Assembly (NCBI GenBank): GCA_903893445.1
Contig: CAITMG010000039.1
Coordinates: 1-41,899 of the forward strand
Direction: 5' to 3'
DNA length: 41,899 nucleotides
Source: Candidatus Uhrbacteria bacterium
GTDB taxonomy: Bacteria > Patescibacteriota > Patescibacteriia > 2-12-FULL-60-25
Each line of letters begins with the position of its first letter. Position 1 is the stretch's first letter. Of this stretch, positions 1 through 41,899 are shown in pieces. Below the pieces are notes generated by a model that saw only the letters and a program-made list of their open reading frames with translations, was not told where the DNA came from and did no database searches. Position numbers and translations under genes: made by a program.

Positions 1-73
1 CTCTCGATGCACACCTTGCATCAGAGACTCGACACGACGTGATTTCCTTTCGGAAGTCGCATCATGACGAGTA

Positions 74-102
74 TTGACAAAATGGTCTGAATGTGATAGC
101 TT
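74..102 (+). promoter_or_regulatory. Canonical promoter for the cysteine-rich lipoprotein gene
   Basis: TTGACA at 74-79, a 17-bp spacer and TAGCTT at 97-102. This would give a leader of about 120 bases before the ATG at 230. The leader contains a possible stem between CCCTCG near 174 and CGAGGG near 199. A full -35 box and a long leader are unlike most other protein genes in this window. Confidence 0.6.
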
Positions 103-229
103 TACCTGTCCACATGGGAAGATTTTCTCGAAAGTCTTTCAATGCGGCCTGGTAACCAATTCGGGTTATCGGTCCCTCGTGCTACGGAGTCGTAACGCGA
201 GGGGTGGCCCTCGCACTTTGGAGGAAATC

Positions 230-1165
230 ATGAACAAGTTCGTCGCCCTCGCTTCGGTCTTCGCGCTCGTCGGCATCATCAACGTCGTCGGCTGCGGCGA
301 TCCGAACACGGACGGCATGTGCCCGGCCAACTGCCCCAGCAACGATGCGGGGACGGACACGGCTCCGGTGTGCACCGAAACCGTGAAGGGCCTCTCGTGC
401 GCGCAGCTCGGCGTCGGCAACCTCGCGACGACGTGCAACGGCACGAAGTCGTTCGTCTGCTGCCAGCAGGCGAGCGGGACGCTCGAGTTCCAGGACGGCA
501 CCTCGTGCAGCTCCGCTCCGGCGGACACGGGCGCGCCGACCTGCAACGTCACGGCCGGTCAGGCCTGCTCGAACCTCGGGCTCGCGACGTGCAACAACAC
601 GTTCGTGTGCTGCGCCAACGGTTCGGGTGCGGTCCAGTGGACGTCGGGCAGCAGCTGCTCGGCGACCCCGCCGGTCGACAGCGGCACGACGCCTCCGGTC
701 GACAGTGGCTCCCCGGCGTCCGATCCGCTGCCCTCGGGCGGTTCGAGCGGCGCGGCCACGGTCACGATCTCGGGAACGGTTCCGATGGTCGACGGCAAGG
801 CGGCGGATCGCATCTACGTCCAGGGCGGTCAGACCACCCACGACGACATGCGGCCCGATCCGGCAGCGCAGTGGAAGCCCGGTTCCGCATGGTCGGCCTT
901 CGGGACGAACAACGACGGGCACTGCGACGTCAAGAACGGCACCACGTTCTCGTGCACGGTGAGCAAGGAAGCGGGGTACGACCTGCGCTTCCAGATCTAC
1001 GTGCAGCGCGGCGTGTCGACGTACTACCTCTGCAACACGACGCCCGTGACGTTCGACCCCGGGAAGAGCACCTACACGGTGACCTACAACGGTGGCTCGA
1101 CGCCCATCGCGTACACGTTCAACGGCGCGGATCGCTCGTGGGTCAACTGCGACGTCGGCAGCTGA
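230..1165 (+). CDS. Cysteine-rich putative lipoprotein with duplicated Cys module and C-terminal beta-sandwich-like domain
   Basis: 311 residues. The start at 230 is chosen because GGAGGA lies just upstream and the protein then begins with a signal peptide ending in a lipobox (V-V-G-C, Cys22). An in-frame ATG at 74 falls inside the -35 box. After the signal come two Cys-rich repeats (about residues 45-95 and 100-145), each with a CC pair and a terminal G-x-S-C, then a low-complexity linker containing PPVDSG twice. A C-terminal domain of about 100 residues ends in aromatic and Cys residues. Such Cys-rich, Asp/Gly/Thr-linker lipoproteins are common in Myxococcota-type bacteria. Codons are extremely rich in G/C at third positions, unlike holB next door, which suggests transfer. 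Function is unknown; an outer-surface role is inferred only from the signal. Confidence 0.8.
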   Translation: MNKFVALASVFALVGIINVVGCGDPNTDGMCPANCPSNDAGTDTAPVCTETVKGLSCAQLGVGNLATTCNGTKSFVCCQQASGTLEFQDGTSCSSAPADTGAPTCNVTAGQACSNLGLATCNNTFVCCANGSGAVQWTSGSSCSATPPVDSGTTPPVDSGSPASDPLPSGGSSGAATVTISGTVPMVDGKAADRIYVQGGQTTHDDMRPDPAAQWKPGSAWSAFGTNNDGHCDVKNGTTFSCTVSKEAGYDLRFQIYVQRGVSTYYLCNTTPVTFDPGKSTYTVTYNGGSTPIAYTFNGADRSWVNCDVGS

Positions 1166-1212
1166 TCAACGGCTCGTACAACTTCCATCATCCTGCATAA
1201 GGATGTCTCCTC

Positions 1213-1249
1213 AACCCCCTCCTGCATACGTGCGGTGAGGGGGTTCAGT
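1213..1249 (+). terminator. Intrinsic terminator after the lipoprotein gene
   Basis: AACCCCCTC at 1213-1221 pairs with GAGGGGGTT at 1237-1245. It is followed by a weak T-containing stretch (tgtttt). It ends the isolated gene at 230-1165. Confidence 0.6.
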
Positions 1250-1268
1250 GTTTTAACGGGCTTTTTTT

Positions 1269-1291
1269 GAGACGCATTGCGTCTCTTTTTT
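1269..1291 (+). terminator. Intrinsic terminator
   Basis: GAGACGC (1269-1275), loop ATT, GCGTCTC (1279-1285), then six T. This is a strong terminator shape just upstream of holB. It insulates holB from the upstream cassette. Confidence 0.75.
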
Positions 1292-1312
1292 ATTGTTGCC
1301 ATACTGCGCGTA

Positions 1313-2287
1313 ATGTCGAATCTTCCTTTTTCCGAAATCATCGGACACGCCACGATCGTGCGACTTTTATCGTCGTCGATTGCGCATCCTGCGCCGGCGT
1401 ATGTTTTTGTCGGCCGATCGCATCTTGGCAAGCGGACCATTGCTAGAGGATTTGTTGATGCGTTATTAGAGAGGTCTCCCTCTTACGAAGAGGGAGCTGA
1501 GGGAGTTAAGATCCATCCAGATTTAATCGTGTTGGCGCCGGAAGAGGGGAAGAAGCTGGTGAGTGTTGAGCAGGTACGTGATTTGCGTGAGCGTGTGTCG
1601 ATGAAACCGATGCTTGCGCCGCGTGTTGTGGTGTTTGTCCCATCGGCAGATCGTTTGAATGAAGCGGGGACAAATGCGTTGTTGAAAGTGTTGGAGGAAC
1701 CACCGGCTGATGCGGTGTTTGTTTTGGTTGCAGAGGATGTTGGGCGTTTGCCAGCAACGGTGTTGAGTCGATCTGTGGTGATGCCGTTTCAACTCGTGGC
1801 AACAACGGATATTGAGCGTGCGTTGATTGATCGAGGCGTCGCGGTAACGGACGCAGTTTCGTTATCCGTATCTGCACACGGATGCCCGGGTTTGGCGATT
1901 GAGCCGCAGGAAGGGGAGCGGATGGGCGCGCGTTTTATCGGGTCGTTTTTTGCAGCGCGAACGCTTGGATCTCGCTTGGCGATGATTGATGATCTGGCGG
2001 CCGCGTGTGAAGCGGAAGAGGACACGCAGCTCGCGTGGCGCGATGTGTTGCTTGATGCGATGTCCGCGATGCATGCATCGTTGAGTGCGATGCCAGCAGA
2101 AGGATCCGTGTTTGGCGTGGCGCTATTGCAGGCGATGCGGATGGTTGGGTCGGCGGTGTCGCCGCGTGTTGCCCTAGATGCGGGTGCGGTGCGGATGTCG
2201 AATGGTCATGCGATCGAAGAGGCGATGCGTTTGCAGCCTGCGCATGTCCCGCGCGTCACGCCGCTATTTTTTAATGAGCTGATTTGA
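1313..2287 (+). CDS. holB: DNA polymerase III delta'-like subunit
   Basis: 324 residues from the ATG at 1313. The longer in-frame start at 1277 lies inside the preceding terminator, so it is rejected. It belongs to the AAA+ clamp-loader family: a P-loop variant near residue 33 (G-R-S-H-L-G-K-R-T), then SVEQVR..L, a box equivalent to Walker B/sensor 1 (NEAGTNALLKVLEEPP) and LSR as the SRC-like arginine-finger region. These are the hallmarks of HolB/DnaX-type clamp-loader subunits that load the sliding clamp at the replication fork. The P-loop departs from GxxxxGKT; delta' subunits often have non-catalytic P-loops. The C-terminal third is divergent. No SD is visible. Confidence 0.85.
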   Translation: MSNLPFSEIIGHATIVRLLSSSIAHPAPAYVFVGRSHLGKRTIARGFVDALLERSPSYEEGAEGVKIHPDLIVLAPEEGKKLVSVEQVRDLRERVSMKPMLAPRVVVFVPSADRLNEAGTNALLKVLEEPPADAVFVLVAEDVGRLPATVLSRSVVMPFQLVATTDIERALIDRGVAVTDAVSLSVSAHGCPGLAIEPQEGERMGARFIGSFFAARTLGSRLAMIDDLAAACEAEEDTQLAWRDVLLDAMSAMHASLSAMPAEGSVFGVALLQAMRMVGSAVSPRVALDAGAVRMSNGHAIEEAMRLQPAHVPRVTPLFFNELI

Positions 2288-2293
2288 TACAAT
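2285..2293 (+). promoter_or_regulatory. Extended -10 element (TGATACAAT)
   Basis: TGATACAAT overlaps the end of holB. It lies 12 bases upstream of the next ATG at 2306. Transcription would start a few bases before the ATG, giving an almost leaderless mRNA. Confidence 0.5.
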
Positions 2294-2305
2294 GCTTTTT
2301 AACGT

Positions 2306-3382
2306 ATGAACACATCGTTTCTCAAACCACTTCTCCTTGCTGGCGTGACGCTAGCGCTGTTTGGTCAGGGGTGCGGGACAACTTCAACAGGGCCAACGGG
2401 ACCGGATATGGGTGTTTGGAAGACCGTTGATGGCGGAGTCACATGGGTGAATAAAAAAGCGTATGTTTCTGGTCCTAAAGTGACCGCAGGAACAGCAAGT
2501 CTTTCCGTTCTCTCCATGGATTTTGATCCGCAAGATCGCACAGCGATTTATCTTGGTACGGCAGAGAACGGTGTTGTCTATTCGTTGGATAGCGGCGAAT
2601 CATGGCAACAGTCCAAATCGCTTGGGAGCGGCAAGGTGAACGATGTGGCCGTTGATCCAAAAGAAAAGTGTACGGTGTATGCGGTGAGTGGTAACAAGAT
2701 TTATAAGACGGTGACGTGTGGTCGCGACTGGAATCAAGTCTTTTACAATCCGCGAACCGATACCGCATTTACGCAAGTTGCGATTGATTGGTACAACCCG
2801 TTAACGATTTATGCGGGGACGAGCGACGGAGATATCTATCGATCCATTGATTCCGGTGTGTCATGGCAGACGTCGCAGCGCATCGATGGAAACGGCATTA
2901 CAAGTCTCGTCGTTGATCCACATGATTCCCGCATCGTGTATGCAGGGACGCAGAGTCAGGGGATTGCAAAGACAACGGACGGTGGTGCAACATGGACGCA
3001 GATCAAAAAAGAATTTGGAGATCAGTATGCTGACGGTGTCCGCGTGTTGCAGGTTGTGCCGGATCCAGTGACCGCAAACGTGATCTATGATGTTTCGCGC
3101 TATGGATTGCTCAAGTCTACGGATGGCGGCGCGACATGGACGGGTCTACAGCTCACAAGTCCGCCAGGAACGATCAAGATCAACGCCTTGGCCATTGATC
3201 CAAAAAATAATCAGCACATGATTTTTACGGGCGTTTCAACCCTGCAAACGACCATTGATGGAGGCAAGACGTGGACGCCAAAGAAGTTGCCAACCACGCA
3301 AACAGGCGCAAAATTGCTCTTCGATCCGATTGAGCCAAATACGATCTATCTGGGTGTGATCCCAGCGCCATCAAAGAATTAA
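2306..3382 (+). CDS. Lipoprotein with Asp-box (BNR/YCF48-like) beta-propeller
   Basis: 358 residues. The N-terminal hydrophobic segment ends in a lipobox (F-G-Q-G-C, Cys23), so it is predicted to be lipid-anchored outside the membrane. The rest is built from about seven repeats, each with an Asp-box of the form S/T-x-D-x-G-x-x-W (TVDGGVTW, SLDSGESW, SIDSGVSW, TTDGGATW, STDGGATW, TIDGGKTW and one degenerate copy). They alternate with DPxxxxxIYxGT strands, which is the pattern of a seven-bladed propeller as in YCF48/Hcf136 and sialidase-like proteins. No sialidase catalytic set is evident, so a binding or assembly role is more likely than hydrolysis. A terminator follows directly. Confidence 0.8.
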   Translation: MNTSFLKPLLLAGVTLALFGQGCGTTSTGPTGPDMGVWKTVDGGVTWVNKKAYVSGPKVTAGTASLSVLSMDFDPQDRTAIYLGTAENGVVYSLDSGESWQQSKSLGSGKVNDVAVDPKEKCTVYAVSGNKIYKTVTCGRDWNQVFYNPRTDTAFTQVAIDWYNPLTIYAGTSDGDIYRSIDSGVSWQTSQRIDGNGITSLVVDPHDSRIVYAGTQSQGIAKTTDGGATWTQIKKEFGDQYADGVRVLQVVPDPVTANVIYDVSRYGLLKSTDGGATWTGLQLTSPPGTIKINALAIDPKNNQHMIFTGVSTLQTTIDGGKTWTPKKLPTTQTGAKLLFDPIEPNTIYLGVIPAPSKN

Positions 3383-3392
3383 TCAACACAAG

Positions 3393-3417
3393 CTCCCCTT
3401 TATTTGAAGGGGAGTTT
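3393..3417 (+). terminator. Intrinsic terminator
   Basis: CTCCCCTT (3393-3400), loop TATTTG, AAGGGGAG (3407-3414), then TTT. It ends the propeller lipoprotein transcript. The T tract is short. Confidence 0.6.
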
Positions 3418-3436
3418 GCTATTTACGGGGTTCTTG

Positions 3437-3456
3437 GACGGTTTGACTGAACCGTC
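3437..3456. other. Hairpin upstream of frr
   Basis: GACGGTT (3437-3443), loop TGACTG, AACCGTC (3450-3456), followed by six A. It lacks a T tract in either useful orientation, so it is not a standard terminator. It sits 33 bases before frr and could be a protein or RNA regulatory site. Confidence 0.3.
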
Positions 3457-3489
3457 AAAAAATGGAACACTAACCCCACAACTTTACGT

Positions 3490-4044
3490 ATGCCAAACCC
3501 TATTGATCTTGCAAAACCGGATTTCGAAAATGTCATCGAACACTTCGAAAAAGAACTGAAAAACATTCGCAGCGGTCGGGCAAACGCGGCCATGGTTGAA
3601 CATGTCAAAGTCGAAGCGTACGGATCCACGATGGATGTGAAAAGCGTTGCATCGATTTCGATTCCAGACGCAAAGACGATTCAGATCGAACCGTGGGACA
3701 AGGGCGTCACAAAGGATTTGGAAAAAGCATTGATTGCCGCAAACTTGGGAATGTCACCGTCTGTGACGGGCACGACGATTCGTTTGAACATGCCACCGAT
3801 GACGGAAGAAAATCGTCGCGATCAGGTGAAGATCGTTCATCAACGTGGTGAAACAGCTCGCATCAGCATCCGTAGCGTGCGCGAACAGGTTCGTGAACAA
3901 ATTTTGAAACAAGAAAAAGATAAAATCATCGGCGAAGACGAGCGTTTTCGTTTGATGGATGTGTTGGAAAAAGAAGTTTCGGATTTTAACAAAAAAGTGG
4001 ATGAGCTGGTGAAGGAAAAAGAAGAGGAAGTGATGACGATCTAA
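3490..4044 (+). CDS. frr: Ribosome recycling factor
   Basis: 184 residues, the normal length for RRF (about 185). It shows the family signature throughout: FEKELKNIRSGRAN near the N-terminus, the VEAYGS segment, IEPWDKG, LMPPMTEENRRD-type helix start (here LNMPPMTEENRRDQVKI), and a long C-terminal three-helix bundle with EDERFR and DVLEKEVSDFNKKVDEL. RRF works with EF-G to split the post-termination ribosome in the cytoplasm. It is followed four bases later by glyQS, so the two translation genes are probably co-transcribed. No SD is evident. The product is certain from sequence pattern. Confidence 0.97.
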   Translation: MPNPIDLAKPDFENVIEHFEKELKNIRSGRANAAMVEHVKVEAYGSTMDVKSVASISIPDAKTIQIEPWDKGVTKDLEKALIAANLGMSPSVTGTTIRLNMPPMTEENRRDQVKIVHQRGETARISIRSVREQVREQILKQEKDKIIGEDERFRLMDVLEKEVSDFNKKVDELVKEKEEEVMTI

Positions 4045-4048
4045 GCAT

Positions 4049-5431
4049 ATGGCGATTTCTCCTGAACAAAAAATGGATCTGCTCGTGTCGCTGTGCAAGC
4101 GACGCGGCTTTGTTTATCCGGATTCTGAGATCTACGGTGGATTCGCAAATGCGTTTGATTACGGTCCGTATGGTGTGGAATTAAAAAACAACATTCGTGA
4201 TGAATGGTGGAATCGATTTGTGAAACTGCGCGATGATGTCGTGGGTTTGGATGCGCCAATTATTCAGAATCCAAAAATGTGGGATGCGTCTGGTCATACA
4301 CAAAATTTTTCTGATCCATTGGTTGATTGTAAAAAATGTAAAAGCCGTTTTCGCGCGGATCATTTGCTCGAAGCGAAACAGGCCGAGCCGGGCTACGACA
4401 AAGAAAAGCCGGTGGAGATGAAAGATATTCGTTGTCCAAAATGTAACGGTGAACTCACGGACGTTCGTCAGTTCAACATGATGTTTAAGACGGCTGTGGG
4501 TGTGACAGACGATGCATCAAGTGTCGCGTATCTTCGACCAGAGACGGCTGGTGGCATGTTTGTGGCGTGGAAAAATATTCGTGACTCGGTGCGCAAGCGT
4601 TTGCCATTTGGTGTTGCGCAGGTCGGAAAAGCATTTCGCAACGAAATCACGCCAGGGAATTTTATTTTCCGCACGCGTGAGTTTGAGCAAATGGAAATCG
4701 AAGTATTTTGTCAGCCACATCTTGCGCCGGAAGTCTTTGAACAGTGGCTCGCTGAGATGAAGTCGTGGGTGTTTGATGTGCTCAAACTTTCACCAAAGAA
4801 TGTCGTGTTCCATGAGATCTCTGCAGAAGAGCGCGCGTTTTATTCTCAGCGTACCGTGGATATTGAATATGCGTATCCATTTGGCGTGAAAGAATTGTAT
4901 GGCATTGCCAATCGCACGGATTACGACTTGTCGCGTCATGCGGAATTTTCAAAAGAAGATTTGCGTTGGCTAGATCCAGAGACGAATGAAAAAGTGTTGC
5001 CATACGTTGTTGAACCAACCTGGGGTTTGACTCGTAGTGTGTTAGCGGTGCTCTGCGAACATTTAGATATCGACGAAGCTGACACGGCTGATGGCGCAGA
5101 TAAAGAACCACGAATGGTTTTGCGTTTGCCGCCACGTTTGGCGCCGGTCAAAGCCGCGGTGTTCCCATTGCAGAAGAAAGATGAGATGGCATCGCTCGCA
5201 AAAGAACTTGTTGCGGCGTTGCGCGCAAAGGGGATTGTGACGGAATATGACGAAAGTGCGTCCATTGGAAAGCGCTATCGCCGTCAGGATGAAATTGGGA
5301 CGCCATGGTGCTTTACCGTTGATTTTGATTCGGTGAATGACAAAACCGTGACGGTGCGTGATCGTGATGCCATGACGCAGGAGCGTCTTGCGATTGCAGA
5401 TGTGCCAGCTTGGGTTGCTGAGAGATTGTGA
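4049..5431 (+). CDS. glyQS: Glycyl-tRNA synthetase (class II, alpha2 type)
   Basis: 460 residues. Class II motifs are visible: N-terminal GFVYPDSEIYGG and DYGPYGVELKNNIRDEWW, motif 2 in FRNEITPGNFIFRTREFEQME, and motif 3 in PTWGLTRSVLAVL. Two CxxC pairs (CKKC near residue 96 and CPKC near residue 131) form a zinc-binding insertion. The C-terminal anticodon-binding domain contains APVKAAVFPL and GIVTEYDESASIGKRYRRQDEIGTPWC. This is the homodimeric form found in archaea, eukaryotes and many bacteria, rather than the alpha2beta2 GlyQ/GlyS form. It sits four bases after frr. A repeat element with terminator-like symmetry follows immediately. Confidence 0.97.
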   Translation: MAISPEQKMDLLVSLCKRRGFVYPDSEIYGGFANAFDYGPYGVELKNNIRDEWWNRFVKLRDDVVGLDAPIIQNPKMWDASGHTQNFSDPLVDCKKCKSRFRADHLLEAKQAEPGYDKEKPVEMKDIRCPKCNGELTDVRQFNMMFKTAVGVTDDASSVAYLRPETAGGMFVAWKNIRDSVRKRLPFGVAQVGKAFRNEITPGNFIFRTREFEQMEIEVFCQPHLAPEVFEQWLAEMKSWVFDVLKLSPKNVVFHEISAEERAFYSQRTVDIEYAYPFGVKELYGIANRTDYDLSRHAEFSKEDLRWLDPETNEKVLPYVVEPTWGLTRSVLAVLCEHLDIDEADTADGADKEPRMVLRLPPRLAPVKAAVFPLQKKDEMASLAKELVAALRAKGIVTEYDESASIGKRYRRQDEIGTPWCFTVDFDSVNDKTVTVRDRDAMTQERLAIADVPAWVAERL

Positions 5432-5438
5432 TCATAAG

Positions 5439-5490
5439 ATAAGGCAGTAGGCGGTAGGCAGTAGCTACGGCCTACCGCCTACTGCCTTAT
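5439..5490. repeat. Long inverted repeat containing GGCAGTAGGCGGTAG (copy 1)
   Basis: Two perfect 21-base arms (5439-5459 and 5470-5490) flank a 10-base centre that contains the palindrome GTAGCTAC. The arms are themselves made of near-repeats (GGCAGTA / GGCGGTA / GGCAGTA). A second copy lies at 7563-7602. It can fold as a very stable hairpin between glyQS and the M16 peptidase gene. The right arm runs into the TATAAAAT -10 box of the next gene. Confidence 0.85.
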
Positions 5491-5495
5491 AAAAT
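5488..5495 (+). promoter_or_regulatory. -10 element at the edge of the inverted repeat
   Basis: TATAAAAT (5488-5495) lies six bases before the ATG at 5502, so the M16 peptidase mRNA would be leaderless. Its first bases are the last bases of the inverted repeat. Confidence 0.5.
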
Positions 5496-5501
5496 ACAGC
5501 C

Positions 5502-6776
5502 ATGAAACCAACACCAAAAAAACTTTCCAATGGGTTGCCGGTTTTACTTGTTCCGCAAAAAGGTGCGACGTCCATGACGTTATTGGTGTTGTGTCGCGTT
5601 GGATCGCGATATGAGACGCAGGATATTAATGGCGTCTCGCATTTTATCGAGCATTTGATGTTTAAGGGGACAAAGAAACGTCCAAATACACAAATCATTT
5701 CGCGTGAACTTGATCGGTACGGTGCGGAATATAACGCGTACACGGATAAAGACGTCACCGCGTATTACATCAAGATGGATGCGGCGCAAACGCCTCTTGC
5801 CGTGGACATGCTGCACGATATGCTCTTTAACTCCAAATACGATTCCAAAGAAATTGATCGTGAACGCGGCGTGATCGTGGAGGAGATCAACATGTACGAA
5901 GACAATCCGCGGATGCACATTGATGACATTTTGGAGGAAGTATTATTTCCTAATTCGACGCTGGGATGGAATATCGCCGGTCCTCGTGAGGTCATCAAGT
6001 CTGTGCCGCGCGAAAAAATCTTGGCCTATCGCGATGCGTATTATGTGCCAGAGCGTATGACGGTTGTGGTAGCAGGGAAGATTGAATCAGGCGTGATGGA
6101 GCTGTTGAATAAAACGTTTGGATCGGTGAAGCGTCCATCTGGGAAAGACCTTCCGTTCACCGTTTTTACGCCACCGGAAAAATTATCGGATGCCATTGCG
6201 TATCAGGAAAAGAAGACCGAACAGGTTCAATTGGGCATGGCGTTTCATGGATTGCCGATCGGTCATCCGGATCTCGCCGCCGCGTCGCTCCTTGCAACGA
6301 TTCTTGGTGGCACGATGTCATCGCGATTGTTTATTCAAATCCGCGAACGCCTTGGTCTGTGCTACAGCGTCGGATCATCGCATCAAGCGCGTGAAGATAT
6401 CGGGATGTTTAGCGTGATGTCTGGCTTGGATAAGTCACGTGTGAAGGAAGCGGTGACAGCGATCACGGCAGAATTGAAAAAGACGATCAAGACGCCTGTT
6501 ACGGCAGAGGAATTACGCCGCGCAAAAGATCATATCCGCGGACGAACGATGCTCGCGTTTGAAGATTCGGCCACGCAGGCAGAGTGGTATGGCAAGCAGT
6601 GGTTATTTCAGAAAAAAGTGGAAACACCGGAAGAGCGGATGAAGCGATACGAAAAGGTGACGGCCGCACAGATTAAAAACGTGGCAAAGCAGATTTTTCG
6701 ACCGGAAAAGATGGCTTTGGCCGCGATTGGGCCGTTTGGGAAAAAGGAGCATGTTGAATCTCTCATGATGTGGTAA
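5502..6776 (+). CDS. M16 family zinc peptidase (mitochondrial-processing-peptidase-like)
   Basis: 424 residues, the usual size for single-chain bacterial M16B proteins. The inverted zinc motif HxxEH is present as HFIEH (near residue 48). The distal Glu ligand is in the conserved VIVEEINMYEDNP segment. The second, inactive half carries the typical TEQVQLGMAFHGLP and LGGTMSSRLFIQIRERLGLCYSV segments (R/Y substrate-binding pair). These enzymes degrade or process short peptides, and the physiological substrate is not predictable here. No signal peptide is seen, so it is cytoplasmic. tpiA starts 14 bases downstream. Confidence 0.92.
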   Translation: MKPTPKKLSNGLPVLLVPQKGATSMTLLVLCRVGSRYETQDINGVSHFIEHLMFKGTKKRPNTQIISRELDRYGAEYNAYTDKDVTAYYIKMDAAQTPLAVDMLHDMLFNSKYDSKEIDRERGVIVEEINMYEDNPRMHIDDILEEVLFPNSTLGWNIAGPREVIKSVPREKILAYRDAYYVPERMTVVVAGKIESGVMELLNKTFGSVKRPSGKDLPFTVFTPPEKLSDAIAYQEKKTEQVQLGMAFHGLPIGHPDLAAASLLATILGGTMSSRLFIQIRERLGLCYSVGSSHQAREDIGMFSVMSGLDKSRVKEAVTAITAELKKTIKTPVTAEELRRAKDHIRGRTMLAFEDSATQAEWYGKQWLFQKKVETPEERMKRYEKVTAAQIKNVAKQIFRPEKMALAAIGPFGKKEHVESLMMW

Positions 6777-6790
6777 GGTAAGCCCCCTCT

Positions 6791-7546
6791 ATGAAAAAGC
6801 TGTTGATCGCCAATTGGAAAATGCATTATGGTCCCATTAAAGCTGGGGCTTGGATTCGGGCGTTTCGTCGCGAACGGTTGCCAAAGGATGTGGATATCGC
6901 GGTTGCGGTGCCATTTGTCTCATTAGCCGCGGCGCGTGCGTCATTAGGACGTGCGTCGATCCCGGCACTTGCGGCACAGAATGTCTTTTGGGCCGAAGAA
7001 GGCGCGTTTACGGGTGAAATTAGCCCAAGCATGTTAAAGGAATTTGGAACGGAATATTGCCTTGTTGGACACAGCGAACGTCGTGCGCATTTGGGTGAAA
7101 CGGATGAAATGGTGCAAAAAAAGGCTGCCGCATTGCAAAAAGCGGGGATTATCCCGGTGATTTGCGTCGGTGAAACAGAGGCTCAGCGCAAGCGCGGTGA
7201 AGCAAATAAGGTCGTGCGAGCACAGGTTCAGGCCGCGATTACGGATTTGAAAATGGACGGCAAGGTGCCGGTGGCGATTGCCTATGAGCCCGTTTGGGCG
7301 ATTGGGAGTGGCAAACCGTGTACTGCGCAAGAAGCCAAGCAAATGCACGAAGTGATTCGTGTCGTGTTGCAGAAAAAGCTTGGAGCCGGAGCCGACGAGA
7401 TTCGTATTATTTACGGTGGATCTGTTGACTTACGCAACGTTTCGGAGTATGTAACCACCACGGGAATTGATGGCTGCCTCGTTGGTGGCGCATCGCTTGA
7501 TCCGCGCAATTTTGGACTGTTGTGTCGCGCGGCAAACCCGGCGTAA
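6791..7546 (+). CDS. tpiA: Triosephosphate isomerase
   Basis: 251 residues, normal length. Active-site elements are all visible: NWKMH (Lys near residue 10), the catalytic His in VGHSERR (near residue 94), the catalytic Glu in AYEPVWAIGSGK (near residue 165), and the phosphate-binding GGSVD and GGASLD loops. It interconverts dihydroxyacetone phosphate and glyceraldehyde 3-phosphate in glycolysis. It lies 14 bases after the M16 peptidase gene and is probably in the same transcript. The second GGCAGTAGGCGGTAG repeat follows it. Confidence 0.97.
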   Translation: MKKLLIANWKMHYGPIKAGAWIRAFRRERLPKDVDIAVAVPFVSLAAARASLGRASIPALAAQNVFWAEEGAFTGEISPSMLKEFGTEYCLVGHSERRAHLGETDEMVQKKAAALQKAGIIPVICVGETEAQRKRGEANKVVRAQVQAAITDLKMDGKVPVAIAYEPVWAIGSGKPCTAQEAKQMHEVIRVVLQKKLGAGADEIRIIYGGSVDLRNVSEYVTTTGIDGCLVGGASLDPRNFGLLCRAANPA

Positions 7547-7562
7547 TGCTGACAAGTAGCTT

Positions 7563-7602
7563 GTAGGCAGTAGGCGGTAGCACGCTACAGCCTACTGCCT
7601 AC
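7563..7602. repeat. Inverted repeat containing GGCAGTAGGCGGTAG (copy 2)
   Basis: Arms 7563-7580 and 7585-7602 are complementary with a single mismatch around a 4-base loop. The left arm shares GTAGGC, GGCAGTAGGCGGTAG and related units with copy 1 at 5439-5490. It separates tpiA from the TPR gene. The ATG at 7608 lies only five bases after the right arm. Confidence 0.8.
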
Positions 7603-7607
7603 GGCCT

Positions 7608-8492
7608 ATGTTACTCATCATCTTGTTATCCATCACAGCACTCTCCGTCATTGTCATGGCGGTGCTTGTGTTACGTCATTGGAAGGAGATTCGATTGCTC
7701 AATCCGGATTCGATCAAGGAAGAGCGCGAGCGCCAAAAGCGCGATGAGTTGCTTCAACAGCGTTTTGTTCGGATGACGAAGGAAAAAGTTGGACCATTCA
7801 AGGCGATCATCCTTCGTGCAACAACGGACGTGAAAAAGTTTTATCACGCCGTGTATTTGAAATATGTGCGTTTGGAAAAGTTTTATTCGCAGGCCAAATC
7901 ACCGTTTGCCTCTGTTGCGCCGTCGGTGAAAGATCGCATCAAGTTGTTGCTTGATGAAGCGCGATCGTTGGCTCGTGATTTGAAATGGGCAGATGCGGAG
8001 CGTCGATATCTGGAAGTTCTTGGCACAGATCAACGCAATGTTGATGCGTATAAAGGTCTGGGCATGATTTATCTCAAACAAAAATTATATCCGCAGGCAC
8101 GTGAAACATTTGAATATCTCGTGAAGTCGAAAAAAGCAGATGACATTGCCTTTGCGGCGTTAGCGGAAATTGAAGAAGCCGAGGGGAATGTGTCGGCCGC
8201 CGAGACGATGCGACGGAGTGCGATTGAGGTTCGTCCGCGTCTCGCGAATCGTCACGCGGACTTGGCGGAATTTTATATCGCGCATGATCAGGTGGCTCGA
8301 GCGTGGCCCTATGCCAAGCGTGCGAATGAGTTGGATCCAAAGTCGGCAAAGTATCTTGAACTTTCTGTGGAAGTTGCTATACTCCTCGGCGATCGGAATG
8401 AAGCAAAACGCCGCTATGATAAGCTGCGTTTGCTCTCGGAAGATCAGCCAAAATTGCAATCACTGAAAGATCGGATTGAGGCCATTGCGTAG
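7608..8492 (+). CDS. Membrane-anchored TPR protein
   Basis: 294 residues. Residues 1-22 form a single transmembrane segment (LLIILLSITALSVIVMAVLVL), followed by a charged region (KEERERQKRDELLQQRF). From about residue 115 there are tandem tetratricopeptide-like helices (AEARYLEVLGTDQRNVDAYKGLGMIYLKQKLYPQARETFEYLVKS-type repeats, then further degenerate ones), which suggests a cytoplasmic protein-interaction scaffold. The start lies directly after the inverted repeat. No catalytic motif is seen and no partner can be named. Confidence 0.8.
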   Translation: MLLIILLSITALSVIVMAVLVLRHWKEIRLLNPDSIKEERERQKRDELLQQRFVRMTKEKVGPFKAIILRATTDVKKFYHAVYLKYVRLEKFYSQAKSPFASVAPSVKDRIKLLLDEARSLARDLKWADAERRYLEVLGTDQRNVDAYKGLGMIYLKQKLYPQARETFEYLVKSKKADDIAFAALAEIEEAEGNVSAAETMRRSAIEVRPRLANRHADLAEFYIAHDQVARAWPYAKRANELDPKSAKYLELSVEVAILLGDRNEAKRRYDKLRLLSEDQPKLQSLKDRIEAIA

Positions 8493-8496
8493 ATAG

Positions 8497-8525
8497 TTGT
8501 CATCTCTCAGCCCGTCTGATACAAC
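8497..8525 (+). promoter_or_regulatory. Promoter for the tRNA-Thr/tRNA-Tyr transcript
   Basis: TTGTCA (8497-8502), a 17-bp spacer and TACAAC (8520-8525), preceded by TG (TGATACAAC). It starts immediately after the TPR gene and is the best promoter upstream of the two tRNAs. Confidence 0.6.
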
Positions 8526-8572
8526 TCCGTCACGAACGACGCGTCAACGCAAATTATCTTCACAGATAAAAT

Positions 8573-8608
8573 GCCGTTGGCCTGGCGCTCGCGAGCGCCA
8601 GGCCGTTG
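8573..8608. repeat. 26-bp palindrome flanked by a duplicated tRNA acceptor arm
   Basis: GGCCTGGCGCTCG (8579-8591) is followed directly by its perfect reverse complement (8592-8604). GCCGTTG, the 5' acceptor arm of tRNA-Thr, occurs at 8602-8608 and again at 8573-8579 on the other side of the palindrome. The arrangement resembles a short insertion with a 7-bp target duplication, or a processing hairpin. Confidence 0.8.
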
Positions 8609-8677
8609 TAGCTCAGTTGGTAGAGCATTTCCATGGTAAGGAAAAGGTCACCGGTTCAAATCCGGTCAACGGCTCCA
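8602..8677 (+). tRNA. tRNA-Thr (GGT)
   Basis: Cloverleaf by eye: acceptor GCCGTTG/CAACGGC, D stem GCTC/GAGC, anticodon stem TTTCC/GGAAA with loop ATGGTAA (anticodon GGT), T stem ACCGG/CCGGT with TTCAAAT loop, discriminator T and encoded CCA (8675-8677). It reads ACC/ACU Thr codons. Its 5' end overlaps the 26-bp palindrome by three bases, and tRNA-Tyr begins one base after its CCA. Confidence 0.95.
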
Positions 8678-8678
8678 T

Positions 8679-8765
8679 GGGCAGGTACTGAAGCGGTCAA
8701 ACAGGACAGACTGTAAATCTGGTGGCCTTGCGCCTTCGAAGGTTCGAATCCTTCCCTGCCCACCA
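8679..8765 (+). tRNA. tRNA-Tyr (GTA)
   Basis: Class II tRNA: acceptor GGGCAGG/CCTGCCC, anticodon loop CTGTAAA (GTA), long variable arm around GGC..GCC, T stem GAAGG/CCTTC with TTCGAAT loop, discriminator A and encoded CCA (8763-8765). It is co-transcribed with tRNA-Thr and followed at once by a terminator. Confidence 0.95.
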
Positions 8766-8795
8766 AAAACACAGCTCCAAAAGAGCTGTGTTTTT
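8766..8795 (+). terminator. Intrinsic terminator after tRNA-Tyr
   Basis: AAAACACAGCTC (8766-8777) pairs with GAGCTGTGTTTT (8783-8794) around CAAAA. The T run belongs partly to the stem. It begins directly after the CCA of tRNA-Tyr. Confidence 0.85.
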
Positions 8796-8797
8796 AT

Positions 8798-8826
8798 TTG
8801 CGTACTTCAGCGGTCCTTGCTACAAC
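8798..8826 (+). promoter_or_regulatory. Promoter for the CDP-alcohol phosphatidyltransferase-like gene
   Basis: TTGCGT (8798-8803), a 17-bp spacer and TACAAC (8821-8826) with an upstream TG. A leader of about 35 bases follows, with the strong SD AAAGGAGGTGA at 8853-8863 before the ATG at 8867. Confidence 0.55.
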
Positions 8827-8866
8827 GCATTTGTCCTGCGAAACCCGAATTGAAAGGAGGTGAGGC

Positions 8867-9601
8867 ATGGACGCGTTTCTTCGATCGGATGTGATGTGGC
8901 CGTTGAAGGCTATTGCGTGTCTGTTGGTTGGGCTTGTTACTGCCTTGCCGCTCCTTTTTATGCCAAAGTCGTGGTTGGCGCGCATGTCGCGTTACCCGAC
9001 ACTTGGACCGAATGGTCTGACGGCATGGGGGATTGTCCTGTTCTATGGCGGCATTGCGCTGATCGCTGTCGGACAGTTGATTGCCGGATGGATTATTTGG
9101 GTGATGGGTGTCATCTTTGATGTCCTGGACGGCCGATCTGCAAAGGCGATGGAGCAATTTCACGTTCCGCGATCCGAACGCAGTATCCGTTTCGGGAAGG
9201 TGTTTGATCCTGCGGCGGATAAGATCAAGTATCTTCCGCCGATCGCCGCGCTCGCGTGGTACGCCTATGTGTCTGGGTGGCCGGTTTGGCCGATGATTGC
9301 ATGTGATGTCCTTGGGACGTTGATGCGTCCGCCATTTGGACTCTTGAGTCGTTGGCAGCGCGCGACGGAAGCGATGGCGCCGGGAAAGTTTAAGGCTCTT
9401 TTTCAAGCATCAGGTTTGATCGCGTCTGCGCCGCTTCTCCTTGCGTGGTATCGGGATCCGATCGTTCCGAATATTCTGATGTACGCTGCAAGCGTTTCGT
9501 CTGTACTCAGTGTTGGTTCTCGGTTTCGAACGACGTCGGCGATTGATCGCTGGTTGAAATTTTTGGGAAAGCGCTACTTTTCGCACGATGATGTTCTCTA
9601 G
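8867..9601 (+). CDS. CDP-alcohol phosphatidyltransferase-like membrane protein
   Basis: 244 residues. An unusually perfect SD (AAAGGAGGTGA) fixes the start. Several hydrophobic segments are visible (residues about 12-30, 50-85, 125-150, 175-210). Residues around 84-120 resemble the family motif DxxDGxxAR...GxxxDxxxD: D-V-L-D-G-R-S-A-K, then G-K-V-F-D-P-A-A-D-K. Two differences stand out: Lys replaces the motif Arg, and about eight extra residues separate AK from the G-x3-D-x3-D part. Family members join a CDP-activated lipid to an alcohol (for example PgsA). Whether this one is active and on which substrate is open. It is monocistronic, with its own promoter and terminator. Confidence 0.7.
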   Translation: MDAFLRSDVMWPLKAIACLLVGLVTALPLLFMPKSWLARMSRYPTLGPNGLTAWGIVLFYGGIALIAVGQLIAGWIIWVMGVIFDVLDGRSAKAMEQFHVPRSERSIRFGKVFDPAADKIKYLPPIAALAWYAYVSGWPVWPMIACDVLGTLMRPPFGLLSRWQRATEAMAPGKFKALFQASGLIASAPLLLAWYRDPIVPNILMYAASVSSVLSVGSRFRTTSAIDRWLKFLGKRYFSHDDVL

Positions 9602-9606
9602 TTTTT

Positions 9607-9630
9607 ATCCGCAACTCTGCGGATTTTTTT
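9607..9630 (+). terminator. Intrinsic terminator
   Basis: ATCCGCA (9607-9613), loop ACTC, TGCGGAT (9618-9624), then a T run. It ends the phosphatidyltransferase-like gene. Confidence 0.85.
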
Positions 9631-9644
9631 ATATCTTTGCGAGG

Positions 9645-9653
9645 TGGTATACT
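9645..9653 (+). promoter_or_regulatory. Extended -10 element (TGGTATACT)
   Basis: TGGTATACT is the same extended -10 found on the minus strand at 33597-33605. It lies 23 bases before the ATG at 9677, with no clear -35 and no SD. Confidence 0.6.
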
Positions 9654-9676
9654 GAATTGAAAAATAAATCCTTTTT

Positions 9677-10837
9677 ATGCCTGTGACAAAAAAACGCCCT
9701 TTGCAAAAACGTGCATCTTCAAAAAAGATCCAACCATCAAGCCCATGGAAGGGAATTAACCAACTTCATGAGCGTTTTCCGGCAACCAGTCTTGCGTTGA
9801 TTGCCGCGATGGTTGCTGTGCCGATTGGATTGATTTCTGCCCGGACGCAGGCGTCAGGCGGGGATCGTCATGCCGCGCTGTTGCCGTTGCTTGTTGCGCC
9901 ACCGTCGAACGCGATCACGTCGCATGTTGTGACGTTGCGAGGAAAATTGACGAGCGGTGATCCACGGCGCGTGGCGTTTGTGATTGATGGTAATCCAAAT
10001 CGAACCGTTTCCGCATCGCCAACAGATGATGGGGGATGGCAGGCGAATTGGGATACATCTAACGTGGCAAATGGAGATCATACCGTTTCGCTTCGCGCTG
10101 AAAATGACGAAGCTTCAGCTATGACGGGGTCTGTGCATGTGAATGTGCAAAATACGCATCCGCCACTGCATGTGACGTTGGATCAGCCGGCGCCATATGA
10201 GGTGGAAAAAACAGATACGCTCGCGATGCATGCGACGGTTGCCGAGGGCGCGAAAAATGTGACGTTTATTATCTCGCAGCTTTTTGTTGGGAAGGAGGGG
10301 CATCGTGAGGTTGTTCCGGTGCAACGATATGTTGCTTCGGCGCAAGATACGGCGATGCAAAATTGGTCTGCGACGACGGATCCGGCGGGTATTGTTCCGC
10401 ATGCAAACGGATTATTTCAAGTGCAGGCTCAGGCAGAGATGGATGGGTATGCGCAAACGTTAAGCTCTGGCGTCCCAATGATTTTAACCAGTACGTCTTC
10501 GAAAGTTTCTTTTGCAGGTGTCCCGCAAGAGAATCCAGAAATTAATTTTATCGATATTGATGTTTCGTCGCCGGAACAGGGCGCATCCGTCTCTGGCATG
10601 GTGCCAATTGTGAGTGCTGGAACGCCAATTGATGCGGTTGTTGCGATGAAGGTGTCGGTGTGGGATGGGAAGGGATATAGTCACGATCTTCCGGCGCAGG
10701 ATGTGAAGGGGGAGTGGACGGCGATGTGGGACACGACGGGTCTTTCCAATGGATGGTATTGGATTCGATCGCAAGCGTATGGTCCGGCGTTTGTTCCAAG
10801 TTTGAGTGAACCGATTCTCGTACATCTGCAAAATTAA
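9677..10837 (+). CDS. Membrane-anchored protein with bacterial Ig-like domains
   Basis: 386 residues. A basic N-terminus (residues 1-30) is followed by one transmembrane segment (about 38-57), so most of the protein is predicted outside. Three beta-rich Ig-like domains follow. The first (about 75-160) and the last (about 290-385) both show the W..xWDT..xxxGxxxxxxxA pattern typical of bacterial Ig folds (GWQANWDTSNVANGDHTVSLRA; EWTAMWDTTGLSNGWYWIRSQA). No enzyme motif is seen. The histidine kinase gene follows 48 bases later with its own -10. An adhesion or envelope-structural role is inferred. Confidence 0.75.
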   Translation: MPVTKKRPLQKRASSKKIQPSSPWKGINQLHERFPATSLALIAAMVAVPIGLISARTQASGGDRHAALLPLLVAPPSNAITSHVVTLRGKLTSGDPRRVAFVIDGNPNRTVSASPTDDGGWQANWDTSNVANGDHTVSLRAENDEASAMTGSVHVNVQNTHPPLHVTLDQPAPYEVEKTDTLAMHATVAEGAKNVTFIISQLFVGKEGHREVVPVQRYVASAQDTAMQNWSATTDPAGIVPHANGLFQVQAQAEMDGYAQTLSSGVPMILTSTSSKVSFAGVPQENPEINFIDIDVSSPEQGASVSGMVPIVSAGTPIDAVVAMKVSVWDGKGYSHDLPAQDVKGEWTAMWDTTGLSNGWYWIRSQAYGPAFVPSLSEPILVHLQN

Positions 10838-10864
10838 TTTTTCGCGTTATTATCTACGTATTTC

Positions 10865-10873
10865 TGATATACT
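10865..10873 (+). promoter_or_regulatory. Extended -10 element (TGATATACT)
   Basis: TGATATACT ends 12 bases before the histidine kinase ATG at 10886. The predicted mRNA start is about five bases before the ATG. Confidence 0.6.
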
Positions 10874-10885
10874 AAACTGATACCG

Positions 10886-13036
10886 ATGCGCGTTCGATTG
10901 AAAGTTGGAATTTATACGATCTTAACAACGCTTGTGGCCGTCGCGACGTTGTATTTGACGTTATCGTATGCGCTTCAATCTCAGTTTGCGCAATTAGAAA
11001 ATTTTACGTCACGACGCGATGCCGGTCGTGCGGTTGAGGGGATTGCGACGGAACAGGATCGGTTAGCAGAAATCACCCTCGATTACGCGGCTTGGGATGA
11101 TTCCTACAATTTTGTCGCACATCCATCGCAGGAATTTATTGACAGCAACTTTACAAATTCGACATTGAAATTTGATGTCATCTTGTATGTTGATACGACG
11201 GGAACATTGGTGTATTCCTCTGTGTCGAATACTGAGACGCGAAAAGATTTTTCCCTTCCGGGAGTCTTTATGTCCGGTCTGCGATCAGTGAATTCCCCGT
11301 ATCATTTTACCGATGCGACAAAAAGCTTAAAGGGCGTCTTGATGACATCGCAGGGTCCATTGATTTTTGCGGCACTGCCAATTACGACGAGTGATCAAAA
11401 AAGCGATATTCGTGGAACGATCTTGATGGGGAAGATTTTAACCGGATCTGAATTAGAAAAAGTTTCGAATGCCGTTAAAATTCCGTTGACTGTTGTCGCG
11501 CTGGATAGCGCAGAGGCTGGTCAGCTTCCAGCGGATTGGAAAACAGGCAAGATGCCTGCAGATACGATTTTTGAATCTCCGGTGAGCGAGGATCGCATGC
11601 AGGTATATGCGCTTGTTGATGATATTTATGGTCATCCAGCGTTCGCACTTCGATCAGATCTCCCACGATTAACAAACATTGAGGGCCGACGTGGGTTGGA
11701 GTATCTCTTGTTTGCTCTTGTGGCGATGTCGTTTGTCTTCGGAGCGTTTTCCCTTGTTTCCATTGAACGCGTGATCGTTCATCCGATTCAACGCTTTTCT
11801 GATCTCGTTCATGAGATGGAGCGATCGCACGTGATTCCGGATGAAGCGTTGATTCGTGGGAATGACGAGATTACGGAACTCGCACATACGTTTATGCGCG
11901 CATTTGGTGCGTTGGAGTTGTCGGAAAATCGATTACGAACTGACCGCGAGCGTCTCGATGCGATATTGCAGAGCATTGGTGAAGGCGTTGTGGTTGTTGG
12001 GAAGGATCAGAACATCGTTCTTGAAAATCGCATGGCCGAACGATTATCTGGATACGCATATTCCGATATCGTCGGAAAGCCATATCGAAAATTTTTCCTG
12101 TTTTACAATGAACGGGATCACGCCGAGGAGGTTGATGTGATCGGTCAGGTGTTGCGCGATGGGACAAATACCGGTGCCGCTGTGCCGATTGTGTATTCCC
12201 GCAAAGATGGAATGACGATTCCGGTGGCATGCGTTTCCGCGGCGTTGCGTGATGTTTCTGGTCACTTGATTGGAAGCGTGATCGTTTTTCGCGATGTGAC
12301 AAAAGAGCGCGAAGTTGATCGTATGAAGTCCGAACTTGTTTCTATCGCGTCGCATCAGTTGCGCACGCCACTTACAGGCATTAAGTGGGTGTTGGAATTA
12401 TTGATGAGTGGTCAGTCGGGAAAATTAACACGCGATCAACGAGATCAGCTTGAGCATGTCGCAGAAAGCAATGAACGCATGATTGCGTTGGTTGAGGATT
12501 TATTGAACGTGTCGCATATCGAAACCGGTCGCAAGTTTACGTATGTGTTTCAGCGTCAGGACTTTATGAAGATTGTGCACGCCGTTGTTGAGGAGCAGCA
12601 GGTGTTGGCAAAAGCGAAACAAATTTCATTAACGATTTCGCGTGGTTCCCCGCGTGTGTGCGTCTCGTATGTTGATGCGGATAAAATTCGTGAGGCGATC
12701 ACTAATCTTGTGAGCAACGCCGTGAAGTACACGCCAAAGAACGGTCATGTCGTTGTTTCTGTGGAACAGAGTAATGAAGGGGAGACATTGTTCCATGTGA
12801 AAGATTCCGGCATTGGTATTCCCGTTGATCAACAAAAGAGGGTTTTTGAGCGCTTTTTTCGAGCGGATAATGCTCAGATGCAAGAGGTGAATGGAACGGG
12901 TTTGGGGTTGTATATCGCCAAAGCGATTGTTGAGGGACATCACGGACGCATTTGGTTTGAGTCTATTGAGCATAAGGGTTCAACGTTCACATTTCTCTTG
13001 CCTGAACGCCATCCGTCAAACGAGAGCAAGGTCTAA
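10886..13036 (+). CDS. Sensor histidine kinase (CHASE4-HAMP-PAS-HisKA-HATPase)
   Basis: 716 residues. Two transmembrane segments (about 9-30 and 270-292) bracket an extracytoplasmic domain containing DYAAWDDSYNFV, the CHASE4 signature. HAMP, a PAS domain (about 350-475) and the kinase core follow. The phosphoacceptor His490 is in SHQLRTPLTGIKW. The ATPase boxes are all intact: N box NLVSNAVKYTP, G1 DSGIGIP, F box FERFFRAD and G2 GTGLGLYIAK. It should autophosphorylate and pass phosphate to a response regulator, but none is encoded beside it, so it is an orphan in this window. The stimulus is unknown. A terminator follows, overlapping the next promoter. Confidence 0.93.
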   Translation: MRVRLKVGIYTILTTLVAVATLYLTLSYALQSQFAQLENFTSRRDAGRAVEGIATEQDRLAEITLDYAAWDDSYNFVAHPSQEFIDSNFTNSTLKFDVILYVDTTGTLVYSSVSNTETRKDFSLPGVFMSGLRSVNSPYHFTDATKSLKGVLMTSQGPLIFAALPITTSDQKSDIRGTILMGKILTGSELEKVSNAVKIPLTVVALDSAEAGQLPADWKTGKMPADTIFESPVSEDRMQVYALVDDIYGHPAFALRSDLPRLTNIEGRRGLEYLLFALVAMSFVFGAFSLVSIERVIVHPIQRFSDLVHEMERSHVIPDEALIRGNDEITELAHTFMRAFGALELSENRLRTDRERLDAILQSIGEGVVVVGKDQNIVLENRMAERLSGYAYSDIVGKPYRKFFLFYNERDHAEEVDVIGQVLRDGTNTGAAVPIVYSRKDGMTIPVACVSAALRDVSGHLIGSVIVFRDVTKEREVDRMKSELVSIASHQLRTPLTGIKWVLELLMSGQSGKLTRDQRDQLEHVAESNERMIALVEDLLNVSHIETGRKFTYVFQRQDFMKIVHAVVEEQQVLAKAKQISLTISRGSPRVCVSYVDADKIREAITNLVSNAVKYTPKNGHVVVSVEQSNEGETLFHVKDSGIGIPVDQQKRVFERFFRADNAQMQEVNGTGLGLYIAKAIVEGHHGRIWFESIEHKGSTFTFLLPERHPSNESKV

Positions 13037-13050
13037 TTTTTTTGAACAGA

Positions 13051-13078
13051 AAGAGGGTTGACAAAACCCTCTTTTTTT
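13051..13078 (+). terminator. Terminator of the histidine kinase gene
   Basis: AAGAGGGTT (13051-13059), loop GACAA, AACCCTCTT (13065-13073), then a T run. The -35 box of the next promoter spans one stem edge and the loop. Confidence 0.85.
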
Positions 13079-13086
13079 GTTATCTT
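13058..13086 (+). promoter_or_regulatory. Consensus promoter embedded in a terminator
   Basis: TTGACA (13058-13063), exactly 17 bp, then TATCTT (13081-13086). The -35 lies within the terminator hairpin and the spacer contains its T tract. An SD (AAGGAG, 13107-13112) then precedes the ATG at 13118. Confidence 0.75.
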
Positions 13087-13117
13087 ATCCCGTTCTCTTC
13101 ACACCCAAGGAGTGTCC

Positions 13118-13381
13118 ATGAAGCAGATCCTCGCGTTCGTTTTTCTTTCGTTTTCGGTGATGGCGTGCGGCGCGACGACGCAGGCGCCGTTCGCTCCGAG
13201 GTTGTCGACGAACGTCACCGCAGAGGTGAGCGTGAAGCCTGTCGCGCCGTATCACCGGCCGGCGGAACAGCTCGTCTGCATCGCGCCCAAGCCGCGTCAC
13301 GCCATCGCGATCAGGCAAGGTTGTGGATACACGCAGAGCTGCGTCGGTGACGCAACTCGCACGCCGCAACAGGCGAAGTAG
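13118..13381 (+). CDS. Small putative lipoprotein, unknown function
   Basis: 87 residues. The start is set by AAGGAG six bases upstream and by the resulting signal peptide with lipobox V-M-A-C (Cys17); an in-frame ATG at 13058 overlaps the -35 box. The mature part is short, proline-rich and basic, with three further Cys residues (one alone, then C-G-Y-T-Q-S-C). Codons are GC-rich, and the gene has its own consensus promoter and terminator, unlike its neighbours. I do not recognise a family. Confidence 0.65.
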   Translation: MKQILAFVFLSFSVMACGATTQAPFAPRLSTNVTAEVSVKPVAPYHRPAEQLVCIAPKPRHAIAIRQGCGYTQSCVGDATRTPQQAK

Positions 13382-13389
13382 CTCGTTTG

Positions 13390-13422
13390 CGCTCCGATGA
13401 TGTCATCGGAGCGTATTTTTTT
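13390..13422 (+). terminator. Intrinsic terminator
   Basis: CGCTCCGATGA (13390-13400) pairs with TCATCGGAGCG (13403-13413); the innermost pairs open to make a usable loop. A tract of eight or more T follows after ta. It ends the small lipoprotein gene. Confidence 0.85.
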
Positions 13423-13445
13423 TCGACGGAATATTTTTCACGGAG

Positions 13446-13451
13446 TATCAT
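13446..13451 (+). promoter_or_regulatory. -10 element (TATCAT) for gpsA
   Basis: TATCAT lies 12 bases before the gpsA ATG at 13464. The same hexamer and spacing recur upstream of the PBP gene (19793-19798). No SD is seen. Confidence 0.45.
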
Positions 13452-13463
13452 TTTGGCATCTTT

Positions 13464-14366
13464 ATGAAAGAACAGATTGTCATTGTTGGTGCGGGTCGGA
13501 TTGGCGGAGCTGTTGCTGATGTTTTACGACGCAAGGGATATCGCGTGGATCTATGGGATATTGTTCCGGGTCTTGTTGCTGGACAGCAGTCACTCGCTGT
13601 TTTGATTCCGCGAGCGACGGGAGTGATTCTATGTGCGCCGTCGTGGGCGACGCGTGCCGTAGCGACCTCGATCGTTCCGCTGCTCCCACGGACGGCGTTC
13701 GTCCTGTCATTTGCAAAGGGGATTGAGTCGGGAACAAATCAAACCGTGAATGCGATTCTTGCGGATTGTTTCCCAAAACATGTGACGGGTGTCGTTGGTG
13801 GTCCGATGATGGCGGAAGAGCTGTTGGAGGGAAAAGGCGGAGTGGCACTTATTGGCATCAAGAAAAGTGTTCATGGACGTTTGCGTCAACTCTTTGCCAA
13901 GACGGGCGTCCAGGTTCGATTTTCCGCGGATGCGCGGGGTGTGTCGTATGCCGGGACGTTAAAAAATATTTACGCGTTTGCGCTCGGCATCGCGGACGGT
14001 GCTGGTTGGGGCGTCAATCTGACGGGGTGGTTTGCGTCTCAGGCGGTGATCGAGATGGTTTCGATTGCACGGTTTGTTGGGTCGGATGAGGCGTTGATTT
14101 TGGGTCCAGCGGGGATCGGGGACTTTATCGCGACAGCGTTTAGTCCACATTCTCGGAACCGCTCGGTTGGGGAAAAGTTGATCCAGACGGGCAAATGTCC
14201 AAAGAGCGAGGCCACGCAATCCATTTTGCCGCTTTGTGCCATCCTTGGACCGAAAGAGGTGAAAAAGCTGCCAATTTTGGCTGGATTGTCATCTGTTTTG
14301 GCCGGAAAACGCAAAATAACCGGAGTTGTCAAAGACTGGAAAACGTTGGCGGAGAAGATTGGTTGA
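13464..14366 (+). CDS. gpsA: NAD(P)H-dependent glycerol-3-phosphate dehydrogenase
   Basis: 300 residues, somewhat shorter than typical GpsA (about 330). The N-terminal Rossmann fold has [17 protein letters not shown] (GxGxxG). LSFAKGIE and [18 protein letters not shown] follow. The catalytic-domain segment [24 protein letters not shown] carries the active-site Lys and matches KNVxAIAxGxxDGxxxGxN of the family. It reduces dihydroxyacetone phosphate to sn-glycerol 3-phosphate, the head-group precursor of phospholipids. This fits with tpiA and the phosphatidyltransferase-like gene elsewhere in the window. The tRNA-Thr promoter overlaps its stop codon. Confidence 0.85.
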
Positions 14367-14391
14367 CGGACGTCCTGCCTTGCGGTATCCT
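14363..14391 (+). promoter_or_regulatory. Promoter of tRNA-Thr(TGT)
   Basis: TTGACG (14363-14368) overlaps the gpsA stop codon. A 17-bp spacer and TATCCT (14386-14391) follow. The tRNA begins at 14414. Confidence 0.65.
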
Positions 14392-14413
14392 CTCACCACT
14401 ATTCCTCAACTGG

Positions 14414-14488
14414 GCCGGGATAGCTCAGCGGTAGAGCAGCTGTTTTGTAAACAGCAGGTCGCAGGTTCAAATCCTGTTCCCGGCTCCA
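14414..14488 (+). tRNA. tRNA-Thr (TGT)
   Basis: Acceptor GCCGGGA/TCCCGGC, D stem GCTC/GAGC, anticodon stem GCTGT/ACAGC with loop TTTGTAA (anticodon TGT), T stem CAGG/CCTG with TTCAAAT loop, discriminator T and encoded CCA (14486-14488). A small hairpin follows and rpmG starts 29 bases after the CCA. Confidence 0.95.
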
Positions 14489-14503
14489 TCGAGCTCAGCT
14501 CGA
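14489..14503 (+). repeat. Short hairpin after tRNA-Thr (AGCTNAGCT type)
   Basis: TCGAGC, loop TCA, GCTCGA, beginning on the base after the tRNA CCA. Six T follow at 14508-14513, so it may act as a weak terminator or processing signal before rpmG. Its core resembles hairpins beside tRNA-Glu at 24525-24541 and 24562-24576. Confidence 0.6.
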
Positions 14504-14517
14504 CCACTTTTTTCTGT

Positions 14518-14673
14518 ATGTCGCAAGATAACCTCATCAAGCTCGAGTGCACAGAGTGTAAAAAACTCAACTACCACTCGACAAAAAACAAGAAGACCAT
14601 CAAGGCCCGTCTTGAGCTGAACAAGTTCTGCAAGACGTGCAAGACGCGCAAGCCGCACAAGGAAACAAAGTAA
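14518..14673 (+). CDS. rpmG: Ribosomal protein L33
   Basis: 51 residues, normal for L33. It starts at the ATG at 14518, which is inside a longer open frame that runs back through the tRNA and must be spurious. It has the zinc-ribbon form of L33 with two CxxC pairs (CTEC near residue 11, CKTC near residue 38) and the conserved [12 protein letters not shown] and [15 protein letters not shown] segments. It is a component of the 50S subunit. The next gene starts four bases after its stop. Confidence 0.95.
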
Positions 14674-14677
14674 GGCA

Positions 14678-15001
14678 ATGGTCGGTTTTCCAACACCCCC
14701 ACCGCTGAAACAAAAGCCGACCTTGTCGGTGATTCCTGAATCGGTTCGCAAGAAGATCGAGCATCCCGAGCGCATCACGAAAATGATTATCGCGTTTGGA
14801 GTGGTCGGTCTTCTTTTTGTATTGCTTCCGAGTATTCTTGTTCTTGTGTGTACATGGGGGTGGCTTCGGGCGCATCATGTTCCGGCGTTTCTCGTTGTGA
14901 TCGTCTTATCTGTGATTGGATGGTATGGTTTTTCCCTTGGGATGATGCGCGGGCGACGAATTATTCTTGATGCGCTTCGCCACGAAGACGACGTTGTATG
15001 A
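14678..15001 (+). CDS. Small two-helix membrane protein
   Basis: 107 residues. A proline-rich N-terminus (FPTPPPLKQKP) and a charged stretch precede two transmembrane helices (about 36-60 and 67-88), followed by a basic then acidic C-terminus. The stop overlaps the HD-hydrolase start by four bases (ATGA), so the two are translationally coupled. Size and layout resemble SecE-like or small inner-membrane proteins, but I cannot assign a family. Confidence 0.7.
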   Translation: MVGFPTPPPLKQKPTLSVIPESVRKKIEHPERITKMIIAFGVVGLLFVLLPSILVLVCTWGWLRAHHVPAFLVVIVLSVIGWYGFSLGMMRGRRIILDALRHEDDVV

Positions 15002-15558
15002 CATTTTCTCCACTTCTTATTTCCGCCATCGAACTCGCTTCGATGTGGCACGAAGGTCAGATGCGCAAACATCCGACCATGCGCATCCCGTACATCGTTC
15101 ATCCGGTCACGGTCTCTTTTTTGTTGCAACGGGAAGAATATGATGACGAAGTCGTGTGCGCGGGATTGCTGCATGACGTGATCGAGGATTGTGATGTGAC
15201 AAAGGAAGAGCTCGCAGAAAAATTGTCACCACGTATCGCGGATTTGGTTTCGTGGGTGACAGAGCTTCCGAAAGAACAGTATTCTTGGTCTGAACGAAAG
15301 ACTGCGTATCGTGAACGTCTTGCGCAGGCGCCGTTAGAGGCGTTAGCGATTGCGTGCGCGGATCATGTTGCGAATCTGCATAGCTCGCTCGAAGCGGCGC
15401 GTGTGAATTCAAACGTGTGGAAGTTGTTTCATGCGAATCATGATGAGCGTCTTCAGCATGAAAAAGCAGTGCTGCACATTATCGGTCAGCGATTGGAATC
15501 CCCGTTGGTTGCGGATTACGCGCGGTTATTGCAGGATGTCGAGAGAGCGCATGTATGA
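14998..15558 (+). CDS. HD-domain phosphohydrolase, RelA/SpoT-hydrolase or MESH1-like
   Basis: 186 residues consisting of a single HD domain. Metal ligands are readable in order: His in the N-terminal WHEGQMRKH and YIVHP region, HD in GLLHDVIEDCD, and the distal Asp in CADHVANL. The spacing and the ED after HDVI match stand-alone (p)ppGpp hydrolases (small alarmone hydrolases, MESH1) more than generic HD proteins. No synthetase, TGS or ACT domain is present. It overlaps its upstream and downstream neighbours by four bases each. Substrate assignment is inference. Confidence 0.8.
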   Translation: MTFSPLLISAIELASMWHEGQMRKHPTMRIPYIVHPVTVSFLLQREEYDDEVVCAGLLHDVIEDCDVTKEELAEKLSPRIADLVSWVTELPKEQYSWSERKTAYRERLAQAPLEALAIACADHVANLHSSLEAARVNSNVWKLFHANHDERLQHEKAVLHIIGQRLESPLVADYARLLQDVERAHV

Positions 15559-17039
15559 GTTTGCATCGTGACTATTTAACGGCATCAGATTTTTATCACT
15601 TTCTCCAATGTCCGCATTGGCCGTATTACGATCGATTTGCCACAGCTGAAGAACAAAAATTACGACGCGAGCCAACGCAGAGCGAGCTTGATCGTCGCGA
15701 AGATGGAATCGCGCATGAACAGCAGGTGATTGCGAAACTCTTTTCTGGAAAAGAAATTATTGAAGCGCGCAATGAGCGTGATGCGGAGCATGATGCCGAG
15801 GCGACGTTGACGCTGATGAAGCAGGGCGTCTCGTTGATTTATCAGGGAACGTTGACGTTTGGCGATTGGACGGGTCGTCCGGATTTGTTGGAACGTCGTG
15901 ATGGGCCGAGCGTCTTTGGCGATTGGCATTATGTTCCCGTAGATGTGAAATCGACCCATCATTTGGAAAAATATCAAAAATTGCAGTTGGTTTTTTATGC
16001 GTCGTTGTTGGAGCGGATTCAACACCGTTTTCCAAGCGAACCCGCGATCATCAATCGTGATGGGTTGCGGATGCCATTTTTTGCGGAAGAATTTGTCCCA
16101 GAGTTTGAAGGGTTTGTCGCAGAGCTTGAGCAGATCCGTGCCGGTGAAAAACCGGATCCGGTGTTACGCAAAAGCTGTAATGATTCTGGACCATGGGGAA
16201 AGTTGTGTTTGCGAGATGCGCAAGCAACGAATGACATTGCGCTATTGTATAACGTGGATGTCAAAAAATTGCGTCTGTTGCGAGATCTTGGCATTCGGAC
16301 GATCGATGATGCTGCGAAGATGAATCCAATCGTATTGGATGGCGCGGCTTTGGGGTTGCGTGAGCATGGATTGTCGGTGATGAAACGTCAGGCGCAATCA
16401 CTGCAAACGCAGAGTGTCATTGTGCGCGAGCCCGTCTCGCTCAACACGAGAGGATTAGAAATTCATTTTGATATTGAGAGCGACCCGCCGAATGACGTGG
16501 ACTATCTCTACGGATTTTTGTTGCGATATGCGACAGGAGATGAATACAAGGCGTTTGTGGCTCGACGATTGGAAGATGAAGGTGACATGTGGAAATCGTT
16601 TTTAGCGTGGCTCGAGACGTTGCCGCCGGAATACACGGTGTATCATTTTGCGAACTACGAAGTGAATCGCTTATCGATTTTGGAACAACGGTATGGCGGG
16701 AGTCCGTGGTTGGATTTGTTTCGATCCAGCATGGTTGATTTGAAAGAGTTGACCACGCATAGCATTACGTTCCCACTCTATTTTTACGGACTCAAAAACA
16801 TTGCGCCGTTTTTAGGATTTACCTGGCGCAGTGATGTCAAAGGCGGGAGTCAATCTGTGGATGTGTTTGAGACCTATCTAGAAACACGCGACGAAGCGTT
16901 GTTGGATTCCATTATTTTGTATAACGAAGATGATGTGCGCGCGACCGCGCATCTCAAAGATTGGTTAGCGGCATACGCGAAAAAGGCCACGGTGCATGAA
17001 CTGCCGTATCCGTGGGAACTCCCTCAACTCCCTCTTTAG
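15555..17039 (+). CDS. RecB-like nuclease with RNase H-like exonuclease domain (TM0106 type)
   Basis: 494 residues. The N-terminal domain opens with LTASDFYHFLQCPHWPYYDR, like other Cas4/RecB-like proteins. It has a PD-(D/E)xK core with Asp in GRPDLL (near residue 112) and the VDVKST motif (near residue 133). The middle has helix-hairpin-helix-like sequence (LRLLRDLGIRTIDDAAKM). The C-terminal half is a DEDD-type exonuclease fold: HFDIESDP, HFANYEVNRL and YNEDDVRATAHL. This two-nuclease architecture matches the TM0106/YprB-like family, whose role in DNA metabolism is poorly defined. It is coupled to the HD hydrolase gene by a 4-base overlap. Its stop codon lies inside the terminator. Confidence 0.85.
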   Translation: MSLHRDYLTASDFYHFLQCPHWPYYDRFATAEEQKLRREPTQSELDRREDGIAHEQQVIAKLFSGKEIIEARNERDAEHDAEATLTLMKQGVSLIYQGTLTFGDWTGRPDLLERRDGPSVFGDWHYVPVDVKSTHHLEKYQKLQLVFYASLLERIQHRFPSEPAIINRDGLRMPFFAEEFVPEFEGFVAELEQIRAGEKPDPVLRKSCNDSGPWGKLCLRDAQATNDIALLYNVDVKKLRLLRDLGIRTIDDAAKMNPIVLDGAALGLREHGLSVMKRQAQSLQTQSVIVREPVSLNTRGLEIHFDIESDPPNDVDYLYGFLLRYATGDEYKAFVARRLEDEGDMWKSFLAWLETLPPEYTVYHFANYEVNRLSILEQRYGGSPWLDLFRSSMVDLKELTTHSITFPLYFYGLKNIAPFLGFTWRSDVKGGSQSVDVFETYLETRDEALLDSIILYNEDDVRATAHLKDWLAAYAKKATVHELPYPWELPQLPL

Positions 17040-17056
17040 CAAAGAGGGAGATTGTT
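17028..17056. terminator. Bidirectional terminator between convergent genes
   Basis: CTCCCTCTTT (17028-17037), loop AGC, AAAGAGGGAG (17041-17050), then ATTGTTTTT. The stem contains the end of the nuclease gene. The yibE/F-like gene ends from the other side at 17058. Confidence 0.75.
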
Positions 17057-17057
17057 T

Positions 17058-18401
17058 TTAGTGCGAATGGCCGTGATGCGAGCCTGGGACGTTTGATGGA
17101 CGGGATGGTTTTGTTTTGATCGCAATCCACGCGGCGAGAAACGCGGTGATTGGAACGGTGAAAATGAGACCAATGGTGCCGGTGAGCGAACGAACAATTT
17201 CATCAACGACCACATCGAAGTTGATAAATTTTGCCCAGGAGTTTCCGGATTGTGCGAAGAGGAGCAACGTTGAAAGTGAGCCGCCGACATACGCAAAGAC
17301 GAGCGTGTTTGCGAGGGCGCCCATGTGATCGCGTCCGACGACCATGCCAGATCGAAAGAGTTGGGTGAATGTGAGATTTGGATTTGCCTGTCGAACTTCC
17401 GCGACACCAGACGCGATGGAAACCGCGACGTCTTCAACAACGCCCATGGCCGCAATAATGATGCCGGCGAATAAGAGCGCCTGTGGGTTGAGCGTTGGGT
17501 TGTTGTCAAAAAACATGCGATCGTCTTCCGAATTGAGACCGGTGAGATGCGTCCAATTGGCGAACAGCATGGAGATGAGATACGCCACGAGGACACCGCC
17601 GAGTGTGCCAATGGATGTCACCAGACTTTTTTTATTCCAGCCCGTGGAAAAGCCCGTCGAGATGGCGGTAAGGACAACGCTTAAACCGAGCGCGATTGGT
17701 ACGGGGTTGATTCCTTTTAAAAAGGCAGGAATCAAGACGAGCCCAATAATCATCACCGAGAGAAAGATGGAGAAGGCAATTTTAAAACCTTGCCAACCCG
17801 CAAGCAGGACCATCATGAGGACGAACAGCGCAATGAGCCAATAGACGGCTGCGCGACGATCAAAGCTTTCGAGATAGGCGAGTGGTTCGCCGCCTTCGGG
17901 ATTTGGTTGAAGTGAAATCAAGACTTTGTCGCCTGGTCGTGGATTGAGACCGTAGGGATTGGAAGAAACATCACTCGAGAGCGTTCGTGTTTTTCCGTTG
18001 AGCGGTCCGGAGAGATATTGAATGGTGTATGTTTGAATCTGCTGTGCTCCTTGCGGCGTGGCAATCGTTGCGGGAGAGACGGCGGTGATGATCGCTCGTT
18101 CGTAGAGGATTTGCGGTGCGCTGTTTCCGCCATCGGCGCTTTCGTTGTTTTGTGATTTCTCTGTATCAACGGACGGTCTTGGGGTGATGACTGTATCTAT
18201 GCTAGCGTTTGCCGCTTGGACGGCGGTGGATGTTGCTGTGGTAGAGGTCGTGCTGTCGATTTGGGTTGATGTGCTTGTTGCTGTGACGGTATCTGTGGAC
18301 GTTGAGGTTGTTTTTTGTTTTGCGGCAAATGTCGGAAGCGCCAAAACCGAAAACAGAGAGACACACGTCAGGGCAACAAAAAGGGATGTACGTCGCTTCA
18401 T
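17058..18401 (-). CDS. YibE/F-like multipass membrane protein
   Basis: 447 residues. A signal peptide (1-26) is followed by a Ser/Thr-rich low-complexity region (30-65), a soluble beta-rich part with GPLNGKTRTLSSDVSSNPYGLNPRPGDKVLISL, and about seven or eight transmembrane helices from residue 185. The AAMGVVEDVAVSIASGVAEVRQANP segment is the conserved core of the YibE/F family. The function of that family is not established; transport has been suggested. The C-terminus is His-rich (SHHGHSH). It is transcribed away from rarA and convergent to the nuclease gene. Confidence 0.88.
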   Translation of the reverse strand: MKRRTSLFVALTCVSLFSVLALPTFAAKQKTTSTSTDTVTATSTSTQIDSTTSTTATSTAVQAANASIDTVITPRPSVDTEKSQNNESADGGNSAPQILYERAIITAVSPATIATPQGAQQIQTYTIQYLSGPLNGKTRTLSSDVSSNPYGLNPRPGDKVLISLQPNPEGGEPLAYLESFDRRAAVYWLIALFVLMMVLLAGWQGFKIAFSIFLSVMIIGLVLIPAFLKGINPVPIALGLSVVLTAISTGFSTGWNKKSLVTSIGTLGGVLVAYLISMLFANWTHLTGLNSEDDRMFFDNNPTLNPQALLFAGIIIAAMGVVEDVAVSIASGVAEVRQANPNLTFTQLFRSGMVVGRDHMGALANTLVFAYVGGSLSTLLLFAQSGNSWAKFINFDVVVDEIVRSLTGTIGLIFTVPITAFLAAWIAIKTKPSRPSNVPGSHHGHSH

Positions 18402-18454
18402 AGAGTCAAAATATCCTACCGTGTTGGGAATGGATTGGGAAGTTGAGGTTTTTA

Positions 18455-18483
18455 TTGCAAAAGTTTTTGACCTGTTCTATATT
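18455..18483 (+). promoter_or_regulatory. Promoter of rarA, leaderless geometry
   Basis: TTGCAA (18455-18460), a 17-bp spacer and TATATT (18478-18483). The ATG at 18490 is seven bases after the -10, exactly where transcription should start. Confidence 0.65.
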
Positions 18484-18489
18484 TGTTCT

Positions 18490-19773
18490 ATGTCTACGTT
18501 ATTTGATGCGGCAAAAGCAAAACAACGCGCCATTCATGCGCCGTTGGCTGATCGGATGCGTCCGCAGAGTTTTGATGAAGTGCTCGGTCAGCCGCAGTTG
18601 GTTGCCTCTGGATCCGCGTTTCGATCGCTGGTTGAGTCCCAGCATGTGCCCTCGATGATTTTTTGGGGACCGCCGGGATCTGGGAAGACGACGCTCGCAA
18701 AAATGATTGCCCGTTTTGCGGGGATGGAATATTCGGAATTATCCGCCGTGACATCCGGATTAACAGAGGTGCGCCAAGTTGTTCGGATGGCAGAGACGCA
18801 ACAGGAATTTTATGGCAAACGGACGTTGTTGTTTATTGATGAAATTCATCGGTTTAATAAAGCGCAACAAGATGCATTTTTACCGTTTGTGGAAAATGGA
18901 ACAATCGTTTTGATTGGCGCGACGACCGAAAATCCGAGCTTTGAAGTGAATGCGGCGTTGCTTTCTCGTTGTAAGGTGTTTGTGCTGAATAAACTTGAAC
19001 CAGATCATCTTCGATTGCTTGTTCAACGCGCGATTGCTGATCCGGAACGTGGTTTTGGAAAATTAGAGATTGATGTGCCGGATGCGGTGTTAGATCAATT
19101 GATTGTTTCTGCGGATGGGGACGCACGAACAGCGTTGAACGCGTTGGAGATGCTTGTACATGCGAGTCCGCATGTGAAAGATGGGAAGCGTGGCGTGATT
19201 CATGTTGCATTAACGAGTGAGCGGCTTGGATCGGTTCTTCAACGGACGCATTTGTTGTACGACAAGACCGGAGAGGAGCACTACAATATTATTTCGGCAT
19301 TACATAAATCGATGCGCGGGTCTGATGTGAATGCGGCGCTGTATTGGTTGGGTCGGATGTTGGAGGGGGGAGAGGATCCATTGTATGTTGCGCGTCGATT
19401 GGTGCGTTTTGCGTCAGAGGATATCGGTCTTGCAGATCCGCAGGCACTGGTTCAGGCGGTTGCGGGATATCAGGCCTCGCATTTTTTAGGCATGCCGGAG
19501 TGCACGGTGCATCTGGCGCAGGTCGTTGCGTATTTGTCGCGAGCGCCAAAATCTAATGCGCTGTATGTCGCGTATGGAGAGGTGAAAAAAGACATTCAGG
19601 AACGACCAAATGACCCGGTTCCATTGCATATTCGAAATGCGCCAACGTCACTCATGAAAGATCTGGGATATGGAAAAGGGTATAAATACAATCCAGATTA
19701 CGATGGACCGGTTGATCAAGACTATTTGCCGGATGCCTTGCGCGATCGGACGTATCTTTCCGAGGATCTTTAA
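18490..19773 (+). CDS. rarA: Replication-associated recombination protein A (AAA+ ATPase)
   Basis: 427 residues from the ATG at 18490. The open frame extends upstream to 18145 but that part overlaps the divergent gene and its promoter. Motifs: [16 protein letters not shown], Walker [10 protein letters not shown], Walker [11 protein letters not shown], sensor 1 [12 protein letters not shown], arginine finger LLSRC, and the C-terminal [25 protein letters not shown] that defines the RarA/MgsA/WRNIP1 family. It acts at stalled replication forks. The PBP gene follows 39 bases later with its own -10. Confidence 0.95.
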
Positions 19774-19789
19774 TGCCTGGGGACGCGGA

Positions 19790-19798
19790 TGCTATCAT
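19790..19798 (+). promoter_or_regulatory. Extended -10 element (TGCTATCAT)
   Basis: TGCTATCAT lies 14 bases upstream of the ATG at 19813, in the short gap after rarA. It has the same geometry as other extended -10 sites here. Confidence 0.5.
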
Positions 19799-19812
19799 AG
19801 GACCATCAGTTC

Positions 19813-21642
19813 ATGCTGATTCGACCACGTCGTCTTGATCGTTCTGCGGCAAGTCAAACGGAACTCCGGTTTCGGGTGCTTGTGGCTGGTTTTGCGTTGA
19901 TGGGCGCGGTGTTGATTTTGCGTCTGGGATATTTGCAGATTGCGCAATATGGGATGTATTCGTTATACGCATCTGATCAGCATGAGTTAGCAAAAAAGCT
20001 GTTGCCAACGCGTGGGCAGATTTTGGTTCGCGATCGTGCGGATGGATCATTGCATCCATTGGCGACAAATCGTCTTGTGTATCAGATTTACGGCGTTCCA
20101 AAGGACATGAAAGATCCGGTGGCTGTTGCGCATGCGTTGTCGCAAGCATTAAGCGTTGATGATACGGATTTGGTGACGCGTTTTACGCGACGAAAGGATG
20201 ATCCGTATGAGTTGGTGGCTCAGGGCGCATCAGCAGATGAGGCGCAGACGGTTCGTGATTTGAAACTTGATGGTGTTGGGATGTTGCAGACGACCGCGCG
20301 TTTATATCCAGAGCCTGGCATTGGCGGTCAGTTGCTTGGTTTTGTGGCGCCAGATGCAACGGATGGTGTCAAAGGGAAATACGGCATTGAAGGTGCGTTT
20401 GATAAAGAGTTGGCCGGGACGCCAGGTTCGTTGTTGGCGGAAAAAGATGCGAGCGGGCGCGAATTAACATTTGGGAGCACAGTATTCGCGCAGGCCATGA
20501 ATGGATCGGATGTGATTTTGACGATTGATCGAACCATTCAATATAAAGCCTGTGATTTGATTCAGCGCGCGGTTGCGGAACATAGTGCGGATCGTGGAAC
20601 GTTGGTGGTGATGGATCCAGACACGGGCGCGTTGTTAGCGTCGTGCTCTTCGCCGGATTTTGATCCGGCGAATTACGGGAAGGTGAAAGATATTAGTGAT
20701 CTCAATAATCAGATCACGTTAAATGCGTATGAGCCAGGATCGATTTTTAAAGCGGTGACACTTTCTGCGGGCTTGGATTCTGGGAAGATCACTCCAAAAA
20801 CAACGTATGTTGATTCCGGCGTTGCGGATGTGGATGATATTCACATTAAGAACGCGGACTTGAAAGCACATGGACTGCAGACCATGACGGACGTCTTGGC
20901 GATGTCGCTGAATACGGGAACGGTTTTTGTGCAGCAATTGATTGGGAAAGATACATTTTTGTCGTACGTTCAATCGTTTGGTTTTGGAAAAAAGACGGGG
21001 ATTGAGTTTTCTCCGGAATCAAAGGGGAATACATCTGCGCTGTTGAATAAAGGAAAAGTCGCATCTGCAACGGCGTCGTTTGGCCAGGGGATTACGGTGA
21101 CGCCGATTCAGATTTTAACCGCGTATGCCGCGATGGCGAACGGTGGAAAATTATTACGGCCGTATGTTGTTGATGAAATCATCAAACCAGATGGAACGCA
21201 TGTCAAAACAAAACCAGAAGTCGTTGGTAATCCAATCTCGCCGCGAACATCTCGCTTGATTACGGGGATGCTTGTTTCCGTGGTTGAGGTTGGGGAAGGG
21301 AAGCATGCGGCTGTGCCGGGGTATTGGGTTGCTGGGAAAACCGGTACGGCGCAGGTCGCTCGAACCGATGGTCGTGGCTATCAAAAAGATGTGACGATTG
21401 GTTCATTTGCCGGATATGCGCCGGCGAATGATCCAAAGTTTGTCATGTTGGTAAAAATTGATCATCCGCGCGATGTGCAGTGGGCCGAATCATCTGCGGC
21501 GCCGCTTTTTGGCGATATGGCGAAATATTTGTTGACCTACATGCAGGTTTCACCGGAACGACCAATCACCGCGCCACTTCCAACCAAGCCACAGCCCGTG
21601 ACGACGTCAACGCCGGCCATGGTTTCGTCCACAGCGCCGTAG
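19813..21642 (+). CDS. ftsI: Class B penicillin-binding protein (FtsI/PBP2-like transpeptidase)
   Basis: 609 residues. A short cytoplasmic N-terminus and one transmembrane helix (about 20-40) lead to the pedestal domain (LPTRGQILVRDRADGSLHPLATN) and the transpeptidase. Active-site motifs are complete: SxxK as S310-I-F-K313 in YEPGSIFKAVTL, SxN as SLN in AMSLNTGTVF, and KTG as K509-T-G in AGKTGTAQV. It cross-links peptidoglycan, and with murF directly downstream indicates an intact cell-wall pathway. No PASTA domains; the C-terminus is a Pro/Thr-rich tail. FtsI and PBP2 subtypes cannot be separated with certainty. Confidence 0.9.
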   Translation: MLIRPRRLDRSAASQTELRFRVLVAGFALMGAVLILRLGYLQIAQYGMYSLYASDQHELAKKLLPTRGQILVRDRADGSLHPLATNRLVYQIYGVPKDMKDPVAVAHALSQALSVDDTDLVTRFTRRKDDPYELVAQGASADEAQTVRDLKLDGVGMLQTTARLYPEPGIGGQLLGFVAPDATDGVKGKYGIEGAFDKELAGTPGSLLAEKDASGRELTFGSTVFAQAMNGSDVILTIDRTIQYKACDLIQRAVAEHSADRGTLVVMDPDTGALLASCSSPDFDPANYGKVKDISDLNNQITLNAYEPGSIFKAVTLSAGLDSGKITPKTTYVDSGVADVDDIHIKNADLKAHGLQTMTDVLAMSLNTGTVFVQQLIGKDTFLSYVQSFGFGKKTGIEFSPESKGNTSALLNKGKVASATASFGQGITVTPIQILTAYAAMANGGKLLRPYVVDEIIKPDGTHVKTKPEVVGNPISPRTSRLITGMLVSVVEVGEGKHAAVPGYWVAGKTGTAQVARTDGRGYQKDVTIGSFAGYAPANDPKFVMLVKIDHPRDVQWAESSAAPLFGDMAKYLLTYMQVSPERPITAPLPTKPQPVTTSTPAMVSSTAP

Positions 21643-21691
21643 TTCCTCTATACAACACAGAGCGCGCTCGTTAGGCTGTAGGTATTCATCT

Positions 21692-23002
21692 ATGTCTCTT
21701 CAAAAGACGCTCGAACAATTTCTTGGCTCCTGTGCGCGATGTGCGATTGCACGCGAACGTCCGTTTATCATCGGCGTCGCAGGATCCGTGGGAAAATCTT
21801 CTACGAAAACCGCAATTGGCGTTGCCCTTGGTGCGGGTGAGGAAGGATCGAGTGTGATTGCGACAAAAAAGAATTATAACAATGAGCTGGGTGTCCCGCT
21901 GACGATTTTTGATTGTGATGCGCCAGGACGATCGGTGTTTGCGTGGGCGGGGTTGCTTTCAAGGGCGTGGTTGATGCGCGTGGGAATCGTGCCTCTGCCG
22001 GCGCGCATGTACGTCCTGGAGATGGGAACGGATCATCCGGGTGATTTATCGTATTTAACTTCGATTGCGCCACCAAATATCAGTGTGTTAACAGCCATTG
22101 GTCCGGAGCACACGGAATTTTTTGGATCTGTCGAAGCGGTGGCAGGCGAAGAAGTTGCCATTTTGCGCGCATTGAAAGCAGATGGTGTGGCCGTGACAAA
22201 TGCGGATGATGCGATTATTCGCCAACTCATGACATCGCTCACGGTTCAAAACTATTCGTTTGGCATGGCGGAAGATGCCACCTCGCGTATTGTTGAATCG
22301 CGTTTGGTGATTGATGAGGCGTTTCCACAAGCCAGTGGATTAGAAATTCGTTTGTCATTGATTGGAACAACAAAAATTATTCGTTTGACAGGGATGGTCG
22401 GTCGTCCGCAGGCGTATGCCGTTGCTGCGGCGCTTGCGGTTGTGAGCGCGGTTGATGGAGATGAATCTCGCGCGCTTGAACGATTGGAACATGGATTTTA
22501 CGGCATGGCTGGTCGCACGCGTCTGATCGAGGGGATTAAGCGAACCTGGTTGATTGATGACTCGTACAACTCGTCGCCACTGGCGGCGCTCTCTGCGTTG
22601 CATGACCTGGCGACGTTTCCGATTCAGGACGGCTGTCACCGGATTGCGGCGTTGGGAGATATGTTGGAGCTCGGTTCACTCGCCGAATCTTCGCATCAGG
22701 AGGTTGGTCGTGCAGTCGCGTTGAATAAGATTGATCTGCTCGTTGCCTGTGGAGCATTTGCTTCGATCGTCGCTGAGGCCGCGATTGCCGCAGGGATGCC
22801 GCAGGATCGCGTGTTTACCTTTCCCGAAAGTCGCGCCGCGGGTCTCTTTATCCAGGATCGCATGAAAAAAGGGGACGTGGTGCTAATTAAAGGCTCACAA
22901 GGCTCACGCATGGAGCGCATCTCCAAAGAATTAATGGCCCATCCGGAAAAGGCAGAGGAATTGCTCGTGCGGCATACAAGAGAATGGATTGAAAAGGAAT
23001 AG
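21692..23002 (+). CDS. murF: UDP-N-acetylmuramoyl-tripeptide--D-alanyl-D-alanine ligase (Mur ligase)
   Basis: 436 residues. ATP-binding P-loop GVAGSVGKSSTKTAIG, then KNYNNELGVPLTIF, EMGTDHPGDLSYL, TAIGPEHTEFFGS (Mur ligase His/Glu region), the DDSYNSSPLAALSAL motif and a C-terminal domain with GDMLELG and VLIKGSQGSRMERI. This set matches MurF, which completes the UDP-MurNAc-pentapeptide in the cytoplasm. It lies 49 bases after the PBP gene. The region before the ATG (TTAGGCTGTAGGTATTCAT) resembles the one before the SPFH gene (29831-29850), probably a shared promoter shape. Confidence 0.92.
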   Translation: MSLQKTLEQFLGSCARCAIARERPFIIGVAGSVGKSSTKTAIGVALGAGEEGSSVIATKKNYNNELGVPLTIFDCDAPGRSVFAWAGLLSRAWLMRVGIVPLPARMYVLEMGTDHPGDLSYLTSIAPPNISVLTAIGPEHTEFFGSVEAVAGEEVAILRALKADGVAVTNADDAIIRQLMTSLTVQNYSFGMAEDATSRIVESRLVIDEAFPQASGLEIRLSLIGTTKIIRLTGMVGRPQAYAVAAALAVVSAVDGDESRALERLEHGFYGMAGRTRLIEGIKRTWLIDDSYNSSPLAALSALHDLATFPIQDGCHRIAALGDMLELGSLAESSHQEVGRAVALNKIDLLVACGAFASIVAEAAIAAGMPQDRVFTFPESRAAGLFIQDRMKKGDVVLIKGSQGSRMERISKELMAHPEKAEELLVRHTREWIEKE

Positions 23003-23009
23003 TCTCGTC

Positions 23010-23038
23010 TTGACGCAGACGCTGTTTTTTGGTATGAC
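23010..23038 (+). promoter_or_regulatory. Canonical promoter for the 23106 gene
   Basis: TTGACG (23010-23015), a 17-bp spacer and TATGAC (23033-23038). The leader of about 60 bases contains two small stems (TGTCC/GGACA and GCATT/AATGC). Confidence 0.65.
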
Positions 23039-23105
23039 CGATTTGTCCTTTGGACACCGCAACAGCTGAGCATTTCCCAATGCGAAGCACCGTAATAGCT
23101 CCGTG

Positions 23106-24062
23106 ATGGAGCGTTTTAACCGTGTGTGGGGTTATGTCATGAAAGAATCGTTTTGGGCCGGTAACGGCAAAGGCGCATGGTCGTCAAAGGTGGTCGTGTC
23201 GCAGACTGGTCACGCCATCGCGAAGAACTACCAGGCGAGTGATCTCCGAAAGGGGGATATCGGCGTCACGATTCGTCTCGATCGCGAGATGATTAAAGTG
23301 ATGACGGATGAACAGCGCCTCGCCGCGCAGGGACTCGTGGAGGAGATGTCTCGTGCGCTTCTCGTGACCCTCGGAAAGGTGGGGGACGAGGGAAGTGGCT
23401 TCTCTCCGGGTCAGGTCATTCTGGTCATCATGACAGATGGTTCCTCCGATGTGTTTCGTCTGGAGCGCGAATCGAAGGCAGGGATTCACGTTCGTGAGAT
23501 CGACCTGCTCAGTCTGGGAGATGTTCGTTTCGTCCCCTGGCAGAGCATTCGGGGGATTGAGGCTCGATTTCACGACTCCGAAGAGATGTTCCAGTCGATG
23601 GGTGAAGAGCTTCACGAATACCTCCTTCGAGTGGAGCCCGAAGAGGAGACGGAGTGTTACGCGCCGTTTCCTAGGAGGGCGTGCATGAAGCCCGGTACGG
23701 GCTTCATCCGTCGATTCGTTTCGCACGCAGCCATTCTGATCCAGACGTACCAGTCGACGTGGGGAGAGGACGCCCTTCAGTATTACTGGATGTACTGGTC
23801 AGAATTCGTTGTCCGCTATCCAACGGAGCATATTTCGTCGGAAGAGGCGCGAGCACTTACGGCAAAAAAGGGGTCCTGCTATTACGTTGATGACGTTCCC
23901 GTTCGCTATAACGAGCAGAGTGGAGTTATCTCCACGACGGTCGAACACCTTCTTCCGCTTCTTCGTATCACGACGTCGAAGGAGAAGCTGGAGGAGCTCG
24001 TAGCTAAAGCGACGGATGATCTCGTCCGTCAGGCGGCTGCAATCATTCTCGCAGAGCGGTAG
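23106..24062 (+). CDS. Unknown protein with GC-rich codon use
   Basis: 318 residues from the ATG at 23106; a GTG at 23103 or the ATG at 23139 (MKESFWAGNGKG) are alternatives, and no clear SD decides. It has no signal peptide or membrane segment. Visible features are an N-terminal alpha/beta region with VILVIMTDGSSDVFRLERES, an aromatic central stretch (DALQYYWMYWSEFVVRYP), and a helical C-terminus (SKEKLEELVAKATDDLVRQAAAII). Codons end in C or G far more often than in the adjacent murF. It has its own consensus promoter and terminator. I cannot assign a family. It appears to be a soluble cytoplasmic protein acquired separately from its neighbours. Confidence 0.7.
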   Translation: MERFNRVWGYVMKESFWAGNGKGAWSSKVVVSQTGHAIAKNYQASDLRKGDIGVTIRLDREMIKVMTDEQRLAAQGLVEEMSRALLVTLGKVGDEGSGFSPGQVILVIMTDGSSDVFRLERESKAGIHVREIDLLSLGDVRFVPWQSIRGIEARFHDSEEMFQSMGEELHEYLLRVEPEEETECYAPFPRRACMKPGTGFIRRFVSHAAILIQTYQSTWGEDALQYYWMYWSEFVVRYPTEHISSEEARALTAKKGSCYYVDDVPVRYNEQSGVISTTVEHLLPLLRITTSKEKLEELVAKATDDLVRQAAAIILAER

Positions 24063-24070
24063 TCCGATAT

Positions 24071-24104
24071 TCCGGTTGTGCATCTCGCATAACCGGATTT
24101 TTTT
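24071..24104 (+). terminator. Intrinsic terminator
   Basis: TCCGGTTGTGC (24071-24081) pairs with GCATAACCGGA (24087-24097) with one G-U pair, then seven T. It ends the 23106 gene. Confidence 0.85.
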
Positions 24105-24127
24105 ATACAAAACTAAAAACTATAAAA

Positions 24128-24400
24128 CTATAAACATGCGTATCCGAGATTTGTGAGCGTGCTCTCGATTTGTAATTTTAATTGTCCACGCCCGTTTCCG
24201 CCTTTGAGAAATTTCTCTCTTCTTAATGCTTCATCTGACGTGAGATGCGCCTCGTAGTAGATGAGCTTTAGTGGCCGTCTGTCGCGCGTCGCTGTGCTTT
24301 TTCCGGCGTGATGCTCACGAATTCTTCTTTGTAAATTTGAAGAATAGCCAGTATACAATTTCGCATCTTTATAGCTAAAAAGAATATAGACGTAGTACAT
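24128..24400 (-). CDS. GIY-YIG nuclease superfamily protein (UPF0213-like)
   Basis: 90 residues from the ATG at 24400. A frame extending to 24430 exists, but MYYVYILF is the usual N-terminus and a GGTATAC box sits just upstream. Motifs: YVYIL and LYTGYS (GIY-YIG equivalents), the Arg in NLQRRIREH, and the Glu in LIYYEAHLTSDEALRREKFLKG. The single-domain size fits UPF0213/YhbQ-like proteins, which are small nuclease-fold proteins of uncertain role and common in Patescibacteria. No mobile-element partner is adjacent. Confidence 0.85.
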   Translation of the reverse strand: MYYVYILFSYKDAKLYTGYSSNLQRRIREHHAGKSTATRDRRPLKLIYYEAHLTSDEALRREKFLKGGNGRGQLKLQIESTLTNLGYACL

Positions 24401-24450
24401 ACGTATACCGCTAATCAATTTTAGCCGCATTGTCCAGATGTGGGTGAAAA

Positions 24451-24480
24451 GAAAAAGCTACTCCATTGAGAGTAGCTTTC
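24451..24480 (-). terminator. Terminator of the tRNA-Glu transcript
   Basis: Stem AAAGCTACTC/GAGTAGCTTT (24454-24463 with 24470-24479). On the minus strand a T-rich tract (TTTTTCTTTTC) follows, so it terminates leftward transcription from tRNA-Glu. Confidence 0.8.
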
Positions 24481-24524
24481 ACTCACCACCCAGATGATCT
24501 CGTAACGGCTTCCCATCCTTTGAC

Positions 24525-24541
24525 ACGAAGCTTAGCTTCGT
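24525..24541. repeat. Short hairpin downstream of tRNA-Glu (a)
   Basis: ACGAAGC, loop TTA, GCTTCGT. The arrangement NAGC-TNA-GCTN is the same as at 24562-24576 and 14489-14503. Confidence 0.6.
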
Positions 24542-24561
24542 AGAACTGATCAGATGGGTAG

Positions 24562-24576
24562 CCGAGCTCAGCTCGG
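24562..24576. repeat. Short hairpin abutting tRNA-Glu (b)
   Basis: CCGAGC, loop TCA, GCTCGG, adjoining the encoded CCA of tRNA-Glu on its 3' side. It may serve as a 3' processing or protective hairpin. Confidence 0.6.
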
Positions 24577-24651
24577 TGGTAGCGCCAAGGGGAATCGAAC
24601 CCCTATTACGTGGATGAGAACCACGCGTCCTAACCGTTAGACGATGGCGCC
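24577..24651 (-). tRNA. tRNA-Glu (CTC)
   Basis: Read on the minus strand: acceptor GGCGCCA/TGGCGCT, D stem GTCT/GGAC, anticodon stem CGTGG/CCACG with loop TTCTCAT (anticodon CTC), T stem AGGGG/CCCCT with TTCGATT loop, discriminator A and encoded CCA. The first acceptor pair is G1-U72 rather than G-C, which is slightly unusual. Confidence 0.93.
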
Positions 24652-24665
24652 TTGTGATGTGCGCG

Positions 24666-24693
24666 AGTGTACCACGCGGATACGATGCGTCAA
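24666..24693 (-). promoter_or_regulatory. Promoter of tRNA-Glu
   Basis: On the minus strand TTGACG (24693-24688), a 16-bp spacer and TACACT (24671-24666), preceded by TGG. Transcription would begin close to the mature tRNA 5' end at 24651. Confidence 0.65.
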
Positions 24694-24779
24694 GAATCAG
24701 CGTTGTGAATTCCATTTATCCACAGTTCAATATTTTGTCTTTATTTAGCGAAAATTATGTGTTTTTTGACGTAAAATGG

Positions 24780-24808
24780 TTGCCAAAATGAAGGGCGTCA
24801 TGTATGCT
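24780..24808 (+). promoter_or_regulatory. Promoter deciding the start of the small secreted protein
   Basis: TTGCCA (24780-24785), a 17-bp spacer and TATGCT (24803-24808). The -10 overlaps an upstream in-frame ATG at 24804, so the real start must be the ATG at 24819, 10 bases after the -10. Confidence 0.55.
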
Positions 24809-24818
24809 TCCTCTTGCT

Positions 24819-25253
24819 ATGAGAACTACTCTCACACGTGTGTGCACAGCGGTGGTGGCGCTGAGCACGGTTATCGGCCTTGTTGCCCCGTTTTCTGTTG
24901 AAGCTGCAACAAAAAAGGTCGCTAAAAAGAAGGTGACGCGTTACCACATGTCGGTTTCTGCGATCAAAGGAAAAGATGAAAAAGACTTTGCAAACCCGGT
25001 TTCTCGCTGTCTGACGGCGGACATGAAAGCCTTGTATAAGGGCGATGTCGCTCAGATGGAAAAGGACATTGCAAAAGTCGGTACGGGTCACGATGCAGCG
25101 GTCGCCTCTTACAAAATGAAACTTGATACGGTTTGGGGGGCGATGGAGCAGCCATACTGCGGGTACGGTGCCTACGGGATGACGGCAGTGAAGAAGTCCT
25201 TCAACAAGTCTGTCGAACGTGCACGCGCCGAGTTTCTGGCCGAAGCAAAATAA
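24819..25253 (+). CDS. Small secreted protein, unknown
   Basis: 144 residues. The start at 24819 is preferred because the ATG at 24804 lies within the -10 box. A signal peptide (about 1-30, ending FSVEA-A) is followed by a Lys-rich segment (TKKVAKKKVTRYH) and a helical domain of about 90 residues with two Cys residues (SRCLTAD and QPYCGYG) that could form a disulfide. No known family is recognised. Export is predicted. A perfect palindromic terminator follows. Confidence 0.75.
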   Translation: MRTTLTRVCTAVVALSTVIGLVAPFSVEAATKKVAKKKVTRYHMSVSAIKGKDEKDFANPVSRCLTADMKALYKGDVAQMEKDIAKVGTGHDAAVASYKMKLDTVWGAMEQPYCGYGAYGMTAVKKSFNKSVERARAEFLAEAK

Positions 25254-25263
25254 CGATCAATCA

Positions 25264-25303
25264 AAAACACCCGATCAGCATGCTGATCGGGTGTTTTGTT
25301 TTT
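25264..25303. terminator. Perfect 34-base palindromic bidirectional terminator
   Basis: AAAACACCCGATCAGCA (25264-25280) is followed directly by its exact reverse complement (25281-25297), with T-rich sequence on both strands. It separates the convergent small secreted protein and mgtA genes. Confidence 0.9.
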
Positions 25304-25307
25304 GGTG

Positions 25308-27851
25308 TTACGGCGTGAGTTGTTTTTCCTTGTCCCAGAGTTTGGCGTAGCCGACTTTCCCAAGAAGGGTGAGTCCAGCGTATCCGATAATGATGAGGAT
25401 GATGGTTGCGATGATTGGTGTCGCGACAGGCATAAACTCGAGTGCTTTGCCGAGGCTTGTTTGTGTGATGATGATGGTTGTGGTGATGGAGATCCCGGAT
25501 GCGATGATCAGTGGGAGACTCGGACGATTGGCGAATGAGAGCTTTTGCGTTCGCAAGAGGAAGATGACCATCACTTCGCTCAGGAGAGACTCGATAAACC
25601 ACCCAGATCGAAACAGAGGAATGTTGGCATGCGCGACAAAGAGGAGAACACCAAACGTTGCATAATCGGCTAAGCTCGAGATTGTTCCAAAGAAAAACAT
25701 GAAATTGGAAATCTGTCGGATGTCCCATTTGCGCGGTTTGGAAATATCTTCTGTGGACACGCGATCCGTTGAGATGGCAAGCATCGGAATATCGCCAAGT
25801 AAGTTGAGGAGCAGGATTTGTGCTGGCAATAACGGAATGAATGGCAAGAGGAGCGATGCGCCTGCCACGGAGAGCATGTTCCCAAAGTTGGAACTGATTG
25901 TGGAGTAGATGTACGTGCGCATGTTGGCGAAGGTGCGGCGTCCTTCGCGAATCCCTTCTGCGAGCACGGAGAGATTTTTCTTTAACAAGATAACAGATGC
26001 GGCTTCCTTGGCGACATCAATCGCGTCATCAAAAGAGATGCCGACATCAGCCGCATGCAGCGCTGGTGCATCGTTGACGCCATCACCCATGTAGCCAACA
26101 GTGTGTCCGCGTTTTTTAAGTGCTTGAATGATGCGTAGTTTGTGCGCAGGTGTGATCTTCGCAAAAATATTCGCGACTTCGACGGCGTCACGCAGCTGGT
26201 GATCATCCATTTGTTCGACCTGTTCGCCGGTGTAGATGCCCGTGACATCAAAGTTGAGCTGAGATGCGACAAAAGATGTGACGCGCTCGTTATCGCCCGT
26301 TAAAATGACAATGCGAACGTTTAACTCTTTGAGTGACTTGAGTGCGGCTTTGGCGGTTTGTTTTGGTGCGTCGCTGATCACGACAAAACCCACTAAACAC
26401 AGATTTTTTTCATCGGTTGGAAGGTAGGTCGATTTTTTTTCAATGACGCGTTCCGCAACAGCAAGGAGGCGTGCGCCATTATCGTGGAGCGAGTCGGCGT
26501 AGGCGATGAGTTTTTTTCGATCCGCCTCTTGGAGCGGTGTGACGCCCTTTGCGCCTTCGCGTGTTGTGCATTGCGCGATGACCTCTGAGACAGCGCCTTT
26601 CACGATCAATCTTCGGGATTCATTAGCTGGTTGGACAACACAGCTCATGCGCCGTCGCGAAAAATCAAAGGAAATCAGATCAACAAGATCGGATGTTGGG
26701 TAGGCGGATGATGCGCCGCCGCGTTGTGCTTCAAGGATCGCTTCATCCAAGGCGGACGTTGCTCGTCCACGTCGTGTTGTTTCAATGCAATTCAGTGCGA
26801 GGGAAAGCGCACGAGGATTTGGTTCTCCGTCTGGATCGACAGAGCCGCGGACGCGGGGAGTGCCAACGGTGAGTGTGCCGGTTTTATCGGTACAAAAGAC
26901 ATCTGCATTGCCAAGATCCTCGATGGAAATGAGTCGCTTTACGAGCACATGTTTTTTGCTCATGTGCAACGCGCCGCGTGTTAGGTTAACGGTCACGACA
27001 ACAGGGAGAAGCTCTGGTGAAACGCCGACAGCAAGCGCGAGTGCGAACAACAGCGACTCCGACCATGTGCCATGCACAAAGCCTAAAAATGCCGCAACGA
27101 TAATTGTGAGACCGAGTGTGACTTTGAGGAGAAAATTTCCAAACTGACGAATCCCTTTTTGAAATTCGGTTTCCTCTGGAGCTTCGGCGAGGAGGGTTGC
27201 GGTGCGGCCGAGTTCGGTTCGTGCGCCTGTGGCGATGACGACACCCATTCCAGATCCTTGGACAACGTGTGTGCCGGCAAATGCGATGTTCGTTTGTTCT
27301 TGTGGCGGTAATCGTTCGCCGGAAATTGGGTCTGTGATTTTGGGTACAGGAACAGATTCGCCCGTGAGTGGGGATTCATCAATTTCCAAATCTTCAATAC
27401 TGATCAGTCGAAGATCTGCAGAGATGACGGTGCCAAGATCGATCTCGACAATATCTCCAATGACGAGCTGCGTTGCATCAATGGACGTGGATTTACCTTC
27501 GCGAAGAACGAGTGCACGTCGTGTTAATTTTTTGCGCAACAGCCGAACCGCGCGCTCACTGCGATACTCTTGGACGAATGCGAGTGAGCCGCTGACCGCA
27601 ACGACGCCAAGGATGATCGCGGTTTCCGTTGTCTCGCCAAGAACGCCAGAGATGACACTCGCGCCAACTAAAATGAGCACGAGCGGACTTGTAAATTGAC
27701 GAAGAAGGATTCTCCATGCCGGAACACTTTTATCCTGACCAATTTCATTTTTCCCATCTTTTTCGAGTCGTCGTGCAGCTTCGGCATGCGACAAACCGCG
27801 CTCAGATGTTTTGAGCGCGCTCAGACTTTCTTCGATTGTGTTGTTCCACAT
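25308..27851 (-). CDS. mgtA: Magnesium-translocating P-type ATPase (P3B, MgtA-like)
   Basis: 847 residues. N-terminal cation-ATPase domain (GLSHAEAARRLEKDGKNEI), actuator loop SPLTGESVPVP, phosphorylation site D322 in FCTDKTGTLT, the nucleotide-binding segment ISFDFSRRRMSCVV (the MgtA-type counterpart of FxxxRRRMSV) and hinge MGDGVNDAPALHAADVGIS. About ten transmembrane helices are visible, with NLLGDIPMLAISTDRV near the C-terminus. MgtA/MgtB import Mg2+ at low external concentration; no MgtA-type leader is seen. It is the last gene of an engB - glycosyltransferase-like - mgtA run, starting two bases after the preceding stop. Confidence 0.9.
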   Translation of the reverse strand: MWNNTIEESLSALKTSERGLSHAEAARRLEKDGKNEIGQDKSVPAWRILLRQFTSPLVLILVGASVISGVLGETTETAIILGVVAVSGSLAFVQEYRSERAVRLLRKKLTRRALVLREGKSTSIDATQLVIGDIVEIDLGTVISADLRLISIEDLEIDESPLTGESVPVPKITDPISGERLPPQEQTNIAFAGTHVVQGSGMGVVIATGARTELGRTATLLAEAPEETEFQKGIRQFGNFLLKVTLGLTIIVAAFLGFVHGTWSESLLFALALAVGVSPELLPVVVTVNLTRGALHMSKKHVLVKRLISIEDLGNADVFCTDKTGTLTVGTPRVRGSVDPDGEPNPRALSLALNCIETTRRGRATSALDEAILEAQRGGASSAYPTSDLVDLISFDFSRRRMSCVVQPANESRRLIVKGAVSEVIAQCTTREGAKGVTPLQEADRKKLIAYADSLHDNGARLLAVAERVIEKKSTYLPTDEKNLCLVGFVVISDAPKQTAKAALKSLKELNVRIVILTGDNERVTSFVASQLNFDVTGIYTGEQVEQMDDHQLRDAVEVANIFAKITPAHKLRIIQALKKRGHTVGYMGDGVNDAPALHAADVGISFDDAIDVAKEAASVILLKKNLSVLAEGIREGRRTFANMRTYIYSTISSNFGNMLSVAGASLLLPFIPLLPAQILLLNLLGDIPMLAISTDRVSTEDISKPRKWDIRQISNFMFFFGTISSLADYATFGVLLFVAHANIPLFRSGWFIESLLSEVMVIFLLRTQKLSFANRPSLPLIIASGISITTTIIITQTSLGKALEFMPVATPIIATIILIIIGYAGLTLLGKVGYAKLWDKEKQLTP

Positions 27852-27853
27852 AG

Positions 27854-29200
27854 CTAGACGATCAACGGAAGGTTTTCGAGCTCAAGATGCTCGCCCGTGA
27901 TGATTTGTTCGATGCGATAGGAGCCGTGTGTTGGTGCTTCGATAAATCCATTCCACGCGATGCGCGCTAAGGCGCCGGATTCGAGCCAATCAAACAGCCA
28001 TTCGTTCGTATATTTTGGATCGTTTTGTGTCACGCCACCGCCAACCGTCTTGAGCCACATGCGATTAAAATGTTCCTGCGATCCAATGGATGGCGCCATG
28101 ATGATCGGGATGCCTGCGCCGCAATAAAAGGAGAGTTCGCTGGGCTTGGTCCAGAGAATATCTGTTTTTCGGAGAATCTTGCTAAATTCCGTAAAGTACG
28201 ACGGACGATCGGCAAAATAATCCACGAACAAATTTTTGCCGAGCAATTTATGCATGCCAAGTTGTTCAATCTCAACGAGGAACGCATCCGCAATTTCTTT
28301 TTTCGTGCCAGCCGTCATTCGATAGGTGATCTCGCTCTTGAGGAGTTTTGGTTTGAGGCTCTTGAGTACATCAAGCGCGAGTTGAAATTGCGCACCAGCT
28401 CCACCGACGCTAAACGTGAGGGTGAGCGGATGTGTCGGGCGCATCGGGCACGTCCCAGATCCCAGCCAGGATTCTAAAACACGAACATACCGCGCAGCAA
28501 AAATCCCGTTTGGATCAAGGTTGCACAAGCGCGCTAACAAATCTTTTTTGATAATCAAACCTTCGGCGCCACCAACGAGCTCCTTTGGTAATGGAAAACC
28601 CGTGAGAAAAATATTTTCTGCTTTAACGCCGTAGAGTTTGAGCCGTTCAACAACGCGGCCGTTTGGCGCAAAATATTTGATGCGACTTTGTTTTGGATGT
28701 TTTGGCACCCACGCGCGGCTCATGTCCGCATCACACACAACGAGATAAATATCACCCGGATAATCAAAGGTTTCCGCCGCAAATGCTGGAATGAAAAACG
28801 TACAGATGAGCGGCTTTGGTTTTTTTGCGAGTTTGTTGATGAGGTGTCTGCAGAGTCCGAGGTTTTCAATCATCGCATACGTTTGAATGACCTGGAGACT
28901 TGGACGCGAGAGATCGCGTCGCGGATAAAAAACGGGAATCCGCTGAATGCGATCCATGACATTAAATAAAAAGTCACCAAGAACAGGAACGATCTTGAGA
29001 CGCGAAATCGTTTCGTACAGTTTGCGGCTTTCGGACCAAAGTTTTTTGTCCTTGTCCGGAATGCCAGCGTACGCGTTGGCGGTGATGATGCCGCCGGCCG
29101 CTAAATCGCGCAAACCATATGCGGCACGTTCATGGCCATAGCCCATGTTGACGGAGACGACGTACGCGCAATTGTGATGATGTCGAAGATGTTCCTCCAT
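27854..29200 (-). CDS. Glycosyltransferase-like protein (GT-B/MGDG-synthase resemblance)
   Basis: 448 residues, soluble. The N-terminus has VVSVNMGYGHERAA, comparable to the GxGH(R/x)xA loop of MGDG synthase and MurG-like GT28 enzymes. A middle segment reads VVCDADMSRAWVPKHPK and FAPNGRVVERLKLYGVKAENIFLTGFPLP, like the acceptor-domain end of that family. The C-terminal part has LTFSVGGAGAQFQ and KPSELSFYCGAGIPIIMAPSIGSQEHFNRMWL, which occupy the positions of the nucleotide-sugar binding loops. This suggests transfer of a sugar to a lipid or other acceptor. The family is assigned by pattern only. It sits between engB and mgtA with gaps of 12 and 2 bases. Confidence 0.65.
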   Translation of the reverse strand: MEEHLRHHHNCAYVVSVNMGYGHERAAYGLRDLAAGGIITANAYAGIPDKDKKLWSESRKLYETISRLKIVPVLGDFLFNVMDRIQRIPVFYPRRDLSRPSLQVIQTYAMIENLGLCRHLINKLAKKPKPLICTFFIPAFAAETFDYPGDIYLVVCDADMSRAWVPKHPKQSRIKYFAPNGRVVERLKLYGVKAENIFLTGFPLPKELVGGAEGLIIKKDLLARLCNLDPNGIFAARYVRVLESWLGSGTCPMRPTHPLTLTFSVGGAGAQFQLALDVLKSLKPKLLKSEITYRMTAGTKKEIADAFLVEIEQLGMHKLLGKNLFVDYFADRPSYFTEFSKILRKTDILWTKPSELSFYCGAGIPIIMAPSIGSQEHFNRMWLKTVGGGVTQNDPKYTNEWLFDWLESGALARIAWNGFIEAPTHGSYRIEQIITGEHLELENLPLIV

Positions 29201-29212
29201 GACGGAAGAATA

Positions 29213-29791
29213 TCACGATTTGCACGCCGTTTGAATGGCGGCAAGAATTTCGTTTCGACCTTCGGTGGTCTCGGCGGAATGGACAAGGATGTTTGCGCCT
29301 GGAAGTGCTTCACGAATGTTCTTGAGCGACTTTGCGCGTTCGTTGCCGGAGAGTTTGTCGATTTTATTCGCGATGATCAAAAAGGGAATGCCTTTTTCTT
29401 CCAACAGCATCAACATCTGAATATCGAGTGGTGTTGGACCAAGGCGTGAATCTACGATGACGACTGCGAGTTTTAGTCGTTCGGCGTGATCAAGGACGTC
29501 AAAGACGCGTTGTTGAAACTCGCGTTTTTCCCCGGCTGGAGCTTTGGCGTATCCATAGCCTGGGAGATCGATGAGATCAAAGGCGCGACCAAATCGAAAG
29601 AGGTTGATGAGGCGCGTTCGACCTGGGGTCGAACTTGTTCGACTGAGGCCTTTTTGACGCGCGATGGAGTTGATCAGGGATGATTTACCCACGTTTGAAC
29701 GGCCTAAAAGCGCCACTTGCGGAAACGAGCCGTGGGGGATTTGCTCTGGAATGGCAGAGCTGGTGATGAATGTGGCGGTGAGGTCGGACAT
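29213..29791 (-). CDS. engB: Ribosome biogenesis GTPase EngB/YsxC
   Basis: 192 residues, normal length. G1 GRSNVGKSSLINSI, G2 Thr in SSTPGRTRLIN, G3 DLPGYGYAKAP, G4 ANKIDKL and a G5-like HSA. The DLPGYGYA context is specific to EngB. It supports assembly of the 50S subunit. First gene of the leftward operon; transcribed divergently from the SPFH gene 75 bases away. Confidence 0.95.
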   Translation of the reverse strand: MSDLTATFITSSAIPEQIPHGSFPQVALLGRSNVGKSSLINSIARQKGLSRTSSTPGRTRLINLFRFGRAFDLIDLPGYGYAKAPAGEKREFQQRVFDVLDHAERLKLAVVIVDSRLGPTPLDIQMLMLLEEKGIPFLIIANKIDKLSGNERAKSLKNIREALPGANILVHSAETTEGRNEILAAIQTACKS

Positions 29792-29866
29792 GGGGGTAGG
29801 GTAGCATGATTGCCTTTTTCTCGGCGTTTGCTAGGCTTTAGGTATCATTTATTCACCTTTTTGTCT

Positions 29867-30616
29867 ATGTATCTGACACTTATCTTCGTGGTCGTGTTTA
29901 TTTTGTTGATCAGTCTCCGACAGGTTGATCAATATGAACGCGGCGTTAAATTTACGATGGGTCGATTCTCCGGGTTGGTGAATCCAGGTTGGCGTGTGGT
30001 GTTGCCGATTTTTCAGTCCATGCGAAAAGTGGATCTTCGATTAAAGGCCGTTGATGTGCCAGCGCAGGATGCAATTACAAAAGATAACGTGTCTGCCAAA
30101 ATCAACGCCGTGATTTATTACAAGATCGTTGATGCCGGTAAGGCGATCATCGAAGTAGAAAATGTGAACTACGCGATTTTGCAACTTGCACAAACAACGA
30201 TGCGCAATATCGTTGGTGAGGTCACGCTCGATGAGCTGTTGAGTCAGCGACAGGTGATCTCGGATAAGATTGAAAAAATTGTGGATGAAGCAACGCTCTC
30301 GTGGGGCGTGGAAGTGACTGCCGCGGAATTGAAGGATATTAACTTGCCGCCAGACATGGTGCGCACGATTGGAAAACAGGCGGAAGCTGAACGTGAACGC
30401 CGCGCCGTTATTATTACATCGGAAGGTGAAGTTGCCGCCGCGCAAAATCTTGCGCAAGCCGCATCCATTTTATCTGCCGCACCAGGCGCGTTGCATTTGC
30501 GCACATTGAATTCGATCAATGATATTTCGTCCGATCAATCTAACACCGTCGTGTTTACATTGCCGCTCGAAGTGTTGAGTGCGTTTGCCGGGTACAGCAA
30601 GAATGTGAATAAATAA
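29867..30616 (+). CDS. SPFH/stomatin (slipin) family membrane protein
   Basis: 249 residues from the ATG at 29867; an in-frame ATG at 29810 lies before the likely -10 (TATCAT, 29843-29848). One N-terminal transmembrane segment (about 2-18), then the band-7 domain: QVDQYERGVKFTMGRFSGLVNPGWRVVLPIFQ, VDVPAQDAITKDNVSAKINAVIYYKI and the helix AEAERERRAVIITSEGEVAAAQNLAQAA. These proteins form membrane-associated ring-like oligomers. The frequent partner NfeD is not adjacent. A hairpin after the stop serves mainly the opposing gene. Confidence 0.92.
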   Translation: MYLTLIFVVVFILLISLRQVDQYERGVKFTMGRFSGLVNPGWRVVLPIFQSMRKVDLRLKAVDVPAQDAITKDNVSAKINAVIYYKIVDAGKAIIEVENVNYAILQLAQTTMRNIVGEVTLDELLSQRQVISDKIEKIVDEATLSWGVEVTAAELKDINLPPDMVRTIGKQAEAERERRAVIITSEGEVAAAQNLAQAASILSAAPGALHLRTLNSINDISSDQSNTVVFTLPLEVLSAFAGYSKNVNK

Positions 30617-30642
30617 AAAAAAGACCCCGAGGAGATCGGGGT
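30612..30642 (-). terminator. Terminator of the degenerate GHKL gene
   Basis: ACCCCGA (30624-30630) pairs with TCGGGGT (30636-30642) around GGAGA. On the minus strand the stem is followed by C and then a run of eight T, so it terminates the leftward gene ending at 30649. Confidence 0.75.
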
Positions 30643-30648
30643 GGGGAG

Positions 30649-31158
30649 CTAGTGATCATCTCGGGCACGTTTGCCCGAGATGTTTCGTTCTGCGGAAAGC
30701 AGGAGCGTCGTGATGTAGTGACCGGTCGTTCGTCGAATGACGAGATCGCCTTCGTGATCGATCACCGCCTGCATGACGGCGTTCATGATGCTTTCGGAAT
30801 CTTCGATCGTTGCTCGTCGATCGAGTGCCGTGACATCCGTCCCCGTGTCGGAGATCTCGAGGAACGTGTATGTCCCTGGGCGTTTGATGCCCGGGAAGAA
30901 GCGGATTCCCGTTCGCACGCTGATGGTGCCGGGTTGCTCGCGCAGACAGCGAAGGCTGTAGCCGAGCAGTGCCGTTGTCGCGCGTTCGATGGTGTCGCTG
31001 TGTCCACGGAATAACGGGAGTGTGGTGCACGGTGGCGATTCGATGACGGCATGGTCGCCGACGTACGTGCGAAAGCAGCTGACGGTTTTCCTGATGAGAT
31101 CGTTGAGATCAAAGGTGCGGGGTGCGATCAGGGGTTTACGACCGCGAGCGCTGCTCAT
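30649..31158 (-). CDS. Degenerate GHKL (histidine-kinase-type) ATPase-domain protein
   Basis: 169 residues from the ATG at 31158, set by GGAGG eight bases upstream; a longer frame to 31284 is rejected. The sequence tracks a histidine-kinase ATPase domain from end to end: FDLNDLIRKTVSCFRTYVGDHAVIES, a segment at the N-box position (TIERATTALLGYSLRCL), TISVRTG..., YTFLEISDTGTDV at the G1 box, and a final VIDHEGDLVIRRTTGHYITTLLLSAE that aligns with the last strands of the fold. The N-box Asn, the second Gly of DxGxG and the GxGL box are missing, and there is no phosphoacceptor His domain. ATP binding is therefore doubtful. Codon use is GC-rich and proteobacteria-like. It is divergent from the 31311 gene. 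Confidence 0.7.
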   Translation of the reverse strand: MSSARGRKPLIAPRTFDLNDLIRKTVSCFRTYVGDHAVIESPPCTTLPLFRGHSDTIERATTALLGYSLRCLREQPGTISVRTGIRFFPGIKRPGTYTFLEISDTGTDVTALDRRATIEDSESIMNAVMQAVIDHEGDLVIRRTTGHYITTLLLSAERNISGKRARDDH

Positions 31159-31213
31159 CGTGAGCCTCCAAAAAGATGTTTCATTTTCCCCCAATGTGAT
31201 AACGAACAACGAA

Positions 31214-31222
31214 AGTATAGCA
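31214..31222 (-). promoter_or_regulatory. Extended -10 element of the GHKL-like gene
   Basis: TGCTATACT on the minus strand (31222-31214), giving a leader of about 50 bases with GGAGG before the ATG at 31158. Confidence 0.6.
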
Positions 31223-31236
31223 GGTGATGAAGGTGA

Positions 31237-31265
31237 TTGACAGAAGTGAGAATGAATGATATTAA
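31237..31265 (+). promoter_or_regulatory. Consensus promoter of the 31311 gene
   Basis: TTGACA (31237-31242), exactly 17 bp, TATTAA (31260-31265). It is back to back with the minus-strand -10 at 31214-31222. The SD GGAGGAG (31300-31306) precedes the ATG at 31311. Confidence 0.75.
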
Positions 31266-31310
31266 CCGTGAGCTCGCTGTTCACTGTTTTTTTTGTGATG
31301 GAGGAGTTTG

Positions 31311-31769
31311 ATGCTTCGATATCTGTGTCAGAACCCCAAGGGCGGCGCCATCCATCTGATGGTGTCGCAGAAGAACGTGGAGCACATCGCTCAATTCTCC
31401 TTTTGTGGATCCAACGTGACCCGCGGCGGCAACATCACACGCTTTGCTTCTCTCAACGATCTGCTGAATGACGCGATCGTTCGTCGTCAGCTCGGGCAGA
31501 TCGTGAGCGACCGGATCGAGCGCCTGAGCGACCCAACGGGGGCCGCAACCTGCACCTTCGCGTATCCCACTTTTCTGGGGTGGGACTGTACCAATCACAA
31601 CGAGCGAACGCGCACGCTGACGGTCGACGTGGTCATCGAGCCGCATCGGAATCGGTCGGACGTGCTCGTCGTTCATCTACGGAATCTCTACGCTGGCGCA
31701 CCAGCCGAGCCCACGCTCCTCGCCCTGTTTGGGTGGGCCATGGAGCCAGAGCTCGCAACGGGCACATAG
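31311..31769 (+). CDS. Unknown protein, divergent partner of the GHKL-like gene
   Basis: 152 residues. The ATG at 31311 follows GGAGGAG with four bases of spacing. No signal peptide or membrane helix. It has three or four beta-rich stretches (IAQFSFCGSNVTRGGNITRF, TFAYPTFLGWDCTNH, TRTLTVDVVIEPHRNRSDVLVVHLRNL) and Cys at about residues 6, 32, 81 and 92. GC-rich codons, consensus promoter, SD and own terminator match its divergent neighbour, so the two probably arrived together. No family recognised. Confidence 0.7.
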   Translation: MLRYLCQNPKGGAIHLMVSQKNVEHIAQFSFCGSNVTRGGNITRFASLNDLLNDAIVRRQLGQIVSDRIERLSDPTGAATCTFAYPTFLGWDCTNHNERTRTLTVDVVIEPHRNRSDVLVVHLRNLYAGAPAEPTLLALFGWAMEPELATGT

Positions 31770-31794
31770 GCCCGTTTTTCGCCCCTTTTTCCTC

Positions 31795-31821
31795 GCTCCG
31801 GCCTTCCACCGGAGCTTTTTT
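31795..31821 (+). terminator. Intrinsic terminator
   Basis: GCTCCGG (31795-31801), loop CCTTCCA, CCGGAGC (31809-31815), then six T. It closes the cassette containing the divergent pair. Confidence 0.85.
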
Positions 31822-31830
31822 ATTTCCATG

Positions 31831-31839
31831 TGTTATACT
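31831..31839 (+). promoter_or_regulatory. Extended -10 element (TGTTATACT)
   Basis: TGTTATACT ends 10 bases before the ATG at 31850. It gives a near-leaderless mRNA for the coiled-coil protein. Confidence 0.65.
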
Positions 31840-31849
31840 CGCCAACGCT

Positions 31850-32203
31850 ATGCCAGAACTCCACGAAGTCCATGCCAAAATCCGCGAAGCGCGGAAGGAA
31901 AAAAAGAAGATCGGGGACGTGTTTCGCGATATGTTAGCGCAGTCAAAGCCGTATCAAGATGTGCTTGAGGAGCTGAATACGCTCAAGGCGAAAAAGAATC
32001 AGATCGAGACCGAACTCAAGAACGATTTTCAAAAAGAGCTGGAGGACATTGAAAAGATCGCGCAGAGCATGAAGGCGGATGTGGAATTGCTCAGCGACAT
32101 GGCACTCACCAAGATGATGAAAGGGGAGACGGTGGAAATTACGGATGAGAATGATGTGAAGTACGAACCGATTTTCAAAGTTTCATTTAAAAAAGCCAAT
32201 TAA
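31850..32203 (+). CDS. Small coiled-coil protein
   Basis: 117 residues from the ATG at 31850; the open frame continues upstream through the preceding gene and terminator, which is spurious. Mostly charged helix (about 1-85) with heptad-like spacing (VLEELNTLKAKKNQIETELKNDFQKELEDIEKIAQ), then a short beta-like C-terminus (GETVEITDENDVKYEPIFKVSFKK). No known domain. The start is supported by the extended -10 and the end by a bidirectional terminator. Confidence 0.75.
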   Translation: MPELHEVHAKIREARKEKKKIGDVFRDMLAQSKPYQDVLEELNTLKAKKNQIETELKNDFQKELEDIEKIAQSMKADVELLSDMALTKMMKGETVEITDENDVKYEPIFKVSFKKAN

Positions 32204-32237
32204 AAAAATTCCTCCGATGTCCATCGGAGGAATTTTT
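32204..32237. terminator. Bidirectional terminator
   Basis: AAAAATTCCTCCGATG (32204-32219) pairs with CATCGGAGGAATTTTT (32222-32237). It serves the coiled-coil gene from the left and the surface-protein gene from the right. Confidence 0.85.
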
Positions 32238-32239
32238 AT

Positions 32240-33574
32240 TTACCGCTGATCCGCGACAGATTTGAGATAGGTGAATGATGACGCGCTTCCGTTAAACCAG
32301 TATCGTTGCAACGTGTCTGGATGGATGTACCAGATTTTTGATTTGTCGGATTTTGTCACGAGAATTTTTCCGGCAAACGAACGGCGGAGATCGATATTTT
32401 GTTGTTTCTCTTGTCCGGGTTGTGGGATCTGTCTGAGTGTGGCATCTGTGACCGTCGTGGCGAGTCCTTTGAGGGCATTGAATGCCCATCGTGATTCCCA
32501 CATACGCAATGTTTGTTGCGTCGTTGGATCGGTGTAGGTCAAGATGTTTTGATTTGTGTTGAGAATGAGCCGTCCGGATGCATATTGAAGCGCTGTTTCT
32601 GCCGATGGTGCGCTTTGTGATGTTGCATCATTTGGTGATCTTGTGAGGATGAGGTTTGGGATCGGACTTGTTTGAAAAGTGGTGTCTTGTGGCGATTGGG
32701 TTTGTGTTGCGGGTTGATTTCCTGCGGTCACGATCGCACTGGCAATGAGATGTACATTGTCTACGACGGAGTTGGCGATGTAGTCACCAATGTCATCAGA
32801 GTGAATGGTGACAGATGCTTGGCCGTCTTGATTTGTCGTTCGCGTGTAGTGTGTGGCGGTTTGAAGGTTTTTTGACACCAAGATGACGACATCTTTGCTT
32901 GTGACCGGTGCGTTATTTGCATCTTTTAACGTCAACGTAAAAATAATATCTGATCCTGCGGTGCTGAGTTGCGGCTGTGCGGTGAGTGATGACGTGTTTT
33001 GTGAGACCGTCGTCGGAGTCGCTGGTGTCGTCGTTGTTGCAGCTGGTGGTACGACTTGTATGACAGGTGGCGTTACTGGTGTTGATGATGGTGTTGTGTT
33101 GAATGGGACGCTGGACTGTCCGTTGGATCTGCCACCGGTCACAACGGCACTGGCGATAAAATGCGCGCTGTCTGCGACGGTATTTGCAATATAGTCACCA
33201 ACTTCATCGGAAAGAATTGTGACGGTCGCCTGGCCATTTTGATCCGTTGTGCGTGCGTAGTGAACCGCGGTTTGGAGATTTTTTGAAACAAGAATGTCCA
33301 CGTTTTTCGCCATTACGGGATTCCCGGCGCCATCTTTCAATGTGAGGAGAAATGTAAACGATGTTCCGACGTTTGAAAGGTTTGGTTGTGCAATGAAGGA
33401 AGAATTTTGTTGTGAGACAGAGATGGCCGCGGCGCTCATTTCCATCAAGGATATTTTTTGAAGGGGAATGACTTGCAGGGATTGTGCATGCAAAACAGCG
33501 AACGGCTGCAACAAAAGGGGAAGTGCGGTTGCGGCTGAAATAAGGGAGCGTCGCGTGTTTTTTGAAAATGTCAT
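32240..33574 (-). CDS. Secreted surface protein with two tandem Ig-like domains
   Basis: 444 residues from the ATG at 33574, chosen because TGGTATACT lies just upstream and the protein then starts with a signal peptide ending AVLHA-Q. Two closely similar domains of about 100 residues (around 52-160 and 190-300) share long identical stretches such as TLKDA/G..., VILVSKNLQTA.HY.RTT.Q.GQA.VTI.SD..GDYIAN, an invasin/Big-1-like Ig pattern. They are joined by Pro/Thr linkers. The C-terminus has SKIWYIHPDTLQRYWFNG, the W-Y-x-x-P module often found at the ends of Patescibacteria surface proteins. The near-identity of the two domains suggests internal duplication. Confidence 0.8.
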   Translation of the reverse strand: MTFSKNTRRSLISAATALPLLLQPFAVLHAQSLQVIPLQKISLMEMSAAAISVSQQNSSFIAQPNLSNVGTSFTFLLTLKDGAGNPVMAKNVDILVSKNLQTAVHYARTTDQNGQATVTILSDEVGDYIANTVADSAHFIASAVVTGGRSNGQSSVPFNTTPSSTPVTPPVIQVVPPAATTTTPATPTTVSQNTSSLTAQPQLSTAGSDIIFTLTLKDANNAPVTSKDVVILVSKNLQTATHYTRTTNQDGQASVTIHSDDIGDYIANSVVDNVHLIASAIVTAGNQPATQTQSPQDTTFQTSPIPNLILTRSPNDATSQSAPSAETALQYASGRLILNTNQNILTYTDPTTQQTLRMWESRWAFNALKGLATTVTDATLRQIPQPGQEKQQNIDLRRSFAGKILVTKSDKSKIWYIHPDTLQRYWFNGSASSFTYLKSVADQR

Positions 33575-33596
33575 ATTGGTATTTTGGATTGGCAAA

Positions 33597-33605
33597 AGTA
33601 TACCA
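33597..33605 (-). promoter_or_regulatory. Extended -10 element (TGGTATACT)
   Basis: TGGTATACT on the minus strand, 22 bases before the ATG at 33574. It is identical to the element at 9645-9653, which drives another Ig-like protein at nearly the same distance. Confidence 0.6.
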
Positions 33606-33690
33606 AATTTTTGTGTTTTTCGTGCGATGCCCGCACCCATTGAAATTCTTTTGCCGTTTTGATACGCTTCCCGGCGTCAAGAAAAACTAT

Positions 33691-33764
33691 AGGGGCGTCG
33701 TATAATGGTAGTACAACGGTCTCCAAAACCGTTAGCGTGGGTTCGATTCCCCCCGCCCCTGCCA
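33691..33764 (+). tRNA. tRNA-Trp (CCA)
   Basis: Acceptor AGGGGCG/CGCCCCT, D stem GTAT/GTAC, anticodon stem ACGGT/ACCGT with loop CTCCAAA (anticodon CCA), T arm GTGGG-TTCGATT-CCCCC with one T-C mismatch, discriminator G and encoded CCA. The acceptor is the same as in E. coli tRNA-Trp. Confidence 0.93.
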
Positions 33765-33765
33765 T

Positions 33766-33802
33766 ACAAAATAACCGCATACCAGCGGTTATTTTGTTTT
33801 AT
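33766..33802 (+). terminator. Terminator after tRNA-Trp
   Basis: ACAAAATAACCGC (33766-33778), loop ATACCA, GCGGTTATTTTGT (33785-33797), then TTT. It starts one base after the tRNA-Trp CCA. Confidence 0.85.
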
Positions 33803-33826
33803 GGAATTTTTTTGAAGACGTGGGAT

Positions 33827-34246
33827 CTACTTGCTCTCGACGCACGTTGTAAAGTTGTCGAGAATGGATTGCCAGCCGAGGCGTTGTTTATCGATTGAAT
33901 TGACATCTTCTGCTTCGAAGGTTTCGGTGACTTTGACTCCGTCATCTAATTTTTCGAAGTCGATTCTAACCTTCCGTCCGTCGCCGATAATGTAGGCGAT
34001 GCGTGATAGAGGAACGACCTCGGTGTAGGTTCCGCCGAAATCGAAACCAAAGCTCTTATCCTTGGCTTCCATGCGATAGTTGAAGGTACCGCCGACACGC
34101 AGATCGTTCATCGCTGAAGGGCATGCCCAATCGGCAGAGGCAAAATTCCACTGTTGGATATATTCAGGTTTGACCCAAATGTCCCAGACTTTTTCGATGG
34201 GAGCGTGAGCGATGGTTTTTATCGTAATTTGTTGGCGTGGTTCCAT
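33827..34246 (-). CDS. SRPBCC/AHSA1-like domain protein
   Basis: 139 residues. The START-like fold pattern is clear: IKTIAHAPIEKVWDIWVKPEYIQQWNFAS, GGTFNYRMEAKD, GGTYTEVVPLSRIAYIIGDGRKVRIDFE, VTETFEAEDVNSIDKQRLGWQSILDNF. This is the AHSA1/SRPBCC group of single-domain ligand-binding or chaperone-related proteins; the specific ligand is not predictable. Cytoplasmic. Confidence 0.9.
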   Translation of the reverse strand: MEPRQQITIKTIAHAPIEKVWDIWVKPEYIQQWNFASADWACPSAMNDLRVGGTFNYRMEAKDKSFGFDFGGTYTEVVPLSRIAYIIGDGRKVRIDFEKLDDGVKVTETFEAEDVNSIDKQRLGWQSILDNFTTCVESK

Positions 34247-34281
34247 AGAATGTGAATATATTTTATTGTGCGCCTTTCAAT

Positions 34282-34312
34282 AAAAATCCCGCATACATAG
34301 CGGGATTTTTTC
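34282..34312. terminator. Terminator next to the 20-residue micro-gene
   Basis: AAAAATCCCGC (34282-34292), loop of about seven bases, GCGGGATTTTT (34300-34310), T-rich on both strands. It begins one base from the stop of the leftward micro-gene. Confidence 0.8.
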
Positions 34313-34375
34313 TTATTTCTTTTTCTGTTTCGGTTTCTTTACGTTTTTCTTTTGAGCGTTGTTTCCTTTGGCCAT
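34313..34375 (-). CDS. 20-residue highly basic micro-protein
   Basis: The open frame begins ATG at 34375 and ends TAA at 34313: it starts MAKGNNAQKK and ends KKPKQKKK, with half of the residues Lys and no acidic residue. An extended -10 (TGCTATACT, 34413-34405) lies 29 bases upstream and a terminator directly downstream, so it is a complete transcription unit of about 110 bases. Small Lys-rich proteins beginning MAKG/MARG-x-N-x-Q-K-K occur in several bacteria (family recollection, not searched). A nucleic-acid or ribosome-associated role is plausible from charge alone. Confidence 0.65.
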   Translation of the reverse strand: MAKGNNAQKKNVKKPKQKKK

Positions 34376-34404
34376 AGCAATATGAGTTAAATAATCTCTT
34401 TTGA

Positions 34405-34413
34405 AGTATAGCA
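34405..34413 (-). promoter_or_regulatory. Extended -10 of the micro-gene
   Basis: TGCTATACT on the minus strand, between the micro-gene and the leftward DUF1398-like gene that ends at 34441. Confidence 0.6.
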
Positions 34414-34440
34414 CGGGACTCCTTTTGAGGTTATTTTCTT

Positions 34441-34872
34441 TTATGCAAAAGTCAGTCCTGAGACTTCAACTGCTGGATAGGGTTCTTGATATGTTTCACC
34501 ACGAGCGCCGTAATACGTCACCGTGCGTGTGAAAAAATCGACTATGTATTGAATGATCCCGGCGTTCCATGAGGCCGTGAGAAACTCGGGGAATGTGCTA
34601 TTTCCTGCCTGGTCATGACGAAGCGCCGTTACAAGGGCGTCTTTATCGAAGGGGAGGACGTCTGCACTGCCGGTGACGAGTGGCGTTCCTTGAAAAACGA
34701 CGGCTCCTTCATCCATCACGTAGATACTTTGTGCGGATGGGAGTGACCAGATGTTTTTTTGGACTCCTGCCAGTCGGAGGCATTCGGCGAAAAATGGAAA
34801 ACCGCCTATGTGTGGCCGGTTGGAGATGGCGTATTCCTGCGCAATGCGAAGTTTCTCTTGTGCGGTTTTCAT
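34441..34872 (-). CDS. DUF1398-like protein
   Basis: 143 residues, soluble. The C-terminal half FPEFLTASWNAGIIQYIVDFFTRTVTYYGARGETYQEPYPAVEV closely follows the DUF1398 pattern (F..A.W.AGVxxYxVDFxxRTVTYYG..GExYxExYPxVE). The N-terminal part (FPFFAECLRLAGVQ... YVMDEGAVVFQG) matches its first repeat. The biochemical function of the family is not established. No SD. Confidence 0.75.
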   Translation of the reverse strand: MKTAQEKLRIAQEYAISNRPHIGGFPFFAECLRLAGVQKNIWSLPSAQSIYVMDEGAVVFQGTPLVTGSADVLPFDKDALVTALRHDQAGNSTFPEFLTASWNAGIIQYIVDFFTRTVTYYGARGETYQEPYPAVEVSGLTFA

Positions 34873-34947
34873 AAGGACAATTTAACATGGCGCTCGTTGG
34901 TGAGCTAGATGGTTTTTTGTTGAATGTTGCTCAATATCTCCTCATCC

Positions 34948-34956
34948 TGCTACAGT
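34948..34956 (+). promoter_or_regulatory. Extended -10 element (TGCTACAGT)
   Basis: TGCTACAGT ends six bases before the ATG at 34963. The expected mRNA start coincides with the start codon (leaderless). It also excludes the upstream in-frame ATG at 34924. Confidence 0.6.
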
Positions 34957-34962
34957 GGATTT

Positions 34963-35286
34963 ATGAAAAGTGCCATTCTCAAATACGCCGGACTCAACGC
35001 ATTGGGCACGGTGCTCTATATTAGTTTGGTGGCGTCGTTGTTTTTCTATGCCCCAGTGATTTTTGGGTCAACGGGGAAAGATACGGTGCTTATTCCGATT
35101 GCGATGCTGTCTCTGTTTGTGCTTTCGGCATCGGTAACAGGGATGTTGGTTTTAGGTCGACCGATCCTTTGGTATCTGGATGGAAAGAAAAAAGAAGCTG
35201 TTTCGTTGTTGGTTATGACAGTTGCTGTATTGTTTCTTTTAACGTGTATTGCATTTGTCTGTTTGTTTCTACGAAGATCATCGTGA
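34963..35286 (+). CDS. Small membrane protein with three transmembrane helices
   Basis: 107 residues. Hydrophobic segments at about 9-30, 43-64 and 80-102. A short cytoplasmic Arg pair ends the protein (FLRRSS). No signature of a known family is seen. It is monocistronic, with an extended -10 and a terminator. Confidence 0.7.
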   Translation: MKSAILKYAGLNALGTVLYISLVASLFFYAPVIFGSTGKDTVLIPIAMLSLFVLSASVTGMLVLGRPILWYLDGKKKEAVSLLVMTVAVLFLLTCIAFVCLFLRRSS

Positions 35287-35315
35287 CGGTGCATTTTTGA
35301 ACAACGTATATTTAC

Positions 35316-35347
35316 AAAAAAAGCCGCGTTCTAACGTGGTTTTTTTG
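35316..35347 (+). terminator. Intrinsic terminator
   Basis: AAAAGCCGCGTT before CTA and AACGTGG followed by seven T; the stem includes one or two G-U pairs. It ends the three-helix membrane-protein gene. Confidence 0.7.
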
Positions 35348-35470
35348 TTGTTAAACTTTTTTGATTCAATTAAAAAACGAAACGTCCAATCAATGTGTGC
35401 TATCCTGGCTGTAATAAAGCCGCTCGTCTGTTGTGAAGACGATGTTTCTTGAATCCAATTTTCTCTGAGT

Positions 35471-37879
35471 ATGTCTAAAATTTTTTACCGTACGTTGTCT
35501 GTTTTATTATTGCTTGGAGTTTCGTTGATGATCGGAGGAGTTGCGTTTGCTGATGTAAAAGGGACAAATTTTGAGGATTTTGCAACCGGCGATGTGAACG
35601 GGCAGGGCGGATGGACGAGCGGACATGGATCGTCGTTCTGTCCTGTCTACGACGTTGAGGTGACATCGAGCAATCTTGGCTATGCCGGTTTTGGCTCCAA
35701 GAGCTTGCGCATTTCGAATGCGATTACATGCGGGAGCTTTAATGATATGACATTTTCTCCGTCTCTGACGGATGAGGCGGGGGAAACGGCTGCACCTACC
35801 AGCACATTATCTGGCGGAATACGTCAGCCGCACTACGAGGCGGAGTGGGATTTTGCGTCAATGGTTCCAAGTGCGGCGCAACCAAATTTATCGGTAGTTG
35901 CGAGCGTTGATCGTGGCGATACGATGCGTATGACCTGGCTGCAGATGCTAGATACCGCAGATACGTCCACCGGACTTACGCTCAACTTTGAAGACTATCA
36001 GCATTCGATCCAAAATTTTGTTACCACATCCATCGCGACTCACCTTGATCGTACGGTTCCGCATCATATCAAGGTAACCATCGATTTCATTGATGGACCT
36101 GGTAACGATCTTGTGAATGTCTATTTGGACGGCGTTCTCGTTCATACGGGGACGACTTGGGAAGATTATTATCGCGACTTTACGTCGCCGCCAGTTCCCT
36201 ATGCCGTTGACGCGATGATGTTTCGAACAGCTGGAACAGCTGTTCCATCGACGCTCGGAAAAGGATTTTTGATCGATAATTTTTCTTCAATGAGTGGTCC
36301 GATTGGTGGCCCTATCGTCACTCCGCCCGTCGTCGTTGCACCGTCCGCATCTTCACCATCCGTTGCGCCTCTGATTAATGTGAGAAAAGTACCGAGTCCG
36401 TCTGTTTTACCGAACGGACCTGGTACGGTCACATACACCTATTCGGTTACGAATCCAGGCAGAATCCCGATCAAAAGCGTCACGCTGACGGACGACCAGT
36501 GTCCTGATGTGAGGTTCGTCTCAGGGGATACTAATGGTGATGCTCGCCTCGATCTTGATGAGACGTGGACCTATACCTGTACGATGGTGCTTACAAAGAC
36601 TACGGTGAATTATGCAGTTGCACGTGGCATTGGGAACGATATGGAGGCTATTGATACCGCGATCGTTGAGGTTGTCGTTGGAAAGACCGTTGAGCCGACG
36701 CTCATCCAGATAAGTACGATTCCGGATCCGATGATCTTGCCGGCTGATGGCGGCCTCGTTACTTTTACATATACGGTGACAAATCCGGGAACAGTTCCGC
36801 TCACCAACGTACAAGTTACTGATAGTTCGTGCGATCGGATCGTTTTTGTCTCTGGTGATGTGAACGGAGATCTCCTTCTTCAGCCAAGCGAAACATGGAA
36901 GTTTGCTTGTCAGCAATATTTGAGTACGACAAAAACAAGTTCTGCGGTGGCAACGGGTGGTGCAAGCGGCATGACGGCCACAGACGTCTCCCTTGCAAGC
37001 GTCGTCATGTCTCCGATGAACCAGCTTACGAATGACGCAGTGACGTTGAGTGCGCAAATTGCGGTCATGACATCATTAGGCTTTAACGTTCATGATCTCG
37101 TAAAATTGCAAGACGATGGGAATCCGCTGACACAAAACGATTCAACGATCTATTATTTTGGTGCAGATGGTAAGCGTCATGCGTTTCCGAGCAATCATGT
37201 CTATGATTCATGGTATTGCGATTATACGAAGGTGCGAGTGATTTCTGCGGATGATCTCGCGCGTATTCCTCTTGGGAAAAACGTTGTTTATCGACCAGGA
37301 CTACGCCTTGTGAAGTTTCCGACAAGTCCCGTGGTGTATTTAGTCCAGCCGTCTCGGGTTTTGCGTCCATTGGCCGACGAGGCCACAGCGCGGAGCATTG
37401 GTGGTTCTGAGTGGAATATGTATGTTGCCGATATTAGTGATGCTTTTTATACGGACTATACAATTGGTTCCGTCGTCACATCTGCTGACACGTCGTTGTT
37501 GAGTTCATTTCTTTCCCTGGATCAATTTCCGAGTGCGGAAATGAATATTCTTGGGTATCGTGATCCTGGAACGGCATCGTCACTCAATTGTCCGGTGCCA
37601 GTTGTTCGTTGGCCGTTTACTTCGATTCCGCAATCGTTCGTTTTTACGCATCTGTTGGATCGGGTTTCTACATTCAATCAGGATACGCGTTATCTTCAGG
37701 AGTTGCTGACTTTTCTTGGACCCGCTGTGTATCCTGAAGCAAGCGTGACGGGGAATTACGGAACCGCAACATTTGCCGCGGTGAAACGATTTCAGACGGC
37801 GCATGGTTTGACGGCGACGGGAGCGGTTGGTCCGGCAACGCTTCGGGCGTTAAATACGGTGCTTGGTCGCTACCGATGA
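35471..37879 (+). CDS. Large secreted surface protein with DUF11-like repeats and C-terminal peptidoglycan-binding domain
   Basis: 802 residues. A signal peptide (1-27) is followed by a lectin-like beta-sandwich (about 30-275, with DYYRDFTSPPVPYAVDAMMFRT and FLIDNFSS). Then come two DUF11-like repeats (about 300-400 and 405-510) that share TVTYTYSVTNPG...TLTDDQC...FVSGDTNGD...ETWTYTC. A module with IYYFGADGKRHAFPSNHVYDSWYCDY (about 555-580) is common in Patescibacteria surface proteins. The last 60 residues are a PG_binding_1 domain (RYLQELLTFLG...TGNYGTATFAAVKRFQTAHGLTATGAVGPATL). Cell-wall-attached external protein; adhesion is inferred. A -10 (TGCTATCCT near 35398) implies a leader of about 60 bases. 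Confidence 0.85.
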   Translation: MSKIFYRTLSVLLLLGVSLMIGGVAFADVKGTNFEDFATGDVNGQGGWTSGHGSSFCPVYDVEVTSSNLGYAGFGSKSLRISNAITCGSFNDMTFSPSLTDEAGETAAPTSTLSGGIRQPHYEAEWDFASMVPSAAQPNLSVVASVDRGDTMRMTWLQMLDTADTSTGLTLNFEDYQHSIQNFVTTSIATHLDRTVPHHIKVTIDFIDGPGNDLVNVYLDGVLVHTGTTWEDYYRDFTSPPVPYAVDAMMFRTAGTAVPSTLGKGFLIDNFSSMSGPIGGPIVTPPVVVAPSASSPSVAPLINVRKVPSPSVLPNGPGTVTYTYSVTNPGRIPIKSVTLTDDQCPDVRFVSGDTNGDARLDLDETWTYTCTMVLTKTTVNYAVARGIGNDMEAIDTAIVEVVVGKTVEPTLIQISTIPDPMILPADGGLVTFTYTVTNPGTVPLTNVQVTDSSCDRIVFVSGDVNGDLLLQPSETWKFACQQYLSTTKTSSAVATGGASGMTATDVSLASVVMSPMNQLTNDAVTLSAQIAVMTSLGFNVHDLVKLQDDGNPLTQNDSTIYYFGADGKRHAFPSNHVYDSWYCDYTKVRVISADDLARIPLGKNVVYRPGLRLVKFPTSPVVYLVQPSRVLRPLADEATARSIGGSEWNMYVADISDAFYTDYTIGSVVTSADTSLLSSFLSLDQFPSAEMNILGYRDPGTASSLNCPVPVVRWPFTSIPQSFVFTHLLDRVSTFNQDTRYLQELLTFLGPAVYPEASVTGNYGTATFAAVKRFQTAHGLTATGAVGPATLRALNTVLGRYR

Positions 37880-37908
37880 GAACTCGCCTTTATCGTTGTA
37901 CCGTTTTG

Positions 37909-37917
37909 TGTTACGCT
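37909..37917 (+). promoter_or_regulatory. Extended -10-like element (TGTTACGCT)
   Basis: TGTTACGCT resembles the element TGCTACGCT at 38643-38651 upstream of the 59-residue membrane protein. It would start a transcript near 37924. Confidence 0.4.
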
Positions 37918-37923
37918 TTTTTC

Positions 37924-38015
37924 GCATTTGCCTGAAGATTGAAGCGTTCCGGGAAACGGAACCAGAACATCTTCAGACAAGTGCATATCTCAGAATGACG
38001 ACAACTGTCGTTTTT
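37924..38015 (+). ncRNA. Candidate structured small RNA
   Basis: A 168-base gap holds a nested structure. Outer stem CTGAAGAT/ATCTTCAG (37932-37939 with 37969-37976), a symmetric purine-rich internal loop (TGAAGC opposite CAGAAC), inner stem GTTCCG/CGGAAC (37946-37951 with 37957-37962) and loop GGAAA. A separate hairpin ACGAC-AACT-GTCGT (37998-38011) ends in five T, a terminator shape. With the upstream -10-like box this gives an RNA of about 90 bases with no coding capacity. It lacks the conserved SRP RNA, tmRNA and 6S features. It could instead be the leader of the Nudix gene. Confidence 0.4.
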
Positions 38016-38047
38016 CAGCGTTAATTATTTTTTTGTTTTTGTGATGT

Positions 38048-38620
38048 ATGGAAGAGCTTGAAATTGTCTCAGAGGAGACGGGTGTGTCTTTGGGTCTGCA
38101 TGTTCCGCGACATGACGTGATTGCTCGTGGATTGTGGTGTCGATCAACAAATGTTTTTGTTGTGAATTCGCGTGGTCAAATCCTGTGTCATCAACGGTCA
38201 GCACAAAAAGAGCGTTTGGCGGGATTTTGGAGTACGCATCTTGGTGGACATGTTGGTCGCGGAGAAACGTTTGAATCTAATGCGTTGAAAGAGCTGGAAG
38301 AGGAATCCGGTATCCGCGTTGATGCGTCGGCATTGATCCCATGGCGGACAACAAAATTGCAACGTGCGCGTTTGTGGGTGCGAGAATTTGTCGTGTGTTG
38401 TGACGTGGAGCTTTCAGCGCTCGTTCCACAACCGGGAGAGGTTGATCGGTTTGCGTGGAAATATCCATCGGATGTGTATTGGGAGTCTGCGGCAGGGATG
38501 GTTCCGTGGTGTGCTGGGACGCATGATTTTCGAACGGAATATCAGTGTTTGCTCGCTGTTCTGACGGCCGCGCATGCAATGGGCGTGATTCCACAGCTTG
38601 TTACACCGGAGATTGTGTAG
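38048..38620 (+). CDS. Nudix hydrolase (isopentenyl-diphosphate-isomerase-like)
   Basis: 190 residues. The Nudix box reads G-HVGRG-E-TFESNAL-KELEEESGI, matching Gx5Ex7REUxEExGU with Lys for Arg. The flanking sequence (HDVIARGLWCRSTNVFVVNSRGQILCHQRSAQKERLAGFWSTHLGGHV) is close to YfcD/Idi-type Nudix proteins. The substrate, a nucleotide diphosphate or isoprenoid diphosphate, cannot be fixed from sequence. Cytoplasmic. Start at 38048, no SD. Confidence 0.85.
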   Translation: MEELEIVSEETGVSLGLHVPRHDVIARGLWCRSTNVFVVNSRGQILCHQRSAQKERLAGFWSTHLGGHVGRGETFESNALKELEEESGIRVDASALIPWRTTKLQRARLWVREFVVCCDVELSALVPQPGEVDRFAWKYPSDVYWESAAGMVPWCAGTHDFRTEYQCLLAVLTAAHAMGVIPQLVTPEIV

Positions 38621-38688
38621 AAGGGCTGGATTGTTCGTTCCGTGCTACGCTTCATATCTAAGCCTGATAACGGTTTGAAAAATACACT

Positions 38689-38868
38689 ATGGACGCAGTA
38701 CAAGGGTTAAAGACGAAAAAGACGTATATCGTTGCGGTGCTGATTATTTTGTATGGCGTGATCTTTCGCGGTTTTGGTGCAAATGATTGGAATACCGGGA
38801 CGATCATGATTTCCATTGCTCTCATTGGGATTTGTCTCCGGTTTGAGCTTGGGAAGTCCGTTGTGTAG
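38689..38868 (+). CDS. 59-residue two-helix membrane protein, holin-like in shape
   Basis: The open frame runs from the ATG at 38689 to the TAG ending at 38868. It encodes MDAVQGLKTKKTY, a first hydrophobic helix (IVAVLIILYGVIF, residues 14-26), a short Gly/Asn/Asp turn (RGFGANDWNTG), a second helix (TIMISIALIGICL, 38-50) and a short charged tail. Small proteins beginning with a K-x-K-K-T-Y-I segment before two helices recall phage-associated or holin-like proteins, but no phage genes surround it. An extended -10-like box (TGCTACGCT) lies at 38643-38651. Other frames here carry nothing recognisable. Confidence 0.6.
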   Translation: MDAVQGLKTKKTYIVAVLIILYGVIFRGFGANDWNTGTIMISIALIGICLRFELGKSVV

Positions 38869-38980
38869 CACGGTGATCGCATCTTTCGCGTCGCTGAAGA
38901 TCGTGGAGATTTTTTTTGCACCAAAATACGTTGCCGTGTCGTACAAATAGAAGAGTCTCTCATTTTCTTATTGTCGATTT

Positions 38981-40483
38981 ATGACACGCTTTCGCATTTT
39001 GTATCGTTTATTTGGTTGTGGTCTCGCGTTTTTGTTTGTTGCTGCTGCCTTGCCAGCCGAAGCTGCTATTCCGTCGGTCGTGAGCGCAAAGATCACGGGT
39101 CAGAATACGGCAGTCGTGACGTATTCTGAGCCGGTCTATACGCAGGCAAGTGATTATTCAAATTTTACCGGTGCACTCAGCGGTCGAACGATTACGCAAT
39201 TGAGTGGGTCAGGCGGTCCGGCGATCAATTTGACGTTTGATGGTGGTGCATTTGCCCAGGATGCGGTTGGGGGATTGAGCATCGCAACATCGACAACGAG
39301 CGTGAGTGATGGCTCTGCTCTTGGAGCGGGTTCTGTTGCGGTATCGGATGGTCAAGCGCCATTTTTATCCTCGATTAATTTTTCATCTAACAGCACGAAT
39401 GCAGCATTTGCGAAGGCAGGGGATGCGCTGAGTTTGTCATTTACGATGAATAAGTCGGTTTCAACGCCAACGGTTCTTATCGGTGGAAATACCGTTTCCG
39501 TGAATGGAAACGGCGTTGGTCCATTTACAACGTCATATACGCTCACGGGTGCAGATGCGGCAGTTTCGTTGCCCATTGCCATCACTGCGACAGACCTCTC
39601 TGGGAATATTTCGTCTAAAGTCCTCTTAAGTTTAGGTGGTGGCGTGATGACCGCTCCGAGTATTTCTTCGATTACGTCTGATGCAAATTCTTCTGGCGTT
39701 TTACATGTGGGAAACACGATCACGTTTACAGTAACCCCGACGTTCCCGGAGCCAAACGCTTCCGTTAACGGTTCGTATAATGGAACGCCGCTTGCTTGGT
39801 CTACGTCGAATGGTGGAGCGACCTACGTAGCGACGTACACCGTCGCATTAGGAAATTCGAGTCAAGCTTCTCCGTTGGAAATTAGTGGCGTTACGGTGGT
39901 CGATGCATCAGGAAACGTTAGTCCGGCGGCATCCGGGTCGGATGTTCAGCGCACCATTGCTGCAACCGTCCCTTTTCTTGCCGAAGTCTCGCGTGTCTCG
40001 ACGCCTGCATCGTCGACACCAGCTTATAGCTTTTCAAGTAGTGAATCAGGTACGATTTTGTATGGCGGTGATTGTTCGAGTCGGACAAGTTTGGCGGTCG
40101 CAGGCGTGAACGAGATTACGTTTGTTGCGTTGAGCAATGGTTTGCATAGTAACTGTGTCATCACGGTTACTGATGCTGCGGGTAATGTGAGTGCGCCGTT
40201 AACGGTGTCGCAATTTGTCGTTGATCCGGTGGTGTTGAGTGTGCCTGCGTCCGTCGCGCCCACAACAAAATTTCTTTTTACACGAAATCTTCGTTTGGGC
40301 GACGTTGGCGTCGACGTTCGACAATTACAACAGCACTTGATCACGATGGGTTTTCTCAAGGGTCCGGTCACAGGACGATTTGCGGCGCAAACTCAGGCAG
40401 CCGTCAAAAAATTTCAGTCAAAATATCATTTGACGACATTGGGTTCTGTGGGTCCTGCGACACGAGTGGAGTTAAATAAATAG
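38981..40483 (+). CDS. Secreted beta-repeat surface protein with C-terminal peptidoglycan-binding domain
   Basis: 500 residues. Signal peptide (1-28, ending PAEA-A), then four or five Ig-like or cadherin-like beta domains rich in Ser, Thr, Gly and Ala (for example SVVSAKITGQNTAVVTYSEPVYTQASDYSNF; ITATDLSGNIS; VVDASGNVSPAASGSD; VTDAAGNVSAPLTV). The final 60 residues are a PG_binding_1 domain (LGDVGVDVRQLQQHLITMGFLKGPVTGRFAAQTQAAVKKFQSKYHL...GSVGPATRVEL), like the protein at 35471-37879. Predicted to be cell-wall-bound and exposed. Confidence 0.85.
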   Translation: MTRFRILYRLFGCGLAFLFVAAALPAEAAIPSVVSAKITGQNTAVVTYSEPVYTQASDYSNFTGALSGRTITQLSGSGGPAINLTFDGGAFAQDAVGGLSIATSTTSVSDGSALGAGSVAVSDGQAPFLSSINFSSNSTNAAFAKAGDALSLSFTMNKSVSTPTVLIGGNTVSVNGNGVGPFTTSYTLTGADAAVSLPIAITATDLSGNISSKVLLSLGGGVMTAPSISSITSDANSSGVLHVGNTITFTVTPTFPEPNASVNGSYNGTPLAWSTSNGGATYVATYTVALGNSSQASPLEISGVTVVDASGNVSPAASGSDVQRTIAATVPFLAEVSRVSTPASSTPAYSFSSSESGTILYGGDCSSRTSLAVAGVNEITFVALSNGLHSNCVITVTDAAGNVSAPLTVSQFVVDPVVLSVPASVAPTTKFLFTRNLRLGDVGVDVRQLQQHLITMGFLKGPVTGRFAAQTQAAVKKFQSKYHLTTLGSVGPATRVELNK

Positions 40484-40572
40484 AGGCTCCTGACGGCGGT
40501 TCTTTGTTTGTTGAAAGATGTGGTGTGAGATTTGACGTTGTGTATTCCCGTGTCTATCCTTGCATTAACCGT

Positions 40573-41124
40573 ATGAGAAAATTGATTGTGCAGGAAATGC
40601 TGAGCGTTGATGGATTTTTTTGTGGTCCACATGGCGAAATTGATTGGCACAATGTGGATGCCGAGTTTAACGAAACAGCGATCGCATTCCTTGATACCTT
40701 GGATACATTGATGTTTGGACGTGTGACGTATGAGATGATGGCAAGCTACTGGCCAACGGAGGCGGCGTTAAAGGATGATCCGCATGTCGCGAGTCGCATG
40801 AATGCGCTCCAAAAAATCTATTTCTCTCGAGATGCGGAAAAATTGCCGTGGAATCATTCGTTGAAGTTGAGTGAGATTCATGCTGATGACATTCGCGCAA
40901 TGAAAGAAGCACCTGGGAAAGATATTGCGATTTTTGGAAGCGGAAATATTATTGAGCAGCTCATGCCGTTTGATGTGATTGATGAATTTCGATTCATGAT
41001 CAATCCGGTGATTCTCGGAAAGGGGAGAACGATTTTTTCAACACTAAACAAGACGAAAACGTTACAGCTTCGTGAGACGAAAACGTTTGCCAATGGGAAT
41101 GTGTTGTTGGTGTATACCATTTGA
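40573..41124 (+). CDS. RibD C-terminal/DHFR-like domain protein
   Basis: 183 residues from the ATG at 40573; an in-frame upstream start at 40504 precedes the likely -10 (TATCCT near 40554). Family pattern: MRKLIVQEMLSVDGFFCGPHGEIDW, DTLMFGRVTYEMMASYW, KIYFSRDAEKLPWNHS, DIAIFGSGNIIEQLMPFDVIDEFRFMINPVILGKGRTIF. This is the YyaP/YwjB-like group of dihydrofolate-reductase-fold proteins, which are predicted NADPH-dependent reductases of unknown substrate. It does not indicate a riboflavin pathway by itself. Stand-alone copies are widespread. Confidence 0.88.
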   Translation: MRKLIVQEMLSVDGFFCGPHGEIDWHNVDAEFNETAIAFLDTLDTLMFGRVTYEMMASYWPTEAALKDDPHVASRMNALQKIYFSRDAEKLPWNHSLKLSEIHADDIRAMKEAPGKDIAIFGSGNIIEQLMPFDVIDEFRFMINPVILGKGRTIFSTLNKTKTLQLRETKTFANGNVLLVYTI

Positions 41125-41141
41125 TTATCTGAAATCATTTT

Positions 41142-41899
41142 ATGACCACATCTGAACGTCCGTTGCCAGGTGAGATGCATCCGTCCCAAGAGACGCAACC
41201 ACAAGATCTTCCTGCACCGTTTCGTGCGCTTCTCGATGAGAGTCGAGACGTTTCGTATGATGCGTACGGTGAAGGAAAAATTCTCTCGGTTCGAACACCG
41301 GATGGGAGAACGTTTCGATTTCATCGTGGCATCTCGGATTGGTCAGCAGACGTGTATGACGCTCAGGGGGAAAATCTGAAGCAGATCGATGTCTCTAAAG
41401 AGTCGGATGTTGAATTTTTGGAAAAAATTTCATCGCAAGACATTCCTGATCAACTTCGAAAACTGCTAGACGCGCATCGCGATATTTCTTATGAGGAATA
41501 TGGGGAGAAAAAAGTGGTGAGTGTAAAAACACCAGATGGAAAGACGCGGCAATTTAAGCGTGCGTCAAACGAATACGCTGATTGGGAGATGGTGACGTTG
41601 GATGATCAGGGTGAAGCGATTGATCATGTTGACCTTCGAGAAGCGAAAGATACGGAATATCTTGAGGCACTTTTTGCAAAAGATCTTACCGATGAAATGC
41701 GCACGCTATTGCAACGCGCAACCGTTGAGCGTGGCATCGAAGACCGGATTCGTATTACGATCAGTGACGGAACCGTTCGCGTTTTTATGCCGTCCCTTGG
41801 TGAGTATGCGAATTGGAAAATGGAGACGTATGACGCGCAAGGGGAATTTGTGGGAAGTGTCGACGTTCGTGAACCGGAGGATGTGGCTTTTTTAGAAGA
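41142..41899 (+). CDS. Tandem-repeat protein, truncated by window end
   Basis: The frame is open from the ATG at 41142 to the last base (252 codons seen). After a polar N-terminus it consists of about 80-residue repeats. Unit 1 (SRDVSYDAYGEGKILSVRTP DGRTFRF ... DWSADVYDAQGENLKQIDV ... DVEFLEK), unit 2 (HRDISYEEYGEKKVVSVKTP DGKTRQF ... DWEMVTLDDQGEAIDHVDL ... DTEYLEA) and a more divergent unit 3 (... SDGTVRVF ... NWKMETYDAQGEFVGSVDV ... DVAFLEE). Each unit reads as two beta-hairpins and a helix (...LRKLLDA). No signal peptide or membrane segment. Acidic overall. I do not know the family. It starts 17 bases after the RibD-like gene. Confidence 0.75.
   Translation, partial: MTTSERPLPGEMHPSQETQPQDLPAPFRALLDESRDVSYDAYGEGKILSVRTPDGRTFRFHRGISDWSADVYDAQGENLKQIDVSKESDVEFLEKISSQDIPDQLRKLLDAHRDISYEEYGEKKVVSVKTPDGKTRQFKRASNEYADWEMVTLDDQGEAIDHVDLREAKDTEYLEALFAKDLTDEMRTLLQRATVERGIEDRIRITISDGTVRVFMPSLGEYANWKMETYDAQGEFVGSVDVREPEDVAFLE

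Follow-up and report, generated by a model that had tools for sequence, protein, structure and literature searches.

Gene organization at the locus

The analysed stretch of DNA, here called the window, comprises 41,899 nucleotides from a Candidatus Uhrbacteria genome. On its minus strand, an open reading frame at positions 30649 to 31158 specifies a protein of 169 amino acids, designated P0001; its coordinates, as given in a preliminary description made from the DNA letters, were confirmed. The ATG start codon is located at 31158 and the stop codon at 30651-30649. A ribosome-binding site, GGAGG, precedes the ATG by about 7 bases (31166..31170, minus strand), and a promoter-like site, CTGTCA-18-TATACT with a TG preceding the -10 element, is situated upstream (31214..31243, minus strand). 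The stop codon is followed by an intrinsic-terminator-like hairpin, ACCCCGATCTCCTCGGGGT, with a T run (30624..30642, minus strand). Among the six frames, the minus-strand frame of P0001 has the highest codon score (0.216), which is lower than the 0.38-0.41 obtained for two typical genes of the window. The reading frame is probably a genuine, self-contained gene.

P0001 lies between a gene for a band-7 protein (29810-30616) and a divergent gene of no known family (31311-31769). The band-7 gene was found in 33 of 41 relatives, and at the 19 loci of relatives that were checked no P0001-like reading frame is present next to it. No partner is encoded adjacent to P0001. The divergent gene on the plus strand specifies 152 amino acids without a match in the libraries and has a GC content of 0.74 at third codon positions; a weak relative (L012, 1372-2085; 27%, E 3e-5) is encoded in a second genome of the family, and the two may represent a small unknown family. 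Also in the window, a minus-strand gene at 32240-33640 encodes a protein of 466 amino acids with two matches to bacterial Ig-like domains (Big_1), probably a surface protein.

Similarity to ATPase domains of hybrid histidine kinases

Standard searches did not assign P0001 to a family. Pfam and NCBIfam gave no match up to E 10, P0001 was absent from the matches when its own genome was searched with HATPase_c (PF02518), and the ChpT-type model PF10090 did not match it. The search of PDB sequences yielded no usable match and no kinase among the matches, PADLOC gave nothing useful, and the single weak match in PHROGs (E 0.099) is unannotated. With a profile of 31 HATPase-containing sequences of the Patescibacteria type, drawn mostly from kinases of the host genome and its relatives, P0001 scored no better than shuffled sequences. 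The lack of library and PDB kinase matches and the failure of this profile would fit an unrelated orphan protein, the likeness of which to HATPase domains is accidental.

A different picture emerged from a tblastn search against plasmids. Borderline matches (E 1-10) were obtained in the same register, more than half of them to PAS or hybrid kinases of alphaproteobacteria. A first profile, which included these plasmid matches and is thus partly circular, gave P0001 16.2 bits. Two further profiles were assembled without P0001, leaving a small selection effect, since the kinase class had been prompted by P0001's own matches, a Novosphingobium kinase included. With 12 domains, fetched with the Novosphingobium kinase, P0001 reached 13.4 bits compared to 4.3 bits for the best of 3,000 shuffles. 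With 83 domains from contigs of a viral collection, located by a DNA motif and its relatives, the values were 12.9 bits and, for the best of 10,000 shuffles, 10.5 bits. With the 12-domain profile, P0001 was the only one of 1,172 open reading frames exceeding 5 bits outside full kinases and frames with a recognised HATPase domain, and the same was true for the 83-domain profile.

Judged by these scores, residues 7-109 (30832..31140, minus strand), an HMM alignment ending at EISDTGTD, are homologous to HATPase domains found in hybrid kinases of the CckA class, with a similarity better than chance. The failure of the Patescibacteria-type profile reflects the wrong kinase class; because that profile misses P0001, the proper comparison is with CckA-like hybrid kinases and not with kinases of the type encoded at 10886-13036 in the window. 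The preliminary description had aligned P0001 with a kinase ATPase domain from the strand before the N box through EISDTG to a final GxxTTLxLxxE strand. The first part of this alignment is upheld by the profiles. The last part is not, as the C-terminal 60 residues gave no significant profile match alone; for the C-terminal third, a likeness to HATPase domains is suggested by eye and by a model calculated on borrowed homologues. This missing significance would again be expected of an accidental resemblance. Such an explanation is nevertheless improbable, since with the hybrid-kinase profiles P0001 outscores 10,000 shuffles as well as every open reading frame without a HATPase domain.

Conserved and lost motifs

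P0001 was compared with an alignment of 56 homologues. In place of the N box, LLNLxINARDAM, residues 62-73 read TALLGYSLRCLR (30940..30975, minus strand). The catalytic asparagine, present in 56 of 56 homologues, is Tyr67 in P0001 and had correctly been reported as replaced; in addition, Asp70 is changed to Arg and Ala71 to Cys. For the G1 box, described before as replaced altogether, a correction is needed. Residues 104-109, DTGTDV (30832..30849, minus strand), correspond to DTGTGM of the homologues: Asp104 and Gly106, invariant in all 56, are retained, and the second glycine of DxGxG is lost (Gly108 to Asp). Beyond this point, the F box (PFFTT) is replaced and GTGLGL is deleted along with the ATP lid, in agreement with the earlier claim that the GxGL box is missing. 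According to the alignment gap and the model, residues 111-134 (30757..30828, minus strand) would form one helix in the place of F box, lid, and G2 helix. The predicted last two strands, residues 138-156 with the sequence DLVIRRTTGHYITTLLLSA (30691..30747, minus strand), were recognized by eye and are not significant alone.

Across the alignment, 24 highly conserved columns consist mainly of N, D, G, T, P, F, or K, and 5 of them are kept in P0001. Conserved hydrophobic columns are still hydrophobic in 28 of 44 cases, somewhat more than in shuffled sequences (mean 22.3; 6 of 120 shuffles as high). The loss thus appears to be heavier at positions of the catalytic type, and the hydrophobic signal is modest.

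A HisKA domain is present neither in P0001 nor in its flanks, as had been noted, and no remnant of a DHp or receiver domain adjoins P0001 in any frame. The ends of the protein fall cleanly on domain edges; it starts at the CA domain and has no histidine hairpin. Lacking this hairpin as well as N box, lid, and G2 box, P0001 is not expected to act as a kinase or as a phosphotransferase. Both the lid and the residues that normally bind Mg-ATP are apparently missing, and P0001 would not be expected to bind ATP in the usual way, although the retained Asp104 and Gly106 might allow it to bind some ligand.

Structural model

A model of P0001 calculated from the single sequence was poor (pLDDT 36.6) and was left out of the fold search; its uninformative nature is another point in favour of an accidental likeness. 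When 56 homologous rows, obtained from viral contigs, were supplied, the model reached a pLDDT of 83.6 and a pTM of 0.79. Its best match among PDB folds was the CA domain of CckA (5idm, E 2e-9), followed by RetS and NtrB. The comparison of structures proposed in the preliminary description therefore yielded a GHKL fold; since the supplied alignment carries the fold, this result demonstrates compatibility with the Bergerat alpha/beta sandwich and is no independent proof. The order of secondary structures agrees with that of a HATPase domain over the full length of this homologue-based model, which argues against a fortuitous similarity, and the predicted fold of the C-terminal third derives from it. 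At the lid site, a single helix spans residues 111-134, with low confidence for the block 111-120. Taken together, the profile statistics, the CckA CA domain as best match of the model, and the loss of N, F, and G2 boxes and lid support the designation of P0001 as a stand-alone GHKL pseudo-ATPase; a stand-alone pseudo-CA domain holds with the corrections that G1 is partly lost and that the C-terminal likeness is not significant alone.

The closest fold, 5idm, was solved with c-di-GMP and AMPPNP. Together with the invariant Asp and Gly of the G1 box, this raises the question whether P0001 switched its ligand and signals by binding a nucleotide or a second messenger such as c-di-GMP, a ligand of the CckA CA domain. 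Against this stands the loss of N box, lid, and G2 box. In ChpT, the phosphotransferase of the Caulobacter CckA pathway, an extra helix substitutes the ATP lid, as may be the case in P0001, and neither nucleotide was present in crystals obtained with ATP or ADP (PMC3433190). A change of ligand is accordingly rather improbable.

Distribution and origin

Orthologs of P0001 were detected in none of 41 genomes of the family, 381 of the class, and 380 of the phylum, nor in viral contigs or phages. Relatives retaining the boxes in the same alignment had been named in the preliminary description as evidence against degeneration; no box-keeping ortholog was seen, as no ortholog was found at all. Consequently, there is no conservation backing a function of P0001. 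Three candidate relatives were rejected: in L002 the match is FRTYVGDHAV, within a long protein that has no relation to kinases; the match of L010 is weak and interrupted by two stops; and L125 contains a stop and runs antisense to a GAPDH gene.

At third codon positions, the GC content of P0001 is 0.69, compared to 0.46-0.55 in the other genes of the window except the divergent neighbour mentioned above. Such GC-rich third positions suggest a lateral origin. Strong matches to CckA-class kinases occur in 4 of the 41 family genomes, including the host genome. Two PAS hybrid kinases of this class with HATPase and receiver domains, L095 (G007) and L096 (G001), have third-position GC contents of 0.83 and 0.75, respectively, suggesting that this lineage acquires kinases of the class by lateral transfer. 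P0001 was probably derived from a CckA-class PAS hybrid kinase acquired laterally from a GC-rich bacterium. A recent duplication of the host's own CckA-class kinase (L009/L097) was rejected as the direct source, because the pairwise Z value was 1.6 versus 10-14 for alphaproteobacterial kinases, a ranking biased by the fact that the top alphaproteobacterial kinases were partly chosen using P0001.

An origin of this kind is also compatible with the main rival explanation, that P0001 is a functionless, decaying relic of a laterally acquired hybrid kinase from which the other domains have been deleted. Its occurrence in one genome, the survival of the HATPase part alone, the elevated third-position GC, and the scattered distribution of CckA-class kinases in the family, two of them foreign-looking by composition, could all be explained in this way. 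On the other hand, the frame is open over 169 codons at approximately 20% identity to the homologues; if 130 codons were replaced at random, the chance that no stop arises would be about 0.002, which speaks against long neutral decay. P0001 also has its own ribosome-binding site, promoter-like site, and terminator, its domain edges are clean without DHp or receiver remnant, and its hydrophobic core is kept somewhat above the level of shuffled sequences. A single genome is insufficient to settle relic versus function, but intact frame and expression signals oppose long neutral decay. A relic is a serious candidate, yet somewhat unlikely.

Two-component proteins and a possible function

The host genome of 1.19 Mb, presumably patescibacterial, contains seven HATPase loci and eight receivers, all of them potential targets of P0001 in the cell. 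A single CckA-class hybrid kinase is among them, encoded on contig C92. Of the eight receivers (L067-L074), seven are found in open frames of 127-164 amino acids, apparently as single-domain proteins without output domains. The kinase encoded in the window at 10886-13036 (plus strand) has the architecture CHASE4-PAS-HisKA-HATPase with intact boxes. In the preliminary description, P0001 was suggested as a possible decoy or anti-kinase that could bind a kinase or response regulator, and this kinase was pointed out as an orphan in the same genome. Orphan it is, as no response regulator adjoins it and its neighbours encode an Ig-domain protein and a glycerol-3-phosphate dehydrogenase, but it belongs to a class other than the one matched by P0001. 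For this reason, the C92 hybrid kinase would be preferred as the first candidate partner.

The reading that we favour, tentatively and with less than even confidence, is that P0001 is a small cytosolic protein consisting of a single HATPase-like CA domain, descended from the CckA class and serving to bind a partner. If P0001 has any function, the most likely one would be that of a module binding other proteins in two-component signalling. Its docking site could be the DHp helices or the receiver of a kinase or of a response regulator in the cell; bound there in the manner of the CA domain of the kinase itself, P0001 might block or bias phosphotransfer. The binding function is one that we infer entirely by analogy. 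A more speculative and rather doubtful extension is that in a minimal genome hybrid kinases or receivers would be regulated by a diffusible protein of this kind, a single CA domain that is lid-less and nucleotide-blind. If true, it would mean that a lone degenerate CA domain is re-usable by itself as a binding module. As an orphan of one genome, P0001 is at present of value as a lead; it also illustrates that degeneration can take a kinase domain beyond the reach of standard family models.

Comparison with known systems

The CA domain of CckA and related PAS-HisKA-HATPase-REC kinases is the top match of P0001 in both profile and fold comparisons. Shared features are the start after the DHp helix (LxPRxxDLNxLI) and the strand that leads up to and into the G1 box (PGxYxxLxxSDTGT). 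Unlike these domains, P0001 stands alone and lacks the N-box Asn, the second G1 Gly, F box, lid, G2 box, DHp, and receiver. To our knowledge, all known pseudo-histidine kinases retain DHp and sensor domains; DivL and others of this kind dimerise, whereas P0001 is a single domain. ChpT may resemble P0001 at the lid site, for which the model of P0001 predicts one long helix, but carries at its N terminus a helical hairpin with His33 as the phosphorylated residue, for which P0001 has no counterpart.

Precedents for action without catalysis exist among kinases and their inhibitors. Sda and KipI are small, diffusible anti-kinases proposed to bind DHp helices and thereby to block the contact between DHp and CA domains (PMC8534201). 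They are not derived from kinase domains and could not be linked to P0001 by sequence, but their action is the one proposed for P0001. DivL binds nucleotides weakly and senses DivK~P (PMC4211667), and a frameshift variant of ChrS is a pseudokinase forming heterodimers (PMC9491836). Because DivL, the ChrS pseudokinase, Sda, and KipI all act by binding a partner, partner binding is suggested for P0001 as well. DivL and the ChrS variant are, like P0001, kinase-derived, and for both of them poor or absent catalysis is known to be combined with partner binding.
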